Shown here: positions 1-64,000 of the stretch, one piece after another
Numbering within the stretch: position 1 is the stretch's first letter
Layout of the letters: the number at the start of each line of letters is the position of its first letter
Assembly (NCBI RefSeq): GCF_008039615.1
Contig: NZ_VDUZ01000001.1
Location: forward strand, 180,834 to 244,833
Origin: Vineibacter terrae
GTDB taxonomy: Bacteria > Pseudomonadota > Alphaproteobacteria > Reyranellales > Reyranellaceae
Direction of reading: 5' to 3'
DNA length: 64,000 nt
Notes under the pieces: model-generated
Database searches by the model: none
The model's input: the letters and a program-made list of their open reading frames with translations, nothing else
Told to the model about the DNA's origin: nothing
Made by a program: the position numbers and the translations under genes

Positions 1-28
1 TCAATGACGGAGATTGGGAGGAATGGGC

Positions 29-1024
29 ATGTCGAAGCTCGGCCGGTTCTTGCGCGCGGCCATCCTTGCCGGCGCAGCCACGGTGCTGGCCTCGGCGCCG
101 ACGCGCGCCAGCTCGGAGATCGTGGTCACCCACTGGTCGGCGCTGCTGTACGGCGTGCCCTACGCGGTGGCCCAGGCGAAGGGCTACTTCAAGGAAGAGG
201 GTGTCGACATAACGGGCATCCTGTCGTCCAAGGGCGGCGGCACCAGCGTGCGCAACCTGATGGCGGGCGAGACGCTCTACGCCGAGGTGGCGCTGCCGGC
301 GGCCCTGGCGGCGATCAAGGAAGGCTTCCCGATCAGGATCGTCAACGCCGGCACCGACGGCTCGAGCGGCATCTACATCACGCGCGAGGGCGAGAAGATC
401 GACAAGCCCGAGGACCTCAAGGGCAAGCGCTTCGCCTACAGCCGGCCCAAGTCGGTCTCGGAGAGCGGCGTGCTGGCGGCGCTGACCTCGCATGGGCTGA
501 AGGCGTCGGACGCCAAGCTGATCGCGGCCGGCGACATCGGCGCCGGCATCACGGCGCTGGAGCACAACAAGGTCGACATCGCCATCATCCCCGAGCCGAT
601 CTTCTCGACCAAGATGAAGGACGGCGCCAAGTACAAGCCCCTGCCCTGGCTGGGCAGGGACGTGCCGCGCTACACGCAGACCGTGGGCGTCGCCACCATC
701 GAGACCATCGAGAAGCGCGGCAAGGAGCTTGCGGCCCTGATCAAGGCGCGCCGCCGCGGCGTCGAGTTCCTCTACGCCAACCCGCAGGAGACGGCGCAGA
801 TACTGGCCAAGGCCTACAACATGCCGCTCGATATCGCGACCAAGGCCATGACCAACATCAGGGCCCAGACCCCGAACTGGTGGAACCCGGGGCGCCTCGA
901 CTACGAGGGCATGAGCAACATGGCCGAAGCCCTGGCTTCGGTCGGCGCGCTCGAGCTGCCGATCGACTGGAAGAAGGCCGTCGATGACCGCTTCGTGCCT
1001 CCCGACCTCAAGGCGATGCGGTAG
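29..1024 (+). CDS. ABC transporter substrate-binding protein (NitT/TauT type)
   Basis: Periplasmic solute-binding protein that would deliver a small substrate to the permeases encoded just downstream. The 331-residue product has an N-terminal signal sequence (basic start, hydrophobic core, AxA-like end near residue 24). The early segment THWSALLYGVPYAVAQAKGYF is typical of NMT1/SsuA-like proteins of nitrate, taurine and thiamine-precursor importers. I chose the ATG at 29 because a GGGAGGA ribosome-binding site lies 7 bases upstream; an ATG at 23 is possible. It leads an operon with an ATPase, two permeases and a GntR regulator. The substrate cannot be read from sequence. Confidence 0.88.
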   Translation: MSKLGRFLRAAILAGAATVLASAPTRASSEIVVTHWSALLYGVPYAVAQAKGYFKEEGVDITGILSSKGGGTSVRNLMAGETLYAEVALPAALAAIKEGFPIRIVNAGTDGSSGIYITREGEKIDKPEDLKGKRFAYSRPKSVSESGVLAALTSHGLKASDAKLIAAGDIGAGITALEHNKVDIAIIPEPIFSTKMKDGAKYKPLPWLGRDVPRYTQTVGVATIETIEKRGKELAALIKARRRGVEFLYANPQETAQILAKAYNMPLDIATKAMTNIRAQTPNWWNPGRLDYEGMSNMAEALASVGALELPIDWKKAVDDRFVPPDLKAMR

Positions 1025-1032
1025 CGGAGCCG

Positions 1033-1884
1033 ATGGCGATGAGCAGCGATGGCGCCAGCGTGCATGCCGCGCTGGTCGGCGTGACGCGGGTCTACCCGGC
1101 GCGCGCCGGCCAGCCGCCGGTGCACGCGCTCGGACCGCTCGACCTGGAGCTGCAGCGCGGCGAGTTCTTCAGCGTCGTGGGCCCGTCCGGCTGCGGCAAG
1201 TCCACGCTGGTGGACGTGCTGGGCGGCCTCGCGCCGCCGTCGCAGGGCGAGGCCCTCTTCGAAGGCAAGGTCCTGGGCAGCACGGTGCCCGACGGCGTCG
1301 GCGTGGTGTTCCAGGAGGACGCCTCCTTCCCCTGGCTCACCGTATGGGAGAACGTCGCGTTCGGCCTGCGCCGGCGCGGCACCGACGCCGCCGAGATCCG
1401 CCGCCGCGTCGACTATGCGCTGGGCTTCATGGGCCTGCAGGGCTTCGCCAAGGCCTACCCGGCCCAGCTGTCCGGCGGCATGCGCCAGCGCGTGTGCATC
1501 GCGCGCACGCTGGTGATGCAGCCGCGGCTGATCCTGCTCGACGAGCCGTTCGGCGCGCTCGACCAGCAGACGCGGCTGCTGATGGGCGACGAGCTGCTGC
1601 GGCTGTGGCGCGAGACCGGCGCCACCGTGGTGCTGATCACGCATGCGCTGGACGAGGCCAACCTGCTGTCGGACCGCATCGGCGTCCTGAGCGCGCGGCC
1701 CGGCTGCTTCATCGCCATCGTCGAGACCGGCTGGAGCCGCGACCGCGACTCGACCCTGGCCGAGGATCCGCGCTTCGGCGCCGTGACCGCGCGGCTATGG
1801 GCCTATCTGCGCCCCGAATCGCTGCGCGCCCTCGGCCAGCAGGCGCCGGCGGTGCCAGACACCTTGCGGAGCGCCGCGGAATGA
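1033..1884 (+). CDS. ABC transporter ATP-binding protein (NitT/TauT type)
   Basis: Cytoplasmic ATPase that powers the importer. The 283-residue protein shows Walker A GPSGCGKST near residue 53, a Q-loop (VFQEDASFPW), the signature LSGGMRQR, Walker B LLDEPFGALD and the switch histidine in LITHALDEA. These match the SsuB/TauB/NrtD group. It starts 8 bases after the binding-protein stop. A palindromic repeat separates it from the first permease, which is unusual inside an operon. Confidence 0.93.
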   Translation: MAMSSDGASVHAALVGVTRVYPARAGQPPVHALGPLDLELQRGEFFSVVGPSGCGKSTLVDVLGGLAPPSQGEALFEGKVLGSTVPDGVGVVFQEDASFPWLTVWENVAFGLRRRGTDAAEIRRRVDYALGFMGLQGFAKAYPAQLSGGMRQRVCIARTLVMQPRLILLDEPFGALDQQTRLLMGDELLRLWRETGATVVLITHALDEANLLSDRIGVLSARPGCFIAIVETGWSRDRDSTLAEDPRFGAVTARLWAYLRPESLRALGQQAPAVPDTLRSAAE

Positions 1885-1916
1885 GGCGCATGGCCTTATC
1901 GCATAGGGCGCCCTAC

Positions 1917-2042
1917 CCGTCGTCCCGACCAAGGCCCGAAGGGCCGCGTGGAGGGACCTTACCTCCACAACAACAGCCTATGTCATGGAGAGAAGGTCCC
2001 TCGACTGCGCCGCACTGCGTGCGGCTCCGCTCGGGACGACGG
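1917..2042. repeat. Dispersed nested palindromic element within the ABC operon
   Basis: A 126-base element with two nested inverted repeats. The outer arms at 1917-1928 and 2031-2042 pair perfectly over 12 bases. The inner arms at 1951-1960 and 1993-2002 pair perfectly over 10 bases. A small GGCCC-type hairpin lies around 1933-1944. It sits between the ATPase and the first permease and has no coding character of its own. It resembles the REP/MITE-like elements of alphaproteobacteria. I found no second copy in the window. Confidence 0.75.
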
Positions 2043-2065
2043 AGAACGTCGCAGGAAGGCGCGCC

Positions 2066-2818
2066 ATGAGCGCCGCCGGCTGGATCCGCCTGCTGGTGGT
2101 GGCGCTGATGGTGGGCGGCCTCGAGATCGCCTGCCGCGCCGGCGCCCTGCCGGCCACGGCCATCATCGCGCCCAGCGAGATGGTGCGGGCGATGATCGAG
2201 GTGCTGGCCTCGGGCGAGATCGCGACCGACATCCAGCTGACCTTCACCGCCGTGGCCATCGCCGCGGCGCTGGCGATCAGCGGCGGCTTCGTGCTGGGCT
2301 TCCTGATCCATCTCTCGCCGCGTGTCCGGGCGGCGCTCGACCCGCTGCTGGCCGCCTACTACGCCATCCCGCATGTGGCCTTCTATCCGCTGCTGATCGT
2401 GGTCTTCGGCCTGGGCATCGGACCGCTGATCGTGCTCGCCACCGCCTTCGGCATCGTGGCCATGATCATCGCCACGCTCACCGGGCTGGACCGCGTGCCG
2501 CGCGTGCTGACGCGCACCGCGCGCGTGCATCGCCTCTCGCCGCTGCAGGAGATGACGCTGGTGCGCCTGCCGGCGGCGATGCCGCACCTGCTGTCGGGCC
2601 TGAAGCTGGCCCTGTCCTACGCCTTCATCGGCGTCATCGCCGGCGAGTTCATCCTGTCGACCGCCGGCGTCGGCCACGCCATCGCCTACGCCTACGACAA
2701 TTTCGACAACCGCCGCATGTACGGGCTGATCGTGTTCGTGATCGGCTTCATGGTGGTGGTCAACATGCTGGTGCTGGTCTGGGAGCGGCGCATGGCGCAG
2801 CGGCGCGGCGCGCGATGA
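2066..2818 (+). CDS. ABC transporter permease 1 (TauC/SsuC type)
   Basis: Inner-membrane channel subunit with about six hydrophobic segments in 250 residues. The EAA-like coupling loop is visible (EMTLVRLPAAMPHLLSGL followed by GEFI), as expected for the BPD_transp_1 family. I chose the ATG at 2066 because AGGAAGG lies just upstream. An in-frame start at 1985 would translate part of the palindromic repeat and is rejected. A second, different permease follows after 10 bases, so the two probably form a heterodimer. Confidence 0.9.
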   Translation: MSAAGWIRLLVVALMVGGLEIACRAGALPATAIIAPSEMVRAMIEVLASGEIATDIQLTFTAVAIAAALAISGGFVLGFLIHLSPRVRAALDPLLAAYYAIPHVAFYPLLIVVFGLGIGPLIVLATAFGIVAMIIATLTGLDRVPRVLTRTARVHRLSPLQEMTLVRLPAAMPHLLSGLKLALSYAFIGVIAGEFILSTAGVGHAIAYAYDNFDNRRMYGLIVFVIGFMVVVNMLVLVWERRMAQRRGAR

Positions 2819-2828
2819 GGAGCCAGCG

Positions 2829-3572
2829 ATGAGCCTTGCAGCAAGATGGCGCGACAGCGCCCTGGTCGTGGCCGCGATCCTGGCCCTCTGGCAGGCGATC
2901 AACCTGGTAGGCGGCGACAACCTGATGACGTCGCCGCTGGCGACCGTGCAGCATGCCGCCGACATGGTGGGCCAGGCCCGCTTCTGGCCGCATCTGCGCG
3001 AGACCGTCACCGCCTATCTCGCGGCGCTGGCCATCGCGGTCTTCGGCGGCATCGGCTTCGGCGTGCTGCTGGGCGCGCATCGCCTGACCGGCGAGGTGGC
3101 CGAACCGATCTTCGTGGCGCTGTACTCGATCCCCAAGGTGACGCTCTATCCCGTGATCCTGCTGGCGTTCGGCCTCGGCATCCAGGCCAAGATCGCGTTC
3201 GGCGCGCTGCACGGCATCATCCCCATCGTCATCTTCTCGCTGAACGCGGTGCGCCAGGTGAACCGCACCTGGCTGCGCACGGCGCGCACGATGTCGCTGA
3301 CCCCGATGCAGACCGTGCGCCATGTCATCATCCCCGCCACGGTCCCGGAAATCTTCTCCGGCCTGCGCGTCGGCGCGGCGCTGACCTTGCTCGGGACCAT
3401 GCTGGGCGAGCTTTTCGCCTCCCAGCGCGGGCTCGGCTTCCTGCTCATGACGGCGATCGACCTGCACGACGTGAAGACGATCATGGCGATCGCGCTGCTG
3501 ATCACGCTGTTCTCGGTCGCGATGAACGCGGCCATGCTGGCGCTGGACCGCCGCCTGCATGCCCGCTTCTGA
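2829..3572 (+). CDS. ABC transporter permease 2 (TauC/SsuC type)
   Basis: Second membrane subunit, 247 residues with about six hydrophobic segments. Its EAA loop reads VRHVIIPATVPEIFSGLRVG and is followed by GELFASQRGLG. It is clearly related to the preceding permease but diverged, and both are full length. GAGGAG lies 8 bases upstream of the ATG. Its 3' end overlaps the GntR gene by 14 bases, implying translational coupling. NitT/TauT importers usually use a permease homodimer, so two dissimilar permeases are a variation. Confidence 0.9.
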   Translation: MSLAARWRDSALVVAAILALWQAINLVGGDNLMTSPLATVQHAADMVGQARFWPHLRETVTAYLAALAIAVFGGIGFGVLLGAHRLTGEVAEPIFVALYSIPKVTLYPVILLAFGLGIQAKIAFGALHGIIPIVIFSLNAVRQVNRTWLRTARTMSLTPMQTVRHVIIPATVPEIFSGLRVGAALTLLGTMLGELFASQRGLGFLLMTAIDLHDVKTIMAIALLITLFSVAMNAAMLALDRRLHARF

Positions 3573-4362
3573 TGCGCCCGCAGCTCCCCTGTCCCTGGCG
3601 CGTGCCCAGGGCTCGCCGCTGCACCACCAGGTCTACCTGATCCTGCGCGACGCGCTGCGGTCGGGGCGCTACCGTCCCGGCGAGCTGATGCCGACCGAGG
3701 ACGCGCTGTCGGCGCAGTTCGGCGTGTCGCGCATCACCATCCGCCATGCGCTCGACACGCTGGAGCGGGCGAACCTGATCGAGCGGCGCCAGGGCAAGGG
3801 GACTTACATCCGCCGCGAGGCGCCCTCCTCGCCCATCCACGTGCCGATCTACAGCATCGTCGAGCAGATCGCCCGCGTCGGCGCCACGACCGACGTGCGC
3901 GTGATCGAGTTCGGCTACGAGTTGCCGCCGCCTGATGTGCGCGAGGCCTTCGGCCTGGACGAGACCCGGACGCTGCAGCGGGCCGTGCGCGTGCGCCTGC
4001 AGAACGGCGAGCCCTTCGTGCATCTCACCACCTTCGTCGCCGACCGGGTGAGCGCCACCTTCGGCCGCGACGATATGGAGCGGGCGTCCCTGTTCGAGCT
4101 GATCCAGCGCGCCGGCGTGCAGCTGCATTCCGGCCACCAGACGGTCAGCGCCACCTTGGCCACGCCGCTGGTCAGCCAGCGCCTGAACGTCAAGATCGGT
4201 GCGCCGCTGCTGCGCACCATCCGCGTGCTGAACGACAAGGACGGCAATGCCGTCGAGCACCTGGAGGTGCTGGCCTCGCCGGAAGTGTTTCAATTGCGTT
4301 TCGCGCTGGAGCCCTCCGACCTGGCGGCGGTCCAGGCGCGCCGGCCGGGCCATCCTGAGTGA
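3559..4362 (+). CDS. GntR family regulator with UTRA ligand domain (HutC subfamily)
   Basis: Transcription factor of 267 residues. A winged helix-turn-helix spans about residues 15-85 (LMPTEDALSAQFGVSRITIRH, then a KGTYIRR wing). A UTRA-type effector domain covers about residues 105-250. It is the last gene of the ABC importer operon and starts inside the second permease. This position suggests it senses the transported compound or a product of it and controls the operon. The ligand is unknown. Confidence 0.9.
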   Translation: MPASDAPAAPLSLARAQGSPLHHQVYLILRDALRSGRYRPGELMPTEDALSAQFGVSRITIRHALDTLERANLIERRQGKGTYIRREAPSSPIHVPIYSIVEQIARVGATTDVRVIEFGYELPPPDVREAFGLDETRTLQRAVRVRLQNGEPFVHLTTFVADRVSATFGRDDMERASLFELIQRAGVQLHSGHQTVSATLATPLVSQRLNVKIGAPLLRTIRVLNDKDGNAVEHLEVLASPEVFQLRFALEPSDLAAVQARRPGHPE

Positions 4363-4547
4363 GCAGTCGTTGCGGTTGCACTACCTGCCGGAGCCAGAGT
4401 GCGTCTTGGTCATAGGTGCGTTGAAGGATACGGCGAAGGGCTTTACAGACTCGCCAATGCGTTCCTACATTCACACTGTGATCTATCAACTGGTACGCGT
4501 CGTCGGGTGATGCTTTCCCTGCCCTGGCGGCGATACGGGGACTGGGA
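4363..4547. other. Intergenic gap with no recognised feature
   Basis: The 185 bases between the GntR gene and cfa contain no convincing ORF, terminator or tRNA. The stretch around 4440-4500 is less GC-rich than its surroundings and is the likely place for the cfa promoter, but I cannot assign -35 and -10 boxes. Confidence 0.4.
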
Positions 4548-5792
4548 ATGCTGCTGGCGAAAATCTTGCGAGGCTTGCTGCGAACCGGAACGTTGACGAT
4601 CGTCGACGCAACAGGCCAGCAGCATCGCATCGGGGGCATCGCGCCAGGTCCGGATGTGACGATCCGCCTGCATGACCACAAGACACCGTGGCGCCTGGCG
4701 CTGAGCCCACGGCTGGCGATCGGCGAAGCCTACATGGACGGCAGGCTGACGGTCGAAGACGGCCGGCTCACCGATTTCCTCGATCTGCTCGGCAGCAACA
4801 TGGCGGCGATGGAGCGCTCATGGTGGCTGACGTGGTCGTTCCGCGTGCAGCTTGTGACGCGCTGGCTGCAGCAGCGCAATCCGATCGGCCGCGCCCAGCG
4901 CAACGTGGCGCACCACTACGACCTCAACGGCGCGCTCTACGACCTTTTCCTCGACCGCGACCGCCAATATTCCTGTGCCTACTTCACCAGCCCCGACGCC
5001 TCGCTGGAGGTGGCGCAGGCCGCCAAGAAGCGGCACATCCTCGCCAAGCTGCAGGTCGCGCCGGACCACAAGGTGCTCGACATCGGCTCGGGCTGGGGTG
5101 GGCTGGGCCTCTACATCGCGCGCGAGAGCGGTGCCGATGTCACGGGCGTGACGCTATCGAGCGAGCAGCACACCGTGTCGACGCGCCGCGCCGAGACCGA
5201 GGCGCCGGGCGCGCGCGTGCGCTTCAAGCTGCAGGACTATCGGCTGGAGACCGAGCGCTACGACCGCATCGTGTCGGTCGGCATGTTCGAGCACGTCGGC
5301 GCAGCGCACTACGATGAATATTTCACCAAGGTGCGCGAGCTGCTGGCCGATGACGGCGTCATGGTGCTGCACGCCATCGGCCGCATGGAGCCGCCGGGCG
5401 GCACCAACCCGTGGATCCGCAAGTACATCTTCCCGGGCGGCTACACGCCGGCCCTGTCGGAGGTGCTGGCGTCGATCGAGCGCGTCGGGCTGTGGGTGAC
5501 CGACATCGAGATCCTGCGCCTGCACTATGCCCAGACGCTGCGGCACTGGCTCGACCGCTTCCGCCGCAACCGCGACGAGGTCAAGCGGCTGGCGGGGCTG
5601 GACGAACGCTTCTGCCGCATGTGGGAGTTCTATCTGGCGGCTTGCGAGATGAGCTTCCGGCACATGAACCAGATGGTCTTCCAGATCCAGATCGCCAAGT
5701 GCCTGAACGCCGTGCCGCTGACCCGCGACTACATGTACGAAGGCGAGCGCGCCCGCGCCCTGCCCCTGCCCCTGCCGTTGGCGGCGGAGTAG
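4548..5792 (+). CDS. cfa: Cyclopropane-fatty-acyl-phospholipid synthase
   Basis: Transfers a methylene group from S-adenosylmethionine onto double bonds of membrane phospholipid acyl chains, usually in stationary phase or under acid stress. The 414-residue protein has the N-terminal lipid-binding part and then HHYDLNGALYDLFLD. The SAM-binding motif VLDIGSGWGGLGLYIA follows around residue 180. FRHMNQMVFQIQIAK near the C-terminus is also typical of the family. It stands alone, convergent with tam across a palindromic repeat. Confidence 0.93.
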   Translation: MLLAKILRGLLRTGTLTIVDATGQQHRIGGIAPGPDVTIRLHDHKTPWRLALSPRLAIGEAYMDGRLTVEDGRLTDFLDLLGSNMAAMERSWWLTWSFRVQLVTRWLQQRNPIGRAQRNVAHHYDLNGALYDLFLDRDRQYSCAYFTSPDASLEVAQAAKKRHILAKLQVAPDHKVLDIGSGWGGLGLYIARESGADVTGVTLSSEQHTVSTRRAETEAPGARVRFKLQDYRLETERYDRIVSVGMFEHVGAAHYDEYFTKVRELLADDGVMVLHAIGRMEPPGGTNPWIRKYIFPGGYTPALSEVLASIERVGLWVTDIEILRLHYAQTLRHWLDRFRRNRDEVKRLAGLDERFCRMWEFYLAACEMSFRHMNQMVFQIQIAKCLNAVPLTRDYMYEGERARALPLPLPLAAE

Positions 5793-5805
5793 CCTTTTCT
5801 TCTTC

Positions 5806-5878
5806 GGACCGCGCGCGTCCACGCGCGCCTCATGAGGTCGGTGCTTCGCACCGATGCGCGCGTGAACGCGCGCGGTCC
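5806..5878. repeat. Dispersed GGACCGCGCGCG palindromic repeat, copy 1
   Basis: A near-perfect inverted repeat with arms beginning GGACCGCGCGCGTCC and ending in its complement, and a small GGTGCTTCGCACC-type inner hairpin. It lies between the convergent cfa and tam genes and may terminate both. A second copy lies at 19250-19328. Confidence 0.8.
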
Positions 5879-5886
5879 AAAAGGCC

Positions 5887-6660
5887 CTATCCCTGACGCC
5901 GGGCCAGGATGAACATGCGGCGGAAAGGAAAGAGCGTGCTGCCGTCGGCCTCGGGCGGATAGGCGGCGCGCACGCGGGCGCGGTAGTCGGCCTCGAAGGC
6001 GCTGCGCTCGGGCTCCTCGAGCCGGTCGAGGAACTGCTTCAGCCAGGAGCCCTTGACGAACTCGGCCACCGGGTTCTCGCCCTTCAGCACCTGCAGGTAT
6101 TCAGTCTCCCAGATCTCGAGCGCGGCCGCGTGGCCCTGCAGCAGCCGCCAGTAGTCCTGCGGCGGCGCCACCGGCCGGCGGCGCAGCAACGGCTCCAATC
6201 GCGCCCGCCACGGGCCCTGCTCGATCGTCTCGGTGACGCAGATATGCGATGGCGCCGCGAAGTTGCGCGGCATCTGGACCGCGAACCAGCCGCCCGGCGC
6301 CACCGCCGACATCAGCGCCGGGAACAGCGCCTCATGGCCGTCCAGCCAGTGCAGCGCGGCATTGCTGTACAGCACGTCGACCGGCTGCGGCGGCCGCCAG
6401 GTCGCGAAGTCGGCCTGCACGAAGCTCGCCTGCGGATGATCGGCGCGCGCCTTGGCCAGCATCTGCGGCGAGGAATCGACGCCGACCAGCGCCGCCTGCG
6501 GCCAGCGCTGCAGCAGCAGCGGCGCCAGGTTGCCGGCGCCGCAGCCCAGGTCGACCACGGTGCGCGGCGCGGCCGCCGGAATGCGCGCCAGCAGGTCGAG
6601 CGCCGGCCGCAACCGCTCGCCGGCGAACTTCAGGTATTGGGTCGGATCCCAGGTGCCCAT
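5887..6660 (-). CDS. tam: Trans-aconitate 2-methyltransferase
   Basis: SAM-dependent enzyme that methylates trans-aconitate, a spontaneous by-product of the citrate cycle that inhibits aconitase. The start MGTWDPTQYLKFAGERLRPA is highly typical of Tam. The SAM-binding motif VVDLGCGAGNLAPLL follows near residue 40, then YSNAALHWL. The length of 257 residues matches the family. The frame stays open far upstream, but homology dictates the ATG at 6658-6660. It is divergent from the PepSY reductase gene. Confidence 0.93.
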   Translation of the reverse strand: MGTWDPTQYLKFAGERLRPALDLLARIPAAAPRTVVDLGCGAGNLAPLLLQRWPQAALVGVDSSPQMLAKARADHPQASFVQADFATWRPPQPVDVLYSNAALHWLDGHEALFPALMSAVAPGGWFAVQMPRNFAAPSHICVTETIEQGPWRARLEPLLRRRPVAPPQDYWRLLQGHAAALEIWETEYLQVLKGENPVAEFVKGSWLKQFLDRLEEPERSAFEADYRARVRAAYPPEADGSTLFPFRRMFILARRQG

Positions 6661-6778
6661 GATCGGTCCCTCTGCGTCGCCGGCGAGCCTGCCCCGGGGG
6701 CGCGCCGCCGACAAGCGTGCCATCCCGCCGCGCTGCCATCCGGGATCAGGACTATCGCGCTGCCGATGTCGATCGTAT

Positions 6779-6797
6779 GCTATTGATATGCATTCGC
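6779..6797 (+). promoter_or_regulatory. Putative Fur-like iron box
   Basis: GCTATTGATATGCATTCGC matches the classical 19-base Fur box at 13 of 19 positions, including the central TGATA and the CATT of the other arm. It ends 10 bases before the ATG of the PepSY reductase. Bound repressor there would block initiation, consistent with iron control. In alphaproteobacteria the reader could instead be Irr or RirA. Confidence 0.5.
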
Positions 6798-6807
6798 AAC
6801 AAATTCC

Positions 6808-9354
6808 ATGCTGAGAAACCTCTGGTTCCAGCTGCACTGGCTGCTGGGCATCGCCGCCAGCGTGGTGCTCGCCATCGTCGGGGTCACCGGCGCGCTGCTG
6901 TCGTTCGAGGACGACATCCTGCGCGCGCTCAACCCCGGCATCATCACCGTGCCGGTTCCGGCCGCCGCCGCGCCGCTCGAGCCGGCGTCGCTGGCCGCCC
7001 GCATCCAGGCGTCCGCACCCGGTCGTCGCATCACGGCGCTCACCGTGTCGAGGGCGCCGGCCGACGCCGCGCGCGTCACCTTCGCTCCCAATGCCGGCGC
7101 CCCCGGCCGCGGCGAGACGCGCTATGTCGATCCCTACGCCGGCGCGATCCTCGATCCGCCGCGCGGGCTGGAGAGCTTCCGCTTCATCATGCGCCTGCAC
7201 CGCTGGCTGGCGCTGGACGATCCCGGCAGGCACATCGTCGGGGCCGCCACGATGGCGCTGGTGGTGCTGGCGCTGAGCGGTCTGTACCTGCGCTGGCCGC
7301 GGCGGCCGCTCGACTGGCGCGCCTGGCTGCGGGTCGACTTCAAGCGCCGTGGCCGCAACCTGCTCTGGGACCTGCATGCCGTGGCCGGCACGGTGGCGGT
7401 CGTGCCGTATCTCGTCATGGGCCTGACCGGCCTCTACTGGTCGTATGACTGGTACCGCGGCGCGCTCTTCGATCTCGCGGGCATGCCGCGGCCCGGCGGC
7501 GATCGCCCGGGCGGGCCGCTCAATGCCGCGCGGCGCGGCGACGAGCGGCCGGCGCCGCTGGGCGCCGACGCCATCTGGAAGGTGTTCCGCCGCGAGGTCC
7601 CCGCCTATGGCGTTGCCACGCTGCGGTGGCCGGCCCGGCCTGGGCAGCCCTACCAGGTGGGTTATCGCCTGCCCGACGCGCCGCACGACCGCGCCAACAA
7701 CACGCTAGTGCTCGACCCGGCCACCGGCGCCGTGCGCGAGCATCGCCTCTATGCCGTGCTGCCATTGGGGCAGAAGCTGCTCACCAGCATCTTCGCGCTG
7801 CACAGCGGCGGCTTCTTCGGCCTCGCCGGCGTGGTGCTCTTCATGCTGGCCAGCCTGGCGATGCCGCTGTTCGCCGTCACCGGCTGGATGCTCTATCTCG
7901 ACCGCCGCGCCCGCAAACGCGCCGTGCGCGCCGCCACCCGGCCGCTGCCCGCCGAGCCGGCCGCGCCATCGCCGATCCTGATCGGCTTTGCCGGCCAAAG
8001 CGGCACGGCCGAGCGCCTGGCATGGCAAAGCGCCGCGACCCTGAGCGGCGCCGGCCTGGCCGTCGCCGTCACGCCGCTATGGCGCCTCGACCCATCGCGC
8101 CTGGGCGCCACGACACGCGCCCTGTTCATCGTCAGCACATTCGGCGACGGCCAGCCGCCGGACCGCATGCGCGGCTTCGCGCGCGGCATCATGCGGCAAT
8201 CCCTGCCGATGTCCGGGATGAGCTTCGGCCTGCTGGCGCTGGGCGACAGGAGCTACCAGCGCTTCTGCGGCTTCGGCCGCGACTTCGAGAGCTGGCTGCG
8301 CCGCCAGGGCGCGCGGCCGCTGTTCGACCGGGTCGACGTCGACAACAGCGACGCCGGTGCGCTGCGCCACTGGCAGGGCCATCTCGGCCGGCTCGCCGAC
8401 AGGGCCGACCTCCCGGACTGGGAGGCGCCGCGGTACCAGGACTGGCGGCTGGCCGAACGGCGCCTCGGCAACGACGGCAGCGTCGGCTGGCCCTGCTTCC
8501 ATATCGAGCTGGCGCCGCCGGATCCGGGCCGGGTCGACTGGCAGGCCGGCGACATCGCCGAAATAGGGCCCGCGCATGGCGCCGCACGGGTCGCGTCATT
8601 CCTTGCCGAAGCCGGCATGGACGGCACCGTGACGGTCACCTGGGACGGCCTGACATGCACGCTGGCCGACGCCGTCGCGCGCTCCATCCTGCCGCCGGCC
8701 GCACGGCGGCAGGCCGGCACGGCGCAGGCCCTGGCGGATTGCCTGCAGCCCCTGCCCCATCGCGAGTACTCGATCGCCTCGCTGCCGCAGGACGGACGCA
8801 TCCACCTGCTGGTGCGCCAGATGCACGATGCCCAGGGCCGATCGGGCATCGGCTCCGGCTGGCTGACCCGGGAGGCGCCGGTCGGGGCCGGCATCGCGGT
8901 GCGCGTGCGCCGCAACGCCGGCTTCCACGCCCCCGGCGACGACCGGCCGCTGCTGCTGATCGGCAACGGCACCGGCATCGCCGGCCTGCGCGCCCACCTC
9001 AAGGACCGGGTGCTGAAGGGCCGGCCGCGCAACTGGCTGATCTTCGGCGAGCGCAACCGGGCGCATGATTTCCACTACGCCGATGATATCGCGGCCTGGC
9101 GCGCCGCCAGCATGATCGAGCGCCTCGACCTCGCATTCTCGCGCGACCAGAAGGCGCGCATCCACGTGCAGGACCGGCTGCGCGACGCGGCCGCGGCGCT
9201 GCGCGCCTGGGTCGAGGACGGCGCCGCGATCTATGTCTGCGGCAGCCTCGAGGGCATGGCGCCGGCGGTCGATGCGACGCTGGCCGACCTGCTCGGCGCC
9301 GCGGTCCTGGAACGCATGGCCGCCGAAGGCCTGTATCGGCGCGACGTGTATTAG
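6808..9354 (+). CDS. PepSY membrane-flavodoxin-flavoprotein reductase fusion
   Basis: An 848-residue inner-membrane flavoprotein. The N-terminal half is a PepSY_TM region with hydrophobic segments near residues 10-33, 145-166, 190-212 and 330-364. A flavodoxin domain follows at about 391-530 (ILIGFAGQSGTAERLAWQSA). The C-terminal half is a FAD/NADPH reductase of the sulfite-reductase flavoprotein type (REYSIAS, GNGTGIAGL, YVCGSLEGMA). Similar fusions accompany siderophore receptors in other bacteria, so cytoplasm-to-periplasm electron transfer for ferric-siderophore reduction is likely, though inferred. A Fur-like box precedes the start and I see no Shine-Dalgarno sequence. Confidence 0.88.
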   Translation: MLRNLWFQLHWLLGIAASVVLAIVGVTGALLSFEDDILRALNPGIITVPVPAAAAPLEPASLAARIQASAPGRRITALTVSRAPADAARVTFAPNAGAPGRGETRYVDPYAGAILDPPRGLESFRFIMRLHRWLALDDPGRHIVGAATMALVVLALSGLYLRWPRRPLDWRAWLRVDFKRRGRNLLWDLHAVAGTVAVVPYLVMGLTGLYWSYDWYRGALFDLAGMPRPGGDRPGGPLNAARRGDERPAPLGADAIWKVFRREVPAYGVATLRWPARPGQPYQVGYRLPDAPHDRANNTLVLDPATGAVREHRLYAVLPLGQKLLTSIFALHSGGFFGLAGVVLFMLASLAMPLFAVTGWMLYLDRRARKRAVRAATRPLPAEPAAPSPILIGFAGQSGTAERLAWQSAATLSGAGLAVAVTPLWRLDPSRLGATTRALFIVSTFGDGQPPDRMRGFARGIMRQSLPMSGMSFGLLALGDRSYQRFCGFGRDFESWLRRQGARPLFDRVDVDNSDAGALRHWQGHLGRLADRADLPDWEAPRYQDWRLAERRLGNDGSVGWPCFHIELAPPDPGRVDWQAGDIAEIGPAHGAARVASFLAEAGMDGTVTVTWDGLTCTLADAVARSILPPAARRQAGTAQALADCLQPLPHREYSIASLPQDGRIHLLVRQMHDAQGRSGIGSGWLTREAPVGAGIAVRVRRNAGFHAPGDDRPLLLIGNGTGIAGLRAHLKDRVLKGRPRNWLIFGERNRAHDFHYADDIAAWRAASMIERLDLAFSRDQKARIHVQDRLRDAAAALRAWVEDGAAIYVCGSLEGMAPAVDATLADLLGAAVLERMAAEGLYRRDVY

Positions 9355-9366
9355 GCGCCGCCGCGA

Positions 9367-10404
9367 TCACGCCGCGTCGTTCATGAACACGATCTTCACC
9401 GTGGGCTCCAGGATGGCCTCGGCCGCATCGGTGAACGGCACCGTGCGGCTGATCACCGCCTCGGGCTGCAGCGCGCCTCCGCGGACGTGGTCGATCACGG
9501 CCGGCATCACGGCACGGGCATGCATACGGCTGAGATGCAGGCTGAGCCCGATGCCGTACATGTCGCGCAGCGGCACTTCGGTCGCAGGCCGCACGTCGCC
9601 GTAGGTGCGATGGCAGATGCCGCCATGCTCGGTCGAGCGGATCGCCACCGCAAGGCCGTCAGGCGTGCCGCTGGCATCGACGGTGATCGGAAACGGCGCC
9701 CCCGGCGCGACACTGCTGTCGGCCCGCCGCTCGATGACATGGATGTCGAGCGTGCGCGCCAATGCCAGCCGCGCCGGATCGTCATCAAGATAGACGACCT
9801 CGGCGGCGCCCAGGATCCTGGCGGCCTGGGCGGCATACAGGCCGACGCCTTGCGTGCGGCCGCCGACGACCAGCACCCGCGCGCCTGGCTTCGCGGCCAG
9901 GTGCGTGGCGGCGGCGCGGAAGCCGTCCGACACGTTGTCAGCGATGCCGGCGGCGGCCGCCGGCGTGATCTCGGGCGGCCGCAGCATCAGCATGTGGTCG
10001 GCGAACGGCACGCGCACGAGGTCCGACAACGCGCCGCCATGCTCGACTCCCGACAGCGGTGCCATGCCATAGGACGATCGGAACGGCACACTGGCGCAAA
10101 TACCCGTCAGGCCACGGCGGCAGGGATCGCATTCGCCGCAGCTGATCTGGAACGGCACGATGACCTGATCGCCGGGGCGGAAGCATCGCACGCCGTCACC
10201 GACATCGGTGACCACGCCGGCCATCTCGTGTCCCAGCGCGAACGGTCCCGGCCAGCCGGTGGCGCCGTTGACGATCGCGTGGTCCAGGTCGCAGCGCGTC
10301 ACCGCGACGGGGCGCACCAGCGCTTCGCCCTCGCCCTGCAGCGTCGGGGCCGGCACGTCGTGCCATTGCACGTCGCCTGGCGCAACGTAGGTGAGCTGCC
10401 GCAT
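9367..10404 (-). CDS. Zinc-dependent alcohol dehydrogenase family protein
   Basis: Medium-chain dehydrogenase of 345 residues. Catalytic zinc ligands are visible (TRCDLD near residue 38 and GHEMAGVV near 60). The structural zinc loop with four cysteines (CGECDPCRRGLTGIC) and the nucleotide-binding turn VLVVGGRTQGVGLYAA are also present. It would oxidise an alcohol or reduce an aldehyde with NAD(P). The stop of the upstream thioesterase gene lies one base before its start, so the two are coupled. A LysR gene reads divergently from the pair. Confidence 0.9.
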   Translation of the reverse strand: MRQLTYVAPGDVQWHDVPAPTLQGEGEALVRPVAVTRCDLDHAIVNGATGWPGPFALGHEMAGVVTDVGDGVRCFRPGDQVIVPFQISCGECDPCRRGLTGICASVPFRSSYGMAPLSGVEHGGALSDLVRVPFADHMLMLRPPEITPAAAAGIADNVSDGFRAAATHLAAKPGARVLVVGGRTQGVGLYAAQAARILGAAEVVYLDDDPARLALARTLDIHVIERRADSSVAPGAPFPITVDASGTPDGLAVAIRSTEHGGICHRTYGDVRPATEVPLRDMYGIGLSLHLSRMHARAVMPAVIDHVRGGALQPEAVISRTVPFTDAAEAILEPTVKIVFMNDAA

Positions 10405-10405
10405 C

Positions 10406-11212
10406 CTACGCCTCCACCGGCGCCGGCCGGGGCAACGGCATCAGCGCCACGGCCATGGACACGCAACCGATCTCGCCCTCGACGTCCATCAGGGTGCCGC
10501 TGCCCATGCCCAGGCCGCGTGACGGCACCCACCGCGCCTGCGGCCGCACGCCGATCCAGTCGCCGCGCGGCGGTCGGAAAAGATGCACCGTGAGGTTGGG
10601 GTTGGGGTCGGCAAGGACGTTCGACAGCGGCCGCGCGATGCCATGGGCCCAGTCGGCCGGCCCCAGCACCCGCGCCAGCGGCCCGGCGCCGTCGACCACT
10701 TCGGCGGTCAGGCGGAACCAGGCGACGCCGTCACCCTGACGCACCTCCATCGCATCCATGAACCAGGGGCCGCCATGCGGCGGCGCCGTCCGGCGCAGCG
10801 GCCAACGCGCCGGATCGACGGCGACCGGCCCGGCGCCGTCGAACACCGGCCCGTCGAACGCCAGTACATCGATCGCCGGCACGTCGATCGCCCGCTCGCG
10901 CGCCAGCGTCACGCGCACGGTGACGCATGGATCGGCCTCGCCGTCGGGCCACAGCGTGTTGTCGACCACCGCGACGCGGCCGCCGGCACGCACGATGGTG
11001 AGCCGCGTGCGCAGCCGTGCCCTGGGCGCCGGCCGGAAGAACCAGGCGGCGGCGCTCACCGCGCTGCCCCAGCCCTGCTGCCCCGCCTGCGCCTCGATTT
11101 CGGCCGTCAGCAATCCCGCCACGGCACCGCCCTGCAGGCCGGCGAACGGACCGCTGGCCAGCGGCGACGGCATGTAGGTCCCGCTTTGCGGGTCGCGCTC
11201 GAATACGCCCAA
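10406..11212 (-). CDS. Acyl-CoA thioesterase family protein (double hotdog)
   Basis: A 268-residue protein resembling TesB-like thioesterases. The N-terminal segment GPFAGLQGGAVAGLLTAEIE fits a first hotdog fold, the middle has VDNTLWPDG, and the C-terminal part ends with GSGTLMDVEGEIGCVS. It would hydrolyse an acyl-CoA ester of unknown chain length. It is the first gene of a two-gene operon with the zinc dehydrogenase. I infer a small catabolic pathway under the adjacent LysR regulator. Confidence 0.75.
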   Translation of the reverse strand: MGVFERDPQSGTYMPSPLASGPFAGLQGGAVAGLLTAEIEAQAGQQGWGSAVSAAAWFFRPAPRARLRTRLTIVRAGGRVAVVDNTLWPDGEADPCVTVRVTLARERAIDVPAIDVLAFDGPVFDGAGPVAVDPARWPLRRTAPPHGGPWFMDAMEVRQGDGVAWFRLTAEVVDGAGPLARVLGPADWAHGIARPLSNVLADPNPNLTVHLFRPPRGDWIGVRPQARWVPSRGLGMGSGTLMDVEGEIGCVSMAVALMPLPRPAPVEA

Positions 11213-11323
11213 CGAAGCCTCCTCGTGTCCCCCGACCGCCGCTGCGAGCGATGAGCCAGCTTGATCGATCAGGCAATCTGGCCAAATCTGGATGGCGCAG
11301 CAAAAGGCCGATCCTCACTCAAG

Positions 11324-12262
11324 ATGAAATCTGCTCATCTCTCGTCCGACCACCTGTCGGCGGCGCATGCGATCCCGCCATTGTCGGCGTTGCTGGCCTT
11401 CGAACGGGCCGCGACGCATCTCAGCTTCCGGCGCGCCGCGCAGGAGCTGGCAATCACGCCCTCGGCCGTAAGCCACCAGATCCGCGGCCTGGAGGAACGT
11501 TTCGGTGTGCGCCTGTTCGCGCGCGCCGGACGGTCGGTGCGGCTGACGCCGGACGGCGAGCGCTACCTGCGTGCCGCGGCCGCTGGCCTGTCGCTGCTCG
11601 ACGAAGCCGGCCGCGACCTGCACCGGCGCGGCCGCGGCGGCCCGCGCGAGCTGCGGGTGAGCTCGCTGCCGTTCTTCACCAGCGCCGTGCTGATCCCGGC
11701 GCTGGCCACGTTCGCGCGCCGCCATCCCGACCTGACCCTGCACATCGAGGCGACCCATCAATATGCCGACTTCGACAGCGCCGGCGTCGACGTCGCCATC
11801 CGCTACGGCCGCGAGCGTGCGGCGGGCCTGCGTCTGGAGCCGCTGGCCAACGTCTACAGCCAGCCGGTATGCGCGCCCCGCCTGGCGCGGGCCGGCCTCA
11901 AGACGCCGGCCGACCTGTCGCGCCACGTGCTGATCCATGTCGCGCAGCAGCCACAGAGCTGGCCGGCATGGCTGAAGGAAATGAACCTGCCGTCGCTCGA
12001 GCCGCGCGGCCATCTGTGGTTCGACGCCGTCCCCGCCGCGCTGGACGCCGCCGAGCAGGGCCTCGGCGTCGCGCTGGCCATGCATCCGCTGATCCGTGGC
12101 CGCAGCGGGTTCGGCACCCGGCTGGTGATGCCGTTCGAGGGCCGCGGACAGCGCACCAGCACGCTCTACTTCGTCTGCCGCCCCGAGCAGGCCGCGGACC
12201 GCCGCATCAGCGCCTTCCGCCGCTGGCTGATCGAGGCCGTGCGTCAGGCCAGCGGCGGCTAG
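11324..12262 (+). CDS. LysR family transcriptional regulator (GcvA-like)
   Basis: A 312-residue regulator. The N-terminal helix-turn-helix at about residues 20-75 (FRRAAQELAITPSAVSHQIRG, then FARAGRSVRLT) is of the GcvA type. A periplasmic-binding-protein-like effector domain follows. I chose the ATG at 11324 because this places the helix-turn-helix at the usual distance; an in-frame ATG at 11261 would add 21 atypical residues. It is divergent from the thioesterase/dehydrogenase operon, its most likely target. Confidence 0.9.
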   Translation: MKSAHLSSDHLSAAHAIPPLSALLAFERAATHLSFRRAAQELAITPSAVSHQIRGLEERFGVRLFARAGRSVRLTPDGERYLRAAAAGLSLLDEAGRDLHRRGRGGPRELRVSSLPFFTSAVLIPALATFARRHPDLTLHIEATHQYADFDSAGVDVAIRYGRERAAGLRLEPLANVYSQPVCAPRLARAGLKTPADLSRHVLIHVAQQPQSWPAWLKEMNLPSLEPRGHLWFDAVPAALDAAEQGLGVALAMHPLIRGRSGFGTRLVMPFEGRGQRTSTLYFVCRPEQAADRRISAFRRWLIEAVRQASGG

Positions 12263-12294
12263 GGCCGGGCGGCACAGATGCGGCTCGGCGACCT

Positions 12295-13512
12295 TCAGCC
12301 GGCCGCGCCCGCCTGCAGCGCGCAGGGCCGCGCCTGCTCGCGCAAACCGGCATGGCAGAGCGCGGCCGTGAGGCTCAGCCCAATGGCCACCAGCCAGACC
12401 GGCATGAAGCTGCCGGTGCGGTCAAAGACAAAGCCGCCGGTCCAGGCGCCGGCGAAGGCGCCGAGCTGGTGGCCCACCATCGCCAGGCCGAAGAGCAGCC
12501 CCATGTCGCGACGGCCCCACAGATCGGCGACCAGCCCCGACGTCAGCGGCACCGTGGCGGTCCACAACAACCCGAACAAGGCGGCGAAGACCAGCGCCGA
12601 GGCGCTGGACAACGGCAGCGCCAGAAAGCCCGCCATCGCCGCGCCGCGCGCCAGGTACAGCACGGCCAGCAGCCGGGTCTTGCGGCAGCGGCCCCCCGCC
12701 GCCCCGGCCAGGTACGTCCCCGGGATGTTGAAGGCCCCGATGCAGGCCAGCACGCCGGCGGCCAGGGCGGTGGACAAGGCGCCGTCGGTCAGCATCGTGG
12801 GCAGGTAGGTGGCGACGAACGCCAGCTGGAAGCCGCAGCTCGCGAACCCCAGGTTCAGCAGCCAGTAGTCCCGGTCGGCCAGCGCCACCGCGACGGCGCC
12901 GCGGCCGGTGCCGGTATCGGCGGCTTGCGGCTCCCGTGCCTCATCCAGCCCCAGCGCCAGCAGCGCCATCATCGCCACCAGCCCCACCAGGATCAGCATG
13001 GCGCTGCGCCAGCCGACAAGGTCCAGCAGGATGCTCGTCGCCGGCACCATCACGAACATGCCGACCGAGCCGGCCGCCGATCCCACGCCCAGCCAACGGC
13101 TGCGCTGCGCCGGCGGCGTCAGGCGGCCGATGACGGCGAGGATCACGGCGAAGGTCGTGCCGCTCTGGCCCAGTCCTGCCAGCACGCCCAGCCCGATCAC
13201 GAACAGCACGCTGTCCGGCGCCACGGCGGCCAGGCCCAGCCCCAGCGCGTAGCAGACGCCGGCCCCGACCACGACCCAGCGCGCCCCCAGGCGATCGGCC
13301 AGGAGGCCCGCGACCGGCTGCGTCAACCCCCAAACCAAATTTTGAAGACCGACTGCTAATCCAAAGATTTCACGTGAAAAATTGAGATCGTCAGTAACGG
13401 GCCGCAGGAACAGCCCGGAGACCTGCCGCACGCCCATGGAAAGGGTGATGACCAGCGAACCGCAGATCAGGGCGGTCATCCAGGACGGCGGTGTCGGGCG
13501 AGCGGCAGGCAT
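12295..13512 (-). CDS. MFS transporter
   Basis: Inner-membrane secondary transporter of 405 residues with about 12 hydrophobic segments. The loop between helices 2 and 3 reads LLADRLGARWVVVGAG, close to the GxLaDrxGrr signature. The substrate is not evident; the closest feel is the oxalate/formate and monocarboxylate groups. It is divergent from a LysR gene, with a strong inverted repeat between them. Confidence 0.88.
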   Translation of the reverse strand: MPAARPTPPSWMTALICGSLVITLSMGVRQVSGLFLRPVTDDLNFSREIFGLAVGLQNLVWGLTQPVAGLLADRLGARWVVVGAGVCYALGLGLAAVAPDSVLFVIGLGVLAGLGQSGTTFAVILAVIGRLTPPAQRSRWLGVGSAAGSVGMFVMVPATSILLDLVGWRSAMLILVGLVAMMALLALGLDEAREPQAADTGTGRGAVAVALADRDYWLLNLGFASCGFQLAFVATYLPTMLTDGALSTALAAGVLACIGAFNIPGTYLAGAAGGRCRKTRLLAVLYLARGAAMAGFLALPLSSASALVFAALFGLLWTATVPLTSGLVADLWGRRDMGLLFGLAMVGHQLGAFAGAWTGGFVFDRTGSFMPVWLVAIGLSLTAALCHAGLREQARPCALQAGAAG

Positions 13513-13554
13513 GTCGGGATGGTCGTCCAGCCCGATACTTCAAGCAAATGAATA

Positions 13555-13577
13555 GATTTGAATAGATACTTCAAATC
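13555..13577. promoter_or_regulatory. Perfect 8-7-8 inverted repeat, probable LysR operator
   Basis: GATTTGAA, seven bases, then TTCAAATC. The site lies 15 bases upstream of the LysR ATG and 42 bases upstream of the MFS start, in an unusually AT-rich 80-base gap. It contains T-N11-A-type LysR half-sites. A degenerate extra half-site (ATACTTCAAGCAAATG) lies around 13536-13550. Confidence 0.65.
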
Positions 13578-13592
13578 GATTTATACTTGACC

Positions 13593-14483
13593 ATGAGCGA
13601 GCGCTTCAACCTCGACCTCCTGCGCCTGCTGGTCGCCGTGGCCGATGGCGGCAATTTCAGCCGGGCGGCGTCCGGCCTGGGGCGCACCCAGTCGGCGGTC
13701 AGCATGCAGGCGCGGCGCCTCGAGGAGATCGCCGGCCGGATGCTGTTCGTGCGCGCGGCACGGCGTGTGCGCCTGACGCCGGCGGGCGAGAGCCTGGCGC
13801 GCTATGCCCGGCGCATCCTGGCGCTGGAGAGCGAGGCGCGTGCCGGGCTGGCCCGGAACGAGCCGCCGGGTATCGTGCGCCTGGGCACCCCGGACGACTA
13901 TGTCCATTTCCTGCCTGCCCTGCTGCGGCGCTTCGCCGAGCGCCATCCCCGGGTCGCGGTGGAGCTGACCTGCGCCGAGAGCGCCGGGCTGTTTCCGGCG
14001 CTGGCGGACAACGCGATCGACCTCGCGATCGTGACGCGCGGGCCCGGCCAGGACGCCGACGTGCTGCGCCGCGAGCCATTGGTGTGGATCGCCTCGCCAT
14101 CAGCGTGGCCCGAGCAGAACGACCCTTTGCCGCTGGCGCTGTACCAGCCCGGCTGCGTCGGCCGTGACCATGCGCTGCGCGCCCTTACCCGCAGCGACCG
14201 CGCGATCCGCCTGGCCTACGAAAGCCCGAGCATGGCCGGCCTGCTGGCCGCCGCGCGGGCCGGGCTGGCGGTGGCCGTCCTGGCCCGCACGAGCGTGCCG
14301 CCCGACCTGCGGATCATATCAGATGCCGGCCTGCCCGCCTTGCCGGCCCTCGAGGTCAGCCTGGCGCGCAACCGCGCGGCAGCATCGCCCCCAATCGACG
14401 CGCTGGCCGCCCTGATCGTCGAGGAGATCGGCGAGCCGCTGGCGATTTCCGCAGCTGAACTGATGCAGCGTGTGGTGTCCTAG
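13593..14483 (+). CDS. LysR family transcriptional regulator
   Basis: A 296-residue regulator with an N-terminal winged helix (NFSRAASGLGRTQSAVSMQA, then RVRLTPAGE) and a substrate-binding-like C-terminal domain. The ATG at 13593 is preferred over an in-frame TTG six bases earlier. It very likely controls the divergent MFS gene and itself through the inverted repeat between them. Its stop codon overlaps the stop of the convergent small gene by four bases. Confidence 0.92.
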   Translation: MSERFNLDLLRLLVAVADGGNFSRAASGLGRTQSAVSMQARRLEEIAGRMLFVRAARRVRLTPAGESLARYARRILALESEARAGLARNEPPGIVRLGTPDDYVHFLPALLRRFAERHPRVAVELTCAESAGLFPALADNAIDLAIVTRGPGQDADVLRREPLVWIASPSAWPEQNDPLPLALYQPGCVGRDHALRALTRSDRAIRLAYESPSMAGLLAAARAGLAVAVLARTSVPPDLRIISDAGLPALPALEVSLARNRAAASPPIDALAALIVEEIGEPLAISAAELMQRVVS

Positions 14484-14701
14484 CGGCCTGTCGATCGCGT
14501 GATCGACTTGATCGCACCCCGCGGGCGGCCTGAAAGCTCTGCGATCTTACGGTCCTGCGCTTCGATGATCGCCTTTGCCACTGCGTGGCCGTTCGGTCCG
14601 GCCACCTCCGAGCTGGCGACCTTCCGGTTCGAGCTGCGCGAGCCGTCCTCGTAGACGACATCGAATGCCGTGAACTCGCTGTTGATCTTCTGACGGGCCA
14701 T
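14480..14701 (-). CDS. Small conserved hypothetical protein
   Basis: A 73-residue soluble basic protein starting MARQKINSEFTAFDVVYEDG and containing NRKV and KAIIEAQDRKIAELSGRPRG. It resembles small unannotated proteins common in Bradyrhizobium relatives, which supports its reality. The ATG at 14699-14701 is chosen; an upstream in-frame start would add an atypical tail. Function unknown. It heads a run of three small minus-strand genes and overlaps the LysR gene tail by four bases. Confidence 0.65.
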   Translation of the reverse strand: MARQKINSEFTAFDVVYEDGSRSSNRKVASSEVAGPNGHAVAKAIIEAQDRKIAELSGRPRGAIKSITRSTGR

Positions 14702-14787
14702 CAAAATTTCCAGAGGCTCTGACCGCCCGTGGCGGACTTCGGTGCAACTGAACAATCATACCATGCCGGCGCGCGTCGCGCGCTGCC

Positions 14788-14982
14788 TCAGTCCTTGCCA
14801 GGCTCACCGCGCCGCTCGGCGGGAGCATGAGCCTTGCCGTCGGGCTCCGGCGTGGCGGCCGCCGCGGCAGCCTTGCGCTCGTCGGACCGCTCCTGCCGTT
14901 GCCTCAGCTTTTCTTCACGCTTGGCTTCGCGGGCGCGGGCGCGATCGGCGCGCTGAAGGCCGTAGTTGGGCTTGAAGGCCAT
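14788..14982 (-). CDS. Small highly charged hypothetical protein
   Basis: A 64-residue protein starting MAFKPNYGLQRADRARAREA. It is almost entirely Arg, Lys, Glu and Ala in its first 40 residues, predicting one long amphipathic helix, with a Pro/Gly-rich tail. Such MAFKPNY-starting proteins occur in many alphaproteobacteria. Function unknown; a nucleic-acid-binding role is only a guess. Confidence 0.65.
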   Translation of the reverse strand: MAFKPNYGLQRADRARAREAKREEKLRQRQERSDERKAAAAAATPEPDGKAHAPAERRGEPGKD

Positions 14983-15045
14983 CGAGCACCTTCGACGTTG
15001 ATGAGGGCCGCACTCGGCAGCGGATGGACGCTACATGCGGCGGCT

Positions 15046-15285
15046 TTACTCCCGCCGCCGCGGGACATCGGCATCTTGGACCGCCGGCGTCGATTCGGCC
15101 GCTTCCTTGGCCAAGCGAAGCGCACGTAGCCGAGCGGTCCTGGCAGCATCCGCGTCACGCAGCCGTGCAGTTTCCCGTTGGCGCTCTTCGGCCAGCTCCT
15201 TCAATAGCGCGTCTTTCCTCTGTGCGCTCGAGCGGACCAGGCCACGATGACGGCGCTCCGCCTCTCGCTCCTCGGTCGTGGTCAT
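15046..15285 (-). CDS. Small charged helical hypothetical protein
   Basis: A 79-residue protein rich in Glu, Arg and Ala (TARLRALRLAKEAAES near the C-terminus), predicted as a continuous helix or coiled coil. Small proteins with an LRALRLA motif are common in Rhizobiales. I prefer the ATG at 15283-15285; an ATG 15 bases further upstream is possible. It lies with two similar small genes and may share their unknown role. Confidence 0.55.
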   Translation of the reverse strand: MTTTEEREAERRHRGLVRSSAQRKDALLKELAEERQRETARLRDADAARTARLRALRLAKEAAESTPAVQDADVPRRRE

Positions 15286-15589
15286 GACAGCACTCCTCAT
15301 GGGTATGTGGGCAGGCACGGCATCAGAAAGACGCCCGCGACGCGAGAGCCGACGCTGTCGCCGGGTTTGTAGCACCCCTTTCAGGCTCACGGAACGCACA
15401 TAAATCGGCATGCGCAACATTTGCATCCGATGGTGCCGAGGCCCCTTGGCCTGCCTCCTTCTGGCGACCGTATATTCAAGCCGAGGCAGGCGCTTCGACG
15501 GCGATTTATTTCGTTTGTGCGCTTCATCTGAAACGCGTACCAGTACCGTGGCTGCTTCCAATATGAAAAAAGCGAGCACTTAACCTTAG
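15286..15589. other. Low-GC intergenic stretch, no gene seen
   Basis: About 300 bases, visibly less GC-rich than the surroundings, with AT-rich patches near 15500-15585. Open frames here lack ribosome-binding sites and have implausible composition. It probably holds promoters for the small genes on both sides. Confidence 0.4.
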
Positions 15590-15754
15590 GTGTATTGGGA
15601 GAGTCAGCCCGAAGATGCGGTGAAGATCGGGTTCACCGCTACGGCCGGTGCCGGCCCCAGCACGGCCCCTTTGTGGTCGCGGAGCGAGATCGAGGAGCTC
15701 GTCACTTGGGCGAGCCACGATGCCCTTTCGCTCGCAGCGCTGCCTCATGCGTGA
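15590..15754 (+). CDS. Possible small protein of 54 residues (uncertain)
   Basis: A GTG-started frame gives VYWESQPEDAVKIGF, then SRSEIEELVTWASHDALSL. The product is acidic with balanced composition, unlike the Arg/Pro-rich shadow frames nearby. There is no clear ribosome-binding site and I do not recognise a family. It could equally be the remnant of a longer gene. Confidence 0.28.
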   Translation: MYWESQPEDAVKIGFTATAGAGPSTAPLWSRSEIEELVTWASHDALSLAALPHA

Positions 15755-15842
15755 GACGGACGGGCGTGGAACGCTTCAGGACAGCGACGTGACGGGTGGC
15801 CGAGCCTGCCAGAACAAGAACGACCCGGATGGACAGACACAG

Positions 15843-16262
15843 ATGCGACTTCCTCTCGGCATTAGCCCGATCCGCCCAGCCTGTGACCGCTGTGGCGCGA
15901 GCACGATGTTTGCGGGACGACAACCTCATCCCACACGAGGGCTGCCATGGGAGCTCCAGCTCTTCGTATGCACGAAATGCTCGGCCGTGACGTCACGGCA
16001 ACCGGGTTCCGAAACGGCAGCAGGCATGCCGCAGGTATCGAGCCCGGCACCTTCATGGGTCAGCGAATACGGCACCCACACGGCAGTGCTGGGCGGCCGG
16101 ACCTATCGGATCGTCGCCTATCCGCAGGGCTCTCCGCTGGCCGGCAAGTATGGCTGCTATCGCGGCGGGAAATACACAGGGCTGACCCGCGACCTTGCCG
16201 CTGCCAAGACATGGTGCAGCGACCTGGCACGACAGTCGCGGGATAGCAGCTCGCTGCCCTGA
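15843..16262 (+). CDS. Hypothetical protein with N-terminal zinc ribbon
   Basis: A 139-residue protein whose first 50 residues hold two CxxC pairs (Cys14/17 in CDRCG and Cys43/46 in CTKC), forming a probable zinc ribbon. The C-terminal half contains LGGRTYRIVAYPQGSPLAGKY and YRGGKYTGL, which looks like a small beta-rich domain. The ATG at 15843 is inferred; the frame is open upstream, but that part has shadow-like composition. Function unknown. Confidence 0.55.
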   Translation: MRLPLGISPIRPACDRCGASTMFAGRQPHPTRGLPWELQLFVCTKCSAVTSRQPGSETAAGMPQVSSPAPSWVSEYGTHTAVLGGRTYRIVAYPQGSPLAGKYGCYRGGKYTGLTRDLAAAKTWCSDLARQSRDSSSLP

Positions 16263-16550
16263 TGGGCAGGCAGCGGCAGCGAATTATGACCAGGGTGCCA
16301 TTCGCCTCGTCCAGCGGCGGTCCGGGCGTCGGTCGATACGGGCGCTGGTGAGGCCTCACGATCCGGCTCCTGTGGCATGCGACCTTGCGCGGGACCAAAG
16401 GATGAGGCGAGCGGCGCTTCGCGTCGATTTACTCACAGGTAATCGCGCCCCCGGGTCGCGCATCCCCGATAAACACAGCCCGCTGCGCATTGGACGACAC
16501 AGGCCCCTCTTACGCATTGCGCGCCGCGCGGCGGCGGCTAGGTTGCGCGC
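16263..16550. other. Intergenic region upstream of dnaB
   Basis: These 288 bases carry no convincing gene. The stretch should hold the dnaB promoter, but I could not assign boxes with confidence. Confidence 0.4.
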
Positions 16551-18071
16551 ATGGATTCCGTGTACCCCTCCGGCCAGCCCGCCCCGGACAATGATCCGCA
16601 CCTGCGCGAGCCGCCGCACAACTTCCAGGTCGAGCAGGCGCTGCTGGGCGCGATCCTGGTCAACAACCTGGCCTACAACCGCATCTCGGACTTCCTGAAG
16701 CCGGAGCATTTCGCCGACCCGCTGCATGGGCGCATCTTCGACACCGCCGCGCGCATGATCGAGCGCAACCAGGTCGTCGACTACAAGACGCTGCGCACCT
16801 TCTTCGAGACCGACGAGACCCTGGTCGCGGCCGGCCGCCAGAACTACCTCGCCGACCTCGCCGCCGCCGCCATCAGCATCATCGACGCCGGCGACTATGG
16901 CCGGCAGATCCATGACCTGTTCCTGCGCCGCCAGCTGATCGATGTCGGCGAGACGATGGTCAACGACGCCTTCGCGCGCGACATCGAGACGCCGGCGACG
17001 ATGCAGATCGAGATGACCGAGAAGAAGCTCTACGAGCTCGCCTCGGCCGGCCAGATCGAAGGCGGCTTCCGTCCGTTCAAGATGGCGATCACCGAGGCGG
17101 TGGAGCAGGCCGAGAGCGCCTACAAGCGCGTCAGCGGCCTCACCGGCGTGGCCACCGGCCTGCATGCGCTCGACCACCTGATGGGCGGCCTGCACCGAAG
17201 CGACCTGATCATCCTCGCCGGACGACCCAGCATGGGCAAGACCGCGTTGGCTACGAACATGGCATTCCACGCCGCGCGCAGCTACCGTGAGGAGTTCGAC
17301 GAGAGCCAGCAGGCCAAGGTGGCCGACGGCGCGGTGGTCGGCTTCTTCTCGCTGGAAATGTCGGCCGAGCAGCTCGCCACCCGCATCCTGGCCGAGCGCG
17401 CCGAGGTGTCGTCGGAGAAGATCCGCCGCGGCGAGATGAACGCGCGCGACTTCGACCAGGTGCTGGCCTGCAGCCGCGAGCTCGAGATGATGCCGCTGTT
17501 CATCGACGACACGCCGGGCCTCACGGTGCAGGCGCTGCGCACGCGGGCGCGGCGGCTGAAGCGCCAGCATGGGCTCGGCCTGCTGGTGATCGACTACCTG
17601 CAGCTGCTGCAGGGCGCCTCGCGCGGCCGCGAGGCCAACCGGGTGCAGGAGATCTCCGAGATCACGCGCGGGCTGAAGATGCTGGCCAAGGAGCTGGACG
17701 TGCCGGTGATCGCCCTGTCGCAGCTCAGCCGCGCCGTCGAGCAGCGCGAGGACAAGCGGCCGCAGCTGGCCGACCTGCGCGAATCAGGCTCGATCGAGCA
17801 GGACGCCGACGTCGTGATGTTCGTCTATCGCGAGGAGTACTACCTGACGCGGGCCGAGCCGGCGCGCCGCCCCGACGAAAGCGACGAGCGCTTCAACGAG
17901 CGCCACGACCAGTGGAAGCAGCGCTGCGAGCAGGCCTACGGCAAGGCCGAGGCGATCGTCGCCAAGCAGCGCCACGGTCCCACCGGCATCGTGCGCCTGC
18001 GCTTCGAGGGCGCCATCACCAAGTTCGACAACCTGCCCGCCGACGACAGCTACGTCCAGGACCAGTATTGA
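16551..18071 (+). CDS. dnaB: Replicative DNA helicase
   Basis: Hexameric 5'-3' helicase that unwinds the replication fork. The 506-residue protein has the N-terminal primase-interacting domain (PHNFQVEQALLGAIL) and a RecA-like core with Walker A GRPSMGKTALATN near residue 225. LGLLVIDYLQLLQG (Walker B) and LSQLSRAVEQREDKRPQLAD follow, with arginine-rich C-terminal elements. No intein is present. It opens the conserved dnaB-alr-radA region, with three extra genes lying between dnaB and alr here. Confidence 0.97.
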   Translation: MDSVYPSGQPAPDNDPHLREPPHNFQVEQALLGAILVNNLAYNRISDFLKPEHFADPLHGRIFDTAARMIERNQVVDYKTLRTFFETDETLVAAGRQNYLADLAAAAISIIDAGDYGRQIHDLFLRRQLIDVGETMVNDAFARDIETPATMQIEMTEKKLYELASAGQIEGGFRPFKMAITEAVEQAESAYKRVSGLTGVATGLHALDHLMGGLHRSDLIILAGRPSMGKTALATNMAFHAARSYREEFDESQQAKVADGAVVGFFSLEMSAEQLATRILAERAEVSSEKIRRGEMNARDFDQVLACSRELEMMPLFIDDTPGLTVQALRTRARRLKRQHGLGLLVIDYLQLLQGASRGREANRVQEISEITRGLKMLAKELDVPVIALSQLSRAVEQREDKRPQLADLRESGSIEQDADVVMFVYREEYYLTRAEPARRPDESDERFNERHDQWKQRCEQAYGKAEAIVAKQRHGPTGIVRLRFEGAITKFDNLPADDSYVQDQY

Positions 18072-18072
18072 G

Positions 18073-18216
18073 TCTTCCTTCTCCCGCAAGCGGGAGAAGG
18101 TGGCCGTCGCGCAGCGGCGGTCGGATGAGGGCTTCACGCACCACACCTCGTCCGCAGGCCCTCACCCTCCCACGCTTCGCGTGGGCCCCTCCCTCTCCCG
18201 TAAAACGGGAGAGGGA
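18073..18216. repeat. Dispersed CTTCTCCCGC palindromic repeat (related to the CTTCCCC family)
   Basis: A 144-base element bounded by two short hairpins: TCTCCCGCAAGCGGGAGA at the left and CTCTCCCGTAAAACGGGAGA at the right. The intervening part is GC-rich. It lies between the convergent dnaB and trmO genes and may terminate both. Its layout matches the four copies at 23395, 45970, 50110 and 51764. Confidence 0.75.
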
Positions 18217-18218
18217 TT

Positions 18219-18695
18219 TCACCGCGTCCGGTGCCTGTTCAGCCAGCCCATGTCGGCCTCGGGCACGCTGTCGGTGCTGGGCAGATAGGGCTTGATGTCC
18301 AATAGCGGCGTGCCGTCGACGCAGTCGAGGTAACGCACCTTGAGCGTGTCGGGCGCGGCGAAGCCGTCGAAGGCGACGACCGCCATCCCGATCGGGTTGG
18401 GCCGCCGCGGCGCGCGCGTGGCGAACACGCCGCGCGACGTGCCGTCGAACGGCGGCGTGAAGGTGAGCTCGGCGGCACGCACCTCATGCAGCGCATAGAG
18501 CAGGATCAGGTGCGAGAAGGTCTCGAGGCTGGCGAGGCCGGGCAGGTAGGCGCCGAACACCGTGACGTGGCAGACCGGCGCCGGCTCGATCTGGCGACCG
18601 TTGCGCGGGCAGTCGGCCACGGTCCTGAACGGTGTCGCGATGCGGCCGATCGGCCGCAGCACCGGGAGGGGATCGGGAGTGATCGGGTCGTTCAT
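18219..18695 (-). CDS. trmO: tRNA (N6-threonylcarbamoyladenosine37-N6)-methyltransferase
   Basis: TrmO/TsaA/YaeB-family enzyme that methylates the t6A37 base of some tRNAs using SAM. The 158-residue protein shows the family hallmarks LRPIGRIATPF at the start, HLILLYALHEV, and GVFATRAPRRPNPIGMAVV (RPNPIG motif), then YLDCVDGTPLLDIKPYLP. It lacks the extra C-terminal domain of E. coli TrmO, which is common in shorter homologues. Confidence 0.88.
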   Translation of the reverse strand: MNDPITPDPLPVLRPIGRIATPFRTVADCPRNGRQIEPAPVCHVTVFGAYLPGLASLETFSHLILLYALHEVRAAELTFTPPFDGTSRGVFATRAPRRPNPIGMAVVAFDGFAAPDTLKVRYLDCVDGTPLLDIKPYLPSTDSVPEADMGWLNRHRTR

Positions 18696-18762
18696 GGCGC
18701 AACCTTACCTGACCGGCATCTTGCCGGCCGGCTGAATCGTACCCATGTCCTGACGGTCGGGT

Positions 18763-18790
18763 GTACGAACGACCGCCATGGGGTTCGTAC
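18763..18790. promoter_or_regulatory. Perfect 8-12-8 inverted repeat upstream of the SPW gene
   Basis: GTACGAAC and GTTCGTAC are separated by 12 bases, 70 bases before the SPW-protein ATG. The geometry suits a dimeric regulator or a short RNA hairpin. No T-tract follows, so it is not a standard terminator. Confidence 0.5.
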
Positions 18791-18860
18791 CGGCGATATC
18801 GACGCAGACGGACTCCGGGGCGGGCGGCGCATGCCTTGACGCTCGTCCAAGGAGGGGTCC

Positions 18861-19241
18861 ATGGTCACCATGCGAATGTTGGGTACGCATAGGGCGTGGG
18901 AAGACTGGGCCATGGTGGCGTTCGGCGCGCTCATCGTGGTGTCGCCCTGGTTGATGCCGGGCGAGACCGGCCACGTCCAGAGCGTGGTCCTGAATGCGGT
19001 CATCGTCGGCCTGATCGTGTGCGCCCTGGCGGCGCTGGAGATGCTGGCGCTGGAGCGCTGGGAGGAAGCGACCGGCTTTGTCTGCGGCATCTGGATGATC
19101 GCCTCACCCTTTGTGTTCGACTATGCCGATGCCGGCATGCTGCGCTACTGGCATTTCGCGCTGGGCGCCCTGGTGGCGATCTTCGCCGCCATGGAGTTCT
19201 GGCAGGACACGACCCGCGCCGAGACCGCGGCGAAGTCGTAG
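18861..19241 (+). CDS. SPW repeat-containing membrane protein
   Basis: A 126-residue integral membrane protein with two SPW-type repeats, each spanning two hydrophobic helices. The first has VVSPWLMP; the second has the degenerate ASPFVFDYAD. Function of the family is unknown. A perfect AAGGAGG lies six bases before the ATG, suggesting strong translation. The gene is preceded by a perfect inverted repeat and followed by a dispersed palindromic repeat. Confidence 0.87.
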   Translation: MVTMRMLGTHRAWEDWAMVAFGALIVVSPWLMPGETGHVQSVVLNAVIVGLIVCALAALEMLALERWEEATGFVCGIWMIASPFVFDYADAGMLRYWHFALGALVAIFAAMEFWQDTTRAETAAKS

Positions 19242-19249
19242 GCGCGGTC

Positions 19250-19328
19250 TTTAGGACCGCGCGTGTCCACACACGCATCGGCGCGGCAGCGCCGGACCAC
19301 GAGCGCGCGTGGACGCGCGCGGTCCTAA
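19250..19328. repeat. Dispersed GGACCGCGCGCG palindromic repeat, copy 2
   Basis: A large inverted repeat whose arms start TTTAGGACCGCGCG and end with the complement. An inner part holds a GGCGCGGCAGCGCC-type hairpin. It shares arm sequence with 5806-5878 and again sits between convergent genes (SPW and the FMN reductase), fitting a terminator role. Confidence 0.8.
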
Positions 19329-19335
19329 AAAGCGA

Positions 19336-19911
19336 TCACCCCGCCGCGGCGGCGGCGCGGTGGCGATGGATTTCGCGCACCAGGGCGGCGCCCAGGTCGG
19401 TGATCAGCTTCACCGCCATCTCGTCCTTCAGCGTGCCGTCGGGCCCGAACTTGGTGTGCGCAGCGCCGATCATCACCTCGGGCTTGTTGATCGGCCGGCC
19501 GTCGAGGAACACCATGATCTGACGAATGTGGTATTGCGCCCGCGCCGTGCCCAGCATGCCCATGGACGCGCCCAGCAGCGCCAGCGGCTTGGCCGCGAAG
19601 GGCTGCGGCGTGGTGCGCGACAGCCAGTCGATGGCGTTCTTCAGCACGCCGGAGGTCGAGTAGTTATACTCCGGCGTGGCGATCACCACGGCATCGGCGG
19701 CCAGGATCGTGTCGCGCGCCTGGGCCACGGCCGCCGGCACACCGGCCTCCATGATCTCCTGGTTGTAGAGCGGGAAGGCGCCGATCTCGACCGGTGCCAC
19801 CGTCACCCCCTGCGGCAGGTTCTGCGTGAAGACGGCGAGCGCCATGCGGTTGAACGACGCCTTGCGCAGGCTGCCGCAGAGGCCGGCAACAGTGATCGGA
19901 CCTTGGCTCAT
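19336..19911 (-). CDS. NADPH-dependent FMN reductase family protein
   Basis: Flavodoxin-like reductase of 191 residues. The FMN phosphate loop is visible near residue 13 (CGSLRKASFNRMAL), and TPEYNYSTSGVLKNAIDWLSR at about residues 80-100 is the family hallmark. It resembles ChrR/YieF/ArsH-type quinone or azo reductases, so an antioxidant or reductive detoxification role is plausible. The start is set by GGAGGGAGA upstream of the ATG at 19909-19911. Confidence 0.9.
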   Translation of the reverse strand: MSQGPITVAGLCGSLRKASFNRMALAVFTQNLPQGVTVAPVEIGAFPLYNQEIMEAGVPAAVAQARDTILAADAVVIATPEYNYSTSGVLKNAIDWLSRTTPQPFAAKPLALLGASMGMLGTARAQYHIRQIMVFLDGRPINKPEVMIGAAHTKFGPDGTLKDEMAVKLITDLGAALVREIHRHRAAAAAG

Positions 19912-20677
19912 CAGGGTCTCCCTCCGGATAACTGGCCGGCGCACCCTGCCCAGGGCGCCGCGCACTTTCAACCGCGACAAGGCCGGCCCGGCGTATCGGG
20001 CACAGCAGCAGGAAAATTATTGATCTTCTGTAGAGAATAATATATAGATATCGTTGGTGCTCGCGTTCCCGTCGCCGGGGATCATGGGTGTGTCGTGGGT
20101 CCCGTCGCCAGGCAGGGTATTCGCATATGCCCCTACCGCCATCCCGAGCGTAGCGAGGGATCTCCCGCGAATGGCGCACCGTGCGCCTTGCCGCAGGAGA
20201 TCCCTCTCCTGAGCCTGTCGAAGGGGGCGCTCGAGATGACAGCGAGGTCATATGCGAATGCCCTGCGTCGCCAGGGGGCAAGACCGCCGCCGGGTCGGTA
20301 TCTCGGGCGCTGTCGTCTGCTCCACGCCACGGAGCCCGCCGCCGGACACACAGGACGGGCGTTTGCGCTGGCTGCAGCCACCAGGCAGCATCGTTTTCCA
20401 CCGTTATCGGGTCGGACAGATGACAGCCACCATGATTGCGCCGTGCCCCGAGAGTCACGCACCGAATGACCCGGGAGGTTTCCGGTAATTTCCGGTAGTT
20501 TTCGAGGATCGTCCAAGCCTCTGCAAACATTGGCGAATCGCGTTTCCGGTATATCCGGCGCCGTAAATTTTCACCCGGCGGCCAGGATCGACCGGGATGA
20601 CCGAGACCAAGGATGACAGCGCTACCTTCGCACCACATCGTATTGATGCACCAAACCTTTTGCCCCATACACGGCCG
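19912..20677. other. Long intergenic region with repeats, no gene seen
   Basis: About 770 bases between the FMN reductase and alr. They contain an AT-rich patch at 20015-20060, one copy of the GAGGGATCTCCC repeat at 20140-20240, and three copies of TTTCCGGTA at 20479, 20489 and 20543. No frame here looks coding. An in-frame ATG at 20597 could extend Alr by 27 residues. Confidence 0.5.
20140..20240. repeat. Dispersed GAGGGATCTCCC palindromic repeat, copy 1
   Basis: The left half reads CATCCCGAGCGTAGCGAGGG and continues into the core GATCTCCCGCGAA; a diverged right half contains GGAGATCCCTC. The right arm has decayed, with CTGAGCCTGTCGAAGGGG inserted or substituted. Better preserved copies lie at 29619 and 40541. 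Confidence 0.8.
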
Positions 20678-21805
20678 ATGCCGCCCTTTCCTCCTGCCCA
20701 TCTCGCGGACGCGGTCCTGACCGTCGACCTCGACGCCGTCGCCGCCAACTGGCGCTACCTGCGCGACCTCGGCCGCGTCGCCGGGCGCCCGGTGGACTGC
20801 GCCGCCGTGCTCAAGGCCGATGGCTACGGCCTGGGCGCGCAGCCGATCGCGCAGCGCCTGTTCGCCGAAGGCTGCCGGCACTTCTTCGTCGCCCATGCCG
20901 ACGAGGGCGTCGCCCTGCGCGAGGCCGTGCCGGAAGCCTGGATCTGCGTGCTCAACGGCCTGCCGCCGGGCGCCGACGCCGATTTCGTGGCGCTGGGGCT
21001 GGTGCCGGCGCTGAACGACCTGGGCCAGGTCTCGGCCTGGCGCTCGGCGGCGCAGCGTTACGCCCAGCCGCTGGACGCCGTGGTGCATCTCGACACCGGC
21101 ATGAACCGGCTGGGGCTCGCCGCCGAGGAAGCGGCGCTGCTGGTCAACGACCGCATGCGGCTGCGCGGCCTGCGCCTGGCGCTGCTGATGAGCCACCTGG
21201 TGTCGGCCGAGAAGCCGGCCGATCCGATCAACCGCCAGCAGCTCGAGCGCTTCCGCACCTTCGTCTCGCGCATGCCGGGCGCCCCGGCATCGCTGGCCAA
21301 CTCGTCGGGCGTGTTCCTGGGCGCCGACTTCCACTTCGACCTGATGCGGCCCGGCGCGGCGCTCTACGGCATCAACCCGACGCCGGGCGCCGCCAATCCC
21401 ATGCGCCAGGCCGCAACGCTGTCGGCCCGGATCCTGCAGGTCCGGCAAATTGATGCCATGAGCGGGGTTGGCTATAACCACGACTGGCGTTCGGCGCGGC
21501 CCAGCCGGATCGCGGTGGTCGCGGCGGGCTATGCCGACGGCTACATGCGTGTCCTGGGAAACCGTGGCGAGGTCGTCATCGACAACCATCTGGCACGAGT
21601 CGTCGGCCGCGTATCCATGGACCTCCTCACCGTTGACGTCACCGATCTGCCGGAGGCTTCCGTCCGCCCCGGCGCCTTCGCCGAGCTGATCGGCCCCCAC
21701 CAGACCCCCGACCAGATCGCCGAGAAGGCGCATACCAACGGCTACGAGGTCCTGACCTCGCTGGGCAACCGCTACCATCGGGCCTATGTCGGGGCCGCGC
21801 CGTGA
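20678..21805 (+). CDS. alr: Alanine racemase
   Basis: PLP enzyme that makes D-alanine for peptidoglycan. The 375-residue protein has the PLP lysine in AAVLKADGYGLG near residue 47. The second catalytic tyrosine lies in SGVGYNHDW, and GRVSMDLLTVDVTDLP and VLTSLGNRYHR follow. The ATG at 20678 puts LTVDLDAVAANWR at the usual distance; an ATG at 20597 is an alternative. Its stop overlaps the GTG of mlaE by four bases (GTGA), coupling the two. Confidence 0.93.
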   Translation: MPPFPPAHLADAVLTVDLDAVAANWRYLRDLGRVAGRPVDCAAVLKADGYGLGAQPIAQRLFAEGCRHFFVAHADEGVALREAVPEAWICVLNGLPPGADADFVALGLVPALNDLGQVSAWRSAAQRYAQPLDAVVHLDTGMNRLGLAAEEAALLVNDRMRLRGLRLALLMSHLVSAEKPADPINRQQLERFRTFVSRMPGAPASLANSSGVFLGADFHFDLMRPGAALYGINPTPGAANPMRQAATLSARILQVRQIDAMSGVGYNHDWRSARPSRIAVVAAGYADGYMRVLGNRGEVVIDNHLARVVGRVSMDLLTVDVTDLPEASVRPGAFAELIGPHQTPDQIAEKAHTNGYEVLTSLGNRYHRAYVGAAP

Positions 21806-22581
21806 CCCTGGCGCCCCTGACGCTGCTGGGCCGCATGACGCTGGCGTTCATGACGCTGGTGGGCTCGGTCACGATGTTCGCCACCCAGGCCGTCGTGCAG
21901 GGCTTCCGGCCGCCCTACTACCGCCAGCAGATCGTGCGGCAGATGCTGGAGATCGGCTACTACTCGCTGCCGGTGGTGGGACTGACCGCGATCTTCACCG
22001 GCATGGTGCTGGCGCTGCAGAGCTACACCGGCTTCGCACGCTTCTCGGCCGAGGCCGCCATCCCGCAGGTGGTGGTGGTATCCCTGACCCGTGAGCTGGG
22101 ACCGGTGCTGGCCGGCCTGATGGTTGCCGGCCGCGTCGGCGCCGCCATGGCGGCGGAGATCGGCACCATGCGGGTCACCGAGCAGATCGATGCCCTGACC
22201 ACCCTGTCGACCGACCCGTTCCGCTACCTCGTGGCGCCGCGGCTGATCGCCGCCGTCCTCACCCTGCCGCTGCTGGTGCTGGTGGCCGACCTCATCGGCG
22301 TGCTGGGCGGCTACCTCGTGGCGGTCTACAAGCTCGACTTCAACGACCTCACATACCTGAAGAACACCATTGACTACCTGCAGTTCGACGACGTGTTCTC
22401 GGGCGTGGTGAAGGCGGCCGTGTTCGGCTTCCTGATCGCGCTGATGGGCTGCTACCAGGGCTACAACTCCAAGGGTGGCGCCCAGGGCGTCGGCGCCGCC
22501 ACGACGGCGGCCGTGGTCTCGGCCTCGATCCTGATCCTCACCTTCAACTACTTCCTCACGGAAGCGTTCTTCGCGCGCTAG
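21802..22581 (+). CDS. mlaE: MlaE family ABC transporter permease
   Basis: Membrane subunit of the lipid-asymmetry (Mla) or related MCE transport system. The 259-residue protein has about five to six hydrophobic segments and the family-typical LTRELGPVLAGLMVAGRVGAA and EIGTMRVTEQIDAL. It starts with GTG inside the alr stop. The ATPase follows after 15 bases. No MCE/MlaD, MlaC or MlaA gene is next to it here. Confidence 0.9.
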   Translation: MTLAPLTLLGRMTLAFMTLVGSVTMFATQAVVQGFRPPYYRQQIVRQMLEIGYYSLPVVGLTAIFTGMVLALQSYTGFARFSAEAAIPQVVVVSLTRELGPVLAGLMVAGRVGAAMAAEIGTMRVTEQIDALTTLSTDPFRYLVAPRLIAAVLTLPLLVLVADLIGVLGGYLVAVYKLDFNDLTYLKNTIDYLQFDDVFSGVVKAAVFGFLIALMGCYQGYNSKGGAQGVGAATTAAVVSASILILTFNYFLTEAFFAR

Positions 22582-22596
22582 GCCTCATCGAGCACC

Positions 22597-23376
22597 ATGA
22601 ACGCTGCCCTGACCAAGATCAGCCTGAAAGGCGTGCGCAAGTCTTTCGGGCCCAAGAAAGTGCTCGACGGCATCGACGTCGAGGTCGACGCCGGCCAGTC
22701 GCTGGTCATCATCGGCGGCTCGGGCTCGGGCAAGTCGGTGCTGCTGAAATGCATCCTGGGCCTGCTGCGTCCGGAGGCCGGATCGGTGCGGATCGACGGC
22801 GAGGAGACGGTCGGCATCAACGGCACCGACCGCGCCCGCGTGATGAAGAAGTTCGGCATGCTGTTCCAGGGCGGCGCGCTGTTCGATTCGCTGCGGGTCT
22901 GGCAGAACGTCGCCTTCGGGCCGATCCAGGCCGATGGCGTGCCGGCGCCCAAGGCCAAGGAGATCGCGCTCGCCAAGCTCGGCGCCGTGGGCCTGCCGCC
23001 CGAGGTCGGCGAGCTGTACCCCGCCGAGCTGTCGGGCGGCATGCAGAAGCGCGTGTCGCTGGCGCGCGCGATCGCACGCGAGCCGGAGATCATCTTCTTC
23101 GACGAGCCGACCACCGGGCTCGACCCGATCATGGCCGACGTCATCAACGACCTGATCGTGAAGTGCGTGCGCGACCTGGGCGCCACCGCGATCTCGATCA
23201 CCCACGACATGGCCAGCGCCCGCAAGATCAGCGACCGCGTCGCCATGATCTATGAAGGCAAGCTGATCTGGCAGGGCGCGACGGCCGAGATCGACCAGTC
23301 GAACGACCCCTATGTCGACCAGTTCATCCACGGCCGCGCCGAGGGCCCGATCAAGATGCAGGTGCGCAAGCTGTGA
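22597..23376 (+). CDS. mlaF: MlaF-like ABC transporter ATP-binding protein
   Basis: ATPase partner of the MlaE permease, 259 residues. It has Walker A GGSGSGKSVLLK near residue 47, LFQGGALFDSL (typical of MlaF), signature LSGGMQKRVSLARA and Walker B FFDEPTTGLDP. THDMASARKISDRVAM carries the switch histidine. It would drive phospholipid movement between membranes. The missing MCE partner must be encoded elsewhere. Confidence 0.92.
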   Translation: MNAALTKISLKGVRKSFGPKKVLDGIDVEVDAGQSLVIIGGSGSGKSVLLKCILGLLRPEAGSVRIDGEETVGINGTDRARVMKKFGMLFQGGALFDSLRVWQNVAFGPIQADGVPAPKAKEIALAKLGAVGLPPEVGELYPAELSGGMQKRVSLARAIAREPEIIFFDEPTTGLDPIMADVINDLIVKCVRDLGATAISITHDMASARKISDRVAMIYEGKLIWQGATAEIDQSNDPYVDQFIHGRAEGPIKMQVRKL

Positions 23377-23394
23377 GGACGGTTCGGATCCAAT

Positions 23395-23525
23395 CTTCCT
23401 CCCCACGCAGTGGGGAGGTGCCCCGAAGGGGCGGAGGGGCCCCCCTCGTGGTCTCCGTACCAAGGACCACGTCGGCTCCCCATCCGGCCTTCGGCCACCT
23501 TCCCCACTTGCGTGGGGAAGGGAAG
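23395..23525. repeat. Dispersed CTTCCCCACGC palindromic repeat, copy 1
   Basis: A 131-base element bounded by hairpins (CCTCCCCACGCAGTGGGGAGG at the left, TTCCCCACTTGCGTGGGGAA at the right). Smaller CCCCGAAGGGG and CCGGCCTTCGGCC hairpins lie inside. It sits between mlaF and radA, which read the same way. It shares layout and much of its sequence with 45970, 50110 and 51764. Confidence 0.85.
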
Positions 23526-23534
23526 AACTGAGCC

Positions 23535-25007
23535 ATGGCCCGGCCGCAGCGCATGTTCGTCTGCCAGTCCTGCGGCGCGGTGTACGCCAAGTGGGCCGGC
23601 AAGTGCGAGGCGTGCGGCGGCTGGAATTGCATCGTCGAGGAGAGCGCCGGCACCGCCGCCGCCGGTGCGCCGCCGGGCCGGCTGGCCGGCAAGGGACGGC
23701 GCATCGAGTTCGCGGCGCTCTCCGGCACCACCGAGCAGCCACCGCGGCTGGTCACGTCCATCGCCGAGTTCGACCGCGTCTGCGGCAGCGGCCTGGTGCC
23801 GGGCTCGGCGCTGCTGATCGGCGGCGACCCCGGCATCGGCAAGTCGACATTGCTGCTGCAGGTCGCAGCGGCGCTGGCGCGCAGCGGCGTGGGCTGCGCC
23901 TATATCTCGGGCGAGGAGGCGCTCGACCAGGTGCGGCTGCGCGCCAGGCGGCTGGGCCTGGAGCAGACCGCCGTGCAGCTCGCCGCCGCCACCTCCATCC
24001 GCGACATCGTGGCAACGCTGGAAGCGCGCGACGGGCCGGCGGTGGCGGTGATCGATTCGATCCAGACCATGTGGCTGGACAGCGTCGACAGCGTGCCCGG
24101 CACGGTGACGCAGGTGCGCGCCAGCGCCCAGGCGCTGATCGAGCTGGCCAAGCGGCGCGGCGTCACGGTGCTGCTGGTGGGACACGTCACCAAGGAAGGC
24201 GCTATCGCCGGGCCGCGCGTGCTGGAGCACATGGTCGACACGGTGCTCTATTTCGAGGGCGAGCGCGGGCACCAGTTCCGCATCCTGCGGGCGGTGAAGA
24301 ACCGCTTCGGGCCCACCGACGAGATCGGCGTGTTCGAGATGTCCGACCGCGGGCTGACCGACGTCGCCAACCCCTCGGCCCTGTTCCTGGCCGAACGGCG
24401 CGGCGCGGTATCGGGCGCCTGCGTCTTCGCCGGCGTCGAAGGCACGCGGCCCCTGCTGGTCGAGATCCAGGCCCTGGTCGCGCCCTCCTCCTTCGCGACG
24501 CCGCGCCATGCCGTGGTCGGCTGGGACTCGGGCCGGCTGGCGATGGTGATCGCGGTGCTCGAGGCGCGCTGCGGCGTTGCGGTGGGGCCCAACGACGTCT
24601 ACCTGAATGTCGCCGGCGGCCTGCGGATCGCCGAGCCGGCGGCCGACCTGGCTGTCGCCGCGGCGCTGCTCTCGTCGCTGGCCGACACGCCGGTGCCGTC
24701 CGATATGGTCGTGTTCGGCGAGATCGGCCTGGGCGGCGAGGTGCGGGCCGTGAGCCAGCGCGAGGCGCGGCTGAAGGAAGCCGCCAAGCTTGGTTTTCGC
24801 ACCGCCCTCGCACCGTCGATCGTGGCCGGCGCCGGCCAGCCGGCACCGCGGCCGGTCGGCGGCATCAATGTTGACGAGATCGGGCATCTGTCCGACCTTG
24901 TGGCCCGGTTGCGGCCGCCGGGGCGTGCGCTTGGGCGGACGCCTGACATGGATGAGCGGCGCCGCCCCTTCTCCCCCGGCGGTCGCCGGCCGGGACCATC
25001 CGATTGA
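23535..25007 (+). CDS. radA: DNA repair protein RadA
   Basis: Branch-migration helicase that processes recombination intermediates. The 490-residue protein has a four-cysteine zinc finger at about residues 9-30 (CQSCGAVYAKWAGKCEACGG). The RecA-like core carries Walker A GGDPGIGKSTLLLQ and the RadA-specific KNRFGPTDEIGVFEM. The C-terminal part is Lon-protease-like. It is followed after six bases by cvpA. Confidence 0.96.
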   Translation: MARPQRMFVCQSCGAVYAKWAGKCEACGGWNCIVEESAGTAAAGAPPGRLAGKGRRIEFAALSGTTEQPPRLVTSIAEFDRVCGSGLVPGSALLIGGDPGIGKSTLLLQVAAALARSGVGCAYISGEEALDQVRLRARRLGLEQTAVQLAAATSIRDIVATLEARDGPAVAVIDSIQTMWLDSVDSVPGTVTQVRASAQALIELAKRRGVTVLLVGHVTKEGAIAGPRVLEHMVDTVLYFEGERGHQFRILRAVKNRFGPTDEIGVFEMSDRGLTDVANPSALFLAERRGAVSGACVFAGVEGTRPLLVEIQALVAPSSFATPRHAVVGWDSGRLAMVIAVLEARCGVAVGPNDVYLNVAGGLRIAEPAADLAVAAALLSSLADTPVPSDMVVFGEIGLGGEVRAVSQREARLKEAAKLGFRTALAPSIVAGAGQPAPRPVGGINVDEIGHLSDLVARLRPPGRALGRTPDMDERRRPFSPGGRRPGPSD

Positions 25008-25013
25008 GGAATC

Positions 25014-25634
25014 ATGGAAGCGCTCGGCCTCACCCCGCTCGATTTCGTCGCGCTCGCCGTCCTGGTCTTCACGGCCATCATGGGGCTGTCCAGCGGGCTG
25101 GTGCATTCGCTGCTGTTCATCGGCGCGTGGCTGGGCGCCGGCGTCACCGCCTGGCACCTGCGGCCGGTGCTGCAGCCGGAGCTCGAGAAGTTCGTGTCGT
25201 CGGAGCAGGTCGCCTATTTCGCCACCTTGCTGGGCATCTTCATCATCGCGCTGATGATCTTCAGCATGCTGGCCAGCGCCCTGGGCAAGATGGTGCAGTC
25301 CAGTCCCTTCCGCATCCCCGACAAGATCCTCGGGCTGGGCTTCGGCGCCGTGTGCGGCGCGATGCTGCTGTCGACCGCCTACCTGCTCTACACCTACATC
25401 GCCAAGCCCAGCGACCCGCCGCCGGCCATCATCAGCAACGCCCGGGCCTATCCGATGGTGAAGGCCGGCGCCGACATGATCGAGCCCTACCTGCCCGAAA
25501 GCTTCAAGACACGCGCCCGGGCAGCCGGAAGATCGTCGCCGCCGCCATCCGATCCAGCCGGCGGCGGCTCGCCGCCAGCCCCCGCCGCGCCGCCCCCGTC
25601 ACCGCCGTCCGAGCAGCCGGCGCCCAAGCAATAG
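25014..25634 (+). CDS. cvpA: CvpA family membrane protein
   Basis: A 206-residue inner-membrane protein with about four hydrophobic helices in the first 135 residues (LDFVALAVLVFTAIMGLSSG, then LLGIFIIALMIFSMLAS). A Pro/Ala/Ser-rich cytoplasmic or periplasmic tail follows. Members support colicin V export, biofilm formation and envelope stress resistance in other bacteria. GAGGAATC precedes the ATG. The radA-cvpA-purF order is conserved in alphaproteobacteria. Confidence 0.9.
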   Translation: MEALGLTPLDFVALAVLVFTAIMGLSSGLVHSLLFIGAWLGAGVTAWHLRPVLQPELEKFVSSEQVAYFATLLGIFIIALMIFSMLASALGKMVQSSPFRIPDKILGLGFGAVCGAMLLSTAYLLYTYIAKPSDPPPAIISNARAYPMVKAGADMIEPYLPESFKTRARAAGRSSPPPSDPAGGGSPPAPAAPPPSPPSEQPAPKQ

Positions 25635-25770
25635 CCCGGCCGGGGCCGTCATCCGGAGGCTAGCGGGCCAACTGCGGGTGCGACGCCAAATGTGGTGGCG
25701 TCCGGCCGAGATCGGAGTATAAGAGCCGCGCTTCCGGCAGGACCGGCGGCGACGTATGAGGCGGAGCAAG

Positions 25771-27234
25771 ATGGTGACGCCGTTTCCCGGCACGAACCCC
25801 CTCGACGACGACCACCTGCACGAAGAGTGCGCGCTTTTCGGCATCTACGGCACCAGCGACGCTGCCGCCCATACGGCGCTCGGCCTGCACGCCCTGCAGC
25901 ATCGCGGCCAGGAGGCGTCGGGTATCGTCTCGTTCGACGGCGAGACCTTCCACAGCCACCGTGACCTGGGCCTGGTCGGCGACATCTTCGGCGACGCCAA
26001 CGTCATCCAGAAGCTGAAGGGCCACGTCGCCGTCGGCCACAACCGCTACGCCACCACCGGCGACACGGTGCTGCGCAACGTGCAGCCGATCTACGCCGAT
26101 TTCGAGTTCGGCGGGCTGGCGGTGGCGCACAACGGCAACATCACCAACGCGCATATCCTGCGCCGCGAGCTGGTCAGGCGCGGCTGCCTGTTCCAGTCGA
26201 CCATGGACACCGAGGTCATCAACCACCTGATCTCGCGCTCGACCTATCACACGGTCGTCGACCGCGTGATCGATGCGCTGCAGCAGGTGAAGGGCGCCTA
26301 CTCGCTGGTCATGCTCACGGCCGACGGGCTGATGGGCGTGCGCGATCCCTACGGCGTGCGGCCGCTGGTGCTGGGCCGCCTCGACGAGGCCTGGATCCTG
26401 GCGTCGGAGACCGTGGCGCTCGACATCCTCGGCGCCACCTTCATCCGCGAGGTCGAGCCCGGCGAGCTGGTGCTGATCGGCGAGCATGGCCTGAAGTCGA
26501 TCAAGCCGTTCAACAAGGCGCCGCGCCGGCTGTGCATCTTCGAGCACATCTATTTCGCGCGCCCCGACTCGATCATGGATGGGCTGGGCATCTACGAGGT
26601 GCGCAAGCGCATCGGCGTGGAGCTGGCCAAGGAGAGCCACGTGCCGGCCGACGTCATCGTGCCGGTGCCCGATTCGGGCGTACCGGCGGCGATGGGCTAT
26701 GCCAAGGAATCGGGCCTGCCTTTCGAGCTCGGCATCATCCGCAACCACTATGTCGGCCGCACCTTCATCGAGCCGGCCGACCATATCCGCCATCTCGGCG
26801 TGAAGCTGAAGCACAACGCCAACCGTGCCACCCTGCAGGGCAAGCGCGTCATCCTGGTCGACGACTCGATCGTGCGCGGCACCACGTCGGTGAAGATCGT
26901 GGCCATGGTGCGCGCCGCCGGCGCGCGCGAGGTCCATATGCGCATCGCCGCGCCGCCGACCACGCATTCCTGCTACTACGGCGTCGACACGCCCGAGCGC
27001 GACAAGCTGCTGGCGGCGCGCATGAACGTGGCCGACATGGCGCGCTTCATCGGCGTCGATTCGCTGGCCTTCGTGACCATGGACGGGCTCTACCGCGCCG
27101 TCGGTGAGCCCGGGCGCGACGCCATCGACCCGAGGTTCTGCGACGCCTGCTTCACCGGCGACTATCCGATCTCGCTCGATGACCTCGACGATCCGGAGCA
27201 CCGCCAGCTCTCGCTGCTGCGCGAATCGGCCTGA
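25771..27234 (+). CDS. purF: Amidophosphoribosyltransferase
   Basis: First committed step of purine synthesis: PRPP plus glutamine gives phosphoribosylamine. The glutaminase nucleophile is the Cys of HEECALFGIYG, to be exposed by removal of a short propeptide. LQHRGQEASGIVSF and NGNITNA are Ntn-hydrolase hallmarks. The PRPP loop reads VILVDDSIVRGTTS. The C-terminal Cys-rich part (FCDACFTGDYPI) fits the Fe-S type. I prefer the ATG at 25771; one at 25756 is possible. Confidence 0.95.
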   Translation: MVTPFPGTNPLDDDHLHEECALFGIYGTSDAAAHTALGLHALQHRGQEASGIVSFDGETFHSHRDLGLVGDIFGDANVIQKLKGHVAVGHNRYATTGDTVLRNVQPIYADFEFGGLAVAHNGNITNAHILRRELVRRGCLFQSTMDTEVINHLISRSTYHTVVDRVIDALQQVKGAYSLVMLTADGLMGVRDPYGVRPLVLGRLDEAWILASETVALDILGATFIREVEPGELVLIGEHGLKSIKPFNKAPRRLCIFEHIYFARPDSIMDGLGIYEVRKRIGVELAKESHVPADVIVPVPDSGVPAAMGYAKESGLPFELGIIRNHYVGRTFIEPADHIRHLGVKLKHNANRATLQGKRVILVDDSIVRGTTSVKIVAMVRAAGAREVHMRIAAPPTTHSCYYGVDTPERDKLLAARMNVADMARFIGVDSLAFVTMDGLYRAVGEPGRDAIDPRFCDACFTGDYPISLDDLDDPEHRQLSLLRESA

Positions 27235-27238
27235 CCTC

Positions 27239-28003
27239 ATGACCAACCCGTCTCCACCAGCGGCCAGCGGCCGGCTGGCCGGCAGGATTGCCCTCGTCAC
27301 CGGCGCATCGCGCGGCATCGGCGAAGCGGTGGCGCGCCGCTTCGCGGCCGAAGGCGCGCACGTGATCGCCGTGGCGCGCACCATCGGCGGCCTCGAGGCG
27401 CTCGACGACGCGATCCAGGCAGCCGGCGGCACGGCGACGCTGGTGCCGCTCGACCTCGTCGAGTTCGATGCCATCGACCGCATGGGCCTGGCGCTGTTCG
27501 AGCGCTTCGGCAAGCTCGACATCCTGGTCGGCAATGCCGGCCTGCTGGGCACCCTGTCGCCGGTCGGCCACATCGAGCCCAAGGTCTTCGAGCGCGTGCT
27601 GGCGGTGAACGTGACCGCGAACTGGCGCCTGCTGCGCTCGCTCGATCCGCTGCTGCGCCGCTCGGACGCGGGACGCGCGATCTTCGTCACATCAGGCATC
27701 ACGCGGCGCACGGCACCCTATTGGGGCGCCTACGCGCCCACCAAGGCAGCGCTGGAGACGCTGGTGCGCATCTACGCCGCCGAGGTGGCGCACACCGCGG
27801 TGAAGGCCAACCTGATCAATCCCGGCCCGACCCGCACGCGCATGCGCGCCGATGCCTATCCGGGCGAGAATCCCGCCACCCTGCCGACGCCCGACACGAT
27901 CGCCGCCGCCTTCGTGCCGCTGGCTGAGCCGTCCTGCACCTTGCACGGCGCCTGGGTCGCGGCGGACGAGTGGCTGGCCGGCCAGGGCGCTGTCCTGCAA
28001 TAG
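27239..28003 (+). CDS. SDR family NAD(P)-dependent oxidoreductase
   Basis: A classical short-chain dehydrogenase of 254 residues. It has the cofactor motif LVTGASRGIGEAVARRF, NAG in VGNAGLLG, catalytic Ser in FVTSGITRR and YxxxK in YWGAYAPTKAALET. The ATG at 27239 lies four bases after the purF stop, so they share a transcript. This SDR is a frequent purF neighbour in alphaproteobacteria; its substrate is unknown. Confidence 0.93.
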   Translation: MTNPSPPAASGRLAGRIALVTGASRGIGEAVARRFAAEGAHVIAVARTIGGLEALDDAIQAAGGTATLVPLDLVEFDAIDRMGLALFERFGKLDILVGNAGLLGTLSPVGHIEPKVFERVLAVNVTANWRLLRSLDPLLRRSDAGRAIFVTSGITRRTAPYWGAYAPTKAALETLVRIYAAEVAHTAVKANLINPGPTRTRMRADAYPGENPATLPTPDTIAAAFVPLAEPSCTLHGAWVAADEWLAGQGAVLQ

Positions 28004-28149
28004 CGCTGGCAGCAGCGCCGTTCAGGCCGGCGCGCGGCGATCGGACTTGCGCAGCAACGAGAGCGCCGGCGTGAGGCCGTCGAACAGCGGCAGGCGGCTG
28101 GGCGCCACGGTGCTGGACGACCGGCAGAGGAGCGGATGCCTTGACGCTT
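28004..28149. other. Gap between convergent SDR and der genes
   Basis: 146 bases with no recognised gene. Weak GC-rich inverted segments are present, but there is no hairpin followed by a T-tract that I would call a terminator. Confidence 0.35.
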
Positions 28150-29580
28150 TCAATCCTCGGCGCCGGCGTAGGGGTTCTTCGGCTTGCGCATCACGACACG
28201 GATGGGCACGCCGGGGAGGTCGAAATCGTCGCGCAGGCCGTTGACCAGATAGCGCGTGTAGCTCTCGGGCAGCGCCGCCGGCTTGCTCACGAACAGCGCG
28301 AAGGTCGGCGGCCGGGTCTTGACCTGGGCGCCGTAGCGGATGCGGATGCGGCGGCCGTCGACCAGCGGCGGCGGGTTGCGCTCGACCATCGCCGCGAGCC
28401 AGCGGTTGAACGCCGCCGTCGGGATGCGGCGGTTCCACAGCGCATGGATCTTCATCACCGCCGGCATCAGCTTGTCGACGCCGCGGCCGGATTGCGCCGA
28501 CAGGCCGACGATCGGCACGCCCTTGACCTGCGCCAGCGACGCCTGCAGGCGGTCGCGCAGCTTGCGCCAGGAAGCGGCCTGGGCCTTGGCATCGCCGCGC
28601 GACAGCGCGTCGATCTTGTTGACGGCGATGACCAGCGCGCGGCCTTCGTCGACCACCATGCGCGCGATGGCGAGGTCCTGCTTCTCCAGCATCTGGCCGG
28701 CGTCGATGGCCAGCACCACGACCTCGGCGAAGCGCACCGCCTCCAGCGTGTCGCGCGCCGACAGCGTCTCGAGCCGCTCGAAGACGTTGGCGCGCCGCCG
28801 CAAGCCGGCGGTGTCGATCAGCCGGATGCGACGACCATCGAAACGCCAGTCGACCGCGATCGCATCGCGCGTGATGCCTGCCTCCGGCCCTGTCAGCACG
28901 CGGTCCTCGCCCAGCAGCCGGTTGAGCAAGGTCGACTTGCCGACATTGGGCCGGCCGACGATCGCGAGCTGCAGCGGCCGGTCGGGCGGCTCCTCGGGGC
29001 CGCCCTCCCAGTCGGCATCCTCGCCCTCGGGCACCTCGACCGGCGCCGCGTGCGGATCCGGCTCATCGGCATCGCCGGCCGCGGCAACGCCGATGATCAA
29101 AGGCGCCAGCGCATCGCGCAGGTCGGCCAGGCCCAGGCCGTGCTCGGCCGACAGCGGCACCGGCTCGCCCAGCCCGAGGCCGAACGCCTCGGCGACACCG
29201 GCCACGCCGTCGCGGCCCTCGCACTTGTTGGCCACCGTCACGGTCTTGCGCGCATGCGCGCGCAGCCATTGCGCAAAGCTCTTGTCCAGCGGCGTGACGC
29301 CGGCGCGCGCGTCGATCAGGAACAGCACGGCGTCGGCGTCCTTGACGGCCTGCTCGGTCTGGCGCCGCATGCGCGCCTCGAGCGCAGCGCCCTTGGCCTC
29401 CTCCCAGCCAGCGGTATCGACCACAGTGAACTCGAGGTCGGCCAGCCGGCCGGCGCCCTCGCGACGGTCGCGCGTCGTGCCGGGATCATCGGCGACGATC
29501 GCCGACCGCCGGCCGACCAGCCGGTTGAACAGGGTCGATTTGCCGACATTGGGCCGGCCTACCAGGGCGAGCTTGCGCAT
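28150..29580 (-). CDS. der: Ribosome biogenesis GTPase Der (EngA)
   Basis: Essential GTPase with two tandem G domains acting in 50S subunit assembly. The 476-residue protein has two P-loops (GRPNVGKSTLFNRL at the start and GRPNVGKSTLLNRLLG near residue 215). G4 motifs are NKCE and NKID. A KH-like C-terminal domain ends with RVVMRKPKNPYAG. It is the third gene of a yfgM-bamB-der cluster, an arrangement also found in E. coli, though a repeat separates it from bamB here. Confidence 0.96.
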   Translation of the reverse strand: MRKLALVGRPNVGKSTLFNRLVGRRSAIVADDPGTTRDRREGAGRLADLEFTVVDTAGWEEAKGAALEARMRRQTEQAVKDADAVLFLIDARAGVTPLDKSFAQWLRAHARKTVTVANKCEGRDGVAGVAEAFGLGLGEPVPLSAEHGLGLADLRDALAPLIIGVAAAGDADEPDPHAAPVEVPEGEDADWEGGPEEPPDRPLQLAIVGRPNVGKSTLLNRLLGEDRVLTGPEAGITRDAIAVDWRFDGRRIRLIDTAGLRRRANVFERLETLSARDTLEAVRFAEVVVLAIDAGQMLEKQDLAIARMVVDEGRALVIAVNKIDALSRGDAKAQAASWRKLRDRLQASLAQVKGVPIVGLSAQSGRGVDKLMPAVMKIHALWNRRIPTAAFNRWLAAMVERNPPPLVDGRRIRIRYGAQVKTRPPTFALFVSKPAALPESYTRYLVNGLRDDFDLPGVPIRVVMRKPKNPYAGAED

Positions 29581-29618
29581 ATCTAGTACCGGCTATCGAT
29601 GAAAGGTGAGTCGCTGCC

Positions 29619-29704
29619 GTCATCCCGAGCACAGCGAGGGATCTCCCGCGAATGGCGCACCGTGCGTCCCGCGCAGGAGATCCCTCGCTGCGCTCGGGAT
29701 GACG
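29619..29704. repeat. Dispersed GAGGGATCTCCC palindromic repeat, copy 2
   Basis: A long stem with few mismatches: the arms start CGTCATCCCGAGC and end GCTCGGGATGACG, around the core GCGAATGGCGCACCGTGCG. It lies between bamB and der on the same strand, so a polymerase reading the cluster must pass it. Confidence 0.85.
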
Positions 29705-29743
29705 GATGTATCAGCGACCGGTGATTCCAGGCACTCGAATCTC

Positions 29744-29767
29744 TTCTCCTCGCCTGCGCGGGGAGAA
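29744..29767. repeat. Short hairpin downstream of bamB
   Basis: TTCTCCTCGCC, four bases, then CGGGGAGAA can fold into a hairpin just after the bamB stop. It resembles one terminal hairpin of the CTTCTCCC/CTTCCCC repeats and may be a remnant copy. It could attenuate transcription from bamB into der. Confidence 0.45.
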
Positions 29768-29772
29768 GCGAA

Positions 29773-31104
29773 TTAACGCAATGCGATCAGCCGGCCGTGG
29801 TCGGTGAGCACGTAGACAGTGCGATCGGCGACCACCGGGGCGATCATGATCGGGCTGTGCAGGTCGATCTTGCCCAGCGCCCGGCCATCATAGGGCGAGA
29901 GCGACAGCAGCTCGCCGGTCGAGCTGCCGAGCAGCAGCCGGTCGCCGGCCAGAACCGGCCCCGCCCACAGGACCGGCTCGCGCTTCTTCTCGTCCTTGAA
30001 GGCGGTCAGCGGCGTGACCCAGGCCACCTTGCCGTCGTTGCGGTTGAGGCAGATGACCTCGGCGCTGCCGCTCACGACGAAGACCTGCGAGCCCGCCACC
30101 CACGGCGTCTGCGCGCCGGAGACCTGCTTCTCCCAGATCCGCGCGCCGGTGCGCAGATCGATGGCCGCGATCTGCCCGGCGCTGCCCATCGCGATCGCCC
30201 GGTCGCGGTCGATCACCGGCCGGCCGCGGATGTCGACCATCGCCGCCACCGGGCCGCTGGCGCCGCGGCGCTGGCCGATCAGCGACTCGTTCCAGACCTG
30301 CTTGCCGGTGTCGATGCGCAGCGCCACCAGCTCGCCGGAGCTGAACGGCGCCACCACGAGATCGCCCGATGCCGACGGGCTGGTGCCGGCCATGAACGCC
30401 GCCGTCTCCGACAGGGCCGCATAGTCCCACTGCTCGGAGCCGTCGCCGGCCGCCAGCGCATGCAGGCGGCTGTCGATGGTGATGGCCAGCACGCGATCCT
30501 GGAACACCGTCGGCGCGCCGCGCACCGGCGCCGAGACCGGCGCCCGCCAGACCTCCTCGCCCGTGTTGGGATCGAGCGAGAAGACATAGGCGAAGCCCGT
30601 GGTCACGAACAGGCGGCCGGAATAATACGCCAGGCCGCCGCCGAACTCGTCGTTGTCGCGGGTCTTGTCGTTGGTCAGCGTCTTGCGCCACAGCAGCTTG
30701 CCGGTCGCCGCCTCGAAGGCCGACACCGTGCTCTCGGCGTCCTTCACGAACACCTTGCCATCGGCGATGACTGGCGGCGCCAGCAGCTGCCGTTCGGAGC
30801 CGGAGCCGACGCCGACATCGGCCGACCAGGCGACCTGCGGGTTCTCGCCCAGCTCCAGGTGGTGCATCGCGAAATTGGCGAAGCCACCGGACTGCGGCCA
30901 GGAATCGTTGACCACCGGGCGCGGCAGACGCACGTCGGCGACACCGTCGGGCTTGACCTCGGTCTGCTGCCCCAGGACGCTGGTGCGCGTGCCCGGCAGC
31001 GGCGGGCCCTTGGAGTCACCGAAGATATCGCAACCGCCCAACGCCACGGCACCCGCCGCGAGCAGCGGCACGACGGCCATACGAAGGCTTGCTGGTTGTT
31101 TCAT
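29773..31104 (-). CDS. bamB: Outer-membrane assembly lipoprotein BamB (PQQ-like beta-propeller)
   Basis: Part of the BAM machine that inserts outer-membrane proteins. The 443-residue protein begins with a lipoprotein signal ending in ALGGC (lipobox Cys near residue 25). Repeated blades with a Trp-rich consensus follow (GKLLWRKTL, EVWRAPV, KQVWNESL, ARIWEKQV, KVAWVTPL), giving an eight-blade propeller. Its place between yfgM and der matches the E. coli arrangement. Confidence 0.92.
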   Translation of the reverse strand: MKQPASLRMAVVPLLAAGAVALGGCDIFGDSKGPPLPGTRTSVLGQQTEVKPDGVADVRLPRPVVNDSWPQSGGFANFAMHHLELGENPQVAWSADVGVGSGSERQLLAPPVIADGKVFVKDAESTVSAFEAATGKLLWRKTLTNDKTRDNDEFGGGLAYYSGRLFVTTGFAYVFSLDPNTGEEVWRAPVSAPVRGAPTVFQDRVLAITIDSRLHALAAGDGSEQWDYAALSETAAFMAGTSPSASGDLVVAPFSSGELVALRIDTGKQVWNESLIGQRRGASGPVAAMVDIRGRPVIDRDRAIAMGSAGQIAAIDLRTGARIWEKQVSGAQTPWVAGSQVFVVSGSAEVICLNRNDGKVAWVTPLTAFKDEKKREPVLWAGPVLAGDRLLLGSSTGELLSLSPYDGRALGKIDLHSPIMIAPVVADRTVYVLTDHGRLIALR

Positions 31105-31134
31105 GGCCGTCCACCTGTCCCCATGAACCGTTTG

Positions 31135-31791
31135 TCAGTTCTTCTTCTCGCCGCCATCGCCACCGAGGATGGCAACCATCTCGCGCGCGCGCTCGCGCAG
31201 CCCCGGCGGGGTGTTGGCATCGTCGCGCAGCTCCGTGTACAGGCCGCGCGCCGCGGCGGTGTCGTTGCGCTTCATCGCCACCGCGGCCATCATCTCCAGC
31301 GCCGACGCCCGCCACGGACGCCCCTGCGCCGTCAGCGGCTGCAGCCGCGCCTGCAGCTCGTCGGGGCTGGCGGTGTTGAACGCCTGCATGACGCTCAGCA
31401 GGACGGACAGATCCTTCAGATCGGGCGAGTCGACCGTCTGGCCGGCGGCGGCGAAGGCGCTGGCCGCCGCGGCGTGATCGCCCGCCTCGGCCTTGAGCTG
31501 CGCGATCTTCAGGCGCGCCAGCGACGCATAGGGCTCGACGCCCGTGGTCAGCTTCTCGAGGGCGGTGATGCTCGCCGTCCTGTCCTTGCCGGCGTTCTGC
31601 ACGGCTTCGGTGAACACCAGACCGGCGTGGCCCCGCTCCTTGGTCTTGTACCAGCTCCAGCCGTTCCAGCCGGCAATCGCCAGCACGACGATGACGGCGG
31701 CGCCGACCGCCTTGCCGCCATGCCGTAGCCACCATTCCTTTGCCCTGTCCTGACGCAGGGCTTCATCGACTTCCTGGAATATGTCGGCCAC
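31135..31791 (-). CDS. YfgM-like tetratricopeptide protein (ancillary SecYEG subunit)
   Basis: A 218-residue membrane-anchored protein. The first part reads MADIFQEVDEALRQDRAKEW. A single transmembrane helix follows (about residues 28-45), then a periplasmic alpha-helical TPR-like region (YASLARLKIAQLKAEAG). YfgM homologues link the Sec translocon to periplasmic chaperones. It precedes bamB by 30 bases. It ends in GGDGGEKKN. Confidence 0.85.
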   Translation of the reverse strand: MADIFQEVDEALRQDRAKEWWLRHGGKAVGAAVIVVLAIAGWNGWSWYKTKERGHAGLVFTEAVQNAGKDRTASITALEKLTTGVEPYASLARLKIAQLKAEAGDHAAAASAFAAAGQTVDSPDLKDLSVLLSVMQAFNTASPDELQARLQPLTAQGRPWRASALEMMAAVAMKRNDTAAARGLYTELRDDANTPPGLRERAREMVAILGGDGGEKKN

Positions 31792-31959
31792 GCGCTATGT
31801 CCGGCTGTCTTGAGGGGAATTTTCTTGCGCGGCGTTTCTATCGCGGCGAACGGCGTTTGGCAAATTTCGCGCCGCCGCCAGGACGGCTTTACCGCACCTG
31901 CAGATTCTGCAACAGTTTCAAGAGATTTGGACGTCAGTGAGGCGATCGGCGGCAGCGCG

Positions 31960-32295
31960 ATGACGATGCTCTATCAACTGGCCGAGGCGCGGGCGCGCCG
32001 CAAGGTGGTCACCTTCGACCGCCGTGAGCTGATGGACCTGCTGAACCTCTACAGCCGCCGCGTGGCGAGCGGCGAATGGCGCGACTACGCGATCGACTTC
32101 AAGCCCGGCATCGCGCTGTTCTCGATCTTCCGCCACAGCTGCGAGCAGCCGCTGTTTGCCATCGCCAAGGTGGCGGGGCATCAGCGCCACGATCGTTACC
32201 AGGTCTTCACCGGGCCACGCCGGCTGTCGCAGGGCGAAACCCTGGCTGACGCGCTGCGGGTGTTCGACCGCAAGCCCCGCCTGCTGCAGACATAG
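31960..32295 (+). CDS. DUF2794 family protein
   Basis: A 111-residue soluble protein with VVTFDRRELMDLLNLYSRRVASGEWRDYAIDF split by no gap, then FSIFRHSCEQPLFAIAK and YQVFTGPRRL. This matches the DUF2794 family, which is restricted to alphaproteobacteria and has no known function. The ATG at 31960 is chosen by family length; another lies six bases later. The frame is open upstream to 31810, but that part has no family similarity. Confidence 0.8.
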   Translation: MTMLYQLAEARARRKVVTFDRRELMDLLNLYSRRVASGEWRDYAIDFKPGIALFSIFRHSCEQPLFAIAKVAGHQRHDRYQVFTGPRRLSQGETLADALRVFDRKPRLLQT

Positions 32296-32350
32296 ATTTC
32301 GGCCACCTCCCCCCTGGCGCGGCGCGGGGAAAGCGACTATATCCCGCGCC

Positions 32351-33010
32351 ATGAGTACTGACCGGTCAGTCACAGACCACGCGGACGCCGTGGTGGCGCT
32401 GGCTGGCCGCAGCCGGCGGCCCGAGGATCGCGAGCGCGATATCGTGCGCGCGGCGCTGGCGCTGTTCGTCGAGCGCGGTTTCGCCGCCACCAAGCTCGAC
32501 GACGTCGCGCGCGCCGCCAGCGTCAGCAAGGGCCTGCCCTACCTCTACTTCCGCAGCAAGGAAGAGCTGTTCAAGGCCGTGATCGGCGAGGCCATCCTGG
32601 GCCCCTTCCATTCCGGCGAGGATCTGGTCGCGACCTTCGAGGGGACCACCGAAGCGCTGCTGCGCGAGATCGTTGCCCGGACCCGCGACTTCACGGACAC
32701 GCCCGCCGGCGGGGTCGTGAAGCTGATCATGGCTGAGGCCGGCAACTTCCCCGATGTCGCCCGCTACTTCATCGACGAGGTCGACCGTCACGGCCTCAAG
32801 GTGTTCATCGACGTGTTGCAGCGCGGCATCGCGCGCGGCGAGATCCGGCCGCTGGACGACATCGAGAGCGTGGCCGTCATGCTGCGCATGCCGCTGGGCA
32901 TGTATTCGATCTGGAAATGGTCGCTGGCCCCGCACACCGAACCGGCACCGGCACCCGACTCGTTCTTCGACGCGTATATCGACATCTTTCTCAGAGGTCT
33001 GAGGCCATGA
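32351..33010 (+). CDS. TetR family regulator of the RND efflux operon
   Basis: A 219-residue repressor. Its DNA-binding domain spans about residues 25-75 (IVRAALALFVERGFAATKLD, then ASVSKGLPYLYFRSKEELF); the C-terminal effector domain follows (GTTEALLREIVARTRDF). It ends in an ATGA overlap with the membrane-fusion gene. A perfect 14-base palindrome lies six bases after the proposed ATG, so the true start could be the GTG at 32390; either way the palindrome looks like its own operator. Confidence 0.92.
   Translation: MSTDRSVTDHADAVVALAGRSRRPEDRERDIVRAALALFVERGFAATKLDDVARAASVSKGLPYLYFRSKEELFKAVIGEAILGPFHSGEDLVATFEGTTEALLREIVARTRDFTDTPAGGVVKLIMAEAGNFPDVARYFIDEVDRHGLKVFIDVLQRGIARGEIRPLDDIESVAVMLRMPLGMYSIWKWSLAPHTEPAPAPDSFFDAYIDIFLRGLRP
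32357..32370. promoter_or_regulatory. Perfect palindromic operator ACTGACCGGTCAGT
   Basis: A 14-base perfect palindrome overlapping codons 3-7 of the TetR gene as annotated. TetR regulators of efflux pumps often bind similar GACCGGTC-type sites at their own promoters. Its location implies autoregulation by a block at the start of the transcript, or that translation starts further downstream. Confidence 0.6.
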
Positions 33011-34128
33011 GGCTCCGTCGTCTGCTGGTTGCCGGCGTCGCCCTGGTCCTTGCGGTCGGCGGTGTCGGCATTCTGATCGGCGCCGAACGCCGGCCGGCGC
33101 CCCCGACACCGACCGCCCCGAAACCGGCCGAGCGGCCGCTCGAGCTGCTCGACATCGAGGTCCACACGATCGCGCCGCGCACGCTGAAGGAGAAAGTGCG
33201 CTTCACCGGCTCGACGCAGCCGGTCGACCAGACCGTGGTGAAGTCGCGGGTGGCCGCACGCCTGGCTGAGGTCCTGGTGCGCGAGGGCGATCGCGTCACG
33301 CAGGGCCAGGTGCTGGCCCGGTTCGAGATCACCGAGCTGCAGGCGCGCCTCAACGAGAAGGTGTCCAGCCTCGAGGCGGCCCGCGCCGAGTCGCGCTGGG
33401 CCGAGAAGGACCACGCCGACAAGGCGGCGCTCTACGAGCAGCGTGCCGGCTCACGGGCCGCGTTCGAGCAGGCGCGCTCGGTCGCCGAGGCCAAGAAATC
33501 GATGGTGGCCGTCGCCGAGGCGCAGGTCGCAGTGGCGAAGGAGAACCTCAACAACGCCGCCGTGGTGGCGCCGTTCGCCGGCATCATCGGCGAACGATTC
33601 GCCAATCAGGGTGAGTCGATCCCCGTCGACGGCAAGCTCCTGAGCCTGCTCGACACCAGCCGGGTCGAGGTCGCCGCCCAGGTGCCGGCCGCCGACGTGG
33701 TGCCGCTGCGCGTCGGCCAGCCGGCGCTGGTCGTGGTCGAGGGTTTCGGCGAGCGCCTGTTCGCGGCCAAGGTCACGCGCATCAGCCCGACCACGCAGCC
33801 GGGCTCGCGCTCGGTTCCGGTCTTCGTCGAGATCGGCGAACGCGATGAGGCGATGCGCGGCGGCCTGTTCGGCACCGGCGAGGTCACCGTGGCCGAGGCC
33901 CGCGGCGTGATCGCCATCCCGGCCGGCGGCGCGCGGCATGACGACAGCGGCGACCACGTGCTGGCGATCCGCGACCAACGCCTGGTGCGCGTGCCGATCA
34001 CCCAGGGCCGGCGCTGGTCGCGTGGCGATTTCATCGAGGTGAGCGGCATCGGCGCCGGTGAGCGCATCATCAGCGCGCCCCTGCCCGGCCTCAAGGCCGG
34101 CCAGGCGGTCACGGTGGCACCGCCGTGA
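33007..34128 (+). CDS. RND efflux membrane fusion protein (HlyD/AcrA type)
   Basis: Periplasmic adaptor of 373 residues. An N-terminal hydrophobic anchor (LLVAGVALVLAVGGVGILIG) without a lipobox Cys is followed by the lipoyl half-motif RLAEVLVREGDRVTQGQVLARF. A coiled-coil hairpin spans about residues 110-180, then the second lipoyl half (NAAVVAPFAGIIGERFANQGE). It starts within the TetR stop (ATGA). The pump follows 60 bases later. No outer-membrane channel gene is present, so a shared TolC-like protein is needed. Confidence 0.93.
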   Translation: MRLRRLLVAGVALVLAVGGVGILIGAERRPAPPTPTAPKPAERPLELLDIEVHTIAPRTLKEKVRFTGSTQPVDQTVVKSRVAARLAEVLVREGDRVTQGQVLARFEITELQARLNEKVSSLEAARAESRWAEKDHADKAALYEQRAGSRAAFEQARSVAEAKKSMVAVAEAQVAVAKENLNNAAVVAPFAGIIGERFANQGESIPVDGKLLSLLDTSRVEVAAQVPAADVVPLRVGQPALVVVEGFGERLFAAKVTRISPTTQPGSRSVPVFVEIGERDEAMRGGLFGTGEVTVAEARGVIAIPAGGARHDDSGDHVLAIRDQRLVRVPITQGRRWSRGDFIEVSGIGAGERIISAPLPGLKAGQAVTVAPP

Positions 34129-34188
34129 TGTGGACAGGAAGCGGATCGATGACGTCCCTCTCTTCGGGGCAAGCTCAAGGCTAGCGCC

Positions 34189-37100
34189 ATGACCCTGACC
34201 CGCGTCGCCGTCGACAACCCGGTGTTCGCCACCATGATGATGGTGGCGTTCATCGTGCTGGGCACTTTTTCCTACCGCCAGCTCGGCGTCGACCAGTACC
34301 CCAATGTCGACTTCCCGGTGGTGGTGGTCAGCACGATGTACCCCGGGGCCTCGCCCGAGACGGTCGAGACCGAGATCTCGCGCAAGATCGAGGAGCAGGT
34401 CAATTCGATCGCCGGCCTGAAGAATCTGACCTCGCGCTCCTACGAGGGCCAGTCGGTGGTGATCGCCGAGTTCGAGCTGTCGGTGCCCTCGCCGCAGGCG
34501 CTGCAGGACGTGCGCGAGAAGGTGCAGCAGGTCCGCGCCACGTTCCGCGACGAGGTCAAGGAACCGCTGATCCAGCGCTTCAATCCCGACGATATCCCGA
34601 TCATCTCGGTCGCCATCCGGTCCGACGTACGCTCGCCGCGCGACCTGACGACGATCGCCGACCGCATCGTCGTCAAGCGGCTGGAGACGGTGCGCGGCGT
34701 CGGCAAGGTCACCATCGTCGGCGGCGTCAAGCGCCAGATCAACGTCCAGCTCAACCCCGAACGCCTGCAGGCGTTGCGCATCGGCCTCAACGAGGTGCTG
34801 GACGCGATCCGCAGCGAGAACCAGAACTTCCCGGCCGGCAACGTCACCCGGCGCAACGACGACAAGGTGATCGAGATCGACGGCCGCGTCGTCGATCCCA
34901 AGCGCTTCGCCGACCTGATCGTGGCGCGCCGAGGCAATGCCCCGGTCGAGCTCGGCCAGGTCGCCGAGATCGTCGATGGCGAGCAGGAGCTGGACAGCGT
35001 GGCGCTGCTGAACGGCACGCCGGCGATCGCCATCGACGTCGTGAAGTCGCAAGGCACCAACACCATCGAGATCGCCGACGGCGTGCGCCGCACCGTGGCC
35101 GAGCTGATGAAGGGCGGCGTGCCGTCCGACGTGCGCCTGGACATCGTGCGCGACACGTCGCGCGGCATCCGCAACTCGGTCGACAACGTGCAACGCACCC
35201 TGATCGAGGGCGGCCTGCTGACCATCGCCATCGTCTTCCTGTTCCTGCACTCCTGGCGCAGCACCATCATCACCGGGCTGGCCCTGCCGGTGTCGGTGCT
35301 GGGCGCCTTCATCGTGCTGGCGCTGTTCGGCTTCACGCTGAACATCATGACCCTGATGGCGCTCAGCCTGGTCATCGGCATCCTGATCGACGACGCCATC
35401 GTCGTGCGCGAGAACATCACGCGCCACCTGGCGATGGGCAAGACGCACCGCCAGGCGGCGCTGGATGGCACCAACGAGATCGGCCTGGCCGTGCTGGCCA
35501 CCACCTTCACCATCGTCGCGGTGTTCCTGCCGGTCGCCTTCATGGGCGGCATCATCGGCCGGTTCTTCTTCCAGTTCGGCGTCATGGTCGCGGCCGCGGT
35601 GCTGATCTCGCTGTTCGTCTCCTTCACGCTCGATCCCATGCTGTCCAGCGTCTGGTACGACCCCCAGGCCCATGGCGGCGGCGGGCGTTTCGCGCGCCTG
35701 CTGGAAGCGGCGCAGCAGAAGCTCGCCGGCGGCTACCGGCGCCTGCTGGGCTGGGCGCTGGCCTGGCGCAAGACGACCCTGACCGTGGCGTTGGCCGCCT
35801 TCTTCGGCAGCTTCGGCCTGGTGCCGCTGATCGGTGTGGAATTCGTGCCGGAAGCCGACCTGGGCGAGCAGGTTATCTCGATCGAGACGCCGACCGGCTC
35901 GTCGCTGGAGTACACCTCCGCCAAGCTGCGCCAGGTCGAGGCGGCGGTGCGGGAATTCCCCGAGATCGCCTACACCTACGGCTCGGTGAACACCGGCTAC
36001 GTGCTGGGCAAGAACCAGGCCAGCCTCTACCTGCGCTACAAGGAAGTATCGCAGCGCAAGCGCGCGCCGGCCGACCTGGCGCAGCCGATCCGCGACCGGC
36101 TGTCGGCGATCCCGGGCATCATCTATTCCGTGACCGCCGCCAGCGGGCCCGGCGGCGTGCAGAAGCTGATCCAGCTGTCGCTGCAGGGCCCCGACATGAT
36201 GACGCTGGACCGCCTGTCGCGGCAGGTCATGGACCTGATGGCGGCGATCCCCGGCACGGTCGACATCGACCGCAACCTCAAGGCGGCGCGCCCGATCCTG
36301 AGCGTCAAGGTCAAGCGTGACGTGGCGTCCGACCTCGGCGTCGGCTCGGCGCTGGTCGCCGCCACCCTGCGGCCGCTGTTCGCCGGCGACGAGACCAGCC
36401 TGTGGAAGGCGCCCGACGGCGAGAACTACACCGTCATGGTGCGCCTGCCCCTGGCCGACCGCGCCGGCCGCGAGGACCTGGACCGAATCTGGCTGGCGAC
36501 CACCGCCGACGCCAACGGCGCGCCGCGCATGGTGCAGCTCAGCCAGATCGCCTCGATCACCACGTCGGTGGGGGCCTCGCAGATCAACCGCCGCGACCTG
36601 CAACGCGAGGTCCAGATCACCGCCAACGTCGCCGGGCGCGCCAGCGGCGAGGTCAGCCGCGACCTGCAGCTGGCCGTCGCCAGGATGGAGCTGCCGCCGG
36701 GCTACCGCTTCGTGTTCACCGGATCGACCCGCGACATGCAGGAAAGCGCCGCCTATGCCGGTCAGGCGCTGCTGATGGCCGTGATCCTGATCTACCTGAT
36801 CCTGGCCTCGCAGTTCGGCAGCTTCCTGCAGCCGATGGCGATCATGCTGTCGCTGCCGCTGTCGCTGATCGGGGTATTCCTGGGCCTGCTGATCGCCGGC
36901 ACGACGCTGAACCTGTTCAGCGCCATCGGCTTCATCATGCTGATGGGCCTGGTGACCAAGAACGCGATCCTGCTGGTCGACTTCGCCAACCAGGCGCGCG
37001 CCCGCGGCGCCGCGATCCAGGAGGCCCTGCTCGAGGCCGGCACCATCCGCCTGCGGCCGATCCTGATGACGACGCTGGCTATGATCTTCGGCATGGTGCC

Positions 37101-37317
37101 CCTGGCGCTGGGACTGGGCGAAGGCGGCAAGCAGCGCGCGCCGATGGCCCATGCGGTGATCGGCGGGCTGATCAGCTCGACCTTGCTCACCCTGGTGGTG
37201 GTGCCGGTGGCGCTGATCTACATCGATCGCCTCGCCGCCTGGGGCAAGCGGCGCTTCAGCCGCTCGGCCGATGCCGAGGCAGACGCCGGCCGCACGCGCA
37301 CCGAGCCGGCGGAGTAG
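34189..37317 (+). CDS. RND efflux transporter permease (AcrB/MexB-like, HAE1 family)
   Basis: Proton-driven inner-membrane pump of 1042 residues with 12 expected helices and two large periplasmic loops. It begins with VAVDNPVFATMMMVAF, and the proton-relay pair is visible in LVIGILIDDAIVVREN. LMGLVTKNAILLVDFANQ in the second half is a family hallmark. It would expel hydrophobic compounds or metals; the HAE1-like motifs favour drugs or solvents. A continuous antisense frame lies opposite but is a GC artefact. Confidence 0.95.
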   Translation: MTLTRVAVDNPVFATMMMVAFIVLGTFSYRQLGVDQYPNVDFPVVVVSTMYPGASPETVETEISRKIEEQVNSIAGLKNLTSRSYEGQSVVIAEFELSVPSPQALQDVREKVQQVRATFRDEVKEPLIQRFNPDDIPIISVAIRSDVRSPRDLTTIADRIVVKRLETVRGVGKVTIVGGVKRQINVQLNPERLQALRIGLNEVLDAIRSENQNFPAGNVTRRNDDKVIEIDGRVVDPKRFADLIVARRGNAPVELGQVAEIVDGEQELDSVALLNGTPAIAIDVVKSQGTNTIEIADGVRRTVAELMKGGVPSDVRLDIVRDTSRGIRNSVDNVQRTLIEGGLLTIAIVFLFLHSWRSTIITGLALPVSVLGAFIVLALFGFTLNIMTLMALSLVIGILIDDAIVVRENITRHLAMGKTHRQAALDGTNEIGLAVLATTFTIVAVFLPVAFMGGIIGRFFFQFGVMVAAAVLISLFVSFTLDPMLSSVWYDPQAHGGGGRFARLLEAAQQKLAGGYRRLLGWALAWRKTTLTVALAAFFGSFGLVPLIGVEFVPEADLGEQVISIETPTGSSLEYTSAKLRQVEAAVREFPEIAYTYGSVNTGYVLGKNQASLYLRYKEVSQRKRAPADLAQPIRDRLSAIPGIIYSVTAASGPGGVQKLIQLSLQGPDMMTLDRLSRQVMDLMAAIPGTVDIDRNLKAARPILSVKVKRDVASDLGVGSALVAATLRPLFAGDETSLWKAPDGENYTVMVRLPLADRAGREDLDRIWLATTADANGAPRMVQLSQIASITTSVGASQINRRDLQREVQITANVAGRASGEVSRDLQLAVARMELPPGYRFVFTGSTRDMQESAAYAGQALLMAVILIYLILASQFGSFLQPMAIMLSLPLSLIGVFLGLLIAGTTLNLFSAIGFIMLMGLVTKNAILLVDFANQARARGAAIQEALLEAGTIRLRPILMTTLAMIFGMVPLALGLGEGGKQRAPMAHAVIGGLISSTLLTLVVVPVALIYIDRLAAWGKRRFSRSADAEADAGRTRTEPAE

Positions 37318-37352
37318 CAGCCGGGTGCGTCGCTGCGGAATGCGCACGGCGC

Positions 37353-37380
37353 TTGACAAGCGGTCGCACCTGACTATTTT
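37353..37380 (+). promoter_or_regulatory. Sigma-70-like promoter for rpmG
   Basis: TTGACA at 37353-37358 and TATTTT at 37375-37380 are separated by 16 bases. The -35 box is a perfect consensus match. The ATG of rpmG is 53 bases further on. This is the clearest housekeeping-type promoter I could read in the window. Confidence 0.6.
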
Positions 37381-37432
37381 CGCCAAACTTTGATGAATTC
37401 GCCCCGCCGGGGCCCAGGAACGGACCTGCACC

Positions 37433-37600
37433 ATGGCCAAGCCGACCTCGATCCTCGTGAAGATGGTGTCCACCGCCGACACCGGCTTCTTCTATGTCGC
37501 GAAGAAGAACCCGCGCACCAAGACCGAGAAGATGGAGCTGAAGAAGTACGACCCGCGCGCGCGCAAGCACGTGCTGTTCAAGGAATCGAAGATCAAGTAG
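37433..37600 (+). CDS. rpmG: 50S ribosomal protein L33
   Basis: A 55-residue ribosomal protein starting [20 protein letters not shown], with [18 protein letters not shown] and ending [10 protein letters not shown]. It is the zinc-free (C-minus) form: none of the CxxC zinc ligands of the other L33 type is present. Length and sequence match alphaproteobacterial L33. A consensus promoter precedes it and a strong terminator follows. Confidence 0.96.
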
Positions 37601-37625
37601 CCGTCGCGGCTGCTTCAGGCATTGC

Positions 37626-37650
37626 AGGCCGCCTTCGGGCGGCCTTTTTG
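37626..37650 (+). terminator. Rho-independent terminator of rpmG
   Basis: The stem GGCCGCC/GGCGGCC (37627-37633 and 37638-37644) with a TTCG tetraloop is followed at once by five T residues. It lies 26 bases after the rpmG stop. Confidence 0.9.
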
Positions 37651-37853
37651 CTTTTGCCGACCGCGCACGCGCAACGCGCCGCCGCAGACGTCATTCGCCG
37701 CCGGCATCCAAGCGACGTTCCGCCGCGTGGGTAGGCCCGGCGTTGCAGTGTACAAGGACTGCAGTGACGTTTGGCGTGAGTGGACATGCCGTGTCCTTGC
37801 ACAAGATCTTCAGTGATCGCGAGCAGCGATCGTCGTCACAGAGCCGCACGCCG

Positions 37854-37934
37854 ATGGGTCTGCTGTTCCATGTCGTCGCCGGCGCTGTGCTGGTCGTGGT
37901 GATGGTGTCCGTCGCCGTCTACTTCATTTTCTGA
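37854..37934 (+). CDS. Possible 26-residue single-helix membrane peptide
   Basis: MGLLFHVVAGAVLVVVMVSV followed by AVYFIF forms a nearly perfect transmembrane helix. The frame is open upstream to 37743 without a good start. Ribosome-binding support is weak. It may be a genuine small membrane protein or chance. Confidence 0.3.
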   Translation: MGLLFHVVAGAVLVVVMVSVAVYFIF

Positions 37935-37983
37935 CCGCCGCCGCCCGTCCCTGCAGCACAAGTTTTGAACATGACGCCACGAG

Positions 37984-38021
37984 AAATGGTTTTTTGACGG
38001 CGCCATCCGTCGCAACCATTT
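37984..38021. promoter_or_regulatory. Two-part stem-loop upstream of the CmcJ-like gene
   Basis: AAATGGTT at 37984-37991 pairs with AACCATTT at 38014-38021, and GACGG at 37996-38000 pairs with CCGTC at 38007-38011 around a six-base loop. The two helices are offset by TTTT on one side and GC on the other. It ends 74 bases before the ATG, in the expected 5' leader. Confidence 0.5.
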
Positions 38022-38095
38022 TCCGTCACAGCCGCGACGCGGACACAGGCCACCGAGCAACGGTGCCGACATCCGCCCGGTGACGGAGAGTGACC

Positions 38096-38926
38096 ATGGA
38101 CAGCACGACCCAGATCAGCCTGTCTGAGATCGGCCAGATCAACGCGCCGCTGAACTACCTCGTCTGGACCGGCGAGCGGCCGGTCAGCTACCAGTACGAA
38201 CCGCCGCCGGGCGTGCCCGCCCGCAGCGGCCAGTACAGCCTCTATACCGTCCCGGTGCGCGATGGCCGCGTGCTGGCCGACAGCCTGTCGCTGGACCAGC
38301 AGGGCTTTGCGCTGCGCACGCACACCAGCGCGGTCAGCGACTTCACGGACGATCGCGTCATTCGCGCCGCGTACTACCCCGAGGTCGAGCAGCTGGTGAA
38401 GGACGTCACCGGCGCTGCGCGCGTGGTGATGTTCGACCACAACGTGCGCCTGGGCGCCGCTGACCGGCCGACCGGCATCCGCGAGCCGGTGAAGCGGGTG
38501 CACAACGACTACACGGACAAATCAGGCCCGCAGCGCGTGCGCGACCTGATGGGCGACGAGGCCGAGGCGCTGCTGCGCCGCCGCTACGTGTTCATCAATG
38601 TCTGGAGGCCGATCCGCGAGCCGGTGCTGTCCTCGCCGCTGGCGGTCTGCGACGCACAGAGCATGGACCCCGCCGACCTTGTCCCCAGCGATCTGAGATA
38701 CCGCGACCGCACCGGCGAGACCTATGCCGTCGCCTACAACCCGCGCCACCGCTGGTTCTATTTCCCGCGCATGCGGCGCAACGAGGTGCTGCTCCTGAAG
38801 TGCTTCGACTCGGCGACCGATGGACGCGCCCGCCTGACGGCGCATACCGCCTTCGACGACCCGACGATCCCCGCGGATGCGCCGCCGCGCGAAAGCATCG
38901 AGGCGCGCACCATCGCGTTCTTCTGA
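38096..38926 (+). CDS. CmcJ/NvfI family oxidoreductase
   Basis: A 276-residue protein resembling the CmcJ/NvfI/GA4-desaturase-like group, mostly known from fungal and actinobacterial secondary metabolism. Visible landmarks are VMFDHNVR, RVHNDYTDKSGPQRVRDLMG (probable metal ligands His and Asp), INVWRPIREPVLSSPLAVCD and HRWFYFPRMRRNEVLLLKCF. The family is thought to contain Fe(II)/2-oxoglutarate-like enzymes. ACGGAGAG precedes the ATG at 38096. It stands alone, so its substrate is unknown. Confidence 0.85.
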   Translation: MDSTTQISLSEIGQINAPLNYLVWTGERPVSYQYEPPPGVPARSGQYSLYTVPVRDGRVLADSLSLDQQGFALRTHTSAVSDFTDDRVIRAAYYPEVEQLVKDVTGAARVVMFDHNVRLGAADRPTGIREPVKRVHNDYTDKSGPQRVRDLMGDEAEALLRRRYVFINVWRPIREPVLSSPLAVCDAQSMDPADLVPSDLRYRDRTGETYAVAYNPRHRWFYFPRMRRNEVLLLKCFDSATDGRARLTAHTAFDDPTIPADAPPRESIEARTIAFF

Positions 38927-38966
38927 GGGGTCGGCACCGGGCAGCCGGCGCGACCGACATCGCGTG

Positions 38967-38994
38967 AAGGGCCTGGCGACGCGCAGGCCCTTTT
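38967..38994 (+). terminator. Rho-independent terminator of the CmcJ-like gene
   Basis: The stem AAGGGCCT/AGGCCCTT with a ten-base loop is followed by T residues. It lies about 40 bases after the stop. Confidence 0.85.
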
Positions 38995-39063
38995 GCTGCC
39001 GTGTGTGCCGACCACCGAATTAACACAGCCCGCCTTAGTCTTTCCTTAATGGTGACTCCGCAC

Positions 39064-39078
39064 TGACCATATCGGTCA
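39064..39078. promoter_or_regulatory. TGACC-N5-GGTCA inverted repeat upstream of the His-rich gene
   Basis: TGACCATATCGGTCA, a perfect 5-5-5 inverted repeat 69 bases before the ATG at 39148. It follows a less GC-rich stretch (CTTTCCTTAATGG) that could hold the promoter. It may be an operator; the binding protein is unknown. Confidence 0.4.
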
Positions 39079-39147
39079 TCAGGTTCAGGTCAGCGGACGA
39101 CGGGGTGAGCGACAGCGCTTTCCTTATCCGCTGAAGCGAGGAGACCC

Positions 39148-39489
39148 ATGACCCGCAAGCTTATTGCCGCCCTCATCGCCGCCGCCATCGGCATGGGCAT
39201 CAGCGCCCAGGCATCGGCCGGCGACTGGAACCACCGGCACGGCTGGCATGACCGCCGTCACGATGGCCGAGGCGACTGGCGCGACAAGCGCCACCACGGC
39301 TGGGACCAGGGCCAGCACAGGGGTTGGCGGGATCGCAATCATGACGGCCGCGTCGACTGGCGCGACCATGGCCGCTGGCGTGACCGCCACCATGACCGCC
39401 GTGTCGACTGGCGCGACCGGCGCTGGCATGACCGCAACCACGACGGCCGCGTCGACTGGCGCGACAAGCGCGATTGGCGTTGGTGGTAA
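39148..39489 (+). CDS. Secreted His/Arg/Trp-rich protein with four EF-hand-like loops
   Basis: A 113-residue exported protein: signal peptide to about residue 24 (ISAQASA), then an extremely basic, aromatic repeat region. Four 12-residue units start at 35, 62, 79 and 95. The second and fourth read DRNHDGRVDWRD, matching the EF-hand calcium loop at positions 1, 3, 5, 6, 8, 9 and 12 (Asp instead of Glu at 12). The first and third are degenerate. A good GAGGAGA ribosome-binding site precedes the ATG. Calcium, or a transition metal through the many His, could bind; this is inference. Confidence 0.8.
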   Translation: MTRKLIAALIAAAIGMGISAQASAGDWNHRHGWHDRRHDGRGDWRDKRHHGWDQGQHRGWRDRNHDGRVDWRDHGRWRDRHHDRRVDWRDRRWHDRNHDGRVDWRDKRDWRWW

Positions 39490-39505
39490 AGTTGCACGCG
39501 TGAAC

Positions 39506-39531
39506 GGGAGCGCCACGTCCGTGGCGCTCCC
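39506..39531. terminator. Perfect 12-base hairpin after the His-rich gene
   Basis: GGGAGCGCCACG at 39506-39517 pairs perfectly with CGTGGCGCTCCC at 39520-39531 across a two-base gap. There is no T-tract, so it may act as an RNA-stabilising hairpin or a weak terminator. It starts 16 bases after the stop. Confidence 0.55.
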
Positions 39532-39597
39532 GCCGCAGCCCAGGCACGCCGCACAAACGGGTTGCGCGACGACAGCGATGCAGGCCTGATCCAGGCC

Positions 39598-40506
39598 ATG
39601 CGCATCGGAATAGATCTCGGCGGCACCAAGATCGAAGGCATTGTGCTCAGCGACGACGGCAGCGAGGTTGCGCGCCGGCGCATCGCCACGCCGCCCGGCA
39701 CCTACGACGACATCCTGCTTGGTATCCGTGATCTGGTCGCCGGACTGGAGCATGCGGCCGGCGCGTCCTGCACCGTGGGCGTCGGCACGCCGGGCGCCAT
39801 CTCGCCGGCCACCGGCCTGATCAAGAACGCCAACTCCACCCGCCTGATCGGCCACCAGCTGGACAAGGATCTGGAGCGGCTGCTGCAACGGCCGGTCCGC
39901 CTCGCCAACGACGCCAACTGCTTTGCCGTGTCGGAGGCGACGGACGGCGCGGCAGCCGGGGCCGGCATCGTGTTCGGCGTGATCATCGGCACCGGAGTCG
40001 GCGGCGGGCTGGTGCTGGACGGCCGGCCGGTGACCGGCGCGCACGCCATAGCGGGCGAATGGGGACACAATCCCCTGCCCCTGGCCTATGACGACGAACG
40101 GCCTGGCCCGGCCTGCTATTGCGGCCGGCACGGCTGCATCGAGACTTGGCTGTCCGGCCCGGCGCTGTCGCGCCAGCACGAGGCCCTCACCGGACGCCGG
40201 CTCGACGCCCGCGCCATTGCCCTCGCCGCCGATGCCGGCACGGACACGGCCTGCGCCGCGCTGATCGAGCGCTATTGTCATCGTCTGGCGCGCGGCCTGG
40301 CGACAGTCATCAACCTGCTCGACCCTGACGCGATCGTGCTGGGCGGCGGCCTGTCGGGAATCGCGGCCCTCTATCGCCGCGTGCCGGCCCTGTGGACCCG
40401 CTTCATCTTCAGCGAGCCGGCCCATGTCCGCACCCGCCTCGTGCCGCCACGGCACGGCGACAGCAGCGGCGTGCGCGGCGCAGCGTGGCTATGGCCGAAG
40501 GCCTGA
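39598..40506 (+). CDS. ROK family sugar kinase
   Basis: A 302-residue cytoplasmic kinase, probably for fructose, glucose or N-acetylglucosamine. The ATP phosphate-1 motif MRIGIDLGGTKIEGIVL is at the N-terminus. VGVGTPG, NDANCFAVSEA and the ROK signature with GTGVGGGLVLDG follow. The zinc motif is CYCGRHGCIETWLSGPAL. The ATG at 39598 is fixed by the domain start. The C-terminus runs into a dispersed repeat placed between convergent genes. Confidence 0.92.
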   Translation: MRIGIDLGGTKIEGIVLSDDGSEVARRRIATPPGTYDDILLGIRDLVAGLEHAAGASCTVGVGTPGAISPATGLIKNANSTRLIGHQLDKDLERLLQRPVRLANDANCFAVSEATDGAAAGAGIVFGVIIGTGVGGGLVLDGRPVTGAHAIAGEWGHNPLPLAYDDERPGPACYCGRHGCIETWLSGPALSRQHEALTGRRLDARAIALAADAGTDTACAALIERYCHRLARGLATVINLLDPDAIVLGGGLSGIAALYRRVPALWTRFIFSEPAHVRTRLVPPRHGDSSGVRGAAWLWPKA

Positions 40507-40540
40507 TCGCTGTTGCAGCAGCCGCGCCCGCTATCCCGAG

Positions 40541-40627
40541 CGTCATCCCGAGCGAAGCGAGGGATCTCCCGCGAACGGCGCACCGTGCGTCCGTCGCAGG
40601 AGATCCCTCGCTTCGCTCGGGATGACG
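40541..40627. repeat. Dispersed GAGGGATCTCCC palindromic repeat, copy 3 (best preserved)
   Basis: A perfect 29-base stem: the left arm 40541-40569 starts CGTCATCCCGAGCGAAGC and the right arm 40599-40627 is its exact complement. The 29-base loop is GC-rich with a GGCGCACCGTGCG core. It lies between the convergent ROK and EipB genes. The perfect arms suggest a recent insertion or strong constraint. Confidence 0.9.
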
Positions 40628-40642
40628 CTAACTATACCGTCG

Positions 40643-41470
40643 TCAGCAATCCGGCTTGGGCAGGGCCTCGATGCGGATCAGGCGGTATTCCAGGCGCAGC
40701 TCGCCCATCTCCTGGGTGCCCCAGACCTCGACGCCGTTGTCGAGCGTGACGCTGCTAAGCTCGTGCCGCGGCTCGCCGGTGGACTTGGCTTCCTCGTCAT
40801 AGAACGAGGCCCGGAAATAGAAGCGCTCGCGCCCATCGACCAGGCTGCGATCGCCTTGCGGCGGCGGCAGCTCGATCACCCGCCGAGGTGGCTTGCCCAG
40901 CAGCACTGATACCGCCTGTGGCTGCTCGGGCTTGTCGCCGAGGAAGAACGGAGCTTCGAAGCCGGTCTCGCCGTCCTTGGCCGCCTTGACCGTGCGGCGC
41001 ATGATGGACAGCGGAAACAGCGTGCCTGCCGGCAATGTCACGACCCGCCCAGGTGGCTGGCTGAAGCGAGCCTGCGCATCGCCGCGCTCCGGGGAAGCGA
41101 CCTCGCCGCGCACCTCGGGCTCTGTCTTGCCGTCGACCGCGCTGCGATGGGTGAAACGGTAGCGCTTGCCGTCGGTCGACTCCCAGCCGGTCGATGTCTG
41201 GTCGACCTCGGTGGACCCGCCCGATCCTTTCGCCTCGAACCGCAGGCGCTGCTCGAACTTCATGCCGCCGCCGCACTCGTTCTGGAGGCGGAACACGTAG
41301 GTGCCGCGCACCTCCGGCGGCGACACGCCCGCGGGGGCGCGGCCGGTGGTGATCTCGTAGACCGCCAGATGCGGCACCATATCCTGGGCGCTGGCCGGGG
41401 CAGCAGCCCCGATCAGGCACGCCGCAGCGACCGCAGGCGCCGTCAGGCGCGAATGGCGGCGCATCAGCAT
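40643..41470 (-). CDS. EipB/DUF1849 family periplasmic protein, paralogue 1
   Basis: A 275-residue exported protein (signal peptide ending ASAQ near residue 29). EipB of Brucella is a periplasmic spiral beta protein needed for envelope integrity, with a disulfide joining a Cys near residue 69 to a C-terminal Cys. Here Cys66 (LQNECGGGM) and the terminal Cys275 (EALPKPDC) fit that pattern. Its start overlaps the stop of the second paralogue upstream, so the two form a coupled pair. Confidence 0.87.
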   Translation of the reverse strand: MLMRRHSRLTAPAVAAACLIGAAAPASAQDMVPHLAVYEITTGRAPAGVSPPEVRGTYVFRLQNECGGGMKFEQRLRFEAKGSGGSTEVDQTSTGWESTDGKRYRFTHRSAVDGKTEPEVRGEVASPERGDAQARFSQPPGRVVTLPAGTLFPLSIMRRTVKAAKDGETGFEAPFFLGDKPEQPQAVSVLLGKPPRRVIELPPPQGDRSLVDGRERFYFRASFYDEEAKSTGEPRHELSSVTLDNGVEVWGTQEMGELRLEYRLIRIEALPKPDC

Positions 41471-42288
41471 TTCGGCTTAGGCAGCGCCTCGAGGCGCTGC
41501 AGCTTGGCATCGAGCGCGAAGTCGCCATAGTCCAGCACCATCGAGCGCGCGATTCCGTTGCCCAGCAGGTCCATCGACACCTCGTACTCCGGCTGACCGG
41601 CCTGGTCGTCGGCCGGGAAGAAAGCCAGCCTCACCATCCATGCCGGCTGATTGCGCATCAGCCCGACATCCCCCTTGGGCGCCGCGCCCGGCGGCGGCCG
41701 TTGTGCCTTGCCGATCACGGCGTTGACCTTGAAGGCGCCATCGAGCCGAGCGCCATCGAAGACATTGTAGGCAACGACCTTCTCGCCCAGCTTGGCGTGC
41801 TCGATGAGCTGCGACAAATGCGCCATGGGAAACACCGTGCCGGCCGGCAGGTCGAAGCTGCGCGGCTCGGGCAAGGTGAAGTTGGCACGGCCGGCGCCCG
41901 GGCCGACCTCGGCCTGACCGCGCAGCTCCTCCTCGACCTCGCCGTTCTGCGTGTTGCGCACGCTGAACTGCATGCTGGAGCCGTCCTTGGTCTCGAAGCT
42001 GGTGAACGCGGAGTCGGTGACGAACTCCTCCGTGTCCGGACGCAGGAAGGTCAGCCGGATGCGCTGCTTGGTTTCCCAGGCATCGCAGACATCAACCGAT
42101 TCCATCACCATCAGCCCGCGTACGTCGATTACGCCCATGGCGCGCCGGCCCGGATTGAGGCGCATCTCGTAGGTCGCGCGATGCGACACGAGATCCGCCG
42201 CCGCCGCTGCATCCGCGAAGGCAAGCAAAAGCACCCCCGCGGCTGCGAAATCGCGAAGGGAACGACAATTTGTAGAGAGAATCGACAA
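41464..42288 (-). CDS. EipB/DUF1849 family periplasmic protein, paralogue 2
   Basis: A 274-residue exported protein with a TTG start at 42286-42288 and a signal peptide (RDFAAAGVLLLAF, AAAA). Cys68 (VDVCDAW) and the terminal Cys274 (EALPKPKC) give the EipB disulfide pair. It is full length and about as long as its downstream paralogue, pointing to an old tandem duplication. TTG is the only start that keeps the signal peptide. The stop overlaps the next gene's start by up to seven bases. Confidence 0.85.
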   Translation of the reverse strand: MSILSTNCRSLRDFAAAGVLLLAFADAAAAADLVSHRATYEMRLNPGRRAMGVIDVRGLMVMESVDVCDAWETKQRIRLTFLRPDTEEFVTDSAFTSFETKDGSSMQFSVRNTQNGEVEEELRGQAEVGPGAGRANFTLPEPRSFDLPAGTVFPMAHLSQLIEHAKLGEKVVAYNVFDGARLDGAFKVNAVIGKAQRPPPGAAPKGDVGLMRNQPAWMVRLAFFPADDQAGQPEYEVSMDLLGNGIARSMVLDYGDFALDAKLQRLEALPKPKC

Positions 42289-42387
42289 TCCTTACGCCGC
42301 ATGTTGAGGTGGGCGCCTTCCCTGCTAAGGTAGACATTGGCCACCAAAAGTCGAGTCGTAACGCATCGCGGACCCCACAGGAGCGCT

Positions 42388-43359
42388 ATGTCAGATCGTA
42401 AGCCGCGAGTCCTCGCCACGCGCCTTTTTCCACCCGCCGTCCAGGCGCGTCTGCAAGCCAACTTCGATGCCGTGCTCAATCCGGATGACGTCGTCTATGA
42501 TGCCGATCGGCTGGCCCAGGCGATCGCCGGCTGCGAGGGCTTGATGTGTGCCGCCGGCGACCCTGTCAACGCAGCCGCCATCGCCAGGTTCCCCGACTCG
42601 CTGCGCATCATCGCCACGTTCTCGGTGGGCTACGAGCATGTCGACGTCGCTGCCGCCACCAAGCGCGGCATCGTCGTCACCAACACGCCCGACGTGCTGA
42701 CCGACGCCACGGCCGACGTCGCGCTGCTCTGCCTGCTCGGCGCCGCGCGGCGCGCGCAGGAAGGCATCGACATGCTGCGCGGCCGTCGCTGGATCGGCTG
42801 GGCGCCGACCCAGCTCATGGGCACCCACGTCACCGGCAAGCGCCTGGGCATCCTGGGCATGGGCCGCATCGGCCAAGCGGTCGCCGACCGCGCCCGTGCC
42901 TTCGGTATGACGATCCACTACAGCAACCGCAAGCGCCTGTCGCCCGAGGAGGAGAAAGGCGCGATCTTCCACGCCGATCCCGAGGCGATGCTGCCGCATT
43001 GCGACTTCCTGTCGCTCAACTGCCCGCTGACGGCCGAGACGCGCAAATGGCTGAACCAGGCGCGCATCGCCCGGCTGCCCGATGGCGCCGTCGTCGTAAA
43101 CACGGCGCGCGGCCCGGTGGTCGACGACGACGCCCTGATCGCGGCCGTGCGCAGCGGCAAGCTGGCCTCCGTCGGCCTCGATGTCTTCGACGGCGAGCCC
43201 AAGCTGCATCCCGGCTATCTCGATCTGCCCAACGCCTTCCTGCTGCCCCACATGGGCTCGGCGACGCTCGAGACCCGCAACGCCATGGGCTTCCGCGCCC
43301 TCGACAATCTCGAGGCCTTGTTGCTGCGCGGCGAGACGCCGCCGCATCGCGTGGCGTAG
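42388..43359 (+). CDS. D-2-hydroxyacid dehydrogenase (glyoxylate/hydroxypyruvate reductase type)
   Basis: A 323-residue NAD(P) enzyme of the D-isomer-specific dehydrogenase family. The nucleotide motif is LGILGMGRIGQAVADRA near residue 152. Catalytic Arg lies in VVVNTARGPVVD, Glu in VFDGEP and His in LLPHMGSAT. It probably reduces glyoxylate or hydroxypyruvate. CAGGAG precedes the ATG at 42388; an in-frame start at 42337 is less likely. It is divergent from the EipB pair. Confidence 0.92.
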   Translation: MSDRKPRVLATRLFPPAVQARLQANFDAVLNPDDVVYDADRLAQAIAGCEGLMCAAGDPVNAAAIARFPDSLRIIATFSVGYEHVDVAAATKRGIVVTNTPDVLTDATADVALLCLLGAARRAQEGIDMLRGRRWIGWAPTQLMGTHVTGKRLGILGMGRIGQAVADRARAFGMTIHYSNRKRLSPEEEKGAIFHADPEAMLPHCDFLSLNCPLTAETRKWLNQARIARLPDGAVVVNTARGPVVDDDALIAAVRSGKLASVGLDVFDGEPKLHPGYLDLPNAFLLPHMGSATLETRNAMGFRALDNLEALLLRGETPPHRVA

Positions 43360-43400
43360 ACAGCCGCTCGTCCGGGCGATGGTTGCAGATCGCTGCGCGG

Positions 43401-43958
43401 TCAGGGCCGGCGGCGTGCCGCGGAGGCTGAGCCGCCGGGCTTGACGGTCCGGCCAGCCGCCTTGCGTGCTTTCGGCCGCGGGCCGGCCGACGCAGCGGTA
43501 CTCGCCGCCGCCGGCTGCGAGGCGACGGCAGCCGGCGGTGTGCTGGCGGCAGCGGCGGGCACGTCAGCAAGGGTCGCCACGGGCGGCGTGCCTTTCAGCG
43601 CGTCGCCGGCGTCTTCTCCGGTCAGCATGCGGCCGCCCTGGTGCGATGCGGTATAGACCGTGACCATGCCGCCCTCGCCGACCTCGCGGAACGGCGCGTC
43701 ACGGTCGACGCGGTAGGGGTTCTCCTCGCCCGGCTTGTAGTCGACGCACATCGTGCGGCCTTCAGCGACGCGCCACATGGCGCAGTCCTGCCCGGTGCTC
43801 AGCGACATCAGGTGGTCGCTGCCGGTCTTGTCGGTGGTCAGCAGCAGCATGCCGTCGGCCGCGTAGCTTGCGGCCGAGACGGCGATCGGAATGCCGCACC
43901 CGCCCGCCAGCAGGGGGATCGCTCCCAGGACAAGGACCGTGAGAAGGCGCACGGTCAT
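43401..43958 (-). CDS. Putative lipoprotein with Ala/Pro-rich tail
   Basis: A 185-residue predicted lipoprotein: signal sequence with lipobox LAGGC (Cys near residue 21), then SAASYAADGMLLLTTDKTGSD and GQDCAMWRVAEGRTMCVDY. The last 60 residues are low-complexity Ala, Pro, Ser and Lys. Similar lipoproteins occur across alphaproteobacteria with no known function. ACGGAGAG precedes the ATG. It lies downstream of aspS on the same strand. Confidence 0.75.
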   Translation of the reverse strand: MTVRLLTVLVLGAIPLLAGGCGIPIAVSAASYAADGMLLLTTDKTGSDHLMSLSTGQDCAMWRVAEGRTMCVDYKPGEENPYRVDRDAPFREVGEGGMVTVYTASHQGGRMLTGEDAGDALKGTPPVATLADVPAAAASTPPAAVASQPAAASTAASAGPRPKARKAAGRTVKPGGSASAARRRP

Positions 43959-44005
43959 CTCTCCGTAGTTCTCTCAGAACATGAAGATATGCCGTTATTA
44001 TCCTG

Positions 44006-44019
44006 ATAGTAAATACTAT
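44006..44019. promoter_or_regulatory. ATAGTA-AA-TACTAT inverted repeat in an AT-rich gap
   Basis: A 6-2-6 palindrome in the AT-rich 94-base gap between aspS and the lipoprotein gene. It may be part of the lipoprotein promoter, or a weak end-of-transcript hairpin for aspS. Confidence 0.35.
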
Positions 44020-44052
44020 TTTATGCGATCTTCAGATTCTGATTGAGCCAGC

Positions 44053-45858
44053 CTATTCCGCCTTCTTGGCCGGCAGCTGCACCCGTATGTGGATGTCGCG
44101 CAGGCGCTCGGGTGGCACCTCGGTCGGCGCGTTCATCATCAGGTCCATGGCCTGCTGGTTCATCGGGAAGGTGATGACCTCGCGGATGTTGGGCTCATCG
44201 GCCAGCAGCATGACGATGCGGTCGACGCCCGGCGCGGCGCCGCCATGCGGCGGCGCGCCGTAGCGGAAGGCGTTGAGCATGCCGCCGAAGCGCAGCTCGA
44301 CCTCCTCCCGGCTATAGCCGGCGATGCCAAAGGCCTTGAACATGATCTCGGGCTTGTGGTTGCGGATCGCGCCCGAGCACAGCTCGATGCCGTTGCAGAC
44401 GATGTCGTACTGCCACGCCTTGATGGTGAGCGGATCCTCCTTCTCCAGGGCCTCCATCCCACCCTGCGGCATCGAGAACGGATTGTGGCTGAAGTCGATC
44501 TTGTTGCCGTTCTTCTCGTCGAGCTCGAACATCGGGAAGTCGACGATCCAGCAGAAGCGGAAGGCGCCCTTCTCGATCAGGTCCATCTCCTGGCCAACCC
44601 GGGTGCGCACCTGGCCGGCGAACTTCCATGCCGCGTCCTTCTTGTCGGCGACGAAGAACACCGCATCGCCGTCCTGGGCGCCGGTCAGCGCCCTGAGCTT
44701 ATCCAGCCGCGGCGCGTCGACGAACTTGGCGATCGGCCCCTTGCCGCCGCCAGCCTCGAGCACGATGTAGCCCAGCCCCGGCTTGCCCTCGCCCTGGGCC
44801 CAGGAGTTGAGCTTGTCGAAGAAGCTGCGCGGCTGCGCCGACGCGTTGGGCGCCCGGATGGCGCGCACCACGCCGCCGGCCGCGACGATCGAGGCGAACA
44901 CCTTGAAGGTCGAGCCGGCGAACACCTCGCTGACATCGCTGACCAGCAGCGGGTTGCGCAGATCCGGCTTGTCGCTGCCGTACTTCAGCAGCGCCTCCTC
45001 GTAGGGGATGCGCGGGAACGGCATCGCCGAGACGGTCCAGGGCTGCTCCTTGCTGAAGCCGGCGAACTCCTCGAACACGCCGTGCAGCACCGGCTCGATG
45101 GCCGCGAACACGTCGTCCTGGGTGACGTAGCTCATCTCGAAATCGAGCTGGTAGAACTCGCCCGGGGCGCGGTCGGCGCGCGCGTCCTCGTCGCGGAAGC
45201 AGGGCGCGATCTGGAAGTAGCGGTCGAAGCCCGACACCATCAGCAGCTGCTTGAACATCTGCGGCGCCTGCGGCAGGGCGTAGAACTTGCCGGGATGCAG
45301 GCGGCTGGGCACCAGGTAGGAGCGCGCGCCCTCGGGGCTGTCGGCGGTCAGGATCGGGGTCTGGAACTCGGTGAAGCCCTGCTCGATCATGCGCCGGCGC
45401 AGGCTGGCGATGACCTGGCTGCGCAGCATGATATTGCGATGCAGCTTGTCCTTGCGCAGGTCGAGGAAGCGGTACTTCAGCCGCAATTCCTCGGGCGTGG
45501 TGTCGTTCTCGACGTAGACCGGGATCGGCAGCGGCTCGGCCGCGGACTGCACCTCGATCTCGGCGGCGTGGACCTCGATCTCGCCCGTGGGCAGCCGGGG
45601 ATTGATGGTCGACGGCTCGCGCTTGACCACCTTGCCCGTGACGGTGATCACGCTTTCGCTGCGCAAGCCTTCAGCCTGCTTGAAGGACGGCGCCGAGACG
45701 TCGAACACGATCTGCGTCACGCCGTAATGGTCGCGCAGGTCGACGAACAGCAGGCCGCCATGATCGCGCTTGCGCTGCACCCAGCCCGAGACGCGCACGG
45801 TCTGGCCGACATGCTCGGCGCGGAGCTGGCCGCAGGTGTGGGTGCGGTAGGCGTGCAT
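44053..45858 (-). CDS. aspS: Aspartyl-tRNA synthetase
   Basis: Class II synthetase of 601 residues. It has the N-terminal OB-fold anticodon domain ([21 protein letters not shown]), class II motif 2 ([20 protein letters not shown]), a bacterial GAD insertion, and motif 3 ([20 protein letters not shown]). I chose the ATG at 45856-45858 ([10 protein letters not shown]); another ATG lies six bases upstream. Whether it charges only tRNA-Asp or also tRNA-Asn cannot be told here. Confidence 0.96.
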
Positions 45859-45969
45859 GAACATCGTCCCTGTGAGCCCGGGACGATGTGCGGGCGCGAC
45901 GCGCGCTGGCCTCACCCCCGGCCGTGAAATCGGAAGCGGGAAAAGGCACAGATTCGCAGGCGAAGTCAA

Positions 45970-46096
45970 CTTCCCTTCCCCGCTTGCGGGGAAGGTGCCC
46001 GAAGGGCGGATGGGGAGCCGACGGAGTGCTCCTTGTTGAGACACCACGTCGGGTCCCCTCCGGCCCTTCGGGCCACCTCCCCACTTCGTGGGGAGG
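45970..46096. repeat. Dispersed CTTCCCC palindromic repeat, copy 2
   Basis: A 127-base element with the left hairpin CTTCCCCGCTTGCGGGGAAG and the right hairpin CCTCCCCACTTCGTGGGGAGG. CCGGCCCTTCGGGCC lies inside. It sits between the molybdenum hydroxylase gene and aspS on the same strand. Confidence 0.85.
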
Positions 46097-46102
46097 ACCT
46101 GA

Positions 46103-48280
46103 CTACGACACCTGCACGCCCTGGCTCACCAGCGGCAGGGTGCGGATGCGCTTGCCGGTCGCGGCGAAGATGGCGTTCGCCACCGCCGGCCCGATCGGCG
46201 GCACGCCAGGCTCGCCGACACCGGTCGGCGGCTGGGTCGAGGGCAGGATGTGGACCTCGACACGCGGCATCTGCTCGATGCGCAGCGGGGTATAGTCGTG
46301 GAAGTTCGACTGCTCGACGGCGCCACCCTTCAAGGTGATGGCCTCGGCGAAGATCGAGGACAGGCCGAAGCCGATGCCACCCTCCATCTGGGCCCTCACC
46401 ACATCTGGATTGACGGCGATGCCGCAATCGACGGCGCACACCACGCGATCGACCGTCACCTTGCCCTTGTCGTCGACCGTCACCTCGGCGACCTGTGCCA
46501 CGTAGGAGTGGAACGACTCGTGCACGGCGATGCCCCTGCCCTTGCCCTTGGCCAGCGGCTTGCCCCAGCCGGCCTTCTCGGCCGCGAGGTTCAGCACGGC
46601 GAGGTGACGCGGGTGCCTGGCCAGCAGGCCACGGCGCAGCGCGACCGGGTCCTTGTTGGCGGCATGCGCCAGCTCGTCCATGAAGACCTCGGTCGAATAG
46701 GCGGTGTGTGTGCTGCCGACCGAGCGCCACCATAGCACCGGCACGCCCACCTGGGTGGTGTGCAGGTCGACATGCAGGTTGGGGATGCCGTAGGGCAAGG
46801 TCGATGCGCCCTCGACCGAGGTGGCGTCGACGCCGTTCTTCACCAGGCCGCCCTCGAACGGCGTGCCCGCGACGATCGACTGGCCGACGATGCGGTGCTG
46901 CCAGCCGACGATATTGCCCTGGGCGTCCAGCCCGGCACGCAGCCGATGGAAATACATCGGCCGGTAGCGACCGCCGCGGATGTCGTCCTCGCGGGTCCAG
47001 ACCAGCCGGATCGGCTTGCCCGCCGCCTTGGCGATGGTCACGCCCTCGACGATGTAGTCGGAGGCGGCATTGGCCCGCCGGCCGAAGCTGCCGCCGGCGA
47101 ACAGCGTGTTGATCACCACGCGGTCGGGCGGCAGGCCCGCCGCCTTGGCGGCGTTGATCTGGTCGATGGTCTGGAACTGGTCACCGGCCCAGATCTCGCA
47201 CGAGTCGGCCGACAGCCGCACGACGCAGGTCAGGGGCTCCATGGGCGCATGCGCCAGGTAGGGGAACTCGAAGTCGGCCTCGATCGTCCTGGCCGAGCGC
47301 ATGATCGCGGCCGCGGCGTCGCCGGCCGTCTTGGCGACTGTGCCCGGCTTGGCTGCGAGCTCCCTATAGGAGGCCATGAGCGCGGCGCTGTCGCGCTTTT
47401 CGGCGGCGCTGTCATCCCATGTCACCGCCAGCGCCTCGCGGCCCTTGATCGCCGCCCAGGTGTTGGCTGCCACGACCGCCACGCCGGCCGGTACCTGCAC
47501 CACGTCGACGACACCGGGGACTTGCCTGGCCTTGGCGGCGTCGAACGATGCGACCTTGGCGCCGAACAACGGCGGCCGCTGCACGACGGCCACCAGCGCG
47601 TCGGGGATGCGCTGGTCGATGGCGAACACGGCAGTGCCGGTGCTTTTCGCCTGCATGTCCAGCCGCGGCGTCTGCTTGCCGATCAGGCGGAAGATCGTGG
47701 GGTCCTTCAGCGGCGGGTCGGTCGGCGGCACCTCCTTGGCCGCCAGCTCGACAAGCTCGCCGAACGTGGCGTGCTTGCCCGATCGCAGGCTCACGACGCT
47801 GCGCTCGACCTTGACCTGGCCGACCGGCACGTTCCAGCTCTTGGCCGCTGCGGCAACCAGCATGGCGCGGGCCGCAGCGCCTGCCTTGCGCAGCTGCATC
47901 CACGAATTATGGATCGACGAGCTGCCGCCGGTGCCCTGCACCGTGCCGCCCCAGTCGATGTTGCCGTAGACCTTGCCGTCGGCCGGTGCGGCCACGACCT
48001 TCACGCTGGCCCAGTCGGCGTCGAGCTCCTCGGCCAGGACCGTCGCCAGGCCGGTATGGGCGCCCTGCCCCATCTCCAGGTGCTTGGCGAACACAGTCAC
48101 CGAGTTGTCCTTGCCGATGCGCACGAAAGCGTTCGGCGCCAGCGCGCCGTCGGCCGTCAGCATCTGTGCCTTGGCCGGGCGCCAGTGGAAGGCGACGACC
48201 AGCGCGGCGCCGCCGGCGGCGGCACCGGCCAGGAAGCCGCGGCGGCTGGCGGTGGAAGAAGTATCGATGCGACCCAGCAT
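46103..48280 (-). CDS. Xanthine dehydrogenase family molybdopterin-binding subunit (IorB-like)
   Basis: Large subunit of a two-component molybdenum hydroxylase related to isoquinoline 1-oxidoreductase, 725 residues. A Tat signal is clear at the start ([12 protein letters not shown]), so the enzyme is exported folded. Landmarks are [33 protein letters not shown] and the catalytic Glu region [22 protein letters not shown] precedes the ATG. There is no FAD subunit, so electrons probably pass to a cytochrome encoded elsewhere. Confidence 0.92.
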
Positions 48281-48291
48281 GTGATCCTCCC

Positions 48292-48753
48292 TCAGCCCTG
48301 CAGGCTCTTGGCCGCCGTGTGGATGGCGGCACGGATCCGCTGGTAGGTCGCGCATCGACAGATATTGCCGTTCATCGCCGCATTGATATCGGCGTCGTTC
48401 GGCTTGGCATTCTGCGTCAGCAACGCCGTGGCCGACATGATCTGGCCGGACTGGCAGTAGCCGCATTGCGGCACCTCCAGCCGCACCCAGGCCGCCTGCA
48501 CAGCCTGCGCGGCCTTGCCCTGGAGTCCTTCGATGGTGGTGACCTTCTGGCCCGACACCGCCGAGACAGGCGTGATGCAGGAGCGGATCGGCTGGCCGTC
48601 GACATGCACCGTGCAGGCCCCGCACTGCGCCATGCCACAGCCGAACTTGGTGCCCGTCAGGCCGACGACACCGCGGATTGCCCATAAGAGAGGCATGTCG
48701 TCAGGCACATCCAGCGACAGGTCCTTGCCATTCAGTGAAAGGGAAACGGCCAT
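48292..48753 (-). CDS. (2Fe-2S)-binding subunit of the molybdenum hydroxylase (IorA-like)
   Basis: Small subunit of 153 residues carrying two [2Fe-2S] clusters. The first is a plant-ferredoxin type ([18 protein letters not shown], then SCIT). The second is [10 protein letters not shown] with [16 protein letters not shown]. It would move electrons from the molybdenum site to an acceptor. It has no signal peptide and is probably co-exported with the Tat-bearing partner 11 bases downstream. Confidence 0.93.
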
Positions 48754-48953
48754 GACTCCTCCAGAACCCGGGTGATCGGTGCGTGCACGTTCGCTTCTGC
48801 GGTGGTGGCCGCGTGCAGCGCTGGACGTCAGATGGGAAGCGGCGGCGTGCCTGCCAACGCAGGCTCACGGCCCGGTGAAGACGCGCGGTGTCTGCGCGGT
48901 TGTGCGCGAACCCTTTCCTCGACCCCGGGCAACGGGCTATACAGCCTTGCAGT
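48754..48953. other. Divergent gap between iorA-like gene and rnd
   Basis: 200 bases with no gene. It should hold promoters for both directions. No clear Shine-Dalgarno is seen before the RNase D ATG. Confidence 0.35.
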
Positions 48954-50105
48954 ATGCAATTGATCACCACCACTGACGCCCTTGCGGCGTTCTGCGATCG
49001 CCTGGGCGAGGCCGACTACGTCACCGTCGACACCGAGTTCATGCGCGAGCGGACCTATTGGCCGCAGCTCTGCCTCGTGCAGCTGGGCGGCCCGGACGAG
49101 GCTGCCGCCATCGATGCGCTGGCGCCGGAAATCGATCTCGCACCGCTGTATGCGGTGCTCGACAATCCCAGCGTGCTCAAGGTCTTCCATGCCGCACGGC
49201 AGGATCTGGAGATCTTCTTCAACAAGACCGGCCGCCTGCCCAATCCGCTGTTCGACACCCAGGTCGCCGCCATGGTCTGCGGCTTCGGCGACCAGGTGGC
49301 CTACGACACCCTTGCCGCGCGCATGGCCAAGGCGCGCATCGACAAGTCGAGCCGCTTCACCGACTGGAGCCGCCGGCCGCTGAGCGAGAAGCAGCTGCAC
49401 TACGCGCTGGCCGACGTGACCCATCTGCGCGTGGTCTACGAAAAGCTGCGCGACCGCCTCGAGAAGACCCATCGCAGCGCCTGGATTGCCGAGGAGATGG
49501 CGATCCTGCGCGACCCCGCCACCTTCCAGGTCCAGCCCGAGCAGGCCTGGCGCCGGCTGAAGCCGCGCAATCCCTCGCCGCGGGCGATGGTGGTGCTGCG
49601 CGAGCTGGCAGCCTGGCGCGAGCGCGAGGCGCAGCGCGTGGACGTGCCGCGCCAGCGCATCCTGCGCGACGAGCAGATCCTGGAGATAGCCGCGCACCTG
49701 CCGAAATCGGTCGCCGACCTCGGCCACACGCGCGGCCTGGGCAAAGGCTTCGTGGAGGGCAAGCAGGGCCAAGCGGTGCTCGAGGTCATCGCGCGCGCGC
49801 TCGAGATTCCCGAGTCCGAGCTGCCGGCGCGCGAGCGGCCGGCCGAGGCGCTGCAGGTGCCGGGCGCGGTCGTCGATCTGCTGAAGGTGCTGCTGCGGCT
49901 GCGCTGCGATGCCACCGGCGTGGCCACCCGCCTGGTCGCGTCGTCGGACGATCTCGACCGCCTGGCGGCCGGCAAGCGCGACGTCGACTGCCTGCACGGC
50001 TGGCGTGCCGAGACGTTCGGCAACGATGCGCTGCGGTTGATCGCGGGCGAGCTGGCGCTGGCCCTGAAGGGCGACAGGATCGAGCTGATCGACGTCGTGG
50101 CTTGA
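48954..50105 (+). CDS. rnd: Ribonuclease D
   Basis: 3'-5' exoribonuclease that trims tRNA and other small RNA precursors. The 383-residue protein has the DEDDy active-site motifs: ExoI VTVDTEFMRE, ExoII VFHAARQDLEIFF and ExoIII HYALADVTHLRVVYEKL. HRDC domains follow (about residues 210-290). I start at MQLITTTDALAAFCDRL because that is the usual N-terminus. Confidence 0.95.
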   Translation: MQLITTTDALAAFCDRLGEADYVTVDTEFMRERTYWPQLCLVQLGGPDEAAAIDALAPEIDLAPLYAVLDNPSVLKVFHAARQDLEIFFNKTGRLPNPLFDTQVAAMVCGFGDQVAYDTLAARMAKARIDKSSRFTDWSRRPLSEKQLHYALADVTHLRVVYEKLRDRLEKTHRSAWIAEEMAILRDPATFQVQPEQAWRRLKPRNPSPRAMVVLRELAAWREREAQRVDVPRQRILRDEQILEIAAHLPKSVADLGHTRGLGKGFVEGKQGQAVLEVIARALEIPESELPARERPAEALQVPGAVVDLLKVLLRLRCDATGVATRLVASSDDLDRLAAGKRDVDCLHGWRAETFGNDALRLIAGELALALKGDRIELIDVVA

Positions 50106-50109
50106 TTGC

Positions 50110-50237
50110 TTCTTCCCTTCCCCGCTTGCGGGGAAGGTGGCCGAAGGCCGGATGGGGAGCCGACGTGGTTCTTGTAACCGAGACCACGTCATCTCCCCTC
50201 CGCCCCTTCGGGGCACCTCCCCACTGGCGTGGGGAGG
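50110..50237. repeat. Dispersed CTTCCCC palindromic repeat, copy 3
   Basis: A 128-base element with the same layout as copies 1 and 2 (left hairpin CTTCCCCGCTTGCGGGGAAG, central CCGAAGG/CCCCTTCGGGG, right hairpin TCCCCACTGGCGTGGGGA). It separates the convergent rnd and Ppx/GppA genes. Confidence 0.87.
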
Positions 50238-50247
50238 ATTGAGGAAG

Positions 50248-51705
50248 CTACACGAACACCACGTCGTGGCGCACGTCGAAGGCGGCGGCGACCGCCGCCA
50301 GGCGACGACCGGTGACGTCGCCGAGCAGGTTGCGCAGCGCCGTGGGCACCACCAGCTCGACCAGCTTGTCGGAACGGCGCAGCGCGATCTGCGTCAGCAG
50401 CCCGGGCGCGCCGCCCGAGAGGTTGTAGGCCAGGCGCAGCGCGGTTCCCAGGCGCCGCGCAAAGCGCTGGTCGTCGAGCCCGGTCACTGTCGTGGCCGTC
50501 GCCACGGCGCGGTCCTTGATATTGCTGTCGTAGCGCCACGCCATGGTCAGCGCCAGGGTGGCGCGCTCGCGATGGTCCATGCCCGGCGCCGGCAGCTGCA
50601 GCACCCGTTCGTAGGCCATCACCGCGCGATAGTCGGGATGGTCGTCCCAGCCGATGTCGCTGAGATGGCATGCCGCCAAGCGCAGGATGCGCTCGCTGGT
50701 GCTCTCGCCGGCGAAGATCGGCGTCAGCCAGTCGAAGATCTCGACCGGGGACAGGGTGAAGCGGCGCCAATGCGCCCCTTCGTCCTCCGCGAAGGCGATC
50801 AGCGGATGGCGCGCCTTCTCGGCCTCCGGCAGCTGCGAGTAGTAGAAGCCCTCGCGCAGGCCGAAGGCCGAGAACGCCACCTGCCGCGGCTTCAGCGCGC
50901 CGATCACGCGCTCCAGCGCCAGGGCCGCCAGCGGCAGGCTCTCCAGCCGCCGTTTCGAGACGCCGGTCATCTTCTCCAGCGACTTCAGGCTCTGCCCGGC
51001 GATGATCTGGGCCAGCTCGCGCACCGCCTCGGCCGGCGCCGTGTACTGGTGGATGATGTGCAGCGGATAGTCGGTCTTCTCCATGTACAGACGCGCGAAG
51101 GCGCGCCAGGCGCCGCCCACCGGATAGAATGTGCGGCCGCGGCACTGATCGAGCCAGCTCACGCCCGCGATCGCCTGCTCGACCGCACGCCGCGGGTCGC
51201 GGCCGGCGGTCAGCAGCCGCAACGGGCCGATGGGCAAGGTGGTCGATGGGCCCAGCCGGTCGCCGTTGAGGCTCACAAGCTCCAGGCTGCCACCGCCGAG
51301 GTCTCCCATCACCCCGTCGACGGCCGGAATGCCGCACATGACACCGAGGCCCGAGAGGCGCGCCTCCTCCTCGCCACTGATGATCCGGGTGGTGATGCCG
51401 GTGATCGCCCCGATCCGGCGCACGAAGTCGGCGCCGTCGCTGGCATCGCGCACGGCCGCCGTGGCCAGCAGGTCCAGCCGCGACACCTCCATGTTGCGTG
51501 CCAGCGCCGCGAAGCGCTCGATGTTGGCCAGCGCCATCTCCACGCCGGGCGCGTGCAGGCGCCCGGTCACGTCGAGCTCGCGCGCCAGTCCGCACAGCAC
51601 CTTTTCATTGAAGACGGGCAGCGGCGAGCGGTTGGCTCGCTCGTAGACGACCAGACGAATCGAGTTTGACCCGATGTCGATGATGGCGACGCGCCCGCTC
51701 TGCAT
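50248..51705 (-). CDS. Ppx/GppA family phosphatase
   Basis: A 485-residue exopolyphosphatase or guanosine pentaphosphate phosphatase. The ASKHA-fold motifs are AIIDIGSNSIRLVVYE at the N-terminus and MGDLGGGSLELVSL near residue 135. HIIHQYTAPAEAV lies mid-protein, with an HD-like helical C-terminal region. It would degrade polyphosphate or pppGpp. Polyphosphate kinase is encoded 4 kb away, so both arms of polyphosphate turnover flank the citrate synthase pair. Confidence 0.92.
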   Translation of the reverse strand: MQSGRVAIIDIGSNSIRLVVYERANRSPLPVFNEKVLCGLARELDVTGRLHAPGVEMALANIERFAALARNMEVSRLDLLATAAVRDASDGADFVRRIGAITGITTRIISGEEEARLSGLGVMCGIPAVDGVMGDLGGGSLELVSLNGDRLGPSTTLPIGPLRLLTAGRDPRRAVEQAIAGVSWLDQCRGRTFYPVGGAWRAFARLYMEKTDYPLHIIHQYTAPAEAVRELAQIIAGQSLKSLEKMTGVSKRRLESLPLAALALERVIGALKPRQVAFSAFGLREGFYYSQLPEAEKARHPLIAFAEDEGAHWRRFTLSPVEIFDWLTPIFAGESTSERILRLAACHLSDIGWDDHPDYRAVMAYERVLQLPAPGMDHRERATLALTMAWRYDSNIKDRAVATATTVTGLDDQRFARRLGTALRLAYNLSGGAPGLLTQIALRRSDKLVELVVPTALRNLLGDVTGRRLAAVAAAFDVRHDVVFV

Positions 51706-51763
51706 GGCGGGCGTTGAATACCCGAAAAACCCCGCCGATGGCAGCGGGAAAAACCGCCGCAGG

Positions 51764-51852
51764 CTCTTCCCTTCCCCGCTTGCGCGGAAGGTAGCCGAGT
51801 ACGGCTCTCCTCCGGCCCTTCGGGCCGCCTCCCCAACTTTCGTTGGGGAGGA
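51764..51852. repeat. Dispersed CTTCCCC palindromic repeat, copy 4 (shortened)
   Basis: An 89-base, internally deleted member. It keeps the left hairpin (with CTTGCGCGG in place of CTTGCGGGG), the GGCCCTTCGGGCC core and the right hairpin CCTCCCCAACTTTCGTTGGGGAGG. It lies between the Ppx/GppA gene and the citrate synthase on the same strand. Confidence 0.8.
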
Positions 51853-51870
51853 AATATTGTCACATCATTG

Positions 51871-52962
51871 TCATGCAGCCTGTTTCGGCACCGGGCCGAC
51901 ATAGCGCGACAGCGGCCGGATGATGCGCCCGCCCCGCTCCTGCTCGAAGACATGCGCGCACCAGCCGACGGCGCGCCCGACCCCGAACAGCGGCGTGAAC
52001 GCCGCCCGCGGGATGCCGACGGCCTCCAGCGCCAGAGCCGTGTAGAACTCGACGTTGGTATCCAGCCGCCGGCCCGGCTTCAGGCGCCGCAGCGTCGCCA
52101 GGGCCTGGCGCTCGACCTCGGCCGCGAAAGCCAGCCGGCCGGAGGACGGCCCCAGGTCGCGCACCACCTGCTTGAGCACATCGGCGCGCGGATCGCGCAC
52201 CTTGTAGATGCGGTGCCCGAAGCCCATCAGGCGGCTGCCATCGACCACGGCCTGCTCCAGCCACGGCCCGATATTGTCGATGGTGCCGATCTCGTCGAGC
52301 ATATCCAGCACCGGCCCCGGCGCGCCGCCGTGCAGCGGCCCCTTCAACGCGCACAGGCCGCCGATCACCGCCGAGACCAGGCCGGCGCGCGTCGAGGCGA
52401 TCACCCGCGCGGTGAAGGTCGAGGCGTTGAAGCCGTGATCGGCGACGGTCGCGAGATAGACGTCGAGCGCGCGCGCATGGGCCTGCGGCGCCGGCGCGCC
52501 GCGCAGCATGCGCAGCAGGTCGGCGGCGGTGCCCAGCGCCGGATCGGGCGCCACCGGCGCGTCACCCGCGCCATGGCGCAGCAGAGCCGCCAGGAATACC
52601 GGCAAGGCGCCGCAGACCCTGACATGCGCCGGTAGCCGATCCTCGTCCGGCAGCAGCGCCAGCCCGACCCGCAGCGCCTCGATCGGCGTCAGCCTGCCGG
52701 CGACCGACAGCAGCCCCGGCACCAGGGCGAATGCCGCCTGCCGCGCCGCTCCCAGGTCCCGGCGCACCGCCGCGACGTCGCCGCCATCGGCGGTGAACCC
52801 GTCCCACAGCAGGGCGGCCACGTCCTCCAGGCCGCCATGGCGGACAAGATCCTCGATCATCGCGCCGCGCACGATCAGCGTGCCGGCCTCGCCGTCGACA
52901 TGGCTGAGCACGGTCTCACCCGCCATCACGCCATCGAGACCATCATTGTGTCCGATCTTCAT
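51871..52962 (-). CDS. Citrate synthase / methylcitrate synthase homologue
   Basis: A 363-residue enzyme that would condense acetyl- or propionyl-CoA with oxaloacetate. Catalytic His211 (KGPLHGGAP) and His250 (GFGHRIYKVRDPRA) are present. The usual third residue Asp is Glu305 here (NVEFY). GRAVGWCAHVFEQ near the C-terminus is typical. A strong GAGGAGG precedes the ATG. It is divergent from an HTH/citrate-synthase fusion. It is shorter than the roughly 430-residue GltA of the main cycle, so it may be a secondary enzyme. Confidence 0.9.
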   Translation of the reverse strand: MKIGHNDGLDGVMAGETVLSHVDGEAGTLIVRGAMIEDLVRHGGLEDVAALLWDGFTADGGDVAAVRRDLGAARQAAFALVPGLLSVAGRLTPIEALRVGLALLPDEDRLPAHVRVCGALPVFLAALLRHGAGDAPVAPDPALGTAADLLRMLRGAPAPQAHARALDVYLATVADHGFNASTFTARVIASTRAGLVSAVIGGLCALKGPLHGGAPGPVLDMLDEIGTIDNIGPWLEQAVVDGSRLMGFGHRIYKVRDPRADVLKQVVRDLGPSSGRLAFAAEVERQALATLRRLKPGRRLDTNVEFYTALALEAVGIPRAAFTPLFGVGRAVGWCAHVFEQERGGRIIRPLSRYVGPVPKQAA

Positions 52963-53000
52963 CGCGCCCTCCTCGGTTGCCGCATGCAGATCGAGACATG

Positions 53001-53051
53001 ATATTGGTCAATATACTTGTCAATTTTGAATAGATTGATCAATATATTGAT
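53001..53051. promoter_or_regulatory. Operator region between the two citrate synthase genes
   Basis: In an AT-rich 89-base gap, TTGGTCAATATA (53004-53015) and TTGATCAATATA (53035-53046) form a direct repeat with one mismatch, 31 bases apart (about three helical turns). The second lies within the perfect palindrome ATCAATATATTGAT at 53038-53051, which ends at the base before the fusion's ATG. ATATTGGTCAATAT at 53001-53014 is a near-palindrome. TTGACA (minus strand, 53019-53024) could serve as a -35 box for the enzyme gene. Confidence 0.65.
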
Positions 53052-54311
53052 ATGCTAGATCAAGCTTCACTGACGGCGGCCGAAGCTGCTTCCGCGTTGG
53101 GCATCAATCGCCAGACGCTGTACGCCTATGTCAGCCGCGGCCTCATCCGTTCCGAGGAGGGTGCCGGCCGGGGCCGCCGCTACCGCGCCGAGGACATCCG
53201 GCAGCTGGCCGAGCGCAAGGCGCGCGGCCGCGGCGCCGAGGCGGTGGCCGGCCAGGCGCTGCATTTCGGCACGCCGGTGCTCGACTCCAGCCTCACGCTG
53301 ATCGAGGCCGACCGACTACTCTATCGCGGCCAGGACGCCTGCCGGCTGGCCGAGCATGCCAGCCTGGAGCACGTGGCGCGGCTGCTGTGGGACGTGCCTG
53401 CCGATCCCTTCGCCGCCGCCGAGAGCCTGCCGGTGATCGGCTCGGCACTGCGCGCCATCTGGCCCGGCGCCGCGTCCTTCCCGCCGATCGACCGGTGCCT
53501 GGCGATGCTGCCGGTGGCGGCGGCCAGCGACACACGCGCCTTCGCCCGCGATCCCGCCGCCACGGCCGCGACCGGGGCCCGGCTGGTGCGGCTGCTGGCC
53601 GGCGCCATATCGGGCCGGCCCTCCACCGCGGCCCCGGTCCACCGGCAGCTCGCCGAGGCCTGGGGGCTGGACGAGCACGGCGCCGATCTGGCGCGCGCCG
53701 CCTTGGTGCTGAGCGCCGACCATGAGCTCAACGCCTCGACCTTTGCCGTGCGCATCGCGGCGTCGACCGGCGTCACGCCCTGGGGCGCGGTGATCGCGGG
53801 CCTGGCGGTGCTGCAGGGCCCCTATCACGGCGGCATGACACGCCGCGTCAGCGAGCTGTTCAGCAGCCTGCACGATGCCCCCGACCTCGACGCGGCGCTG
53901 GTCGAGCGCGTGCAAAGCGGCGCACGGGTGGCCGGCTTCGGCCACCGCCTCTACCCCGCGGGCGACCTGCGGGCGCGTTTCCTGCTGCAGCGCCTCTATC
54001 ACCGCGTCGGCGATCGCGCCGAGACCCGGCTGGTGCGGCGCATGGTCGAGGCCGGTGCCCGCGTGCTGGGCGAGCCGCCCACGATCGACGTGGCGCTGGT
54101 GGCGATCGAGCGTGCATGCGCCCTGCCCAAGGGCGCCGCGCTGGCCCTCTTCCTGCTGGGCCGTTCGGTAGGCTGGATCGCGCATCTGCTGGAGCAGCGC
54201 GCCAGCACCGACATCATCCGCCCGCGCGCCCGCTACGTCGGAAAGCTGCCGGATGCCCAAATGGGAGCGCCGGCATCCTTGCCGGCACCGGCGCGAAGCG
54301 CCGGATCATGA
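53052..54311 (+). CDS. MerR-like helix-turn-helix fused to a citrate synthase domain
   Basis: A 419-residue protein. Residues 7-60 form a MerR/excisionase-type DNA-binding domain (LTAAEAASALGINRQTLYAY, then GRGRRYRAEDIRQL). Residues about 75-405 are a citrate synthase domain with all three catalytic positions kept: His259 (QGPYHGGM), His298 (GFGHRLY) and Asp346 (PTIDVAL). RSVGWIAHLLEQ matches the partner gene. There is no Shine-Dalgarno; a palindrome abuts the ATG. The last 16 codons come from a dispersed repeat. It may be a metabolite-sensing regulator, an enzyme, or both; similar fusions exist in genomes, but I know of no described function. Confidence 0.88.
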   Translation: MLDQASLTAAEAASALGINRQTLYAYVSRGLIRSEEGAGRGRRYRAEDIRQLAERKARGRGAEAVAGQALHFGTPVLDSSLTLIEADRLLYRGQDACRLAEHASLEHVARLLWDVPADPFAAAESLPVIGSALRAIWPGAASFPPIDRCLAMLPVAAASDTRAFARDPAATAATGARLVRLLAGAISGRPSTAAPVHRQLAEAWGLDEHGADLARAALVLSADHELNASTFAVRIAASTGVTPWGAVIAGLAVLQGPYHGGMTRRVSELFSSLHDAPDLDAALVERVQSGARVAGFGHRLYPAGDLRARFLLQRLYHRVGDRAETRLVRRMVEAGARVLGEPPTIDVALVAIERACALPKGAALALFLLGRSVGWIAHLLEQRASTDIIRPRARYVGKLPDAQMGAPASLPAPARSAGS

Positions 54312-54335
54312 GCCGGCAAGGATGCCGGCGCTCCC
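54263..54335. repeat. Perfect 24-base inverted repeat invading a gene end
   Basis: Arms at 54263-54286 (GGGAGCGCCGGCATCCTTGC and four more bases) and 54312-54335 are exact complements. The loop holds an inner CCGGCGC-GAA-GCGCCGG hairpin and the TGA of the citrate-synthase fusion. The loop ACCGGCGC...GCGCCGGATCATGAGC recurs, reversed, at 62815-62839. It separates convergent genes and could terminate both. Confidence 0.9.
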
Positions 54336-54338
54336 ACT

Positions 54339-56582
54339 TCAAGCCTCGTCGAGGACGAGGCGCGGCACCGCGCCTGATGCAGCCTTGAGCGCGCTGCCGC
54401 GGCCGGAGAGCGACGGGTTGGTCATGAAATAGGTATGGGCGCTGAAGGCGTCGGCCGGCGCGACGCGGCGGGTGTAGCGCCCGTCAGAGGCCAGATCCCA
54501 GGACTGCGCCTCGTCCTTCAGGTTGGCGACCATGATCTGCTCGAGGATCTGCTGGTGCACGGTCGCGTTCTCGATCGGGATCAGGACCTCGACCCGGCGG
54601 TCGAGGTTGCGCGGCATCCAGTCGGCCGACGAGATGAAAACGCTGGCATGCCGCGACGGCAGCCGATAGCCGTTGCCGAAGCACACGATGCGGCAATGCT
54701 CCAGGAAGCGCCCGATGATGCTCTTGACGCGGATGTTGTCACTCAGGCCGGAGACGCCCGGCCGCAGGCAGCAGATGCCGCGCACCACGAGGTCGATCTG
54801 CACGCCGGCCTGCGAGGCGCGATAGAGCGCGTCGATGATCCCGGGATCGACCAGCGAGTTCATCTTGGCCCACAGCGCCGCCGGCTTGCCGGCCCGGGCC
54901 AGGTCGATCTCGCGCTCGATCAGGCGCACCAGCTTGTCGCGCAGCATCACCGGCGAGACCGCGATCTTCTCCATCCGCTCGGGCTGGGCATAGCCGGTCA
55001 TGAAGTTGAACAGCCGCGCCGCGTCGCGGCCCATCGCCGGATCGCAGGTGAAGAACGACACATCGGTGTAGATGCGTGCCGTCACGGGGTGATAGTTGCC
55101 GGTGCCGAAATGCACGTAGGTGCGCGTGCCGCCGCCTTCGCGGCGCACCACCATCGAGACCTTGGCGTGGGTCTTCAGGTCGATGAAGCCGTAGACCACC
55201 TGCACGCCGGCGCGCTCCATGTCCTGGGCCCAGCGGATGTTGGCCTCCTCGTCGAAGCGGGCTTTCAGCTCGACCAGGGCGGTGACCGTCTTGCCGGCCT
55301 CGGCCGCCTCGATCAGCGCCTTGACGATCGGCGAGTCCTTGCTGGTGCGGTACAGCGTCTGCTTGATGGCGATCACGGCCGGATCGCGCGTCGCCTGGCG
55401 CAGGAACTGCACCACCACGTCGAAGCTTTCGTACGGATGGTGCACGACGATGTCCTTGGCGCGGATCGCGGCGAAGGAATCGCCACCGAAGTCGCGGATG
55501 CGCTCGGGGAAACGCGGCTCGTAGGGCCGGAACTTGAGGTCGGGCCGGTCATCGACGATCAGCGCCGACACGTCGCCGATGTTGAGGATGCGGTCGAGCT
55601 CGAACACGTCGACGGCGCCGCCGGTGAGCTCGAGCTGGTCGAACAGGAAGGCGCGCAGCGCCTCCGGCATGTCCGAGTTGACCGAGATCGACACCACCTC
55701 GCCGCGTCGCCGGCGCTTGAGCGCCGACTGGTAGATCTGCACCAGATCCTCGGCCTCCTCGGCGATCTCCACCTCGCTGTCGCGGATGACGCGGAAGCGG
55801 CCGCGATGGACCACGGCATGGCCCGGAAACAGGCGGTCGAGGAAAAGCTGGATCAGCTCCTCCAGCGGCAGGAAGCGGATCGAGGGTCCGGGCAGGCGCA
55901 CGAAGCGGTCGATCTGCGGCGGCAGCGGCAGCAGCGCCATCAGGATGCGCTTGCCCTGCACCCGGCGCAGCTGGAGGATCTCGCAGAAGCCGAGGTTCTG
56001 GATGAACGGGAACGGATGCGCCGGGTCGACGGCCAGCGGCGTCAGCACCGGAAAGACGTGCTCGGTAAAATAGTCGCTGAGCCAGGCGCGCTCGCTCTCG
56101 GTGATCTCGCTGTCGTCGAGCACGGCGATATCGTGCCGACGCAGTTCCTGGCGCAGCGCATCCCAGACGTTCTGCTGCGTGTGCATCAATTCGGTGGCGG
56201 CCGCACGGATCGCGGCGAGTTGCCCGGCTGGCGTCAGCCCATCATCCGATAACAGGTTGGCGCGGGTCGGCAGCATGTCGCGCAGACCCGCGACGCGCAC
56301 CATGTAGAACTCGTCGAGGTTGTTGGCCGAGATCGACAGGAAGCGCACACGCTCCAGCAGCGGATGCCGCGGGTTGCTGGCCTCCTCCAGCACGCGTGTG
56401 TTGAACGCCAGCCATGACAGCTCGCGATTGATGAAGCGGGCCGGTGTGTCGGCGATGGGCGGCGCAGCTGGGACCACCGCGATGGCGCTGTCCTTTGAAA
56501 CCACCTCGACCGCCTGTGACACTGGCGCGTTCACCCTGACCTCGCTTTCACCGCTGTGACCGCGGCGCTTCCGACCGGGCAT
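54339..56582 (-). CDS. ppk1: Polyphosphate kinase 1
   Basis: Makes inorganic polyphosphate reversibly from ATP at the inner membrane. The 747-residue protein has the PPK1 N-terminal domain ([20 protein letters not shown]). Catalytic phospholipase-D-like domains contain [11 protein letters not shown] (autophosphorylated-His region) and [39 protein letters not shown] lies near the C-terminus. The first 45 residues are non-conserved, so a later start is possible. The C-terminus lies just beyond a dispersed repeat. Confidence 0.95.
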
Positions 56583-56726
56583 AGTAGCCCCTCCGGGATG
56601 GCAAAGTCATGACACCACGATTACAGGTCTTGGAATCTGCCCTGACGTGCAGGAATGCAGCCATGACAGTTCGCCGGCGCCGAAGCTGCTGTATGCTGCA
56701 CCCAACAGAGAGGCCAGATCCGAACG

Positions 56727-57254
56727 ATGAAAGAATTGGTGCTGATGCGGCATGCCAAGGCCGTCCCCCACACCGTGGCGCAAGGCGATCACGGCCGGCC
56801 GTTGAACGGGCGTGGCCACCGGGCCGCTTCCCTTGTCGCGCTCGAGCTGCGCCGGCGCGGCCTGCGCCCGGACCTGATCCTGTGCTCGCCGGCGCGCCGC
56901 ACGCGCGAGACCCTGGACCACGTGCTGGATGCGTATCCGTCGCCGCCGCCCACGCGGCTGGAGCCCGAGCTCTACCTGGCCGAGGCCGAGCGCCTTGTCG
57001 ATCGCTTCCGCCAGCTCGAGGCGGATGTCGGCTCGGCGCTGTTGATCGGCCACAACGAGGGGCTGGCCGAGGCCGCGATCCTGCTGGCCACGGCCGGCGA
57101 GCCGACGGCGCTGGCCTCGATGCGCGCCAAGTTCCCGACCGGTGCGGTGGCGTGGCTGCGCCTGCCCGTCGACGACTGGGCAGAGATCGGCGGCCGCAGC
57201 CGCGGCGAGCTCGTTGCCTTCATCCGGCCCCGCGATCTCGGGACCGAGGTGTGA
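56727..57254 (+). CDS. Histidine phosphatase family protein (SixA-like)
   Basis: A 175-residue phosphohistidine phosphatase homologue. The RHG motif is at the start (ELVLMRHAKAVPH). SPARRTRETLDHVL, ALLIGHNEGL (second catalytic His) and the Glu region LEPELYLAEAERL are visible. SixA acts on His-containing phosphotransfer proteins in other bacteria. Its stop overlaps the GTG of the SDR gene (GTGA), so the two are co-translated. Confidence 0.92.
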   Translation: MKELVLMRHAKAVPHTVAQGDHGRPLNGRGHRAASLVALELRRRGLRPDLILCSPARRTRETLDHVLDAYPSPPPTRLEPELYLAEAERLVDRFRQLEADVGSALLIGHNEGLAEAAILLATAGEPTALASMRAKFPTGAVAWLRLPVDDWAEIGGRSRGELVAFIRPRDLGTEV

Positions 57255-57997
57255 CACCATTCCGCTCGATCGTGATCACCGGTGCGTCCAGCGGCATCGG
57301 TGCGGCGCTGGCGCGCGACTATGCCGGCCAGGACACGCGCCTGGCGCTGGTCGGCCGTGACGGCTCGCGTCTGGACGCCGTCGCCGATGCCTGCCGCGCC
57401 CGCGGCGCCGAGGTCGAGGCCGCGACCATCGACATCACCGAGCGCCAGCAGCTCCAAGCCTGGCTGCTGGCGCAGGACGCCGCCCGCCCCATCGATCTCG
57501 TGGTCGCCAATGCCGGCGTGGCGCTGGAGAAAGGCCGTGACATCGGCGATGGCGAGGCGATGCGGCGCACTTTCGCCGTCAATGTCGACGGCACGCTCAA
57601 CACCATCCTGCCGCTGCTGCCGGCGATGCGATCGCGCCGCCGCGGCCAGGTCGGCATCGTGAGCTCGCTGGCAGGCTTTATCGGCTTGCCGCGCGCCGCC
57701 GGCTACAACGCCAGCAAGGCCGCCGGCCGCGTGCTGGCCGAAAGCCTGCGCATCCAGCTCAAGGCCGACGGCGTCGGCGTCAGCGCCATCTGCCCTGGCT
57801 TCGTCGAAAGCCGCATCACGGGCGACAATGACTTCCCCATGCCGTTCCTGATGACCGCCGAGCGCGCATCGGCGATCATCCGCCGAGGGCTGGGACGCAA
57901 CCATGCGCGCATTGCCTTTCCATGGCCGACGAAGGCCGCCGTGTGGCTGGCCATGGTGCTGCCGGGCGGCCTGACGTCGCGCCTGCTCGGCGGATAG
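57251..57997 (+). CDS. SDR family NAD(P)-dependent oxidoreductase
   Basis: A 248-residue short-chain dehydrogenase with ITGASSGIGAALARDYAG, VVANAGVALEKG, catalytic Ser in IVSSLAGFIG, and YNASKAAGRVLAESLR. The C-terminal segment FPWPTKAAVWLAMVLP is hydrophobic and may touch the membrane. The GTG start at 57251 overlaps the SixA-like stop. The substrate is unknown. Confidence 0.9.
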   Translation: MTPFRSIVITGASSGIGAALARDYAGQDTRLALVGRDGSRLDAVADACRARGAEVEAATIDITERQQLQAWLLAQDAARPIDLVVANAGVALEKGRDIGDGEAMRRTFAVNVDGTLNTILPLLPAMRSRRRGQVGIVSSLAGFIGLPRAAGYNASKAAGRVLAESLRIQLKADGVGVSAICPGFVESRITGDNDFPMPFLMTAERASAIIRRGLGRNHARIAFPWPTKAAVWLAMVLPGGLTSRLLGG

Positions 57998-58020
57998 CCC
58001 CACAGGCACCGCCGCACGAC

Positions 58021-58629
58021 TCAGGCTCTGAAGGCGTCGGCCGCCGCCAGCAGGCGTGCCAGCGTGGTCCACAGACACAGGGCGGCGAAGACCCCGGCCA
58101 GCCAGGGAAACGCATCAGGCCACAGGCACATGGCGATGTAGAACAGCACGGTCTCCGTGCCCTCGACGATGCCGGTGCTGTAGTAGATCGTCTTGCGGCC
58201 ATGCGTCGTGGTCGCCTCGCCGCGCTTGGCGGCAACGGCAGCCCAGGCCAGGAAGGACGTGCTGGTGCCCATGAAGCCGGTGAGCAGCAGCGCCGCCCAG
58301 ACTGCGTTCTGCGGATCAGCAAGGCCAAACCCCAGGACCGTGACGGCGTAGAACACCATGTCGGCGACGATGTCGAAGTAGCCACCGAAATCGGTGAGCG
58401 CGGTCCGCCGCGCCACGGCACCGTCGAGGCCATCAAGCAGGCGGTTGGCCAGGATCACAACCAGCGCCGCGTCATAGTCCTGCGCTGCCAGCAGCGGCGG
58501 GACGAGCAGGCCGACCACCAGGCCCAGGCCGGTCAGCATGTTGGCGCCCACGCGCCGCTGCGCCAGCCAGGCGCCCGCCCGGTCGAGCGGCGGATCGATG
58601 AGACGGCGGACGAACGGGTCCAGCATCAC
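58021..58629 (-). CDS. CDP-alcohol phosphatidyltransferase family protein
   Basis: An integral membrane enzyme of 202 residues with about five to six hydrophobic helices. The catalytic motif DGLDGAVARR...GGYFDIVAD fits the DGx2ARx8Gx3Dx3D consensus. It would transfer a phosphatidyl group from CDP-diacylglycerol to an alcohol. It lies directly after pssA but is a different subfamily, so it may make another phospholipid. It is convergent with the SDR gene. Confidence 0.9.
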   Translation of the reverse strand: MMLDPFVRRLIDPPLDRAGAWLAQRRVGANMLTGLGLVVGLLVPPLLAAQDYDAALVVILANRLLDGLDGAVARRTALTDFGGYFDIVADMVFYAVTVLGFGLADPQNAVWAALLLTGFMGTSTSFLAWAAVAAKRGEATTTHGRKTIYYSTGIVEGTETVLFYIAMCLWPDAFPWLAGVFAALCLWTTLARLLAAADAFRA

Positions 58630-58672
58630 GCGCTTCTCCCCAACGCTGCGGGGAGGACGATATCACCGCACC

Positions 58673-59578
58673 CTATAGCCGCGAGCGGTCGCCACCCTCG
58701 CCGCCGCCCGGAGGCCGCAGCGCCACGATGCCCGCGCCGCCGGGCCGCGGCGGCTCGGCCGGCGCCGGGTGCCCAGCCCCGGCGGACGACGCCTGCGCGG
58801 CGCGCTCGGTGGCCTCCAGCCGACGGTAGGCACGCCAGCTCAGTGGCAGGGTCGCAAGATACAGCAGCATGATGCACGGCAGCGTCACCCAGGGCGACGT
58901 CGCCAGCAGGCCGACCACCAGCGAGATGCCCAGGAAGATCGGCAGCACCAGGTGCGGCGGGATCCGGCCCTTCTTGAACGAATAGGTCGGCAGCTGGCTC
59001 ACCATCAGCGCCGCGACGCCGATCAGGAAGGCGCCGCCGGTGACCGGGTGACGCAGCCAGCCCCAGGCGATATCGGGGCTGAGGCTGAGCATCAGCGGCA
59101 CCAGCACCAGGAGCGCACCTACCGGCGCCGGCACGCCGGTGAAGAACGCGGCCGCCCAGACCGGCGGCGGCACGTCGGCGGCGAGGCCGACGTTGAAACG
59201 CGCCAGCCGCATGGCGCTGCAGATCGGGAACATCAAGGTCACGACCCAGCCCAGGCTGCCCGCCGCTTCCATGCTCGACAGGTAGACCAGCAGCGCCGGC
59301 GCCACGCCGAAGGCGCAGAAATCTGACAGCGAATCGAGCTCGGCGCCAAAGCGGCTGGTGACGTTGAGCCGGCGTGCGACGCGGCCGTCGAGGGCATCGA
59401 AGATCGCCGCGACGATCACCGCCAGGACGGCCGACCGGTAGTCGCCGGTGAGGCCGTAGCGGATCGCCGTCAGGCCCGAGCACAGCGCGATCGTGGTCAG
59501 CGCATTGGGCAGCAGGCGGTTGACCGACAAGCCGCGCAAAGCGCCGGGACGCGGCGCCGGAGGTGGTATGCCGGCCAT
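58673..59578 (-). CDS. pssA: CDP-diacylglycerol-serine O-phosphatidyltransferase
   Basis: Makes phosphatidylserine from CDP-diacylglycerol and serine. The 301-residue membrane protein has LPNALTTIALCSGLTAIRYG at the first helix and the catalytic motif DALDGRVARRLNVTSRFGAE followed by LDSLSDFCAFG. The C-terminal 45 residues are Pro/Gly-rich and non-conserved. I start at the ATG at 59576-59578 (AGGCAGG upstream) rather than an upstream in-frame start. It lies just downstream of psd, forming the phosphatidylethanolamine pathway. Confidence 0.94.
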   Translation of the reverse strand: MAGIPPPAPRPGALRGLSVNRLLPNALTTIALCSGLTAIRYGLTGDYRSAVLAVIVAAIFDALDGRVARRLNVTSRFGAELDSLSDFCAFGVAPALLVYLSSMEAAGSLGWVVTLMFPICSAMRLARFNVGLAADVPPPVWAAAFFTGVPAPVGALLVLVPLMLSLSPDIAWGWLRHPVTGGAFLIGVAALMVSQLPTYSFKKGRIPPHLVLPIFLGISLVVGLLATSPWVTLPCIMLLYLATLPLSWRAYRRLEATERAAQASSAGAGHPAPAEPPRPGGAGIVALRPPGGGEGGDRSRL

Positions 59579-59594
59579 GACAGGCCTCCCTGCC

Positions 59595-60284
59595 TCAGAG
59601 CTCGACCGCGGGCCGCGGCGCCGCATCGGCCGTCGCGGCATCGGCAATCACGGTCTCCCCGCCGATCATCCGCTGGCCCGGATACACCAGGGGCTGCACG
59701 CCATCGGGGAGATAGAGATCCGTGCGGCTGCCGAAGCGGATGAGGCCATAACGCTCGCCGGCCCGCACGCGTTGCCCAGGCCTGAGCTGGCAGACGATCC
59801 GGCGCGCCACCAGCCCGGCGATCTGCACCACCGCGGCCATCCGGCCATCGGGCAGGCGCAGGCTGACTGCCATCCGCTCGTTCTCGTCGCTGGCCTTGTC
59901 GTCGGCGGCGCTCAGGAACTTGCCGGGGTGATAGGCCACGACCTCGACCGCTGAATCGACCGGAATGCGGTTGATGTGGACGTCGAAGACGCTCAGGAAG
60001 GTGCTGACCCGCATCAGCGGCGCCGAGCCCAGGCCGAGCTCGGGCGGCGGCACAGCCGGACCCACCTCACGCACCAGCCCATCGGCCGGCGCGACGAACA
60101 ATCCTTCGCGCTGCGGCGTGAGTCGCGGTGGATCACGAAAAAAGTAGACGCACCAAAGACTTAGAAGAAACAGCGGCCAGAACAGCGGGCCGATGAACAG
60201 CGCCGCCACCAGCGTCGCACCGGCAAAAATGCCGATGAATCGCCAGCCCTCACGATGGATGGGAATCAGGAAGTCAGCCAGCAT
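59595..60284 (-). CDS. psd: Phosphatidylserine decarboxylase
   Basis: Converts phosphatidylserine to phosphatidylethanolamine with a pyruvoyl cofactor made by self-cleavage. The 229-residue protein is the short type. It has two hydrophobic segments near the N-terminus, LFVAPADGLVREV, VFDVHINRIPVDSAVEVVAYHPG and the cleavage site RFGSRTDLYLP (Gly-Ser) close to the C-terminus. It is followed by pssA after 16 bases. Confidence 0.95.
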   Translation of the reverse strand: MLADFLIPIHREGWRFIGIFAGATLVAALFIGPLFWPLFLLSLWCVYFFRDPPRLTPQREGLFVAPADGLVREVGPAVPPPELGLGSAPLMRVSTFLSVFDVHINRIPVDSAVEVVAYHPGKFLSAADDKASDENERMAVSLRLPDGRMAAVVQIAGLVARRIVCQLRPGQRVRAGERYGLIRFGSRTDLYLPDGVQPLVYPGQRMIGGETVIADAATADAAPRPAVEL

Positions 60285-60337
60285 CCCGGCGCCCTACAAG
60301 CTCATATTCAAATTCAAGATCACCTTCCAACACTTTA

Positions 60338-62029
60338 TCAATCAAGGGATTTTGGGATGACGAACGTTTGACCAGGATAAATCAGGTTAGGATCGCGGAT
60401 CTGGTTCTTGTTGGCTTCGTAGATCACGGTATAGCGCTGCCCGTCGCCGTAGCGGGCGCGGGCGATGTTCCACAGATTGTCACCCCGCACGATGGTGACA
60501 ACCCCCGGCCGCGCCAATGTCATGCGCTCGAACGGCACCTCCAGGCGCGACGTGACACCCCCGCCCGCGCCGAGCTGGTCGATCCGCACCGTGCGTTTGC
60601 CCAGCGCGATTGCGTCGGCCGGCTGCAGGGTCCATCGCCCGTCGACTCCGGCGGTCGCGTCACCGGCCACGCGGTTGTCCACATAAACCCGCACGGTCGT
60701 GCCCGCGGGGGCCTGCCCGGTGACGGTCAGCTGCCCCTGCTCGTCATAGTCGACGGCGCCCAGCACCAGTTTGCCCGAGCGCGCCAGCGCATCGGGCCCG
60801 CCGGGCGCCTGGATCACCGTGCTCGGCCCGCCGGCCGCCGGCGTCGACACCACCAGCGGCAGCGACGCGGATGGGGCCGCACCGGCCTGCGGTGACGTTC
60901 CGGCCGCCGCGGGCGCCGTCAGCGCGCCGGACCGGACCGGGACATCCACAGTGATCGTACGGTCGGACCGTGCGATCTCCCGCCCGTCGCGGTGCTGCAC
61001 CAGCCGCAGATCATGCGCTCCTGGCGCCAGCGGCGGGTCGATCACCACCACCCACTCGCCGCGTGCGTCGGCGTCCACCGCCGCCAGCACCCGCTCGCCG
61101 TCGAGCACGGTCACGCGCGCGCCCGGCGCGGCGCGGCCGGCGATCACGCCGCGCCCGTCAGGCGCGATGCGCGCGATGTCGAAGGTCGGGGCGATAGTCC
61201 CCGGCGCCATCGGCGGTACCGGGGCGGGCGTGGACGTCGTCGGCAATGCGGCCGGCGGCGCCGGCCGGGCCGCATCGGCTGACCGTGTCGCATCGGCGGG
61301 TGCCGGCGCAGCGGCCGGCGGCGGCGCCCCGGCGATTTGCGGTGCCGGGCTGCCGGCGGCAACCGGCGGCACGGCGGGGGCAGCAGCAGGGCCGGCCGGC
61401 CTCGCGCCCGTCGCCGGTGCGGACGGCGACGGTGCAGACGGCGCAGCCGCTGCCGGCGCCGCCCCCGGGGGCGCCCCGGCCGCTGCCGGCGGCGGACGGG
61501 TGGCATCGGCGACCTGCCCGCCTGCCGGCGTGCTGGCGTCGCGCTGCCAGGGCGTGATGCCGATCCAGTAGCTCGCGAAGATGCCGACCAGCAGGATCAC
61601 ACCCACGCCCGGCAGCCAGCGCGACAGGCGGAAGCTGGGACGCACGGCATTGCTTGCTGCGGCGGGCGCAACCCGGGTGGGCGCGCCCGACGGCGTGGTC
61701 ACGCTGGCGACGGCCTCGGCCGAGGCCGCGGCCGAGCCCGGCACCACCCAGATGTCCTCATCGTCCGTTGGCGGCCGGGCATCGGGCGTGCTGGGCCGCT
61801 TGATCGTGACCCGCCGCGTCGTCGCCATGACGCTGTCGGCGACCGGCGCGCTGCGCAGCCGCTCGGCCGGCGGCTCGCGCGGCGACACCGGCGCCGGGTC
61901 GGCCTCGGGCGCGGCCGTATCAGGCGCCGGCGCGAATTTCTTCGCCAGCGCGGCCACGGCCGAGCGAATCGCCTCCTCGTCGGGAACGTCGGGCGGCGTT
62001 CCCGGGGGTGGGGTTGATTCGCGACTCAT
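60338..62029 (-). CDS. LysM-domain protein with Ala/Pro-rich membrane-spanning stalk
   Basis: A 563-residue protein. The N-terminal 140 residues are Pro/Ala-rich and predicted cytoplasmic. One transmembrane helix follows (LPGVGVILLVGIFASYWIGI), then a low-complexity Ala/Pro linker. Two Ig-like segments come next (PGARVTVLDGERVLAAVDAD; AGTTVRVYVDNRVAGDA). A C-terminal LysM domain (VRGDNLWNIARARYGDG) should bind peptidoglycan. I start at ATG 62027-62029; an in-frame GTG lies 27 bases upstream. Confidence 0.87.
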   Translation of the reverse strand: MSRESTPPPGTPPDVPDEEAIRSAVAALAKKFAPAPDTAAPEADPAPVSPREPPAERLRSAPVADSVMATTRRVTIKRPSTPDARPPTDDEDIWVVPGSAAASAEAVASVTTPSGAPTRVAPAAASNAVRPSFRLSRWLPGVGVILLVGIFASYWIGITPWQRDASTPAGGQVADATRPPPAAAGAPPGAAPAAAAPSAPSPSAPATGARPAGPAAAPAVPPVAAGSPAPQIAGAPPPAAAPAPADATRSADAARPAPPAALPTTSTPAPVPPMAPGTIAPTFDIARIAPDGRGVIAGRAAPGARVTVLDGERVLAAVDADARGEWVVVIDPPLAPGAHDLRLVQHRDGREIARSDRTITVDVPVRSGALTAPAAAGTSPQAGAAPSASLPLVVSTPAAGGPSTVIQAPGGPDALARSGKLVLGAVDYDEQGQLTVTGQAPAGTTVRVYVDNRVAGDATAGVDGRWTLQPADAIALGKRTVRIDQLGAGGGVTSRLEVPFERMTLARPGVVTIVRGDNLWNIARARYGDGQRYTVIYEANKNQIRDPNLIYPGQTFVIPKSLD

Positions 62030-62178
62030 CGGCTCGTCCGTTGTACCTTTACGCACGCAGCACTTCGTGGGAACAGCATCATGCCACCGCGCGCCGGGCG
62101 CCGGAACCGCTTTCGGCGGCCGGCATCAGCGCTGGCGCTGTGGACGAACACCCCTCCATGCCGGCAGAAAGCCCCGTC

Positions 62179-62778
62179 ATGACCAACGCTGCCCTCCCTG
62201 CCCTTCATGCTGTCTGCGTCTTTTGCGGCTCCAGCCCCGGATCCGACCCGCGCTATGCCCGCGAGGCGCGGCGGTTCGGACGCTTGCTGGCGGAGCACAA
62301 GGTGGGACTGGTTTATGGCGGCGGTGCGGTCGGCCTGATGGGCGCCGTGGCCGACGGCACATTGTCCACCGGCGGCCGTGTCGTGGGCATCATCCCGCGC
62401 TTCCTGCTGCGCGCCGAGGTCGGGCACGAGCACCTGAGCGAGCGTATCGTCGTCGAGACCATGCATGAGCGCAAGATGGCCATGTTCGAGCGGGCCGACG
62501 CCTTCGTCGTGCTGCCCGGCGGCATCGGCACGCTGGAGGAGCTGTTCGAGATCCTGTCCTGGCGCACGCTGTCCCTGCACGCCAAGCCGATGGTGGTGGT
62601 CGAGGCCGACGGCTACTGGGACCCGCTCAAGGCCCTGATCGAGCGCTGCGTGGCGACGCGCTTCGCACGGCCCGAGCTGCACGACCATATCCGCTTCGTG
62701 CCCACGGTCGACGCGGTGCTGCCCACCCTGACCGCCATGCCGACCGACCGGACTCCGTCCAAGATCGAGAAGACGTGA
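62179..62778 (+). CDS. LOG family protein (cytokinin riboside 5'-monophosphate phosphoribohydrolase)
   Basis: A 199-residue Rossmann-fold nucleotide phosphoribohydrolase. It shows [31 protein letters not shown] and the LOG signature [25 protein letters not shown]. In plants and some microbes it frees active cytokinin; in most bacteria it acts on AMP-like nucleotides and is probably housekeeping. The ATG at 62179 is chosen by domain start; one at 62158 is possible. It is divergent from the LysM gene. Confidence 0.92.
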
Positions 62779-62790
62779 ACGCATAAGGCC

Positions 62791-62861
62791 GGGCCGCGGC
62801 GCTCCAGCGCCGCTCATGATCCGGCGCCAGGCGCCGGTGTGGCACTCCAGCGCCGCGGCCC
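62791..62861. repeat. Dispersed palindromic repeat between the LOG gene and icd
   Basis: Arms GGGCCGCGGCGCT (62791-62803) and AGCGCCGCGGCCC (62849-62861) pair perfectly. The interior carries GCTCATGATCCGGCGC and GGCGCCGGTG, the reverse of the loop found at 54287-54313. It lies 13 bases after the LOG stop and may terminate it. Confidence 0.8.
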
Positions 62862-62974
62862 GACCGTTTGCCTCGCCTTGCCCGTCCCTGCCCCGTCCGC
62901 TAGAACCCGCGCGCCGGCGGGGCGTCGTGGGGCCACGCCGAGTCCTCCCTACTTCCACGGCAAAAGGTTGTTCC

Positions 62975-64000
62975 ATGGCCAAGATCAAGGTGAAGAACCC
63001 GGTCGTCGAGATGGACGGCGACGAGATGACCCGCATCATCTGGCAGTTCATCAAGGACAAGCTGATCCTGCCGTACCTCGACATCGACCTGAAGTACTAC
63101 GATCTCGGCATCGAAGCGCGGGATCGCACCAACGACCAGATCACGATCGATTCGGCCAAGGCGACGCAGCAGCACGGCGTGGCTGTGAAGTGCGCCACCA
63201 TCACCCCCGACGAGGCGCGGGTGAAGGAGTTCAACCTCAAGGAGATGTGGAAGTCGCCCAACGGCACGATCCGCAACATCGTGGGCGGCACGATCTTCCG
63301 CGAGCCGATCGTGTGCAGGAACGTGCCGCGGCTGGTGCCGGGCTGGACCAAGCCGATCGTCATCGGCCGCCACGCCTTCGGCGACCAGTACCGCGCCACC
63401 GACTTCGTGGTGCCCGGCAAGGGCAAGCTGACCATCAAGTTCGAGGGCGAGGACGGCAAGACGATCGAGCACAACGTGTTCGACTTCCCCGGCGGCGGCG
63501 TCGCCATGGCGATGTACAACATCGACGACTCGATCATCGGCTTCGCGCGCAGCTCGTTCAACTACGGTCTGATCCGCGGCTGGCCGGTCTACCTGTCGAC
63601 CAAGAACACGATCCTCAAGCGCTACGACGGCCGCTTCAAGGACCTGTTCCAGAAGGTGTTCGACGAGGAATTCGCCGCCAGGTTCAAGGAGAAGAAGCTC
63701 ACCTACGAGCACCGGCTGATCGACGACATGGTGGCCTCGGCGCTGAAGTGGGAAGGCGCCTTCATCTGGGCGTGCAAGAACTACGACGGCGACGTGCAGA
63801 GCGACACCGTGGCCCAGGGCTTCGGCTCGCTGGGCATGATGACCTCGGTGCTGATGACGCCGGACGGCAAGACGGTCGAAGCCGAGGCGGCGCATGGCAC
63901 GGTCACGCGCCACTACCGCGAGCACCAGAAGGGCAAGGCGACCTCGACCAACCCGATCGCCTCGATCTTCGCCTGGACCCAGGGCCTGAAGTACCGCGGC
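62975..64000 (+). CDS. icd: NADP-dependent isocitrate dehydrogenase (partial, runs off the window)
   Basis: Oxidises isocitrate to 2-oxoglutarate in the citrate cycle. The visible 342 codons start [20 protein letters not shown] and contain [20 protein letters not shown] and [35 protein letters not shown] and [17 protein letters not shown] follow. This is the homodimeric, eukaryote-like type of about 405 residues usual in alphaproteobacteria. The 3' end lies outside the window. AAAAGG lies eight bases before the ATG. Confidence 0.96.

Follow-up and report, generated by a model that had tools for sequence, protein, structure and literature searches.

The window, by which we mean the whole stretch of 64,000 nucleotides that was analysed, carries a gene encoding a winged helix-turn-helix (HTH) fused to a citrate synthase fold, and this fusion is likely (probability about 0.78) a metabolite-sensing one-component transcription regulator, which probably represses its own gene and also controls the divergent one beside it. 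The domain composition, residue conservation, gene linkage, conservation of an operator-like motif, and exchange of neighbouring genes were shown by sequence comparison; DNA binding, the ligand, the sign of control, and the dimer geometry are inferred. The genome is 8.76 Mb in size and falls among Reyranella-like Alphaproteobacteria, with Reyranella sp. CPCC 100927 (88% identity) as the closest named relative. The features of the divergent pair are listed in Table 1.

Table 1 Features of the divergent gene pair and the gap between its genes (positions in the window).
Feature	Position	Strand	Details
citA-type citrate synthase, partner	51871..52962	-	363 aa; Glu in place of the catalytic Asp (TNVEF)
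Three direct 12-nt repeats with imperfect inverted repeats	53001-53012, 53013-53024, 53032-53043		within 53001..53043
Operator-like core TCAAT-T-TTGA-ATAGATTG-ATCAAT	53020..53043	+	begins 32 bp ahead of the fusion ATG and 58 bp away from the start of citA
HTH-citrate synthase fusion, putative regulator	53052..54311	+	419 aa; HTH_17/MerR_1 and Citrate_synt (Pfam)
Winged helix-turn-helix, MerR/BldC/excisionase type	53070..53219	+	residues 7-56; recognition helix about 20-28
Citrate synthase fold domain	53268..54227	+	residues 73-392; putative role in ligand sensing and dimerisation

The only Pfam families above cut-off in the fusion were HTH_17/MerR_1 and Citrate_synt, with HTH_17 matching residues 7-56 (E 2e-9), MerR_1 residues 8-53 (E 3e-6, 27.7 bits against a cut-off of 21.6), and Citrate_synt residues 73-392 (E 2e-52). 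No curated citrate synthase model scored above its cut-off for the fusion, the best NCBIfam model reaching 139 bits against the 421 required. The catalytic residues His259, His298, and Asp346 are all present, and Pro302 occupies the position of pig Arg324, where a basic residue is absent. By its above-cut-off Citrate_synt match and its fold match, the fusion belongs to the citrate synthase superfamily at the level of fold. Its N-terminal winged HTH is of the MerR type, which BldC and excisionases match about equally well.

The divergent partner was assigned to the Citrate_synt family (E 1e-97) and scored above the cut-off of NCBIfam PRK12350. Its best match in the PDB was 2c6x (Bacillus subtilis CitA), followed by a group of further structures among which is Mycobacterium tuberculosis CitA. 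Glu replaces the usual catalytic Asp in its TNVEF motif, as in both of these CitA proteins, and this motif together with the homology places the partner in the CitA subfamily. The original prediction had described a stand-alone citrate synthase homologue on the minus strand facing a gene with an HTH (residues 7-60) ahead of a complete citrate synthase fold with three catalytic residues; the gene positions, this architecture, and the nature of the partner, here of CitA type, all held.

A full-length AlphaFold2 model of the fusion, built from seven input sequences only, was of middling confidence (pLDDT 72, pTM 0.71). A Foldseek search with this model retrieved citrate and methylcitrate synthases (E 2e-11). 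The HTH modelled alone (pLDDT 79) contained helices at residues 9-16, 20-28, and 46-68 and strands at 34-36 and 42-45, and its nearest PDB folds included SoxR, BldC, Xis, and CarH (Z 7-7.6), a predicted similarity that names the general class only. No long coiled-coil dimerisation helix was evident in the full-length model, in which the linker at residues 59-91 was of low confidence (pLDDT below 50). The idea that dimerisation through the citrate synthase fold replaces the usual coiled coil, also part of the original prediction, is plausible but unproven, and the dimer geometry is inferred.

Residue conservation was assessed in 114 fusions, which were collected by similarity to the window fusion and by alignment from near the N-terminus, a selection that would have excluded any HTH-less relatives. 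The recognition helix (TLYAYVSRG) was near-invariant, few other parts of the protein being conserved to this degree, and Y24, S28, R29, and Y44 were identical in all 114 members. Equivalents of pig His238, His274, Arg329, Arg401, and Arg421 were likewise found in 114 of 114, and the oxaloacetate/citrate-binding residues were invariant across the set. Pig Arg324 of citrate synthase contacts the CoA phosphate; its equivalent was Pro in 97 of the 114 fusions. The His320 equivalent was lost in five members, two of which had also lost Asp375, and in all five the DNA-binding helix and the arginines that bind carboxylate are retained. Judged from sequence alone, this pattern would fit selection for di- or tricarboxylate binding with catalysis optional. 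Since most fusions have lost the position that binds CoA, acyl-CoA is a weaker ligand candidate than oxaloacetate, citrate, or methylcitrate, which refines the earlier list of oxaloacetate, acyl-CoA, and citrate by disfavouring acyl-CoA and adding methylcitrate; the ligand itself is inferred. It should be noted that all catalytic residues are intact in the window fusion, which may thus retain some activity, and enzymatic activity is not excluded in the family at large, most members of which keep the same three residues.

The two members lacking both His320 and Asp375 are paralogues in one genus (L150 and L151, from genomes G934 and G1023) that keep the HTH and the carboxylate-binding arginines despite the lost catalytic residues. 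They lie divergent from a luciferase-like monooxygenase gene, identified by sequence reading only, and have a variant motif, TCAATCTTGATAAACATGATCA.

The AT-rich core in the gap between the two genes, TCAATTTTGAATAGATTGATCAAT, was the sole match to the strict pattern in the whole genome. A relaxed pattern yielded one further site, which lies on contig 46 and has a shorter spacer, and no larger regulon was found by motif search of this genome. In an alignment of the gaps, the family consensus TCAATnTTGATn7ATCAA was present ahead of the fusion start codon at 83 of 86 fusion loci, where presence required matches at 12 or more of the 15 fixed positions and the background was 33% A+T. The half-sites are inverted, and the internal layout of the motif hardly departs from 23 bp, with the distance to the fusion ATG ranging from 15 to 84 bp (most commonly 32 or 24 bp). 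Exact matches occurred in 55 of 66 fusion-bearing genomes, nearly always once, in the same orientation, and at the fusion promoter; the reversed pattern, used as a control, matched once in the 66 genomes. A single strict match in 8.76 Mb together with conservation at 83 of 86 related loci places the motif far beyond chance. The original prediction had pointed to repeats in the shared gap as a possible operator. The repeats were confirmed, and motif conservation bears out the operator prediction: the pattern is what a dedicated local operator would look like, an inference made without binding data. Scanning the gap for a consensus sigma-70 promoter found none, and no MerR-type promoter spacer of 19-20 bp could be shown around the operator-like motif, which leaves the gap without a recognised promoter.

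Within the order, 68 of 76 genomes carry the fusion, with very few exceptions as a single copy, and it was found in about 43 of 385 sampled Alphaproteobacteria, as counted from the match list. The family spans the Alpha-, Beta-, and Gammaproteobacteria, with matches in named Agrobacterium, Azospirillum, Chelatococcus, Roseomonas, Burkholderia, Paraburkholderia, and Comamonas plasmids, and with ATU_RS25370 as the fusion of Agrobacterium fabrum; the weaker plasmid matches were counted without individual confirmation of the HTH. Most of these proteins are named "citrate synthase family protein" in RefSeq. The class search of the 385 Alphaproteobacteria revealed no HTH-less relative beyond an apparent loss of the HTH in genome G222, which was rejected, as the contig ends there.

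A full-length citrate synthase gene lies divergently upstream in 69 of the 86 aligned fusion loci, across a gap of mostly 75-100 bp. One of these partners (L062/L122) is GltA and the rest are CitA-like. All aligned partners have Lys or Arg at the position of pig Arg324, and 68 of the 69 have Glu at the catalytic Asp position, the single Asp-bearing partner being probably the GltA-type gene. In the class sample, a CitA orthologue (E up to 1e-75) occurred in 34 of 385 genomes, 31 of which also carry the fusion (Fisher p 1.7e-32 for 31/12/3/339, a value inflated by genome relatedness). Thirty of these 31 pairs are adjacent and divergent, and the remaining pair is split by contig ends. The three genomes with CitA only belong to one genus with a more distant CitA. 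This genus, the sole partner-only genus in the sample, is represented by L184 (G108, family f35), a more distant CitA-like synthase (42%) that is accompanied by neither the fusion nor the motif. Random loss of the HTH, or a partner not conserved beside the fusion, had been named as outcomes that would refute the original prediction. The HTH is present in the complete homologues examined and is not randomly lost; the expectation of a conserved partner held with one qualification, in that the partner is conserved beside the fusion in most fusion-bearing Alphaproteobacteria and is not universal.

Where CitA is missing, the fusion faces prpB-prpC-acnD-prpF, gltA, a family III CoA-transferase gene, or other genes. 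Methylcitrate-cycle genes face it in five Lysobacterales-like genomes: prpB, prpC, and prpF scored above curated NCBIfam cut-offs at L110, as did prpB and prpC at L114; aconitase-family genes occupy the position of acnD at L110 and L115; and prpB-like and PrpC genes stand beside the fusion at L111 and L112. GltA is the facing gene at L122, and a family III CoA-transferase in Burkholderia-like genomes, G627, and Comamonas antarctica. The motif is kept at the prp, GltA, and CoA-transferase loci (C. antarctica lay outside the motif search), and its orientation before the fusion gene is unchanged even where the partner has been exchanged. Exchange of neighbours with a retained motif fits a sensor better than an enzyme. 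A few fusions have neither CitA nor a clear motif, e.g., L085/L119 in an acetic-acid-bacteria-like genome. Separately, a second, diverged fusion (about 39-40%) on contig 3 of G748 (L118/L190) lies downstream of an apparent transporter gene, and the motif is about 2.9 kb upstream of it, beside a possible hydroxyacid dehydrogenase gene.

The phylogenetic tree placed the citrate synthase domains of the fusions in a single clade (support 100/100), apart from CitA (100/99), PrpC, and GltA. The simplest reading is that the fusion is old and likely arose once. The separate clade of its citrate synthase domain led to rejection of the idea that the fusion began as a recent copy of its neighbouring partner gene.

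We propose that the citrate synthase fold of the fusion is no longer mainly an enzyme and would serve as dimeriser and sensor. A dimer of this fold would put two MerR/BldC-type winged HTHs on the operator, where they would bind TCAATnTTGATn7ATCAA in the divergent gap. The old active site may bind oxaloacetate and/or citrate, or 2-methylcitrate in the prp-linked branch. Citrate synthases undergo domain closure, and closure driven by the ligand would alter the spacing of the two HTHs and hence DNA binding. The predicted outcome is autorepression together with control of the divergent citA, most likely as repression released by the ligand; autorepression is expected because the operator-like motif, some 9-32 bp ahead of the ATG of the fusion, covers the presumed start region of this gene. 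An activator role is possible. The near-invariant recognition helix and the near-invariant adjacent motif, travelling together across the Proteobacteria, support the regulator reading. They also support, with the refinements given above, the original inference that metabolite binding alters DNA binding and controls the partner, in which DNA binding and ligand response are inferred. A bolder reading, which, taken as a whole, we favour by a narrow margin, is that a whole family of one-component regulators uses the citrate synthase fold as its sensor, remains catalytic in some lineages, senses the oxaloacetate or (methyl)citrate consumed or made by the synthase it controls, and has been transferred to citA, gltA, prp, and CoA-transferase genes together with an operator that hardly changed.

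The principle of joining an HTH to an enzyme fold is already known, and a small number of enzyme-derived regulators, built on an aminotransferase, biotin ligase, or proline dehydrogenase, have been recognised. Regulators of the MocR/GabR type likewise combine an HTH with a whole enzyme fold as sensor and dimeriser and lie beside the enzyme genes they control. However, they join a GntR HTH to a PLP aminotransferase fold, whereas the fusion has a MerR/BldC-like HTH and a citrate synthase fold; it lacks the GntR-type HTH and aminotransferase domain that define this group, and the likeness is in principle only. The N-terminal winged HTH is shared with the MerR family (SoxR, CueR, BmrR, CarH), but the effector part of the fusion is a citrate synthase fold without an evident long coiled-coil helix. 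In B. subtilis, the minor citrate synthase CitA is likewise divergent from its own regulator, CitR, which is of the LysR type and unrelated to the fusion. In Escherichia coli and Salmonella, the sigma54 activator PrpR is divergent from prpBC and senses 2-methylcitrate. The fusion occupies the place of PrpR in Lysobacterales-like genomes, yet it is an entirely different protein, in which the citrate synthase fold would sense methylcitrate. No description of an HTH-citrate synthase regulator was found in the open-licence literature searched.

Caulobacter crescentus has two citrate synthase homologues besides CitA, CitB and CitC, with consecutive locus tags (CCNA_03757/03758) (PMC7083601). Loss of gltA in E. 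coli is complemented by CitB, which shows 37% identity with CitA of B. subtilis, but not by CitC (PMC7083601). From this layout and the reported identities, CitB is likely the partner and CitC the fusion, which, without the Caulobacter gene sequence, is no more than a lead. No recognisable Caulobacter emerged from the families of genomes G653 and G799, and a PopZ search of 80 genomes, a weak test, returned no close match. A functional and a non-complementing neighbour are what would be expected of a CitA/fusion pair. The text of PMC7083601 makes no mention of a helix-turn-helix.

The fusion might be a bifunctional trigger enzyme, i.e., a DNA-binding protein that still functions as a citrate or methylcitrate synthase and, through its catalytic state (product or closed form), signals flux to the promoter of citA. 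The retention of His259, His298, and Asp346 in the window fusion, and of the catalytic residues in nearly all others, speaks for this. However, 97 of 114 members have Pro at the Arg/Lys position for the CoA phosphate, two members lack both His320 and Asp375 and three more lack His320, all with the DNA-binding helix and arginines intact, and CitC, if it is the fusion as seems likely, failed to complement gltA. We therefore regard the trigger enzyme as unlikely. A plain second citrate synthase, whose HTH has no regulatory consequence and serves, e.g., localisation or assembly, has in its favour the annotation in public records as "citrate synthase family protein". It is all but excluded by the highly conserved recognition helix and by a motif that is conserved with this helix, near-unique per genome, located at the fusion promoter, and retained while neighbours were exchanged.

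It is also conceivable that the fusion does not bind the motif, which would then be recognised by a different regulator or act in the leader as a structural or translation signal. The motif stands directly ahead of the fusion start codon and could serve translation or the promoter. However, it can stand anywhere from 15 to 84 bp ahead of the ATG and yet hardly changes in internal geometry. Outside this position the genome has next to no copies, which would be expected of a local regulator and not of a general signal. This alternative is very unlikely, and the fusion as a sensing regulator remains the preferred reading.

If the regulator reading is true, a widespread proteobacterial family gains a function missed by current annotation, a candidate operator is at hand for nearly every member, and the methylcitrate (propionate) operon of Lysobacterales-like bacteria gains a predicted regulator. 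Citrate synthase is the entry enzyme of the TCA cycle, and here a metabolic enzyme would have become a switch that acts on its own pathway, which would open to test how the induced-fit domain closure of an enzyme can become a DNA-binding switch. The fusion would also be a natural biosensor part for oxaloacetate, citrate, or methylcitrate.

The divergent pair is flanked by minus-strand genes at 50248-51705 and 54339-56582 that, named by eye, resemble ppx (exopolyphosphatase) and ppk (polyphosphate kinase), and such flanks recur in relatives of the genus and a sister genus. Elsewhere in the same genome, L005 and L006 match citrate synthase only in a C-terminal half and are perhaps citryl-CoA-lyase-like, and GltA (L001) and PrpC (L002) are also present.
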